IMG/VR virus record: IMGVR_UViG_3300025769_000679
Coordinates: 1-27,077 of that record
DNA length: 27,077 nucleotides
Reading direction: 5' to 3' (one strand)
Source of the DNA: a virus
Shown here: positions 1 through 27,077 of the stretch, in pieces
Layout: each line of letters begins with the position of its first letter
Position numbering within the stretch: position 1 is the stretch's first letter
The notes under the pieces: model-generated
Seen by the model: the letters and a program-made list of their open reading frames with translations, nothing else
Told to the model about the DNA's origin: nothing
The model's database searches: none
Program-made: the position numbers and the translations under genes

Positions 1-2618
1 CCGTCGCCATGCACCTCAACCTCCTGCCCCTCCAGCCAGGGATAGGCCGACACGTCGATGGTCGAGCCGGAGCCAGAGATCGAGATGCTGCAATCCGACA
101 TGAACGCATCATCGAACTGCTCCAGGAAATGCCACTTCGCCCCGGTCAGATCGCGCTCGACCACCGCGAACGCCTCGCCCCCTTGCGTCGTGGCGAACTC
201 CAGCGGCTTGCCCTGCGTCTTGACGCGGAAGAAGCCCGTCACTTGCTGGGCGCGGTCGATCACGATCATGGCCGCTGGCACCTCGTTGCCGTTGCGGTCG
301 GTGCCGGTGTTCGCCGCCAGGAGAAGCGTTGGCTCGTCCACGTCGCGCGCGCGCCGCAACACCAGAGATCGAGGCGACGACATGAGGTGCCCGGCCAGGA
401 GCGACACCGGCTCGGCCGAGTAGCTTTGCTCGGTGTCGGTGAACAGGTATTCGCGCAGCGCCCGGCCGTTGCGGTCCACGAACATGGTGCCGCCCTGCAC
501 GTCCACCGGCTTTACCTCTGGGCTCGATCCGTGGCGGCTCGTCACCTTGAGCGCGATGTTGTCGATGGTGATCGGCTCGTCCGGCACATAAAGCTCGGCC
601 GAGCTGGTGAATATCTGGAGGTGCCGCCCAGGATAGATGTTCTGGATCGTCACCTGATCGTCAATGTTCGGCGCGACCACGATAGGCGATGCCGCCACCG
701 GGTCCGCGTCCTCCTTGAAGTCGAACAGCGCGCCCGCCCGGCTTCCCACCAGCACGTCGGGGCGCGCCTTGAAACCGCCCATCCAGTGCCTGCCCTGGTA
801 GAACGTGCCGCAGCCCGGATAGCCGCGCGTTGCGCTCCAGAGCGCGTCAAAGTCCTTCTTGCCGAACTGCTTGCGGGACAGCACCACCGTGCCGTCGCCG
901 GTCAGAATGTCGATCACCAGGATCGGCCAGGGCTTCTTGCCATCCTTGCCGGTGAACTCGACCTCCAGCTCTGCGTTCGCGCCCGACCCCTCGTTCACGC
1001 GCACCGTCACCGACGTGATATCGGTCAGGCCCTCGATTGCCGCCTCCAGGTTGGCCGCGTTGGTCGATGCCGTGCCTGTCCACACGATCTCGTCGCTGGC
1101 CTCGCCGTTGTATTCGACCAGGAGCTTGTGCCCGCTCGCCATGTCGTCAAAGCGCAGGAACTGGATTTCATTCTCGCCGCCGCCAACGTTGCCGCTGTCA
1201 AAGGAGAACTCTGTGATGGTGTCGAAGGCCAGGGCGTTCGAGCGCCAGTCGGTGTCGCTGCCGAGGCGCTGCACCACCCAAGGCGCTTGATCCTGCTGGT
1301 AGAGGATCAGCGTATCCAGGTTCGGCGCGCTCTTGGCCGCTGCCGCCTGGGGGTCGGTGTGCGGGATCGCGGCGCAGGCCACCCATGCGCCGTCGCTGCC
1401 TCGGAACACGTCGCAGCACCCGGCCGTCAGCACCAGGATATACTCGTCCTGGATCGTCGCGGTCAGGCGGTGGATGGAGAACTGCCCCACGGTCGCGCCG
1501 CTGCTATATCCGGCCTCCAGGTGCATCTCGACTTGGGACAGCTCGACGGTTGCGCCCTTGAGATCGACGGCAGAGGGGTTGTCCACGATCACGCGCCAGT
1601 AGCGCGCGGTGCCTAGGAGCTGATCTGGAGCCGCTGCGAACCGCCGGTCATAGGCCACGTTGCCCACGGAAAAGGTTGCCGCATCCGTCCAGGTCGACCC
1701 GTCGGAGCTGCGCTGCAAGGTCAGATCGGCCGACGTGACCCCGGCCGGGAACTCCACCACGCGCAGATCGCGCGCATCCACCAGGGAAACAGCCTGTGCC
1801 GATCCGAGATCGACGCGCAGCACCTCGTATGCGGTCGCGGTTCCGATGCCCTTCACGGCCGTGCCGCCCGAGCTGTAGGAGCCGAGCGCCGAGCTGTCGA
1901 AGCCATCGAGCGAAAAGGTGTCGGCCGTCAGCACCGTGATCGCGCCCTGGTGGCCGTTGATCGAGGTTGCCAGGATTTGCTCGGCCGTTCCGCCCGTCGA
2001 GTATGCCGTGAAGCCGGTGCTGTTGGTTCCATCCAGGGAGAACGTGTCGCTGGTCAGCACCGTGATCGTATAAGTGTCGTTGTTCAGCTCTGTCATGCCG
2101 GAGATGCCGGTGATCTCGATGGTGTCGCCGGTCGAAAACCCATGCCCTGCCGCTGTGATAACGCAGGGGTTTGCCTGGGTCGCGTTGGTGATCGAGGCGG
2201 TGACGCCGCTTGGCACGCCCATGCCCTCCACCCCGTCGATCCGCACGCGGTCGCCGGTCGAGTATCCGTGCCCGGTGGCCGTCACCACGGCCGGGTTGGC
2301 GTTCGAGATGCCGCTGATCGCCTTGCTCGATCCAGTCTGGAAAAGCGTCGTCTCGTCGCCGTCGGTGAGGTTGCCGGTGGTGCCGCCGTTGGTGCCGGTG
2401 ACGGTTGCGCCGCCCAGGCTGATCTCCGAGATCGGGCCGCGCTGGAGCGCTCGATACCGCCACCCCTCGCGGCGCTTGGCCCCGCCCTGGGGCAGAGGCA
2501 CGGCGTTCTCGATGATCCTGGCCGAGTTGTAGAAGAACGACACGTCCTCGCGGCTCCAGAGGAGCGGGTCGAACTCTCCGGCCGAAAGGCTGGTCTGAAT
2601 GTGTCGGCTCGTCGGCAT
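1..2618 (-). CDS. Large tail structural protein with FCCH-like beta repeats (C-terminus off the window)
   Basis: This open frame runs uninterrupted for 872 codons from the ATG at 2618 and leaves the window at position 1. It starts in a TAATG overlap with the stop of the gp11-like tail gene. In T7-like tails gp11 is followed by gp12, the nozzle, so position suggests a nozzle or tail-hub protein. Residues about 105-260 hold tandem beta repeats: HGYSTGDRVRIDGVEGM, then HGFSTGDTIEITGISGM followed by TSDTFSLDG, then a third partial copy with TADTFSLDG. Such repeats are often annotated as ubiquitin-activating E1 FCCH domains in phage proteins; no ubiquitin function is implied. Toward the visible end REYLFTDTEQSYSAEP and VSLLAGHLM resemble podophage tail-hub proteins. 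Structural role is likely; the exact T7 equivalence is inferred from order. Confidence 0.85.
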   Translation of the reverse strand, partial: MPTSRHIQTSLSAGEFDPLLWSREDVSFFYNSARIIENAVPLPQGGAKRREGWRYRALQRGPISEISLGGATVTGTNGGTTGNLTDGDETTLFQTGSSKAISGISNANPAVVTATGHGYSTGDRVRIDGVEGMGVPSGVTASITNATQANPCVITAAGHGFSTGDTIEITGISGMTELNNDTYTITVLTSDTFSLDGTNSTGFTAYSTGGTAEQILATSINGHQGAITVLTADTFSLDGFDSSALGSYSSGGTAVKGIGTATAYEVLRVDLGSAQAVSLVDARDLRVVEFPAGVTSADLTLQRSSDGSTWTDAATFSVGNVAYDRRFAAAPDQLLGTARYWRVIVDNPSAVDLKGATVELSQVEMHLEAGYSSGATVGQFSIHRLTATIQDEYILVLTAGCCDVFRGSDGAWVACAAIPHTDPQAAAAKSAPNLDTLILYQQDQAPWVVQRLGSDTDWRSNALAFDTITEFSFDSGNVGGGENEIQFLRFDDMASGHKLLVEYNGEASDEIVWTGTASTNAANLEAAIEGLTDITSVTVRVNEGSGANAELEVEFTGKDGKKPWPILVIDILTGDGTVVLSRKQFGKKDFDALWSATRGYPGCGTFYQGRHWMGGFKARPDVLVGSRAGALFDFKEDADPVAASPIVVAPNIDDQVTIQNIYPGRHLQIFTSSAELYVPDEPITIDNIALKVTSRHGSSPEVKPVDVQGGTMFVDRNGRALREYLFTDTEQSYSAEPVSLLAGHLMSSPRSLVLRRARDVDEPTLLLAANTGTDRNGNEVPAAMIVIDRAQQVTGFFRVKTQGKPLEFATTQGGEAFAVVERDLTGAKWHFLEQFDDAFMSDCSISISGSGSTIDVSAYPWLEGQEVEVHGD

Positions 2619-3256
2619 TACCGATACCCTCCAAAGCGCGCGCCCCAGATCGGATCGTGATCGTCCAGGAGCGAGCGGGTCGGATCGCCGGTGGCGTCGG
2701 CCTCGGTCGCGGTGCGAAGCAAGCCGCCCCGCCCGAACTCGCTCGGATTGCCATAGGCGATCTGCCGGTGGAGCTGTTCCTTGCTGGCGTTCTCGGTGAC
2801 GGGCAGCGCCAGGGTCGCGGCAATGGCCTCGATTGCGAGCGTGTGAAAGTAGCCCGGCCATTGGCTTTCCGGCACGCGCCAGATGTATTCGATCACCACC
2901 TGGTCATAGTCCGCGAACAGCCAGCGCTCCTGTATCTCGTAGAAGAACACCTGCGGCGCGCGAGTTTGCGTCGAATTGAAAACGGACAGAGGCTTGCCCA
3001 CGCGATCCGTGCGCAGGGTCGGCAGAAGGAAGGCGCGCTTCCATTCGTTCAGCGGCAGGCCCGCCGCGTCCTCGGCCAGCACCTTGCGCCGCGTGGCAAA
3101 GCTCCAGTCGTAGGAACTCAAGAGCTGGAGGATCGTCGGCTCATAGAGCTGGTTGACCTTTTCGGCCGTGTCGCTGTCCTCCTCAAACGAAGAAATCGCC
3201 GGTTCGCCCAGGCGAGCCAGCGCTTGCGATGCCACGTCCACTCTGCTGTCCGTCAT
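2618..3256 (-). CDS. Tail tubular protein A-like (T7 gp11 family)
   Basis: A 212-residue protein, close to the usual length of gp11-type adaptors, which form a ring under the portal and join head to tail. The N-terminus has the family pattern: VASQALARLG (residues 8-17), then a region where the phosphate-poor helix hairpin leads to YDWSFATRR (49-57), comparable with the 'hpWnFA..r' signature. A central segment contains FFYEIQERWLFADYDQ, and a conserved TLAIEAIAATLA helix follows. ATG is preceded by AGGGGG. It begins only 12 bases after the U-tract of an upstream terminator, so it must be expressed by read-through or by a promoter inside the neighbouring gene. It overlaps the next tail gene by TAATG. 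Confidence 0.9.
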   Translation of the reverse strand: MTDSRVDVASQALARLGEPAISSFEEDSDTAEKVNQLYEPTILQLLSSYDWSFATRRKVLAEDAAGLPLNEWKRAFLLPTLRTDRVGKPLSVFNSTQTRAPQVFFYEIQERWLFADYDQVVIEYIWRVPESQWPGYFHTLAIEAIAATLALPVTENASKEQLHRQIAYGNPSEFGRGGLLRTATEADATGDPTRSLLDDHDPIWGARFGGYR

Positions 3257-3267
3257 GTCAGCCCCCT

Positions 3268-3302
3268 AAGAAAAAGGGCCAGGGCCATGACAGCCCCGGC
3301 CC
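3268..3302 (-). terminator. Strong intrinsic terminator after the capsid cassette
   Basis: Read on the minus strand, GGGCCGGGGC (3302-3293) pairs with GCCCTGGCCC (3285-3276), a 10-bp stem with a single G-U pair and a 7-base loop, followed by TTTTTCTT (3275-3268). It lies between the 82-residue gene and the tail tubular gene and should reduce transcription from the capsid unit into the tail genes. Confidence 0.85.
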
Positions 3303-3328
3303 GTCCCTCGCATCCACACCCCAGCGGA

Positions 3329-3577
3329 TTAGGCGAAGGCGTCGATTGCCGCGATGGTCACGACACCGGCGCTGATTGCCGACACATGAGCGTCGAAATC
3401 GGCGTCCGAGGCGTGGATCAGGATGCGGTCGCCAACACTCAGAATGTCGGCGGCGGTGTTGAAGTATCCCGCGCCCTTGACGGCCGCTTTCGCGTCGGTC
3501 CCGGCGTTGTAGCTGAAAATCTTGATGCCACCGCCGGAGCCGCTGTGGTTCTCCAGTCCTTGCAGGTTGAAAGCCAT
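3329..3577 (-). CDS. Small protein co-transcribed with the capsid gene; possible decoration protein
   Basis: An 82-residue protein beginning MAFNLQGLENHSGSGGG and rich in small and beta-forming residues (GDRILIHAS, ISAGVVTIAAIDAFA). It has no membrane segment and no cysteines. It lies 61 bases downstream of the major capsid gene and just before a strong terminator, so it belongs to the capsid transcription unit; the start has a GGAG ribosome site (ACCTGGAGAAGCAACATG). Small proteins at this location in podophages are frequently virion-associated, such as head decoration proteins, so a capsid-surface role is plausible. I do not recognise the family with certainty, and the function is inferred from position only. 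Confidence 0.75.
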   Translation of the reverse strand: MAFNLQGLENHSGSGGGIKIFSYNAGTDAKAAVKGAGYFNTAADILSVGDRILIHASDADFDAHVSAISAGVVTIAAIDAFA

Positions 3578-3638
3578 GTTGCTTCTCCAGGTAAAGTTTC
3601 AGGAGAGGGCGAGCGCTAGGCCCGCCCCCTGGTGGCGC

Positions 3639-4487
3639 TTATGCGCCGTCCTCGTCGCAGGTGATCTCGACCACGCCACCGGCGTCGATCTCAATGGAAC
3701 CGGCCGAGAACAGCATGTTGGCGAGCCAGCTCGTCTTGGTCGGGATGTAGTTGACCTCCATCCGCTGATCCATGCCGATTGCGTGCCCGATTGCCGACTT
3801 CGCATAGGCGAAGGTGGTGCGGTCGCCGCCGGTCAGGTCGAGCCCGCCTTCGGCGCGGGACGCGATCCACTTGAACGACATGCCGAGGAACTGCGAGATA
3901 TCGCCGTTGACCAGGGCGCGCACCGTGTTGAAGTCCGCGCTGGTGGCCTCGGTTTCGCCCAGAAGTCCCTCACGCCCAGCGTAGGAGCCAACATAGGTGA
4001 TATCCTCGTCCTCGCCCACACCGTTGTCGCCCAGGAGGCGCGATGCACGGCGCAGCTTGTCCACGTTCAGGTTGGAGTTGCCCCCGCCGATGGAGCTTGC
4101 CACGGTCAGCGTGGTGGAGGTGGCTTCAAGCGCGTCGATGATAAGCTGATCCTCGCGCCGCGAGATCGCCTTGGCGATGGAACCGGCCAGCTCCTCGCGC
4201 TCGGAGATGTTGGTTTTCGCATCATCGAACACGTCGGTGTATTCGGCGGCGTTCCAATCTTCGAGCGTTGCGGTCGCGTTGGTGTGCGCGAGGTTCATCG
4301 GCACAACGTCGGTCTGCTTGACGCGGCGGGTTGCCAGGCCAGCGGCCAGTTTCGGGAAGCGGTGGGTCGAGCCCACGACGCCGGTTTTGATCCGCACGGT
4401 ATCGCGCAGCTTGCCCATATCCTGATAGGCGTGCTTCACATCAGCGTCGAAGCTGGCGATTGCTGCGGTGGAGAGAGAGGTGGACAT
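3639..4487 (-). CDS. Major capsid protein
   Basis: A 282-residue protein of the group often labelled 'phage capsid protein', expected to have an HK97-type fold and to form the head shell. Visible features are the N-terminal helical segment VKHAYQDMGKLRDTVRIKTG, the beta segment THRFPKLAAGLATRR followed by VVPMNLAHTNATATLEDW, the helix RREDQLIIDAL (110-120), and C-terminal MEVNYIPTKTSWLANMLFSAG. It sits between the scaffold gene upstream and the gp11-like tail gene downstream, the normal head-gene order. AAGGAG precedes the ATG by 8 bases. A terminator followed by a probable promoter lies in the 224-base gap upstream, suggesting separate high-level transcription. Confidence 0.92.
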   Translation of the reverse strand: MSTSLSTAAIASFDADVKHAYQDMGKLRDTVRIKTGVVGSTHRFPKLAAGLATRRVKQTDVVPMNLAHTNATATLEDWNAAEYTDVFDDAKTNISEREELAGSIAKAISRREDQLIIDALEATSTTLTVASSIGGGNSNLNVDKLRRASRLLGDNGVGEDEDITYVGSYAGREGLLGETEATSADFNTVRALVNGDISQFLGMSFKWIASRAEGGLDLTGGDRTTFAYAKSAIGHAIGMDQRMEVNYIPTKTSWLANMLFSAGSIEIDAGGVVEITCDEDGA

Positions 4488-4595
4488 TGCGTCACTCCTT
4501 CAAGGTTTCAATCGGGGGAGATCGAGGGCCTTGAGGGTCGCGGGCCTGTCGCCTAAGCCGGGTGCCGTTCCTCGCGGGTCTGCATCTTGTGCGCC

Positions 4596-4624
4596 AATAT
4601 GCCACCAGCCGCGCGATCTGGCAA
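4596..4624 (-). promoter_or_regulatory. Probable sigma70-type promoter for the major capsid gene
   Basis: On the minus strand TTGCCA (4624-4619, five of six matches to TTGACA) is followed by a 17-base spacer and CATATT (4601-4596, four of six matches to TATAAT). It lies just downstream of the U-tract of the 4633-4670 terminator and about 110 bases before the capsid ATG. Its position between a terminator and an otherwise promoterless late gene supports the call, but promoters in GC-rich hosts are poorly predicted by consensus alone. Confidence 0.55.
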
Positions 4625-4632
4625 GCGTGCAT

Positions 4633-4670
4633 AAAAAAACGCCCCGGCGGGAGGAGATTGCCGGGGCGTT
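4633..4670 (-). terminator. Strong intrinsic terminator between scaffold and capsid genes
   Basis: On the minus strand AACGCCCCGGC (4670-4660) pairs perfectly with GCCGGGGCGTT (4648-4638) over 11 bp with an 11-base loop, and the stem runs into a TTTTTTT tract (4639-4633). This is a textbook factor-independent terminator. It separates the portal/scaffold genes from the capsid gene. Confidence 0.9.
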
Positions 4671-4711
4671 CCAACAGGGAGGTTTCATACAGGCTCGCGC
4701 CCGCATCGCAC

Positions 4712-5722
4712 CTATAGCACGCCGGAGCGGATCGAGCCAGTCGGTTGCGGCGAGTTGCCAAACGCCTTTTGCATCAGGCGTTGCGCCTCTGCCATTGCCG
4801 CGTCCTTCTCCGCGCCGGGCTTCATCTTGCTGGCCTGGGCGTGCCGGGAATAGGCTTCCTGCGGTGTCACCGATCCATCCGCGCCGTCGGCCATCGGGAT
4901 CGGCTTCTCGCCCATCTCGCCGGTCAGGATGCGGTGGAAGATGCGCGCCGCGCGGCCGGTGCCGACCATTTGCGAGAACTCGGCAATGTCTTGCTCGTCC
5001 TTGAGGACGCCGCGCTGGGCCAGCTTCTCGGCATAGGTGCCGATGGTGTTGACGATGGTGCTGGCCTCCTTCTGGCCGACATCTTGCACCAGGCTCGCCA
5101 TCTCTTGCTCGCCGCTGATCCGCGCCGCTTCCTCGTTCGACACGCCGATGGGCATACCGTTCTCCGCGATACCGGACAGGCCCTCGCGCATGAGCTGGGT
5201 GAACGCCTTGTCAGGGATGCCGAGCTTGTGCGCCGCCTTGCGGAACGCATCGACATAGGGCTTCGAGGCTTCGCTGTTCAGCTCCTCCGCGATCTTGTCG
5301 TCGTCGCCCTCGGGGTCGAACTTGTAGCCGTCGGGATCGTCGGGCACCGCGCCCTCCAGCTTGCCCTCGCCCTTGCCCTTCTGGGACAGCTCGCGCCGCG
5401 CGCCCTGGTAAGCCTTGCTCAGTTTCGCCAGCGTTTCGTCAGCCGACGAGCCCACCAGATGATCCGGCAGCTCCATGCCGTCAGGCAGTTTCCAGGCGTC
5501 ACCTTCGCCCTCGCCTTCCTTGGTCTTGCCCTTGGTGGCAAAGTCCAGGATCGAGGAACCCTTGGAGCCGCCTTCTCCTTCTCCACCACCTTGGCCGTCA
5601 CCTTCGCCGCCCTCGCCTGCTCCGCCTTGAGCGCCTTCGCCTCCGCCTTCGCCGCTCGCACCGCCTGACCCTTCATCGGCCGGGCTCCAAACGGGGGCGT
5701 GATATTGCCAGAATTTCCACAT
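4712..5722 (-). CDS. Head scaffolding protein
   Basis: A 336-residue, strongly acidic protein located between portal and capsid genes, where podophages encode the scaffold that templates procapsid assembly and then leaves. After a short aromatic start (MWKFWQYHAPVW), residues about 16-55 are almost entirely Gly, Glu, Ala and Ser in irregular GEGG/GAGE repeats, probably disordered. Then come WKLPDGMELPDHLVG and a predicted helical core with charged segments, including the DPDGYKFDPEG motif common in phage scaffolds. The C-terminal part (AEAQRLMQKAFG, ending IRSGVL) may bind coat protein. AGGAG precedes the ATG by 9 bases. No protease motif is evident. Function rests on position and composition. 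Confidence 0.82.
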   Translation of the reverse strand: MWKFWQYHAPVWSPADEGSGGASGEGGGEGAQGGAGEGGEGDGQGGGEGEGGSKGSSILDFATKGKTKEGEGEGDAWKLPDGMELPDHLVGSSADETLAKLSKAYQGARRELSQKGKGEGKLEGAVPDDPDGYKFDPEGDDDKIAEELNSEASKPYVDAFRKAAHKLGIPDKAFTQLMREGLSGIAENGMPIGVSNEEAARISGEQEMASLVQDVGQKEASTIVNTIGTYAEKLAQRGVLKDEQDIAEFSQMVGTGRAARIFHRILTGEMGEKPIPMADGADGSVTPQEAYSRHAQASKMKPGAEKDAAMAEAQRLMQKAFGNSPQPTGSIRSGVL

Positions 5723-5762
5723 GCACGTCGTCTCCTGTTTCGCTGGGGTGTGGGTTTTCAGA

Positions 5763-6116
5763 TCAGCCCGCGAGGAGCTGGTTCACCTGGTCGTTTACCT
5801 CGGCCTTCGCCTCGCGCAGCCGGGTGACAGCGGGCCATTCGGCCGTGCGGTTGCCGTCCTCGTCAGCGACGAACGCCTGGAGATCGAACTCCTTGATCGC
5901 CGCGTCCATCTCCTCGTTCAGCCGCGTGATCGCGCGCTCGATCCGACGGCGCGAGCCCCGGTTCACCTTGGAGCGCGTCAGCTCGCCCTCGACCGGGGCG
6001 GGCAACGCCGCCTTGGCCTCTGCAATCTTGGCCTCCAGGTCGGCCACCGTCTCGTTGCTGTCCAGCTCGATCCCGAGGCCCTTGGCCTCCTCGATCAGAT
6101 CATCCTTCTTCGCCAT
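5763..6116 (-). CDS. Small protein with N-terminal HeH/SAP-like helical motif
   Basis: A 117-residue protein. I place the start at the ATG at 6116 (MAKKDDLIEEAKGLGIEL) because AGGAG lies six bases before it; an earlier start would overlap the preceding gene far more. Residues 4-35 (DDLIEEAKGLGIELDSNETV, then ADLEAKIAEAK) resemble the helix-extension-helix motif found in phage head proteins and nucleic-acid-binding HeH, SAP and LEM domains. The rest is charged and helical (SRRRIERAITRLNEEMDAAI). It overlaps the 3' end of the Bbp19-like gene by 17 bases and precedes scaffold by 40 bases. A role in head morphogenesis is inferred from location only. Confidence 0.72.
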   Translation of the reverse strand: MAKKDDLIEEAKGLGIELDSNETVADLEAKIAEAKAALPAPVEGELTRSKVNRGSRRRIERAITRLNEEMDAAIKEFDLQAFVADEDGNRTAEWPAVTRLREAKAEVNDQVNQLLAG

Positions 6117-6423
6117 TGCCTTCTCCTTCATGCGCCAGGGCGATGTTGTGAACGATATCGAACACGACTTGCGCCATGCCCTCACGGTAGAACGCCGCGT
6201 CCGGTCCCTGGCCTGGGATGCAGCGTGTTACGTTGACGTATCGGTTATACATATCCGCCAGCACCTCGCGCCCGGCAGGCGTCGAAAACACCACCGAGTA
6301 AAGCTCGGGATCGACCCCTTGCCGGATCGGTGCCTGGTCCTCGGTGCGGCGCATGAGATCGCGCCAGGCTTCGCTGTCGCCGTTCTGGAACAGGGCGTCG
6401 AGCCCGGTGTTACCGTCTGCCAT
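6100..6423 (-). CDS. Bbp19-like phage head-region protein
   Basis: A 107-residue protein. The segment VVFSTPAGREVLADMYNRYV (residues about 44-63) followed by AAFYREGMAQVVFDIVHNI matches the pattern of the Bbp19 family, small podophage proteins encoded next to the portal gene (first noted in Bordetella phage BPP-1). Their biochemical role is not established, though a virion or assembly function is assumed. The start overlaps the portal stop by 14 bases and has GGAGG nine bases upstream inside the portal gene. The C-terminus is a short Glu/Gly tail (EGEGNGEEG) that overlaps the following gene. Confidence 0.78.
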   Translation of the reverse strand: MADGNTGLDALFQNGDSEAWRDLMRRTEDQAPIRQGVDPELYSVVFSTPAGREVLADMYNRYVNVTRCIPGQGPDAAFYREGMAQVVFDIVHNIALAHEGEGNGEEG

Positions 6424-8041
6424 TGCGCTGCGCCTCCTGCGCTTCCTGTTGCTCGACGGCCTGCGCTGCCACGTTGGGATCGGCTCCCTGGGCCGCTGCC
6501 CCTTGCGCCGCCGCCGCCTTTTTCAGCTTGACCTTCTGTTCCTTGGTGGTGCGCAGGTCCATCGGGACGTTCATCAGATCGCCCAGGCGCGGCGTGACTT
6601 TCTCCAGGTCCATCTCGAACGCCATGAGCTGATCGCCGCCAATGGCTTTCAGCATCTCCATGAAGCGCACGATGTTCTCGACCTCCTGCATGGCCTCGCC
6701 CCGCGCGAGCGGGCTTGTCATGCGCACCTCGATCAAGAACTGGTCGATCTTGAGCCCCTGGGTCGGCAGGATTTGCTTCGCCTCCAGGATATCGACCACG
6801 CGCTGCACCGACGGGATCACGAACTCGGCATAGAGACGGCCGAGGCCACCGGCCTGGTCTGCCACCAGCTCGCGGGCACGCTGCACGAACTCGGTCGCCG
6901 TGCGGATAGGGCCAGCCTCGGGCGGCAGGCTGTTGTCACCGATCACCTTGCGAATGTTCATGTGGAGAGTGTCCAGCACCAGCTCGCCAAAGTCGATCCG
7001 CTGGGGATTGTCGAGGCGCTGGAGGCTCGGACCGTCCGGCCCGCCGTTGCGGCGCACCTTGATGATCGAATAGGGCTTGATCGAGATCGGCCCGTTCACC
7101 GCCCCGTCGGTCGCGGTGTAGACGCCAGCCACGGCCACGGCCACGGCGCGAAGGGTCAGCTCCACGATCTTGTTCGCGGTGCGAATATCGGGCAGGGCGA
7201 ACAGCACCGGCCCACGGCCCCGGTTCTCGCCAGGCAGCTTGGAATATCGCGGCGTGATAAAAGGCGACGTGCGGCTCTGGCGCTCGACCAGGCGGGCCTT
7301 GTCTGCCCCCTTCTGCCAGAACACCTCGTAGCGGAACGGCGCGTCCTTCTCGGCATAGTCGCGGTAGACCACCGAGGCGAGCTTGACCATCGGAGGCGTC
7401 GGCTTTTCGGCCTCCTCTTTCAGCTTCCCCGGCAGCGTGGCGTCGGGCCATTCCGTCGTGATCGCGTCGGCGCGCAGCTCGTGCCAGAAGAACCAGCGAT
7501 CCAGCCGCCCGTTCGGCCCCTCGTAGGCGTAGAAGTGCGACATGGGCATGGCCTGGAACACCACCGGCTCGCCCAGGAAATCGTCGTTCGGCGTGATCTT
7601 CATCCCGCCCTGGCCGTAGTGCCAGTCGATATAGGTTTCGTTCGAGGCGGTCGGGAAGCCCGGCCCGTTGAACACGGCCTGCACGATCTTGGTGATCGCC
7701 TCCAGCTCGGCCTTGCTTTCGTCCTTGGGCTTGCCCACGGCCTCCTGGAACGTCTCGTCGGGCATTTGCTCGGCCGCTGGCCCCAGGCCGATCTCAAACC
7801 AGTCCTGGAACTGCGGCGTGAAGTCGGAGGAGAGCCGGTTGGCCGCGCGGATCACCGACACCTGGGGCGTGCTGTCCCAGTTGTAAGCCGCCTTCTGCTG
7901 GCCTTCCTTCCGCTTCACGAAGTTTTCGCGGTCGGGGAACGTCAGCTCCATCGCCTCCTTGTAGATATCGTCGGAGGCTTCCTTGTCGCTCTTGGCCTTG
8001 GCTATCGCCTTCCAAGCCTTGTCAACGTCCCACTGTGCCAC
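6410..8041 (-). CDS. Portal (head-tail connector) protein
   Basis: A 543-residue portal protein, the dodecameric ring at the packaging vertex. It matches the T7-like head-tail connector type in length and landmarks: N-terminal DIYKEAMELTFPDRENF, then WDSTPQVSVIRAANRLSSD, a central beta-rich domain with WFFWHELRADAITTEW and SRTSPFITPRYSKLPGEN (the 'pf...Rw....gE.yGrgP' region), long helices around KIVELTLRAVAVAVAGVY, and the C-terminal core TEFVQRARELVADQAGGLGR leading to ILPTQGLKI. The last 40 residues are a low-complexity Ala/Gln tail. The start is a GTG (8041) with GGGGG seven bases upstream. It is the largest head gene and anchors the order small terminase, large terminase, portal, scaffold, capsid. 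Confidence 0.92.
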   Translation of the reverse strand: MAQWDVDKAWKAIAKAKSDKEASDDIYKEAMELTFPDRENFVKRKEGQQKAAYNWDSTPQVSVIRAANRLSSDFTPQFQDWFEIGLGPAAEQMPDETFQEAVGKPKDESKAELEAITKIVQAVFNGPGFPTASNETYIDWHYGQGGMKITPNDDFLGEPVVFQAMPMSHFYAYEGPNGRLDRWFFWHELRADAITTEWPDATLPGKLKEEAEKPTPPMVKLASVVYRDYAEKDAPFRYEVFWQKGADKARLVERQSRTSPFITPRYSKLPGENRGRGPVLFALPDIRTANKIVELTLRAVAVAVAGVYTATDGAVNGPISIKPYSIIKVRRNGGPDGPSLQRLDNPQRIDFGELVLDTLHMNIRKVIGDNSLPPEAGPIRTATEFVQRARELVADQAGGLGRLYAEFVIPSVQRVVDILEAKQILPTQGLKIDQFLIEVRMTSPLARGEAMQEVENIVRFMEMLKAIGGDQLMAFEMDLEKVTPRLGDLMNVPMDLRTTKEQKVKLKKAAAAQGAAAQGADPNVAAQAVEQQEAQEAQRNGRR

Positions 8042-8043
8042 GA

Positions 8044-8259
8044 TCAGCCCCCAAGCGTATCTTTGAGGCGCTGTGACAGGTTGCCGATCAGCATGTCCCG
8101 CCCTCGCGTGCCTGCACCGGCACCGCCGCCACGCTCGCCGCGCTGCTGCGCCCGGTTTGCTTCCTCGTTCGAGGTTTGCCGTTCGCGCCGCGCCTGCGCC
8201 GCCTGCTTTTTCGCTTCTGCCTGCGCGCCGTTGTCGCCGCCTCCGAAAATTCCGCCCAT
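8044..8259 (-). CDS. Short Gly/Ala/Gln-rich protein upstream of the portal
   Basis: A 71-residue protein starting MGGIFGGGDNGAQAEAKK. I choose the ATG at 8259 because it forms a TGATG overlap with the preceding stop and GGAGG lies five bases before it; the frame is open further upstream. The sequence is a glycine-rich head, a charged helix (QARRERQTSNEEANRAQQR), a glycine-rich break and a short amphipathic end (LIGNLSQRLKDTLGG). Proteins beginning MG(G/S)IFG are common next to podophage portal genes and are usually called virion-associated, without known function. It precedes the portal by two bases and is probably translated with it. Confidence 0.7.
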   Translation of the reverse strand: MGGIFGGGDNGAQAEAKKQAAQARRERQTSNEEANRAQQRGERGGGAGAGTRGRDMLIGNLSQRLKDTLGG

Positions 8260-8711
8260 CATCGCCTCCATAGGTATAAGCTCAAGTCCCGCCCGGTCGG
8301 GGAAAACCCTGTCGCTGGCCCGCAATCTAGCCGAAAACCGAACCATTCGGCAAATCTAATCGCTCTTTCGTCCTCCGAGGCCACCCAGGCACGCAGCTCG
8401 TCATACACCGCGCCGCTGTCGCGGAAGATCGTGTAAAGCCGGAACAGCGGGCGAAGCTCGGCAGAGGATCGGATTGCAGCGCCCGGATATGAGACGAACC
8501 AGCCGCGCCGATTTACGTCGGGCATGATCGCCATGCTGGCAACGAAATCGCCGTGATCGTTCTCCAGGGTCCAGGCCCATTTAGCCGTCGTCGCCACCAT
8601 CTCGGGCAAATACGGTTGAGCCAACGCTTCCGCTTGTTCCTCGGGCCTTAGCCTCTGCAACATCTCGCTCAACGTCCTGTTGCCGGTGATCCCCGGATGG
8701 AGCATTGCCAT
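8259..8711 (-). CDS. GNAT-fold/DUF2833-like protein of the head region
   Basis: A 150-residue protein. The body (WAWTLENDHGDFVASMAIMP, LRPLFRLYTIFRDSGAVYDE) and the ending (ERAIRFAEWFGFRLD, then SLYLWRR) look like a GNAT acetyltransferase fold: the C-terminal 'A.rfaEwlGF' pattern is typical. DUF2833 proteins, which include T7 gp13 and neighbours of podophage portal genes, share this shape. The classical acetyl-CoA loop (Q/RxxGxG/A) is not evident, so enzymatic activity is doubtful. The start is uncertain: ATGs at 8720, 8711 and 8705 are all possible; 8711 has GGGAG nine bases upstream. The 5' end is overlapped by the 3' end of the preceding gene. Confidence 0.68.
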   Translation of the reverse strand: MAMLHPGITGNRTLSEMLQRLRPEEQAEALAQPYLPEMVATTAKWAWTLENDHGDFVASMAIMPDVNRRGWFVSYPGAAIRSSAELRPLFRLYTIFRDSGAVYDELRAWVASEDERAIRFAEWFGFRLDCGPATGFSPTGRDLSLYLWRR

Positions 8712-9072
8712 AGCCTTCATCTCCCTTGATGCGTCCGGCCCAATCGGCTTTCGCCACGGTGCGCGCCGCCAGTCTGCGGTTGCCGCCCTCCTGGTCGCTT
8801 GATCCCTGGAGGTGGTGCGGTTTCAGGTCCAGGTGGAACTCCTGGCAGTCGATCCGGTGCCAGACACCCTCGCGGATCGGCAGCTCGCCCACCACGGCGC
8901 GGATGAACGTCGAGCGGCGCATGTGGATGCGGCCCTTGCTGTCGGTCCTGACCACGCCGGAGCGCGGCCACACGTCGTCGTCATGCACCATGAAGCTCGG
9001 CAACATCGCCGCGTTGCCCTTGCAGGCGCGCATCAGCGACGGGATGGAAAGATCGAGATCGGGATCGGTCAT
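8581..9072 (-). CDS. Unknown protein with a long 3' overlap
   Basis: A 163-residue protein starting MTDPDLDLSIPSLMRACKGN at 9072, with a GGTGG ribosome site. The first about 115 residues look like a real folded protein (AAMLPSFMVHDDDVWPRSG, RIHMRRSTFIRAVVGELP, WHRIDCQEFHLDLKPHH) of no family I recognise. After residue about 120 the composition turns to Gly/Asp/Arg-rich text that coincides with the 5' region of the next gene in another frame. The frame has no stop until 8581, giving an overlap of about 130 bases, much longer than the other junctions here. Either the overlap is genuine or a frameshift has removed an earlier stop. Confidence 0.62.
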   Translation of the reverse strand: MTDPDLDLSIPSLMRACKGNAAMLPSFMVHDDDVWPRSGVVRTDSKGRIHMRRSTFIRAVVGELPIREGVWHRIDCQEFHLDLKPHHLQGSSDQEGGNRRLAARTVAKADWAGRIKGDEGYGNAPSGDHRQQDVERDVAEAKARGTSGSVGSTVFARDGGDDG

Positions 9073-9272
9073 GTCGCCACCTTGAACGGATTGCTGTAGA
9101 GCGTGCCGTCGGCAAAATGATATCGGCCACACTTGGCGCACGCCCAGCGCTTGTAGCATGGCTCCATCTTCTCCGGCACCGCCGCGTTACTTGGCCTAAC
9201 GGCCTGCATTGGCGGAAAGACTGGCTCATACCAGACGCGCTCGTTGTCGTGCCCACACTCCTTGCAGATCAT
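9069..9272 (-). CDS. Small zinc-ribbon protein
   Basis: A 67-residue protein with two cysteine pairs, CKEC (residues 3-6) and CAKC about 40 residues later, plus an extra Cys before the second pair; this spacing fits a single zinc ribbon. I choose ATG 9272 (MICKECGHDN) because it overlaps the upstream stop (ATATGA) and has GGGGG at suitable distance; an ATG four codons earlier is possible. The segment between the pairs includes MEPCYKRWACAKCGRYHFA. It lies between the VRR-NUC nuclease gene and the unknown 8581-9072 gene. A nucleic-acid-binding or adaptor role is conceivable but not shown. Confidence 0.68.
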   Translation of the reverse strand: MICKECGHDNERVWYEPVFPPMQAVRPSNAAVPEKMEPCYKRWACAKCGRYHFADGTLYSNPFKVAT

Positions 9273-9685
9273 ATCAGCCCCCATGATTTCAGTATCGCCT
9301 CGGCCTCGGTGACGGATCGCACCACGGCATAGCTCGCACCAGCTCGCGCCAGGTCGCGCTGGATATCCTTCTGCGCATCGCTCTGCCTGCTGTCGGCCTT
9401 GACCTCCAGGAAGAACGCGCGACCCTGCCAGATGATCTCGATATCCGGCCAGCCTGGCTTGGTGCCCAGCTTGCGCGCCTTGGCGATCTGGCGCGCGGCC
9501 TCGGCCCCGGCCATGTCCAGCTCGTTCGGGCTGTGGTGGTAGATCGCATCGCCTGGCAACGCGAGATCAAGGAGATCGAGGATCGCCTTGTGGATCGGCC
9601 CCTCGCGGTCCTGGCGCGGCGCGCTGTGGTCGCCGTCGGCCTTGTAGAACTCCTGGAGCTGCGCGGCTGTCATGCGCTTGCTCAT
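9269..9685 (-). CDS. VRR-NUC domain nuclease
   Basis: A 138-residue protein that is essentially one VRR-NUC domain, a PD-(D/E)XK fold found in FAN1 and in stand-alone phage nucleases that cut branched DNA. Visible motifs are an N-terminal helix with Glu (REGPIHKAILDLL, about 27-39), GTKPGWPDIEI with the catalytic Asp at about 81, FFLEVKAD giving the ExK pair E94/K96, and Q105 in the SDAQKDIQRDL helix. The set is complete, so it should be active. In phages such proteins may resolve recombination junctions before packaging, and the location between terminase and portal fits. It overlaps both neighbours by four bases (ATGA type). Confidence 0.87.
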   Translation of the reverse strand: MSKRMTAAQLQEFYKADGDHSAPRQDREGPIHKAILDLLDLALPGDAIYHHSPNELDMAGAEAARQIAKARKLGTKPGWPDIEIIWQGRAFFLEVKADSRQSDAQKDIQRDLARAGASYAVVRSVTEAEAILKSWGLI

Positions 9686-9960
9686 GGCCGATGCCCCAAC
9701 TCCCAGCGGCGATAGCTTGCCAGGTTCTTGATCTGGATCGCCATTGTCCGAGCGTCACCACCCTCGCGCTCCAGGATCGCAACGTGTCGGCCGTAGTGCT
9801 TGGCCGTGTGGCTCACGTCGCCCACCGTCGGGCTGTCCTGCAACGCTTGCTTGATCTGGCGAACTGTCACGCCCCGGCCGTTGCCCCGATCTGGACACGT
9901 CGGGCAGGTGTCGGGATAGACCTTGCCGCATCCCTCGCAGATGAACATGGCCTCGCTCAT
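9682..9960 (-). CDS. Zinc-ribbon-containing unknown protein
   Basis: A 92-residue protein starting at ATG 9960 (MSEAMFICEGCGKVYPDT), chosen because it overlaps the preceding stop as ACATGA. The first 25 residues carry CEGC and CPTC, a compact zinc ribbon. The remainder (VTVRQIKQALQDSPTVGDVS, then HYGRHVAILEREGGDARTM) is helical and contains an ASYRRWELGHR end. I do not recognise the C-terminal part. It is the second small zinc-ribbon gene beside the VRR-NUC gene, one on each side, which may reflect a shared nucleic-acid-related role. Function unknown. Confidence 0.68.
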   Translation of the reverse strand: MSEAMFICEGCGKVYPDTCPTCPDRGNGRGVTVRQIKQALQDSPTVGDVSHTAKHYGRHVAILEREGGDARTMAIQIKNLASYRRWELGHRP

Positions 9961-10139
9961 GTGAGCCACCAGATGAACGCCGCGACGAATAGCGCGAGCG
10001 TCACGCAACCTGCGGCAAGATCGGGCTCGACGCCCTCGAACCCTCCGCGCGAGGTGAAATGATGCCCCAGGAAGCCCGCCATGAACGACGCCCAGGCTCC
10101 AGCGGCGAAGATCGTCAGATATCCGATAAACTCGATCAC
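9957..10139 (-). CDS. Small two-span membrane protein
   Basis: A 60-residue protein with a GTG start at 10139 inside a GTGA overlap with the previous gene; GGAGG lies seven bases upstream, which decides the start. It contains two hydrophobic segments, IEFIGYLTIFAAGAWASFMA near the N-terminus and CVTLALFVAAFIWWLT at the C-terminus, separated by a polar loop (HHFTSRGGFEGVEPDL). The size and topology would fit a small holin or another inner-membrane protein, but it lies in the packaging region, far from the amidase and spanins, so a holin call is speculative. Confidence 0.65.
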   Translation of the reverse strand: MIEFIGYLTIFAAGAWASFMAGFLGHHFTSRGGFEGVEPDLAAGCVTLALFVAAFIWWLT

Positions 10140-10366
10140 TTGCGCACCTCCGTCTCGACCATTACCGGCGGATGCGCGGTGCCCAGGATCGTCAGACGAA
10201 CCGAGCCGCCTTCCACCAGGGTTTTCAGCTCGGCCGGGCTCGGTTCCCAAAGGCTGACCATGACGGGATGCCCGTCCATCAGCTCGTCACGGATCGCAAG
10301 GCGGTGATACTCGTCCTGGCTTTCAGCAAGAACGCGGGTCGCGTGAAGCGGTCGCAGCGGGATCAT
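10136..10366 (-). CDS. Unknown small protein
   Basis: A 76-residue protein starting at ATG 10366 in an ATGA overlap with the preceding gene and ending in a GTGA overlap with the membrane-protein gene. It is predicted mixed alpha/beta: a basic start (MIPLRPLHATRVLAESQDEY), a middle with DGHPVMVSLWEPSPAELKTL and an ending VRLTILGTAHPPVMVETEV. There are no cysteines, membrane segments or known motifs. The tight overlaps on both sides and preserved reading frame support it as a real gene. Function not recognised. Confidence 0.62.
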   Translation of the reverse strand: MIPLRPLHATRVLAESQDEYHRLAIRDELMDGHPVMVSLWEPSPAELKTLVEGGSVRLTILGTAHPPVMVETEVRK

Positions 10367-10653
10367 GCTCTGCCCTCCGCTGGAGCCATGCCGGTGACGC
10401 AGCTTTCCGCGAAAGCCTCCAGCTCGTCGGCATACTGCGTGAAAATGCGCTGCATCGTCTCCTCGTCCTGGGGCGTCACTTCCTCGTCGGCCGTCAGGCT
10501 TCCCAGAACAACGCCCTGATACATCGTCGCGCCCGCATAGAACGCCTGCCGTAGCTGCTGGAGCTGGCTTTGCCCCATCGCCTGCGGCCCGCCCTTGTAG
10601 ACCATCTGGACGTAGCCCAGAAACTGCCGCTCAACCAATCCTGGTTCCTTCAT
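10363..10653 (-). CDS. Unknown helical protein
   Basis: A 96-residue, mostly helical protein: LVERQFLGYVQMVYKGGP, SQLQQLRQAFYAGATMYQGV, then an acidic region TADEEVTPQDEETMQRIFTQ and YADELEAFAESCV. The 'Q..qLr.aFyaGa' pattern recurs in small phage proteins of unknown function near packaging genes. It starts at ATG 10653, overlapping the preceding stop by four bases, and ends in an ATGA overlap with the next gene. No catalytic motif is seen; a structural or adaptor role cannot be told from sequence. Confidence 0.65.
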   Translation of the reverse strand: MKEPGLVERQFLGYVQMVYKGGPQAMGQSQLQQLRQAFYAGATMYQGVVLGSLTADEEVTPQDEETMQRIFTQYADELEAFAESCVTGMAPAEGRA

Positions 10654-10850
10654 TCCTTCCCCTCCGCTCTGCGCATCCGCGCGATTGCGCGCCGCATGAT
10701 CCGGCGGCGCTCGGCCAGAAGCTCCTCAATCGTCGCTGCTTTGCGCTCGATCCGCTCCTGAATTGTGGCAAGCCTCTGTTTTTCCTCGTCTTTCGCATGA
10801 TCGCGCCACGGCGCGGGTATCGGTCCTCGGTCCACGGTGCGGTTCCACAT
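10650..10850 (-). CDS. Short coiled-coil protein after the large terminase
   Basis: A 66-residue protein. I take the ATG at 10850 (MWNRTVDRGPIPAPWRDHAK) because GAGGGG lies about nine bases upstream; ATGs at 10907 and 10883 are possible but lack a good site. After a proline-containing head, the rest is one long charged helix with heptad-like spacing (RLATIQERIERKAATIEELL, then AERRRIMRRAIARMRRAEG), so a coiled coil is likely, and the C-terminus is strongly basic. It lies 53 bases downstream of the terminase stop. Function unknown; it may bind DNA or oligomerise. Confidence 0.58.
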   Translation of the reverse strand: MWNRTVDRGPIPAPWRDHAKDEEKQRLATIQERIERKAATIEELLAERRRIMRRAIARMRRAEGKE

Positions 10851-10903
10851 GCTGCTAACCCCTCGATATGTGGCAATCACCATGCACCGCACCCCGTCAC
10901 ACG

Positions 10904-12541
10904 TCAAGCGAACACGTCAAAGTCGCCGTCGGCCTGGAAGGATGCCGGGCCTTTCCCAAAGTCCTGCCTGCCGCCCAGGCGGTCGAACTCGCCCACGCCC
11001 AGGAAGCCATAGCCCGCCCCGTCGCAGATGTGGCTTTCGTCGTTCTTGCTGGGCTTGTCGGCGTAGCGATCCTCGCCCGACACGGCCAGCCGCTTGAAGT
11101 GCCAGGCACCCATGAGCCCCTTGTGCAGCATCGGGCAGTTACGCTTGTTGACCAGGAGCCCAGGCTTGCCCTCGATCATCCGCTCGCATGGACCGGCCAG
11201 CGCCGCGATCCGCATCTTCGGGTCTTGGGTTGGCGCTGGCTCCAGGTTGATACCGTGTTGCGAGCGCAGCCAGTCGAAGCTCGCCGTCTCGAATATCTCG
11301 TCGCGCTTGCCACCCGCCGGATCGCCCCAGCCCTTGCCGGTCAGTCCCTTGGCGACGTGATCGGGGAAGTGCTGCACCAGCGCCTCGCCCACCAGCTCGC
11401 CAAAGCGCTTGATCCCCATGTCGAAGCACACCACCTCGCGGTGCGCCAACAACACGCCCTTGGGATGCCGCTGGAACAGGAGCGCCGAAGGCTGGAGCGT
11501 GCCGCCGCCAATGTCGGCCCCGATGTAGATCGGCTCGTCGGGCATGACGGGCAGGTGATCCACGCCATGCACCTGGCCGTTGTATTGCGGGACCACGCGC
11601 CGCCCGTCGGTCACGAACGTGTAGACGCCCTGGAGATAGCTCTGGATTTCCTCCAGCGTCTTGCCTGCCAGCGCGCGGCCGTAGTAGCTGCGCACCCCGA
11701 GCGGGTTCGAGCCAGCATCGACGCGGGACAGCGCGACCAGGTTCTCCTGCCAGGGGTTCACGATCCAGAACCGATCCGCCGCTCGGATCACCTCGATAGG
11801 GCACTCGACGCGCCGCACCTTGCCCCGATACCAGATCAGCACCTCGGCCGACGTGAGGCGCACGCCCTGATACTCGGGGAAATTCTCGTCCACGATCTCG
11901 GCACCGCCGCCCCTGGGCTTCACCTCCAGGACGCCGGGCGGTTGCTGGTGGAAGCTGTAGCCCTCGGGCGTCTCGCGGTGATGCCAGCCGTAGAGCCAAT
12001 GATCGGCGTCAGGCGGGTTGGTGTCGCCCCAGATGCCGCTCCAGGTGGTCGGGCGCTCGTTCACCCCGAACCGGCCGACACGCTCGGTCAAGCGGGTAAT
12101 GACGGATCGCGGCACCTCGCGCATCTCGTTGATGAAGGCCCCGGTCAGCTCCAGCGATAGGAGCTTCTTCACGTCCTTGGGCTTGTCGAGCGCGATCAGG
12201 TTGACCTCGATCTCCAGGTCGGAGTTGCGCGGCTGGATCATGTGCGTGGCCGGGGATCGCCAGATGATATCCCCGAACGCATCCGAGGGATAAATCTGTT
12301 GATAGGTCACGGCCGTTGTGGATCGCAGCTCGGGCATGGTGTTGCGGATCACCGCGAAGCGCGACCGACGTTTGCCGTCGTCGCTGGGCGCTTGCTCCTG
12401 GCCGAGATCGAGGATGCGCTGGAGGCCGGGCACCGACTTGCCGGAGCCGACCGGCCCGATGATGAACGACGCGAACGCGCGATCCTGCTTGTAGGCCCAG
12501 GCCACCGGGCTCGTCTCGTAGGTCCAGGTCTGCGTCACCAT
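10904..12541 (-). CDS. terL: Terminase large subunit
   Basis: The ATP-driven packaging motor and headful or end-cutting nuclease. From ATG 12541 (MVTQTWTYETSPVAWAYK, GGAG eight bases upstream) it is 545 residues, normal for the family. Walker A is GPVGSGKS (29-36); the Walker B-type segment is LELTGAFINE (130-139), with the acidic residue after the hydrophobic strand. Around residue 340 IYIGADIGGGTLQPSALLF is the first strand of the RNase H-like nuclease domain, with its metal-binding Asp; further acidic residues near the C-terminus (YADKPSKNDESHICD) complete it. An upstream in-frame ATG at 12592 would overlap the previous short frame and lacks a ribosome site. It follows the small terminase by a few short genes. 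Confidence 0.94.
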   Translation of the reverse strand: MVTQTWTYETSPVAWAYKQDRAFASFIIGPVGSGKSVPGLQRILDLGQEQAPSDDGKRRSRFAVIRNTMPELRSTTAVTYQQIYPSDAFGDIIWRSPATHMIQPRNSDLEIEVNLIALDKPKDVKKLLSLELTGAFINEMREVPRSVITRLTERVGRFGVNERPTTWSGIWGDTNPPDADHWLYGWHHRETPEGYSFHQQPPGVLEVKPRGGGAEIVDENFPEYQGVRLTSAEVLIWYRGKVRRVECPIEVIRAADRFWIVNPWQENLVALSRVDAGSNPLGVRSYYGRALAGKTLEEIQSYLQGVYTFVTDGRRVVPQYNGQVHGVDHLPVMPDEPIYIGADIGGGTLQPSALLFQRHPKGVLLAHREVVCFDMGIKRFGELVGEALVQHFPDHVAKGLTGKGWGDPAGGKRDEIFETASFDWLRSQHGINLEPAPTQDPKMRIAALAGPCERMIEGKPGLLVNKRNCPMLHKGLMGAWHFKRLAVSGEDRYADKPSKNDESHICDGAGYGFLGVGEFDRLGGRQDFGKGPASFQADGDFDVFA

Positions 12542-12636
12542 CCGGCCAGCTCCAACACCGTGAGCGCGAGCTTGATCGCCCCGGCCGCGCATGACGCCGC
12601 CAGGACGGAACGCCCGATGATCCGATAGGCCGTCAC
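12535..12636 (-). CDS. Possible 33-residue membrane peptide between two genes
   Basis: A short frame with a GTG start (12636) in a GTGA overlap with the preceding stop and a TGA that overlaps the terminase ATG (ATGGTGA). It would encode a peptide with one hydrophobic span (IIGRSVLAASCAAGAIKLAL, then TVLELAGW). Without it the terminase start would be isolated by about 90 bases, unusual in this compact block, while with it the coupling chain is unbroken. An AAGG-type ribosome site is present but weak. Supported by gene packing only. Confidence 0.4.
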   Translation of the reverse strand: MTAYRIIGRSVLAASCAAGAIKLALTVLELAGW

Positions 12637-12911
12637 CGCTTCACCTTCGCCTTGATCGCCAGGTAATCCACGATCCTCTCCCCGTCCCCGTTGCGCTCGG
12701 CCGTGATCCGCTGCGTCAGGAGGCAGAGCCCGCGATCATGCAGGAGCATTGCCGCGCGCTTCACCGTCGTGGGCGCAGAACCGGCCGAGCCGCGATGATA
12801 CACCACCAAGTCGCCAGGCTCCACGCGGTCGAGCGCCTGGGCGATCACCGCTTCCTCGCTGCCTGGTGCGATCTTCTCGATCCTGACCTCCTGCCTCACG
12901 CGATCATCCAT
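12633..12911 (-). CDS. Unknown protein upstream of the large terminase
   Basis: A 92-residue protein from ATG 12911 (MDDRVRQEVRIEKIAPGSEE), with GGGGGG about eight bases upstream. Segments EPGDLVVYHRGSAGSAPTTV, AAMLLHDRGLCLLTQRIT and RIVDYLAIKAK suggest a compact alpha/beta or winged-helix-like fold, with 'GDLVVYHRG' as its most distinctive motif; similar short proteins occur near terminase genes in alphaproteobacterial phages but are uncharacterised to my knowledge. It overlaps the preceding gene by 16 bases. An earlier in-frame ATG would create a much longer overlap and has no site. Confidence 0.65.
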   Translation of the reverse strand: MDDRVRQEVRIEKIAPGSEEAVIAQALDRVEPGDLVVYHRGSAGSAPTTVKRAAMLLHDRGLCLLTQRITAERNGDGERIVDYLAIKAKVKR

Positions 12912-13174
12912 GCCAGAGCCCCCCAGACGCCAAGCCCGACCGCGATCCAGATCAGGTGCCAAGCCAGCGGGCCGCGACCCAGCTCTGAGAACTCGCCCCG
13001 AGCCGGGCAATCCCTGCCTTGGTTGCAGTCGTGGTTGCACGGCGGACAGCGCAAGTCACTTGCGCCTCCTGTGCGGGCCGCTGAGCGCCCTTGCACCTTC
13101 TCGGCACCCTCGGCCCGCGAATGCCCAATCACGCGCCCACGCGGCGCTCCTGCGCTGTTCTCTGCCCTATTCAT
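12896..13174 (-). CDS. Cys-rich protein with C-terminal membrane span
   Basis: A 92-residue protein starting at ATG 13174, with GGAG seven bases upstream and the start overlapping the small-terminase stop. The N-terminal 40 residues are basic and Ala/Gly-rich. A cysteine cluster CPPCNHDCNQGRDCP follows (about residues 43-57); 'CNQGRDC' motifs recur in short phage and plasmid proteins. The C-terminus is a single hydrophobic span (WHLIWIAVGLGVWGALAWMI). It may be a membrane-anchored metal-binding protein with the cluster in the cytoplasm, but the function is unknown. Part of its coding sequence (13049-13065) forms a palindrome shared with two other sites in the window. Confidence 0.62.
   Translation of the reverse strand: MNRAENSAGAPRGRVIGHSRAEGAEKVQGRSAARTGGASDLRCPPCNHDCNQGRDCPARGEFSELGRGPLAWHLIWIAVGLGVWGALAWMIA
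13049..13065. repeat. CAAGTCACTTG palindrome, copy 1
   Basis: A 17-base palindrome with 8-base arms GCGCAAGT and ACTTGCGC around a single central C, inside the coding region of the Cys-rich membrane protein. The core (13052-13062) is identical to the cores at 14916-14926 and 20749-20759, with the centre base in the same orientation. Confidence 0.75.
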
Positions 13175-13637
13175 CGTCGTCTCCTTCCGGTTGCCACTTG
13201 GGGATCGCCTTGATCGCCTCCCCGTATGCGGGCGGGATCACTCTCACCTCGAAGCCGTCGCCCGTGCCGCCTTCTCGATCTTCTCGGCCGTAGCCGTGGT
13301 TCACTTCCAGGGCGAACTTGGCCCCGTTCGATGCCTCCCGAGCGTAAAGCGCTTCTTCTGCGAACTCTGCGATCCGCATCTTGGCGCGCGCGATGATCGG
13401 GATAAATGCTGGATCGCGTGGCTCGTCTCCCCTGCCATAGTGCATGAGCGTCACCCGTGTGCATCCGAGCGCGAGTGCGAGCCCTGCCATCGTTGGGGGC
13501 ACCTGGTATTCTTCCTCGTATGGGTCTCCATCGCGCGGATAGATTTTGCGCTTGCGCACCCGGCTCTGGAAATACTCCTCGATCCTCTGCTCCAGCTCCT
13601 CGGGATCGGTGAAGGCGAGCTGCCCGCGTTTTGCCAT
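13167..13637 (-). CDS. terS: Terminase small subunit
   Basis: A 156-residue protein resembling P22 gp3/DUF-type small terminases, which bind the packaging site and load the large subunit. The N-terminal part (LAFTDPEELEQRIEEYFQSR) leads to a helix-turn-helix-like segment PPTMAGLALALGCTRVTLMH; then FIPIIARAKMRIAEFAEEAL and SNGAKFALEVNHGYGRED, where 'iF.LKn.fGw' stands in relatives. The C-terminus is acidic (EGDDDE). Two adjacent ATGs exist; the second (13637) has the better spacing to AGGAGG and forms a TGATG junction with the initiator-like gene. The large subunit lies three short genes downstream. Confidence 0.83.
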   Translation of the reverse strand: MAKRGQLAFTDPEELEQRIEEYFQSRVRKRKIYPRDGDPYEEEYQVPPTMAGLALALGCTRVTLMHYGRGDEPRDPAFIPIIARAKMRIAEFAEEALYAREASNGAKFALEVNHGYGREDREGGTGDGFEVRVIPPAYGEAIKAIPKWQPEGDDDE

Positions 13638-14509
13638 CATGCCCCTCCTCGTTCTGCCAGGCGCTGCCGTAGGTGTGCGAGCGCTTCATCCCCGATGTTC
13701 TTCATGCCGCCCGACCGACCGCTATTAGCGGGCGGGGAGGGAGGGCGGCTTTGCGAACCCTCTCCCCCTTGGAACCCCCTCTCCGTGGTCTTGTCCGTGA
13801 TCTTATCCGTGGTCTTGGTCTTATCCGTGGTCTTTTCCTTTTCCTTATTCTTTTCCGTATCCGTTATATCGCTAGGGCTTCCGATAGGGGTATGGGATAG
13901 GGGTATCAGTAGGGCTTCCCCGAGGCGGTCGAGCGTGTTTGCGTCGAGCCCGATCTCTTGCGAGGTGAGCATCGGTTCGAGCTTCATCTCCTTGACCAGA
14001 TCAGCGGCTGTGCTGTCGAAACCGCCCATCGCTTCGAGGATTTTCTGGGCCTCGACGTGATCGCTGCGCTGTTCGCTGTGCCGGAGCCTTGATGCCTTCT
14101 CGCGCCATTCCTCGCGGCGCTCGAACATGGCAAGGATCAGATCGCAGGCGGCGCAGTCTCTGACGGGTGAGTAAGGCAGGGCCTGGATTATGCGCACCGG
14201 GCCTTGCAGGTGCTTTCGGCTGGAGATCGAGTTGAACCGGAAGAAGTTGACGATCTGGATCAGCTCCTCCTCGGGGTCGTATCGGATCAGGCGCGCGTCG
14301 GCCAAGTTGACGAACGCGGCGCGCACATCGTCGGCCGGAACTTTCAGCTCCAGCGCTGCCATTTCTGGCGGCAGGACAAACGCCCCGGCGCTGTTGCCGT
14401 GTGTGGTGGTGTGCAGGTAGAGGTAGACCAGGCGCGCGAGATCGCTTTCGAGCTGCCGAAACCTCTTGCTGCGCCAGATCGAGCTGGAGATGATGCCGAA
14501 CTGTCTCAC
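13637..14509 (-). CDS. Replication initiator-like protein (winged-helix N-terminus)
   Basis: A 290-residue protein with a GTG start at 14509 (VRQFGIISSSIWRSKRFRQL); the ribosome site is weak. Residues 1-110 match the N-terminal winged-helix pattern of phage replication proteins: 'ARLVYLYLHTTTHGNSAGAF', LPPEMAALELKVPADDVRAA, then DARLIRYDPEEELIQIVNFF. Such O-like proteins bind the origin and recruit a helicase loader. The C-terminal 80 residues are a charged, Lys/Thr-rich linker (TTDKTKTTDKITDKTTERG) and a basic tail, with no helicase motifs. The linker is encoded by repeated DNA that may itself be the origin. It is unusual that the gene sits in the same leftward block as the packaging genes. 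Confidence 0.7.
   Translation of the reverse strand: MRQFGIISSSIWRSKRFRQLESDLARLVYLYLHTTTHGNSAGAFVLPPEMAALELKVPADDVRAAFVNLADARLIRYDPEEELIQIVNFFRFNSISSRKHLQGPVRIIQALPYSPVRDCAACDLILAMFERREEWREKASRLRHSEQRSDHVEAQKILEAMGGFDSTAADLVKEMKLEPMLTSQEIGLDANTLDRLGEALLIPLSHTPIGSPSDITDTEKNKEKEKTTDKTKTTDKITDKTTERGFQGGEGSQSRPPSPPANSGRSGGMKNIGDEALAHLRQRLAERGGA
13782..13870. repeat. Iteron-like direct repeats plus T-rich tract; candidate replication origin
   Basis: Four copies of TCCGTGRTCTT start at 13782, 13794, 13806 and 13824 on the plus strand (second copy has A at the variable position), spaced 12, 12 and 18 bases. They are followed by a strongly pyrimidine-biased, AT-richer stretch (13831-13870) of T-runs broken by CC, ending in TTATATCGC. 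The repeats lie in the linker part of the initiator-like gene (residues about 213-243). This is the same arrangement as the lambda origin inside gene O. The same DNA also encodes Lys/Thr-rich protein, so a coding explanation remains possible. Confidence 0.45.
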
Positions 14510-14513
14510 GGGA

Positions 14514-14732
14514 TCACCGCCCTGACGGTTCCGGCACCGCCTCCAGGTTCTCGACCAGGGCGCGGATCGCATCGCCCTTCGACTTCCAGAGGTGATAGCT
14601 CGCGCCGCTCGCGCGCTTCATCTCCGCTTCCGAAAGCTCGGAACCACCGGCCAAGATGATCTTGACCGCAGCCCCCAGAACGTTGAGATCGGCGGCCATG
14701 ACCGGCCCCGCGTTGTGAATGTGCAGGCTCAT
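14514..14732 (-). CDS. Unknown small protein
   Basis: A 72-residue protein from ATG 14732 (MSLHIHNAGPVMAADLNVLG), chosen for AGGAG six bases upstream and the ATGA overlap with the preceding stop. An alternative ATG eight codons earlier is less well placed. It is predicted alpha-helical (AAVKIILAGGSELSEAEMKR, KSKGDAIRALVENLEAV). No motif identifies it; the length and location just upstream of the initiator-like gene would allow a small DNA-binding regulator, but no helix-turn-helix can be claimed from inspection. Confidence 0.6.
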   Translation of the reverse strand: MSLHIHNAGPVMAADLNVLGAAVKIILAGGSELSEAEMKRASGASYHLWKSKGDAIRALVENLEAVPEPSGR

Positions 14733-14968
14733 GCTTTGCTCCTGAATTGCGGGCACGCTTGCGCTGTCGCGCCGACGAACTGCGCGCCGTTCGACCTCAA
14801 CAGCTCTCGCGACTTGGCGCAGCGGCCGTAACCCTTGGCCAGCCTACCATCCGACACGTCTCGGTCGGTGAAGTAATCGCAGGCGGCGCATTTCTTTCGC
14901 GTGCCAAGCTCCGGCCAAGTCACTTGGCCGGGCGTGTGCAGCTTCATCCGTTGTTCGAGATCGCTCAT
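14729..14968 (-). CDS. Small Cys-containing protein
   Basis: A 79-residue protein with ATG 14968 in an ATGA overlap with the preceding gene and its own stop overlapping the next ATG. Cysteines occur as CAAC (27-30), then singly at about 50 and 72 (GYGRCAKSR, ACPQFRSK), a four-Cys set that could bind one zinc ion although the spacing is not a standard ribbon. Similar short 'KCAACDYFTDR...GRC' proteins are seen in phages and prophages as hypotheticals. Part of its coding DNA (14911-14931) is a 21-base palindrome. Confidence 0.62.
   Translation of the reverse strand: MSDLEQRMKLHTPGQVTWPELGTRKKCAACDYFTDRDVSDGRLAKGYGRCAKSRELLRSNGAQFVGATAQACPQFRSKA
14911..14931. repeat. CAAGTCACTTG palindrome, copy 2
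   Basis: A perfect 21-base palindrome with 10-base arms CCGGCCAAGT and ACTTGGCCGG around a central C. The core at 14916-14926 equals copies 1 and 3; the outer arm bases differ from theirs but are still self-complementary, so symmetry rather than sequence is preserved outside the core. Confidence 0.8.
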
Positions 14969-15327
14969 TCCTTCGGTGCCTTCTTCTGGAACTGTTCCCG
15001 GCGCAGCGTGACCGCGCCGCCCTCACCAATCTCCGGCGCTTCCTCGGCAAAGCGCATCGCCGTGACGCGCGCCCGGCTGAGAACCGTGGCCAGGTATGCG
15101 GCCAGCCGCTCCTCGGTGGTGTGCGTTTTCGTGGGCTCGAACTCCTCCACGATCCAGCGCGCGACCCTGGGCTTGACCGGGATCGTCACAGTGAAGTCGG
15201 CCGGGACCGTGGGCTTCGGTGCCAGCTCGTCCTCGGCGCGGATCATCGCGTCGGTGAGGCTGATCTTGCGCTCGGCTGCGATTTCGCGCGCTCTGGCCAG
15301 GATTTTTTCGTCTGTGTTGTCAGTCAC
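14965..15327 (-). CDS. First gene of the leftward block; unknown
   Basis: A 120-residue protein with a GTG start at 15327 and AAGGAG seven bases upstream, so it is the promoter-proximal gene of the leftward operon. The N-terminal half is a charged helix (KILARAREIAAERKISLTDA); the middle has a beta-like stretch DFTVTIPVKPRVARWIVEEF; then a helix with TEERLAAYLATVLSRARVTA. The 'VTIPVKPRVARWI' segment recurs in small alphaproteobacterial phage proteins of unknown role. Being first in the operon, an early regulatory function is possible but unproved. No enzyme motif is seen. Confidence 0.68.
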   Translation of the reverse strand: MTDNTDEKILARAREIAAERKISLTDAMIRAEDELAPKPTVPADFTVTIPVKPRVARWIVEEFEPTKTHTTEERLAAYLATVLSRARVTAMRFAEEAPEIGEGGAVTLRREQFQKKAPKE

Positions 15328-15351
15328 TTGCTCACTCCTTGGTAAATTTCT

Positions 15352-15380
15352 CGCTTATATTTGCAAAATATCTATTGCAA
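15352..15380 (-). promoter_or_regulatory. Possible leftward promoter of the packaging block
   Basis: On the minus strand TTGCAA (15380-15375) stands 15 bases before TATAAG (15359-15354), five of six matches to TATAAT but with short spacing; at 17 bases the hexamer is TAAGCG. The location, about 25 bases before the leading GTG gene of the leftward block and in the only AT-rich stretch nearby, is the main support. Confidence 0.4.
15361..15380. promoter_or_regulatory. TTGCAA-N8-TTGCAA operator-like element
   Basis: TTGCAA at 15361-15366 and again at 15375-15380, 14 bases apart centre to centre. TTGCAA is self-complementary, so the pair reads equally as a direct or an inverted repeat, and the 8-base spacer is also partly symmetric. 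It lies between divergent genes and overlaps both candidate promoters, as expected of an operator. No repressor gene is visible in the window. Confidence 0.45.
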
Positions 15381-15403
15381 GGGCAAGCGTGATCTGATCT
15401 AAC
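15375..15403 (+). promoter_or_regulatory. Possible rightward promoter of the recombination block
   Basis: TTGCAA (15375-15380), a 17-base spacer and TCTAAC (15398-15403), four of six matches at each hexamer, 45 bases before the ATG of the DUF3560 gene. It would use the same palindromic TTGCAA as the leftward candidate, so the two promoters would overlap back to back. Confidence 0.4.
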
Positions 15404-15448
15404 CATTGTTGCAGGGCGTCGAGCCCGAGCGATAACGGAGGTTCCCAG

Positions 15449-16396
15449 ATGCAATTTGACCTGTTCGACCAAGGCAGCGAAAGCCAGCCCGGCAACCGGC
15501 AAACCGATCTGGAGATGCTGATCGAGGAGAAAGCGATGAACCATTACGAACGGAAACAGGAAGCCCGGCGCGAGCGGTTGCTTGCAGCGGCCGAGCGGGC
15601 AGAAGCCCAGAGCGAGGCGGCATACAAGCGCGCCGATCTGCGCGAGGAGGTGTCCGGCATCCCCTTCGGCCAGCCGATCTTGGTCGGCCACCACTCCGAG
15701 GGACGGCACCGCGCCGCGATCCGGCGGGCAGACAACGCCATGCGGGCGAGCATCGAGGCCGATAAACGGGCCAAGGAACTGCGCGGCAAGGCGGCAGGTG
15801 TCGGCCAAGGTGGCATCAGCTCCGACGACCCCGACGCGATCCAGAAGCTTCAAGCCCAGATCGACGCGGCCAAGGGCAGTCAGGAGTTTATGAAGGCGGC
15901 GAACAAAGCGATCCGCGCAGCCTGGAAGCACGGCGTTCGGTTCGATGGCCCCGCCGAGGATATCGAGATCGCCCAGAAAGCGCTCGCCAAAGCCTGCGGC
16001 CGTGAGTTTTCCGAGGCCGAGGCCCGGTCGATGCTCAAGCCTGACTTTGCCAACCGGATCGGCTTTGCCGACTACCAAATGAGCAACAACCTGGCCAACA
16101 TCAAGCGGATGGAGAAGCGGATCGCCCAGCTCCAGGCCAACGCCAAGCGCGCCGAGGCAGCAGGCGGCGAGGAAAAGCGGGTCCGGTATCAGGGCGTTTG
16201 CGAGGTGGTCGAAAACTTCGAGGAGAACCGGCTCCAGATCGTTTTCGACGGCAAGCCCAGCGCCGAGGTTCGGGCCGAGCTGAAAAGCAACGGGTTCCGG
16301 TGGGCACCCAGCCAGGAAGCCTGGCAGCGGCAGCTCAACAACGGCGCGCGCTACGCGGCCAAGCGGTTCTTGATCTCGCAAGGGATCGAAGCCTGA
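15449..16396 (+). CDS. DUF3560 domain protein
   Basis: A 315-residue protein, first gene of the rightward block, with GGAGG 7-8 bases before the ATG. The N-terminal half is the DUF3560 domain: NHYERKQEARRERLLAAAER (31-50) and the signature IPFGQPILVGHHSEGRHR (71-88), followed by a long charged helical region. The C-terminal part has a second conserved block, VCEVVENFEENRLQIVFDGK, then LKSNGFRWAPSQEAWQRQL (about 275-293). Both blocks are common on alphaproteobacterial plasmids and in some phages; the biochemical function is unknown. The GHHSE...RHR motif looks catalytic or ligand-binding, but that is inference. The first residues (MQFDLFDQ) sit in an AT-poor context like the rest of the block. 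Confidence 0.88.
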   Translation: MQFDLFDQGSESQPGNRQTDLEMLIEEKAMNHYERKQEARRERLLAAAERAEAQSEAAYKRADLREEVSGIPFGQPILVGHHSEGRHRAAIRRADNAMRASIEADKRAKELRGKAAGVGQGGISSDDPDAIQKLQAQIDAAKGSQEFMKAANKAIRAAWKHGVRFDGPAEDIEIAQKALAKACGREFSEAEARSMLKPDFANRIGFADYQMSNNLANIKRMEKRIAQLQANAKRAEAAGGEEKRVRYQGVCEVVENFEENRLQIVFDGKPSAEVRAELKSNGFRWAPSQEAWQRQLNNGARYAAKRFLISQGIEA

Positions 16397-16457
16397 CGCG
16401 TCGGTGAGGGGCGGCAAGCCCGCCCCCATCCCATGCGCCAGAACAGAGGAGAGCGAC

Positions 16458-16799
16458 ATGCAGTTTCGGAAACTTTTTGAAGGCAAGGCCAGCGAGGTCA
16501 AGACCTTCGAGCTTATCAATCGCGGGTATTCGCCGGACGTGTTCCGGGCCGGTGACTTCTTCGAGATCGGGGAGGAGGAATATTGGTATTTCCTGGAGTG
16601 CCTGCCCCCGATGGATTTCGCCCTGGGCGGCTTCTCCATGTGCGAGTTTGCAACCGGCAACCTGACCAACGCCTTTTTTGAGCGTGACGGCCGGTTCTGG
16701 TGCCTGACCATCGAGCGCAAGAGCGCGGCAGATTTCGACGCCTGGGCGCGCGCTTTCTCGCCGGTCGCTTTTTACCAGAACGAACGGGCCGAAGCATGA
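16458..16799 (+). CDS. DUF1419-like protein
   Basis: A 113-residue protein starting at ATG 16458 (MQFRKLFEGKASEVKTFELI), chosen for GAGGAG six to seven bases upstream. It matches the DUF1419 pattern known from rhizobial plasmids: 'RKlFEG' at the start, GDFFEIGEEEYWYFLECLPP in the middle and FSMCEFATGNLTNAFFERDG toward the end. No function has been assigned to the family as far as I know. The following gene starts inside its stop (GCATGAG), so the two are probably co-translated. Confidence 0.75.
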   Translation: MQFRKLFEGKASEVKTFELINRGYSPDVFRAGDFFEIGEEEYWYFLECLPPMDFALGGFSMCEFATGNLTNAFFERDGRFWCLTIERKSAADFDAWARAFSPVAFYQNERAEA

Positions 16800-17041
16800 G
16801 CCGCAAGCCGCACTATGCCGAGATCGCGGACGCGACGAGCCAACACGCCGACGCTTCGCCCCCGCCCTACACCGCGCAGACCGTCACCAACAAGCACGGC
16901 AAGAACGTGTTGCGCTTGAGCTTTAAGAACTTCGAGGCGCTGGAGCGCTTTTTCATGGACGAGCTGATCGGCTCCGACGCCATGAAGGGCAGCGCCTCGA
17001 AAGTGATCGGCACCACCCTGCTGATCTGGGAACGCAACTGA
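16796..17041 (+). CDS. Unknown small protein
   Basis: An 81-residue protein with ATG at 16796 in an ATGA overlap with the DUF1419-like stop; the ribosome site is weak (GAAG), consistent with coupling. It begins with a polar, probably flexible segment (MSRKPHYAEIADATSQHADA) and then has a folded part VLRLSFKNFEALERFFMDEL followed by KGSASKVIGTTLLIWERN. No recognised family. The amphipathic pattern fits a small alpha/beta domain. Confidence 0.62.
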   Translation: MSRKPHYAEIADATSQHADASPPPYTAQTVTNKHGKNVLRLSFKNFEALERFFMDELIGSDAMKGSASKVIGTTLLIWERN

Positions 17042-17063
17042 AACCACGAAAGGACAACACCCC

Positions 17064-17477
17064 ATGCAACACCTGTTCGAGACTATGACGGCCACCTGTG
17101 ACGAGCTGGCCAAGCTGATGGCGGATCGCGGGATCATCATCCCGTCGGCCGCAATCGAGGCGCGCAGCGGCCACCGCACCGCGCGCGTGATGCTCAACTT
17201 CGCCAAGGCGGGCGATAGCTACCCTGGCCAGTATGAGTTTTTCACCGGCGACACCATCGAGGAAACCGTGGAGAAAGCCGAGGCGTGGGTGCGCAGCCAG
17301 CCGACGGCCGAGGAGCGTGCGCTTAAGGATGCGCTCGACATGACCGCCAAAGCGCTGGAGGCCAGCCGCAAGGCCGGGCTCGACACCGGCGAGGGAGCGG
17401 CGTTCGTCGCCCAGCTCGAAGCCATGATGAAGCGTTTGAGCGAGAACGCGATCACCGACCAGCGCGAGGCGAGCTGA
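17064..17477 (+). CDS. Unknown helical protein
   Basis: A 137-residue protein, 22 bases after the previous stop, with AAAGGA before the ATG. Residues 1-75 include TATCDELAKLMADRGIIIPS and RTARVMLNFAKAGDSYPGQY, then the helix DTIEETVEKAEAWVRSQPTA; the second half is one long helix (LKDALDMTAKALEASRKAGL). Short proteins with a 'F.GdT.ee...kA..wi...P' pattern recur in phage and plasmid early regions without known function. Its stop overlaps the next start (TGATG). Confidence 0.66.
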   Translation: MQHLFETMTATCDELAKLMADRGIIIPSAAIEARSGHRTARVMLNFAKAGDSYPGQYEFFTGDTIEETVEKAEAWVRSQPTAEERALKDALDMTAKALEASRKAGLDTGEGAAFVAQLEAMMKRLSENAITDQREAS

Positions 17478-17725
17478 TGGCACGCGGAACCGCAACCCAC
17501 AGCGGCGAGGAGATCGAGGTGGCGTTCAGCGCCACCGGCGTTCTCTCCGACTATGGCGTGGACCGCTCGCCAACCTGGATTGAGTGGGAGGATATCGAGA
17601 TCGAGGAGCTAACGATCCTTGGCTTCAAGGTCGATCCGAAGATCCTGCCCGACGAGCTTGTGGAGGCGATCCGCGAGCTGGCCGACGAACTCGAATTTGA
17701 AGCCGAGGAGCCGGACTATGACTGA
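17477..17725 (+). CDS. Highly acidic small protein
   Basis: An 82-residue protein with ATG 17477 in a TGATG overlap. The net charge is strongly negative: WIEWEDIEIEELTILGFKVD and ELVEAIRELADELEFEAEEP carry long acidic runs, with very few basic residues. Small acidic phage proteins sometimes mimic DNA and inhibit host DNA-binding proteins, such as Ocr or restriction inhibitors; nothing here beyond charge and size supports that, so it stays a suggestion. The gene is followed by another ATG inside its 3' end. Confidence 0.62.
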   Translation: MARGTATHSGEEIEVAFSATGVLSDYGVDRSPTWIEWEDIEIEELTILGFKVDPKILPDELVEAIRELADELEFEAEEPDYD

Positions 17726-17930
17726 CGCCAAGCGGACCGTTCCCCAGGTGGAGCTTGTCGCTTTCGTCCAGGATGGAGGCGGCACCACCCCCGCCACCAT
17801 CTTGATCGAGGGCGCGGCACCGCTGTTCGCCCTGTCTGCCTTCGCCATGAAGGCAATAGCCAGCCAGCACCCGCACCTGGGCGGCAAGCCCATCGTGGCG
17901 CTGCGCTATTCGGTGGAGGCGCGGCCGTGA
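17718..17930 (+). CDS. Unknown small protein
   Basis: A 70-residue protein with ATG 17718, overlapping the acidic gene's stop by eight bases. It reads MTDAKRTVPQVELVAFVQDG, then ATILIEGAAPLFALSAFAMK, a moderately hydrophobic stretch that is probably buried rather than membrane-spanning, and ends PIVALRYSVEARP. It ends in a GTGA overlap with the next gene. Not recognised; compact predicted alpha/beta fold. Confidence 0.6.
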   Translation: MTDAKRTVPQVELVAFVQDGGGTTPATILIEGAAPLFALSAFAMKAIASQHPHLGGKPIVALRYSVEARP

Positions 17931-18148
17931 AGCGTTGCGCATGGCATGAGTGCGGCCGGGCTTTCGAGCCCGCCGACCCCCGGCAAGAGTTTTGCTGCCC
18001 CGATTGCCGCAAGGCACGGGGCGCATGGAAGGCTCGGCGCGGCGGTCCACTGGTGGACATGCTGCTGGAGGGCGACGTGGACGCGCTGATGGAAGCAAAG
18101 CGCAAGATCAAAAAGGAGATCGAAGATGCAGCTACCCCAACTGATTGA
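17927..18148 (+). CDS. Small zinc-finger protein
   Basis: A 73-residue protein with a GTG start (17927) in a GTGA overlap and GGAGG seven bases upstream. The N-terminus is a zinc finger: CAWHEC (4-9) with a second pair FCCPDC (about 22-27), followed by a conserved basic strip RKARGAWKARRGGPLVDMLL. Such short CxxxxC...CxxC proteins are common in phage early regions and probably bind nucleic acid. The C-terminal helix (MEAKRKIKKEIEDAATPTD) overlaps the start of the PD-(D/E)XK gene by 23 bases. Confidence 0.68.
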   Translation: MKRCAWHECGRAFEPADPRQEFCCPDCRKARGAWKARRGGPLVDMLLEGDVDALMEAKRKIKKEIEDAATPTD

Positions 18149-19115
18149 GGGCATGGATTTTGCCACCTACCTGGCTGATCCGATGCCGGAGCCGAGCCTG
18201 ACCAGCTCGCTTGTGAAAGAACTTCTCGGCACCGCGCCGCGCAAGGTCTGGCAGAACACCGCCCGGCTCAACAAGGACGCCGAAAGCGAGGAGAAAACGA
18301 TCTTCGACCTGGGCTCGGCCGCGCATCGGCTGTTCACCGGCACCGGCGCGCCCATTGTCGAGATCGACGCGGCCGACTTCCGGTCGAAGGCTGCGAAGGA
18401 AGCCAAGGACGAAGCCTACGCCCAGGGCAAGACACCGATCCTGGCGAAGAACATGCCGCGCGTGCGGGCAATGGCGAAGGCGGCGCTCGACCAGGTGCGA
18501 GACAATCCCGAGATCGGGCACCTGTTCTCGCGCGACAACCAGGCGAAGCTCCTGCGCGAAGCCACGATGCTCTGGCAGGAAAGCGGCGTCATGTGCCGGA
18601 GCCGCCCCGACTTCTACTCGCCCGAGGAGAACGTGGTGATCCACTACAAAACCACCGGCACCAATATCGCGCCGGTGACGCTCGCCAAGTTTGCCGCCAA
18701 TTCCGGCTGGGACATGACGGCCGCGCACTATCACCAGGGCGCGAAGCTCCTGACCGGCACCGCGCCGCGCCAGTATTTCGTGGTGCAGGAGACGGCCGAG
18801 CCGCATCTTCTGCTGACGGCCGAGATCGACAGCACGTTCCTGGAGACAGCGCTGATGCGCCGCGAGCGCGCGCTGATGATCTGGGGCCGGTGCCTGCGCG
18901 AGAATACCTGGCCCGGCATGATCTCCAAGACGATCAAGCTGGAGTGCCCAGAATGGCACGAACGCAACCTGATCGCGGAGAAGGATGCCGAGGAAGCGGC
19001 CAAGTCGGCAGGCACCGATCTGCTGGAGATGATGCGCACCTGGCAGGCACCCGAAGGCTGGCAACCCGCCGCCGTACAGGGCCAGAGCCGTGACGAGAAG
19101 GACGTGATCGAATGA
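18126..19115 (+). CDS. RecE/DUF3799-type PD-(D/E)XK protein with altered active site
   Basis: A 329-residue protein resembling phage exonucleases of the RecE C-terminal/DUF3799 type, which resect double-stranded ends for single-strand annealing recombination. Landmarks: GSAAHRLF with H67, LLREATMLW with E145, RPDF with D162, VVIHYKTT with K175, and DMTAAHYHQG near 196-205. The family usually has D-x-K where this protein has H173-Y-K175, and usually Q-A-A-Y/H-Y where it has T198-A-A-H-Y. Both changes affect residues expected to take part in metal binding or catalysis. GGAG lies seven bases before the ATG. It overlaps the next gene (ATGA), an annealing-type ATPase, so the pair forms a recombination module. 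Confidence 0.82.
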   Translation: MQLPQLIEGMDFATYLADPMPEPSLTSSLVKELLGTAPRKVWQNTARLNKDAESEEKTIFDLGSAAHRLFTGTGAPIVEIDAADFRSKAAKEAKDEAYAQGKTPILAKNMPRVRAMAKAALDQVRDNPEIGHLFSRDNQAKLLREATMLWQESGVMCRSRPDFYSPEENVVIHYKTTGTNIAPVTLAKFAANSGWDMTAAHYHQGAKLLTGTAPRQYFVVQETAEPHLLLTAEIDSTFLETALMRRERALMIWGRCLRENTWPGMISKTIKLECPEWHERNLIAEKDAEEAAKSAGTDLLEMMRTWQAPEGWQPAAVQGQSRDEKDVIE

Positions 19116-20002
19116 GCTTCACCTTCAACACGGCCGAGCGCCGCAACACGCACCTGCTGGTGGCCCTTGCGGGGGCCTCCGGCAGCGGCAAGACGTTCAG
19201 CGCCATGAACCTGGCGACAGGGATTTGCGGCGACAAGCCGTTTGCCGTGATCGACACCGAGGCAGGCCGCGCCCTGCACTATGCCGATCAATTCAATTTC
19301 AAGCACGCCGACTTCGCGCCACCCTTCACGCCGGAGCGCTACCTGGAGGCGGTGAAGGCGGCAGAGAAGGCCGGGTTCGAGGCGATTGTGATCGACAGCA
19401 TGAGCCACGAATTTGACGGCCAGGGCGGGATCATGGACATGGCCGAGGCGTCCAGCGTGAAAGGCCCAGGCGCATGGAAAGACCCCAAGATGCGCCACAA
19501 GAAGATGATGAACGCCTTTCTCCAGGTGCGCGCGCATCTGATCTTCTGCCTGCGGGCCGAGGAGAAGATCGACATGAGCAAGAAGGATGATCGCGGCCGT
19601 GTGATCGTGGAAAACGCGGGCTGGTTTCCGATCCAGGAAAAGCGGTTCATGTATGAAATGACCGCCAGCTTCACGCTCAACCCCAGCTCGCCCGGCGTGG
19701 TCGATCTCACCTTGCCGCACAAGGTCCAGGACCAGCACCGCATGAGCTTCCTTCCCGGCCGTCACATCACGGCCGAGGCGGGATCAAAGCTCGCAGCCTG
19801 GGCGCGCGGTGACACCATCACGACGCCCGACAAGGAGCTGTGGGATCGTGCCAGGCGGATCGCCCACGACGGGATCGAGAAGATCACCACCTTTTTCACG
19901 AAGGTCGCCACCGAGGAGGAGCGGGCAGCGCTCCAGCCGATCAAGCGCGAGCTGTGGGAAACGGCCAAGCGGGCAGACGAGAACCGTGGCGAGCTGGGCT
20001 GA
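19112..20002 (+). CDS. Sak4-like RecA-fold ATPase (single-strand annealing/recombination)
   Basis: A 296-residue P-loop ATPase. Walker A is GASGSGKT (21-28); AVIDTEAGRALHYAD (45-59) carries the conserved acidic residue after the second strand; Walker B is AIVIDSMSHE (91-100). The order and size match Sak4-type phage recombinases, RecA-core proteins that act with ssDNA-binding proteins in annealing. The C-terminal part (DKELWDRARRIAHDGIEKIT, then ATEEERAALQPIKRELWETA) is a charged helical region. It sits directly behind the RecE-like protein and before an HNH endonuclease. The assignment to Sak4 rather than another AAA/RecA group is by pattern. Confidence 0.83.
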   Translation: MSFTFNTAERRNTHLLVALAGASGSGKTFSAMNLATGICGDKPFAVIDTEAGRALHYADQFNFKHADFAPPFTPERYLEAVKAAEKAGFEAIVIDSMSHEFDGQGGIMDMAEASSVKGPGAWKDPKMRHKKMMNAFLQVRAHLIFCLRAEEKIDMSKKDDRGRVIVENAGWFPIQEKRFMYEMTASFTLNPSSPGVVDLTLPHKVQDQHRMSFLPGRHITAEAGSKLAAWARGDTITTPDKELWDRARRIAHDGIEKITTFFTKVATEEERAALQPIKRELWETAKRADENRGELG

Positions 20003-20460
20003 TGCGATCCAAGACCAGCGGCGAGCGGCGCAGGATGATGCGCCGCTACGTCGAGAACGAGGAGCTGTGGTGCAGGTGCTGCGGTCGGCCCATGTGGTTC
20101 CGTGGCCTGGAGAGCCGGGGCCGGTTTGTCGGCCGCTGGCAGCAAGCATGGGGCAGCTTCCGCGAGCCGAACGCTGCCGTGATCGAGCAATCCATCGCTA
20201 CGGTGGATCACCTGATCCCGAAATGCCGCAACGGCACCCACCATCCGCGCAACCTGATGCTCATGTGCCAGGGATGCAATTCGGATAAGGCGCACATGAC
20301 GCCGAGCGAATGGATCGCGCACCGCGCCGCGACCGGGCGAGCCTTGAAGAAGGAGATCATCGCCAAGCTCTTGAAGCGCGAACGAAAGGCGATCCGCCAG
20401 ATCGGCGGGCCGTCCATGATCTACCACCCACCAAGCCACAAAGGAGAAACCGATGGCTGA
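20002..20460 (+). CDS. HNH endonuclease
   Basis: A 152-residue protein starting at ATG 20002 in a TGATG overlap with the ATPase stop; an earlier in-frame start would lie inside that gene without a ribosome site. Zinc ligands are CRCC (24-27) and CQGC (89-92), which pair up around the HNH core. The core reads TVDHLIPKCRNGTHH (D69-H70), HPRNLMLMC with N84, and the following His of SDKAHMT (98). The basic C-terminal helix (LKKEIIAKLLKRERKAIRQ) may bind DNA. HNH proteins in phages act in packaging, in recombination or as homing endonucleases; placement beside recombination genes suggests the second, but this is inference. Confidence 0.85.
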   Translation: MRSKTSGERRRMMRRYVENEELWCRCCGRPMWFRGLESRGRFVGRWQQAWGSFREPNAAVIEQSIATVDHLIPKCRNGTHHPRNLMLMCQGCNSDKAHMTPSEWIAHRAATGRALKKEIIAKLLKRERKAIRQIGGPSMIYHPPSHKGETDG

Positions 20461-20734
20461 CGACAAGACCAAGCCCGAGAAGGACGACGACAACGCTTTC
20501 GCTGCAATCGACATGACGCAGCCGGTGTTCATCGTGTTCCACCAGACGGAGACGCGGAACAATATCGAGGTGTTCCAGGGACCGGACGCCGAGGCCAACG
20601 CCAAGGCGCGCGCAAGCCAGAAGGCGGTGCGCACGAAGGCGAAGGTCGCCGTCCTCGGCCCCCAGCGCGCGGTCTATGAGCCGCCCGAGCCGTCGAAGGC
20701 GAAGGAAGTCCAGCTCGATTGGCTGGGCGAGTAA
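20453..20734 (+). CDS. Unknown protein at the end of the rightward block
   Basis: A 93-residue protein with AAAGGAG before ATG 20453, overlapping the HNH stop by eight bases. It starts with a very acidic, lysine-containing segment (MADDKTKPEKDDDNAFAAID), then a probable fold PVFIVFHQTETRNNIEVFQG and AEANAKARASQKAVRTKAKV, and ends EPSKAKEVQLDWLGE. The acidic terminus recalls phage ssDNA-binding proteins, which often have acidic tails and accompany annealing proteins, but here the acidic stretch is N-terminal and no OB-fold can be claimed. Confidence 0.62.
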   Translation: MADDKTKPEKDDDNAFAAIDMTQPVFIVFHQTETRNNIEVFQGPDAEANAKARASQKAVRTKAKVAVLGPQRAVYEPPEPSKAKEVQLDWLGE

Positions 20735-20741
20735 CACTAAG

Positions 20742-20766
20742 GCGGGCGCAAGTCACTTGCGCCCGC
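20742..20766. repeat. CAAGTCACTTG palindrome, copy 3 (convergent junction)
   Basis: A perfect 25-base palindrome with 12-base arms GCGGGCGCAAGT and ACTTGCGCCCGC around a central C, between the convergent rightward and leftward blocks. It shares its core (20749-20759) with copies 1 and 2 and eight-base arms with copy 1. It could form a strong hairpin, but neither strand has a U-tract after it, so it is not a standard intrinsic terminator. The remaining bases to 20805 hold nothing else that I recognise. Confidence 0.85.
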
Positions 20767-20805
20767 TGTGCTGGCCGAAGATCGGGAACGCAAGGCGCGG
20801 ATGGG

Positions 20806-21129
20806 TCAGTGATCGTTCCGGCTGGCTATCGCGGAGAGAAGCGCATCTAGCCGCGTGTTCGTGGCCTTGGTCGCCTCGCGTTGCTCCTTGCGCATCTCGC
20901 GCATGTCGCTCGATAGCCTGGTCAGATGCCCGTCGAGGTCCGACTTCTGCACCGTGTCCTCGCGCACGCGGTTGATCCTGGCGTGCAGCTCTTTCGAGCT
21001 GTTGTCCATTTCATCCTCCACCCGCCGGATCATCGACACCAAACGCCAGAACGCACCGATCAAGATCGAGCCCCACCCCAGCGTCAAAGTCACGGCAATG
21101 CCGATCACCCATTTCCAGTCCTCACCCAT
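20806..21129 (-). CDS. Membrane/coiled-coil protein of the lysis cassette
   Basis: A 107-residue protein with GGGGG five bases before ATG 21129, directly after the Rz1-like stop. An N-terminal membrane span ([20 protein letters not shown]) is followed by a long charged helix with coiled-coil spacing ([40 protein letters not shown]). The topology would suit an inner-membrane lysis accessory. With a better i-spanin candidate next door, its role (holin-associated or otherwise) remains open. Confidence 0.7.
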
Positions 21130-21348
21130 TTACTGCCCCCGGCACGCTCTGATTTCGTTTCGCACAACGCCGTAGTGTCCGATCATCACAGACAGCGCCG
21201 ATCCTTCTGGCAGGGCTTGCAGCTCGTCGGCCGCTTGGTCCTGCACCTCCTGCGGGTAGCTGTAGAGCGTAGGGCAGGCGTCAGAAACGGCCGTCACGCA
21301 ACCGCTCAACGACACCATCCCGATCAGTCCGAGTATTTGCCACCGCAT
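21130..21348 (-). CDS. Rz1-like outer-membrane spanin (lipoprotein)
   Basis: A 72-residue protein whose signal peptide (MRWQILGLIGMVSLSGC) ends in the lipobox LSGC, so Cys17 should be lipidated and the mature 56 residues anchored in the outer membrane. The first 68 bases overlap the Rz-like gene in another frame, the classic Rz/Rz1 arrangement. AGGA lies six to seven bases before ATG 21348. The mature part is not notably proline-rich, unlike lambda Rz1, but contains two more cysteines (VSDACPTLYS, EIRACRGQ), which could form a disulphide. Confidence 0.82.
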   Translation of the reverse strand: MRWQILGLIGMVSLSGCVTAVSDACPTLYSYPQEVQDQAADELQALPEGSALSVMIGHYGVVRNEIRACRGQ

Positions 21349-21499
21349 CCCGCATCCTTTCCTTTACCTCGTCCCGCGCCTGGGCGCGATCCAGCCGCTC
21401 CGTGAGCTGGCCATTGCGCCGCCCGGTCAGCACCAGAGCAATGATGCCCAGCGCCCCCAGGATCAGCGGCCAGAGCTTGCGCAGCCAGCCCCAGATCAC
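21281..21499 (-). CDS. Rz-like inner-membrane spanin
   Basis: A 72-residue protein with a GTG start at 21499 in a GTGA overlap with the amidase stop. It has an N-terminal membrane span (WPLILGALGIIALVLTG) and then a charged periplasmic helix (NGQLTERLDRAQARDEVKER, ending VVERLRDGRF), the expected topology of an i-spanin that bridges to Rz1 and fuses inner and outer membranes at lysis. It is shorter than lambda Rz (153 residues). The in-frame sequence upstream of the GTG overlaps the amidase and is not likely to be used. Confidence 0.78.
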   Translation of the reverse strand: MIWGWLRKLWPLILGALGIIALVLTGRRNGQLTERLDRAQARDEVKERMRDAVANTRTDRDGVVERLRDGRF

Positions 21500-22341
21500 C
21501 GCACGCCCCGCTCGTGATCGTCCACCCGAGCCTCCTCGATCCGGTCGGACATGATCCGCTGCACCACCGTCGCGGCCAGGACCACGCCGATCAGGCCGAG
21601 GGCCAGCCAAGGAAGCCAGTCAGCTAGCGCGCCGACGGCCGGGATCGCCTCGATCTGCTCGCGCGCTTGGGTCGCGGCAGCGGCAACACCGGCGGCGACA
21701 CCGCTCTGGGCCTGGACCGCCTGGGCGCGGCGCTGCGTCTCGGCCGCGCGGATCGTCCGGCTTTCGGCCAGGTTCGAGCGCGGCCAACTCTGGAACGCCT
21801 CGGCCGTGCCGCGCAGGATCGCGTCGGCCAGGCGCTCTTGCTCCGTCTCCTCGTCGGTCGCCCGATTGCCCACCGGCGAGCTGCCGAAGAAGGGCTCGAC
21901 CAGGATCGCCGGAGCGCGGCCAGAGATAAGGGACATGCCGCCTCGATCCGAGCTGGAGCGCGTCTTGATCCCGCGATCCCGAAGGCCCAGGGCCAGCACC
22001 ATCTCGCGCTGCACGCTTTCGGCCAGGCGTAGGGATAACGCGGTGCCGCTCGAAAGGGTTTCGGTGCCGGTCGCCTCGGCCGAGCTGGCACCGTTGAAGT
22101 GCAGCTCCACGCTCGCGTCAGCGCCCCAGGCGTCCACCTCGGCATAGACGCGCCTGATCTCGGTCGAATATCCGCCGCCCGGCGTGCGGAAGAAGGTGCG
22201 CACCTGGAGCCCATAGTCGCCCGCCAGGCGTTCAATGCGCCGTGCCAGCCGCCCGTTCCAGACGAACTCGCTTTCCCCTGTGTCTTGCCGCACCGCGCCT
22301 TGGCTGGCGCTGTTATGTCCTACCACGATTGCGAGTTTCAT
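21496..22341 (-). CDS. N-acetylmuramoyl-L-alanine amidase endolysin with C-terminal membrane anchor
   Basis: A 281-residue protein starting at ATG 22341 (MKLAIVVGHNSASQGAVRQD), with AGGAGG nine bases upstream. Residues 1-185 form an Amidase_3-type zinc hydrolase cutting the peptide from glycan in peptidoglycan: H9 (GHN), E23 or E25 (DTGESEF), H81 (VELHFNG) and the catalytic E149 (ILVEPFFG). After an Ala/Gln-rich helix (about 195-230) there is a hydrophobic span at about 242-262 (LPWLALGLIGVVLAATVV) and a short charged tail. No signal peptide is seen. A C-terminal anchor on an amidase endolysin is unusual. The spanin genes follow at once. Confidence 0.86.
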   Translation of the reverse strand: MKLAIVVGHNSASQGAVRQDTGESEFVWNGRLARRIERLAGDYGLQVRTFFRTPGGGYSTEIRRVYAEVDAWGADASVELHFNGASSAEATGTETLSSGTALSLRLAESVQREMVLALGLRDRGIKTRSSSDRGGMSLISGRAPAILVEPFFGSSPVGNRATDEETEQERLADAILRGTAEAFQSWPRSNLAESRTIRAAETQRRAQAVQAQSGVAAGVAAAATQAREQIEAIPAVGALADWLPWLALGLIGVVLAATVVQRIMSDRIEEARVDDHERGVR

Positions 22342-22354
22342 CGCGCCGTTCCTC

Positions 22355-24685
22355 CTACATGATAATATAACTGAATTCTTCGTCGCCAACTGCCGCCGTG
22401 TTATCCGCCGTTTTCACCTGAAATGACGTTCCCGCTACCAGATTTGTGACATACAGGGATTTTGTGCTGCCCTGCAAATCTGCGGCATGATAATTGGTTG
22501 GCGTCAGAAGCACCACCGAACCAGAGTGAATATTGCCATTACTCACCGTCAGGGAGGTCCCCGCCGCCATGGTAAAGGTTCCTTTGTGCGGGGAACTATC
22601 TGACGTGCGCGGCATAATCACTTCATCGCGCGAGTTCGCCAAAGAGAACGGGCCGGTCAGGTTTCCGACTGCCGTATGTAGGTGGATCTTGTTGTCGTTT
22701 GCGCCGCCCGCTGTTTTCACGCCATATGGCTGCGTTTTGGTGCCTTGACCATCATTTGTGCGACACCCAATCAGCTTGTTCTTATCGCCGTTGTTGATGT
22801 AAATCCCGGCGTCACCGTTTGTCGTTGCTTGCGTGCAATTGTCGTTGGCGTCCACATCTGTCAGCGTGTTGTCGATTGCCGTGGCGCCGTCCAGAAGGAC
22901 ACCCGGCCCTTCGCGCGTTCCCGTCAGAATGGACGACGACAACTTGTTGCGAGCGCCTTGGATGCGGATACCCGCCGACTTCACGCCATCCGCGATTGCG
23001 CCGATAAACACGTTTTCTTCACTGGTGCTATCGCTGTCGATAAGATAGCCGATATGCGTCGTGTCTTCGGCCACAGGTGCGGCCCCGCTGATCAAGCAGC
23101 GCTTGGCCCCTTCCAGTTTCACAACCGCGTCAACGTACCGGCCTTGAACGCCGTACGCTTTCACCCGCTCACTGTTTTTGATGTGCAGACAGTATTCCGG
23201 CCCAGCCGTCAAAGCTTCGACGTTCATCCTAAGGCCAAACAGTTCGACTTGGGTGCAGTCCTCGATGACAAGCGTTGTGCGCGAGCAGCGTTCCGCCTTC
23301 ATGTTGTTGAGATTGACGATGTGGCATTCTTTCAGAACGCCGCCACCGATCTGATCGCCCGTCGCGCTGTCCACTTCCCAAAGGATGCTAGACATATCGA
23401 CATAGCCGGTGCGCTCAAGCCAAAACGCTTCTTCGGCGGTGTTGACGATAAAGAAGTTCTCGAAAGACGATCCGTTGAAACAAGCGTAGTCCGTTCCCGT
23501 GGCCAAGCTATCATAGCAATACAGCGCCCGCTGCACCTTATCCACTTGCACCCCATCGCACCGCCAGTTGAAACAGTTGCGATTTGCCTGAATAGCGTTG
23601 CCCGTGAAATTGAAAAACCGAACGCCGGAGATATACACATCCCGGGTGCGCGCTGCGTCGATCCCCGCATCAGCCACGCCGCCGCCTTCAATAGCGAGGT
23701 TGCGAAGTCCGAACTGATGATAAGTGTTCACGGATCGGTTCAGGTCAATGGCGTGGGCCGCTGATGTTTTCTGTTCGATCTTGGTCCCCTTAGAGGACGT
23801 GGTGTCAAACTGTGAAACGTAGCCGTCACCCTCGATAATGACCGGGACGTCTGTTGGCGGGTCAAGCGCCTCGTCAATCGCGTAGTGCCCGGCGGGCAAG
23901 CGCAGAACACCGCCGCCGCCGTCCTGCATCCGCGCAAACGCATCCGCAAACTTGTCGCTATTGGTCGCCGCATTCGTGCCGTCGGTGGACGGCGCAAAGG
24001 CTTCAAAGTTATAAACGCCGCCGCTGTCACGAAGGATTTTCAAGAGAGCCGGTGCCGCCGCTGCGTTCTGCACGTCGCCGCCGCTTGCAACCTCTTGGTA
24101 AGAGTGGACGCCGCCGTGCCAAATCGACCCGACGCCGCGCTGCGCCTCCGACCCGGCCAACAGCGCGGCCACGCTGGAGTAAAGGACCTTTTCGCCCGCA
24201 GTGAACACTGGGCTTATACTGTAGTTTGTTAAGTCCCCATTGCTATCCCACCCGATAAGGCGTGACGCTGTGGGCGTTAATACGGTATTTGCAGAGGCTG
24301 ACCGCGAAATTTGCAGCGCCCGCGAGGCAAGCGTGGCACGGCGCTGCATGGCCTGCCAGAGCCGGTCCATTTCGATATTGAAAGGCCCGCTCTTGAACTC
24401 GCCGCGAAGCTGCATGTCGGAGCTGCGCTCCAGTGGCACGGCCAGGTAGATCGAATATGCGTCGGTCCCGTTCGCCGCCGTGGTCAGCGTGACAACGCCC
24501 GAGCTGCTGCCCGCGCCTGCAACCGTGTAATCGGTATTCAGCACCAGCGGCGTTTCAGAACCCGACTTGTAGACCTCCAGCCAGCCTGCCTCCCAGCCTG
24601 TCCCGTCGAAGTCTAGCGAGATCGTGGTGACGCCCGCAGCCGGAGTGAGCGGCCCTACGACTAGATCGTTCTCTGAAACCGCCAT
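22355..24685 (-). CDS. Tailspike/tail fibre with parallel beta-helix domain
   Basis: A 776-residue receptor-binding protein. Residues 1-125 resemble the T7-type fibre N-terminal virion-binding domain: LEVYKSGSETPLVLNTDYTV, VPLERSSDMQLRGEF and FNIEMDRLWQAMQRRATLAS. From about 215 (FEAFAPSTDGTNAATNSDKF) to about 680 it reads as a right-handed parallel beta-helix with pectate-lyase-like repeats (GLRNLAIEGGG, VRFFNFTGNAI, then several 'N.i.gc...' turns), as in spikes that degrade capsule or O-antigen. The C-terminal 90 residues are beta-rich (GSVVLLTPTNYHAADL, FQVKTADN), perhaps a trimerisation part. GC falls clearly across the helix compared with its flanks. Substrate unknown. Confidence 0.87.
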   Translation of the reverse strand: MAVSENDLVVGPLTPAAGVTTISLDFDGTGWEAGWLEVYKSGSETPLVLNTDYTVAGAGSSSGVVTLTTAANGTDAYSIYLAVPLERSSDMQLRGEFKSGPFNIEMDRLWQAMQRRATLASRALQISRSASANTVLTPTASRLIGWDSNGDLTNYSISPVFTAGEKVLYSSVAALLAGSEAQRGVGSIWHGGVHSYQEVASGGDVQNAAAAPALLKILRDSGGVYNFEAFAPSTDGTNAATNSDKFADAFARMQDGGGGVLRLPAGHYAIDEALDPPTDVPVIIEGDGYVSQFDTTSSKGTKIEQKTSAAHAIDLNRSVNTYHQFGLRNLAIEGGGVADAGIDAARTRDVYISGVRFFNFTGNAIQANRNCFNWRCDGVQVDKVQRALYCYDSLATGTDYACFNGSSFENFFIVNTAEEAFWLERTGYVDMSSILWEVDSATGDQIGGGVLKECHIVNLNNMKAERCSRTTLVIEDCTQVELFGLRMNVEALTAGPEYCLHIKNSERVKAYGVQGRYVDAVVKLEGAKRCLISGAAPVAEDTTHIGYLIDSDSTSEENVFIGAIADGVKSAGIRIQGARNKLSSSILTGTREGPGVLLDGATAIDNTLTDVDANDNCTQATTNGDAGIYINNGDKNKLIGCRTNDGQGTKTQPYGVKTAGGANDNKIHLHTAVGNLTGPFSLANSRDEVIMPRTSDSSPHKGTFTMAAGTSLTVSNGNIHSGSVVLLTPTNYHAADLQGSTKSLYVTNLVAGTSFQVKTADNTAAVGDEEFSYIIM

Positions 24686-24688
24686 CTG

Positions 24689-27077
24689 TTATCCTCCGAA
24701 AGCGTTTGCAACATCTGGTGCCCGAACCGAGCCTCGCCCCTGTATAACAGAGGAACCCGGCGGCGCGAAGAATTGAGTGTCATACTCGCGCGCACTCTGA
24801 ACGCGGCGTCGGAACGACTGCGCAGCGTCGGGATCAAGAACCTGCTGGAGCTGATCCAGCACCTCGCGCTCGTAAGCCAGGCGCAGATACCAGAGCGATC
24901 CGCCGGGCGTGTAATTCCGCAGGAGCTGCACGAACTCGCGCCCTGCTTTCGTGTCCTCGCCCAGCACCAGCTCGCGCGTATTGCCGACCGTGAAGCGCAG
25001 CATGTCGTCCAGGAAGCCCACACCAGGCCCGGCCAGCGTTTCGGCCACGCCCCCGCCAAATCGGTTCACGTCGGAAAAGAAGAAATCCCCGAAGATGCCA
25101 GCGCCGCCGCCCTGGGCAATCGCGGCCGTCCAGAACTCGGCGCTGCCCATGTCGCGCGGATCGCGTCCCTTGGCCGTCTCTTTCATCTGGATCGCCATCG
25201 CGCCCAGGATCGTGTTGCCGACTAGGAGCCCGGCCGCATAGGACAGGGCCGATCCCGGCCGTCCCTGGTAGGCTTCCGCCATGATCCGGCCGAACTGCGT
25301 CACCAGCATCGTGACGGGGAAGCTCTTGAACTGGAGCCCGAAGCGCAGGAACTCGCCCGAGATCGAGCCCGGCTGCGTCCGGCCGAGAACCGTGGCGCGG
25401 CCGAAAATGTTGGTCGAGGGCACGGCGAACTCGGTCAGGCTGGTGATCGCCTCCATGTAGCGATCTGCCACGCTCGCACCACCTGCCTCCTCGATTTCTT
25501 GCGCGCGCAGGAGCTGGAGCCCGTTGTCGGTCTGGTGCAGCCGCGCCCGCTGGATCACCGGCCAGTCGTTCTCCCCGATCCCGTAGCTCTTGAACATGCG
25601 CTGCGTGCGCGCCGGAAGATCGCCCCAGGAGCCCGCCTTCCATTTCGACGCCTGGGACATGAACTCCAGCCCGAAGGATTGCCGCTGCACCTCCGTCAGC
25701 CAGCCCAGGCCCGAGGCGCGGATCGTGAAGTCGGCCATGCGCGCCGCCGCCTCGACGTGCATCTCCTCCATCTCATAGCGCGCGACCGCGTTGCCGATAT
25801 CCACCGCGTTCTCAAAGATCAGCCCGGCCTCGTTTGCCTGGGCGCGCATGTCGCGCGAGGTGGCGAGCCGCCCGAGCTGGCGCATGAACCCGAGCTTGGA
25901 CATACCGACGAACCCGGCCGCGATCCGCTGGGTGTTAAAGTCCGTCACGCTGGAGATCACCGCAGAACCCAGGTGCGCGCTCGTCAGGTAATTCCGAAGG
26001 GCAGAGGCCCCGCGCGCGAAGCCCGCGTTCTGGGGCATGTTGGAGCGGCCGGTGAACAGGTCCAGCATGTCGTCGGCCACCTTCGACTTGCGCCGCGCCT
26101 TGTCCAGCGCGTCGGGCTCGGCCGAGCGGCTGGCAAGCTGCTGCGCCGCGTCGGACAGATACCGGAACGTGTGGAACGGGTTTGGCCCCAGCTCCTCCAT
26201 CATCGAGATATCCATCGCCATGTTGTCGAGGTGGCCCATCATCACGCGGAACGCATCCTGCCCGCTGCCGAAGCGCTCGGAATATCCCATCCAGTCGTCG
26301 GCCGAGCGGAACTTGAAGAACCGATGATCGGCCCGGCGGTTATACATGGCCGAGCCATAGCGCGCGGCAGGCGAGCGGCGCGAATAGCCGTCGGTGCGGA
26401 TCGCCTCGTAAGCGTCCTTCATCAGAACCTCCAGCGTTTCCGGCGTAAAGGCCAGCCCGTTGTTGAAGTCCCGGCCCATCGCGTCGAGATCGAGGCGCGG
26501 CATGATGAAATCGCGCCACTCCTGATAGCTCGCCTTGCGCACCTTCGCCGCGTCGTGTGCCTGGGGAAGCCCCCAATCGGCTCGCTTGCCCACATGCCCA
26601 CCGGCAGCGTTGAACCGGAGCCGCGCCTTCTCTGCCACCCCGGCCCAGGATTGTGCGATCGCGCGCGCGCCTGCGTCTCCGCTGTCTTCGCCAAACACCT
26701 CGCGCACCACCTTGCGCAGCATCTCGGGCTTGCGCCGGTTGCCGATCAGGTTCGCACGAAACGCCTGCACCGCCTGCGTCATGTCGCGCCGGAAGCTGCG
26801 CCGCACCGCCTCATACTTGCCCGCCAGGGTCGAGCCCCCAGCTCCGCGCGTGTTCGATACCAGGTCTTGCAGATACTGCGCCGGGTCCAGCTCGCCGCGA
26901 ATGTTGCGGTGTCGCTGAAGGCGCTGCACCTGGCGCTGGCTTGCCGCTGCCTGGAGCTGCATGACGCGGCGCTTCTCCGCAGCTTCGGCGCGCGCCTTGC
27001 CCTGGACAGCGCGCGCGGCCTCGATCTCGGCCTGGGTGTAGCCCATGCTGCGCTGGAACTCGCGGAAGGCGTTGTCA
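24689..27077 (-). CDS. Large internal virion protein (N-terminus beyond the right edge)
   Basis: The frame is open to the right edge; the ATG at 27046 is internal, because DNAFREFQRS precedes it with no stop. At least 795 residues are present. It is mostly helical: AARAVQGKARAEAAEKRR, YLQDLVSNTRGAGGSTLAGK, DDMLDLFTGRSNMPQNAGFA. A moderately hydrophobic stretch (SALSYAAGLLVGNTILGAMA) lies two-thirds along. The ending (YTPGGSLWYLRLAYEREVLD, then TQFFAPPG) is typical of the large ejection or internal proteins of podophages, which enter the cell wall with DNA. A lytic transglycosylase domain is often at the N-terminus of such proteins, here outside the window. It precedes the tailspike by three bases. 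Confidence 0.82.
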   Translation of the reverse strand, partial: DNAFREFQRSMGYTQAEIEAARAVQGKARAEAAEKRRVMQLQAAASQRQVQRLQRHRNIRGELDPAQYLQDLVSNTRGAGGSTLAGKYEAVRRSFRRDMTQAVQAFRANLIGNRRKPEMLRKVVREVFGEDSGDAGARAIAQSWAGVAEKARLRFNAAGGHVGKRADWGLPQAHDAAKVRKASYQEWRDFIMPRLDLDAMGRDFNNGLAFTPETLEVLMKDAYEAIRTDGYSRRSPAARYGSAMYNRRADHRFFKFRSADDWMGYSERFGSGQDAFRVMMGHLDNMAMDISMMEELGPNPFHTFRYLSDAAQQLASRSAEPDALDKARRKSKVADDMLDLFTGRSNMPQNAGFARGASALRNYLTSAHLGSAVISSVTDFNTQRIAAGFVGMSKLGFMRQLGRLATSRDMRAQANEAGLIFENAVDIGNAVARYEMEEMHVEAAARMADFTIRASGLGWLTEVQRQSFGLEFMSQASKWKAGSWGDLPARTQRMFKSYGIGENDWPVIQRARLHQTDNGLQLLRAQEIEEAGGASVADRYMEAITSLTEFAVPSTNIFGRATVLGRTQPGSISGEFLRFGLQFKSFPVTMLVTQFGRIMAEAYQGRPGSALSYAAGLLVGNTILGAMAIQMKETAKGRDPRDMGSAEFWTAAIAQGGGAGIFGDFFFSDVNRFGGGVAETLAGPGVGFLDDMLRFTVGNTRELVLGEDTKAGREFVQLLRNYTPGGSLWYLRLAYEREVLDQLQQVLDPDAAQSFRRRVQSAREYDTQFFAPPGSSVIQGRGSVRAPDVANAFGG

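Follow-up and report, generated by a model that had tools for sequence, protein, structure and literature searches.

Two short palindromes that share a core sequence, one between the terminase genes and the other at the end of the early genes, appear to form a real, family-specific and paired recognition element in a group of podophages. We place the probability of this reading at about 0.85. The DNA analyzed here (the window) is the entire IMG/VR record IMGVR_UViG_3300025769_000679, 27,077 bases in length. It represents part of a podophage akin to 'Dunaliella viridis virus SI2' (TerL 72%, internal virion protein 62%).

The palindromes and their genomic context

A preliminary description of this DNA had reported three exact palindromes with arms of 8, 10, and 12 bases around a common core, and a direct scan confirmed their coordinates. 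The sequence CAAGTCACTTG is common to all three perfect odd palindromes, which are the only perfect palindromes with a one-base centre and arms of at least 8 bases in the whole window. They are as follows:

13049..13065, site 1, GCGCAAGT-c-ACTTGCGC, core copy kept in relatives, in the TerS-TerL interval
14911..14931, site 2, CCGGCCAAGT-c-ACTTGGCCGG, not conserved
20742..20766, site 3, GCGGGCGCAAGT-c-ACTTGCGCCCGC, hairpin kept in relatives, located at a convergent gene junction and bearing the core at its tip

The core had been estimated to be rarer by chance than is seen, and two kinds of control agree with this estimate. Dinucleotide shuffles predicted 0.25 core matches even when up to one mismatch was allowed. 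Order-3 Markov simulations yielded 0.01 exact cores per window and about one odd palindrome of any sequence with arms of at least 8 bases; two long palindromes with common inner five bases were obtained in none of 300 runs.

The gene context given earlier was also borne out. Sites 1 and 2 are inside minus-strand open reading frames (12896-13174 and 14729-14968, respectively), and site 3 is between convergent reading frames (20453-20734 on the plus strand and 20806-21129 on the minus strand). The minus strand encodes both terminase subunits as well as portal, major capsid, tail, and lysis proteins. The plus strand from 15.4 kb carries a primase-like gene, an exonuclease, a Sak4-like ATPase, an HNH gene, and small early genes. 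The features relevant to the three sites are listed below:

10904..12592, minus strand, terminase large subunit (TerL; phrog_2; relatives 59-97%)
12896..13174, minus strand, small ORF containing site 1 (peptide ..ASDL..; hydrophobic C-terminus)
13069..13073, plus strand, CTGTG adjoining site 1 (CTG at +12 to +14 from the palindrome centre)
13167..13640, minus strand, terminase small subunit (TerS) of the P22 gp3 type (PF16677, E 2.4e-14; phrog_606, E 1.8e-15)
14729..14968, minus strand, ORF containing site 2 (orthologues in G009, G018, G023, SI2, and G019)
20035..20460, plus strand, HNH endonuclease gene, two genes upstream of site 3 (PF01844, E 5.8e-7; start codon approximate)
20453..20734, plus strand, last early gene before site 3, ending 7 bases ahead of the palindrome
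20777..20812, plus strand, remnant of a zinc-finger-like gene (11 C-terminal residues)
20806..21129, minus strand, convergent gene on the far side of site 3

Two further features of the window were observed. The tail protein encoded at 22355-24685 weakly matches K1-lyase_C at its C-terminus (E 5e-5, under the curated cut-off) and is possibly a capsule-degrading tailspike. An AT-rich motif, TTGCAATAGATATTTTGCAAATATAA (minus strand), is located at about 15345-15405 between the divergent early genes. It is conserved in close relatives and is likely an early promoter or operator.

The comparison set consisted of about 35 related records. Close relatives are found on contigs binned with two Rhodobacteraceae MAGs, and based on this binning the hosts may be Rhodobacteraceae. 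The genomes appear to be circularly permuted, since the contigs of relatives break at different points and some possess terminal overlaps.

Conservation and sequence constraint

Conservation of position and symmetry among relatives had been named as a test of the palindromes; sites 1 and 3 retain both, and site 2 does not. Sites 1 and 3 occupy fixed positions across SI2-like podophages, in the TerS-TerL interval and at the end of the rightward early genes. In the 34.5-kb genome G006, apparently complete because of its 127-base terminal overlap, exact cores number two and are located precisely at sites 1 and 3. Two position-conserved copies of this kind are consistent with a repressor set. Site 3 is kept and site 1 is absent in G018 and G015, and both sites are absent from the more distant G023, G019, G020, and SI2.

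When GCGCAAGTCACTTGCGC was searched in 2.9 million IMG/VR contigs, 9 contigs matched, and only L146 is outside the SI2-like group; the motif is essentially restricted to the SI2-like clade. Matches in L100, L146, and L153 were rejected, the contigs being unrelated. A host-wide motif was ruled out by copy counts in the two Rhodobacteraceae MAGs (0 and 1 copies of GCAAGTSACTTGC) and by the frequency of AAGTNACTT, which was not above that of a reversed-pattern control. Rfam searches at gathering and relaxed thresholds returned nothing relevant, and a literature text search for the core sequence retrieved no phage paper by title.

The site-1 alignment included 13 distinct sequences, with the window's own site 3 left out. 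In 13 of 13, GCAAGTGACTTGC (minus strand) is invariant. The same is true of GCACAG, five bases before the core on the minus strand, where site 3 of relatives has ATACAG. The core encodes the residues ASDL, and their spelling as GCA AGT GAC TTG, in which GCA, AGT, and TTG are uncommon codons in the window, has a probability of 1.8e-4 by window codon usage; all 13 sequences have it. A DNA-level constraint on the site-1 core is evident from the aligned codons. The surrounding small ORF is a mosaic of variously combined N- and C-terminal modules around a retained middle segment, at the end of which is site 1. The CTG at +12 to +14 is retained at every site 1 among the relatives, that of L155 included; G018 and G015 are the only ones without it at site 3.

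Pairing past the core at site 1 is no better than in shuffled sequences. Only about six pairs form, no GC-rich covarying hairpin is found, and no T-run follows. The possibility that site 1 is a decayed copy of the zinc-finger gene start at site 3 was rejected, as there was no significant match. A physical genome end at site 1 was ruled out, as contig starts near TerL differ between relatives.

Site 3 is non-coding. When its arms are aligned on the centre, 97.1% of cells pair and four pairs are changed on both sides. This pairing was matched by none of 500 shuffles, and slid controls were far lower. No variation is seen in the three pairs nearest the centre (A-G-T with A-C-T), and the tip is AAGT.ACTT. 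The outer arms form a covarying hairpin, so on this evidence they are part of the palindrome structure rather than of a binding word. Because pairing beyond the core at site 1 does not exceed that of shuffles, the fixed core is, by these comparisons, what the two sites have in common, and the long stem is a property of site 3. The GC-rich hairpin with compensating changes is of the kind expected for an intrinsic terminator, and a terminator scan picked site 3. The T-run is weak and on the minus strand in the window; in G015 the hairpin is followed by TTTTT. The position and the G015 tail suggest that site 3 is a terminator. The central C on the plus strand, described as common to the three palindromes, is indeed present at all of them in the window but is not preserved at site 3 of relatives. 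Some similar phages have C and others G, and T is also found, as expected for a dimer reading the dyad.

An inversion was observed at the same palindrome. Between 2846 and 3282, contigs L142 and L144 are identical but for three positions, all of them inside the site-3 palindrome. The three differences equal an exact inversion of the 25-mer at about 2950-2974, which is the site 3 of G007 and G004. Hairpin inversion is possible by template switching, with no recombinase needed, and minute inversions at hairpins occur in chloroplast DNA. The phage case is similar in that a hairpin is exactly inverted between near-identical genomes. It differs in that this is phage DNA and the inverted segment bears a conserved recognition core.

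The best evidence for a common reader comes from L155 (TerL 81%). Its site 3 reads GTAAGTTACTTAC and its site 1 TTAAGTGACTTAC, with TAAGTGACTTA as the site-1 counterpart of the invariant core. The only repeated odd palindrome in its 14.4-kb locus is TAAGTNACTTA, which occurs in two copies, at both orthologous loci. Both half-sites of the dyad are changed at each locus, so that in this one lineage the site sequence has changed in step, as would be expected for a repressor set. A single trans-acting reader of both sites would explain the change best.

The earlier proposal of a protein-binding site is thus strengthened for sites 1 and 3 by their loci, their core, and the symmetric, concerted change in L155; it does not extend to site 2 or to the half-sites. 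The half-sites at 237, 10137, and 15322, once listed as related elements, are neither degenerate palindromes nor conserved, and lack of conservation ruled them out as weak operators. The 15322 half-site corresponds to the GTG start region of ORF 14965-15327, and relatives do not retain it.

Site 2 spans codons of PGQVTWPE, and the core is read there (QVTW) in another frame than at site 1. The peptide PGQ(V/I)TWPE is conserved in orthologues, including that of G023, a phage without the sites. The probability that the codons of PGQVTWP produce a perfect palindrome with 8-base arms is 0.22, and the probability that they produce the exact core is 0.006. The nearest relative, G009, has CAA GTC ACC TGG (CAAGTCACCTGG), and its palindrome is broken. 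Because the codons are near-palindromic and the nearest relative breaks the palindrome, site 2 is probably a by-product of coding for a conserved peptide, outside the recognition system. Given the low probability of the exact core it may be a recent, lineage-specific third site, but we favour coincidence. Chance or coding bias, which probably holds for site 2, is hardly credible as the origin of all three palindromes; at sites 1 and 3 it is contradicted by conservation, concerted change, and the simulations.

Candidate readers and alternative explanations

Three genes near site 3 were considered as candidate binders. The zinc-finger-like gene (97 aa) starts 39 bases from the site-3 centre in most relatives and is deleted in the window. 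Its distribution is the best match to that of the sites among the neighbour genes. A structural model of the protein (pLDDT 79, pTM 0.59) had no informative PDB match, with none better than E = 2 in Foldseek. A known DNA-binding fold was rejected for this protein, Foldseek being uninformative and GcrA matching only at E 0.02-0.05. The HNH gene is present in many site-bearing phages, but it is deleted in G006 and G005 (23-residue remnant) and was not found in G013. The gene at 20453 is also missing from G013, which bears the sites. For each of the three neighbours there is a site-bearing phage that lacks it; none is therefore present throughout, and the sites require none of them. No promoter was evident beside site 1 or site 3.

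The sites could be read as RNA. The tip GCAAGU-N-ACUUGC would then be bound as an mRNA hairpin, for example by the zinc-finger-like protein, which would control its own leader and the late transcript. The covarying stem at site 3, the location of the hairpin within the zinc-finger-like gene leader in most relatives, and the placement of both sites inside transcribed units are consistent with this. We nevertheless consider it unlikely: the window has lost the zinc-finger-like gene yet kept both sites, in G029 the gene and a hairpin occur in the absence of the core, site 1 forms about six pairs only, and the protein has no family or fold match pointing to RNA binding. A role in packaging, with site 1 as the pac of a headful phage and site 3 as a second or decoy copy, is decidedly unlikely. 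Site 1 is 113 bases from a TerS of the P22 gp3 family, a location suited to a pac, and the genomes appear to be circularly permuted. However, G015 and G018 possess TerS, TerL, and site 3 but not site 1, so that relatives with the same terminase can lack the supposed pac. In P22 the pac sequence is asymmetric and located inside the TerS gene (PMC9611059), whereas the present sites are palindromic, are outside that gene, and number two per genome. The site-3 stem, moreover, covaries as a terminator would.

We give little credence to the view that the sites are intrinsic terminators only, with site 3 an ordinary bidirectional terminator and site 1 its relic copy. Site 3 does resemble the intrinsic (Rho-independent) terminators of convergent phage operons in its gene-end position, its GC-rich covarying stem, its detection by the terminator scan, and the T-run of G015. 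In addition, about 17 flanking bases are common to sites 1 and 3 in several relatives. But a terminator requires a stem, not a fixed tip, and here the tip is fixed and common to a second locus, and the T-run is weak or absent in the window. Site 1 is nearly stemless, has no T-run, and is invariant; the two sites have no significant homology past the near flank, and the concerted change in L155 also argues against this view. It is very improbable that the sites serve in exchange or maturation as substrates of a nuclease or recombinase of the phage, the HNH protein for example. An HNH gene does occur in many site-bearing phages, gene modules are swapped on either side of site 1, and the site-3 palindrome is inverted between phages. 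Yet G006, G005, and G013 keep both sites with the HNH gene deleted or absent, and template switching can account for the inversion.

Proposed role of the paired sites

Based on these comparisons, our preferred reading is that sites 1 and 3 belong together as a pair, YAAGTNACTTR with CTG 12 bases from the centre, which would be read by one trans-acting, most likely homodimeric, DNA-binding protein. Two divergent early units start near 15.33-15.45 kb, with the sites at their outer ends. Site 1 is on the leftward unit, past TerS and ahead of TerL, and site 3 is past the last rightward early gene. The bound sites would likely serve as a roadblock or operator between early transcription and the late and structural genes. 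The GC-rich hairpin of site 3, with the core at its tip, would in addition terminate transcription where the genes converge. The odds that a dimeric DNA-binding protein reads the pair where early transcription has its limits seem to us about even; protein binding, the dimeric state, and the transcriptional effect are each inferred.

The closest parallel may be drawn with the stoperators of L5 and other Cluster A mycobacteriophages. A genome can have up to about 30 of these asymmetric 13-bp sites, which are bound by a known repressor; they are mostly in one orientation to transcription, and most are away from promoters (PMC6550527, PMC9283540). The sites described here are likewise short, identical, and dispersed, and their sequence differs between relatives and is uniform within a genome. 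They are unlike a stoperator-type set in being palindromic and only two in number. The CTG extension has the same direction on the genome at both sites, hence opposite directions on the two early units. Two sites per genome are few for a repressor system. A more specific version, which we regard as tentative and rather doubtful, is a two-site switch in which one phage protein, reading the palindrome at the two far ends of the divergent early region, delimits early transcription or links it to packaging at the TerS-TerL border, and in which one of the sites is also a terminator hairpin with an orientation that flips in the population.

As far as could be found, no regulator of SI2-like podophages of marine bacteria has been described in the literature. 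The conserved pair of sites offers a direct means of isolating the protein and of mapping early/late control or packaging in these phages. The case of L155 indicates that comparative data can show a shift in the specificity of a phage protein before its gene is known.
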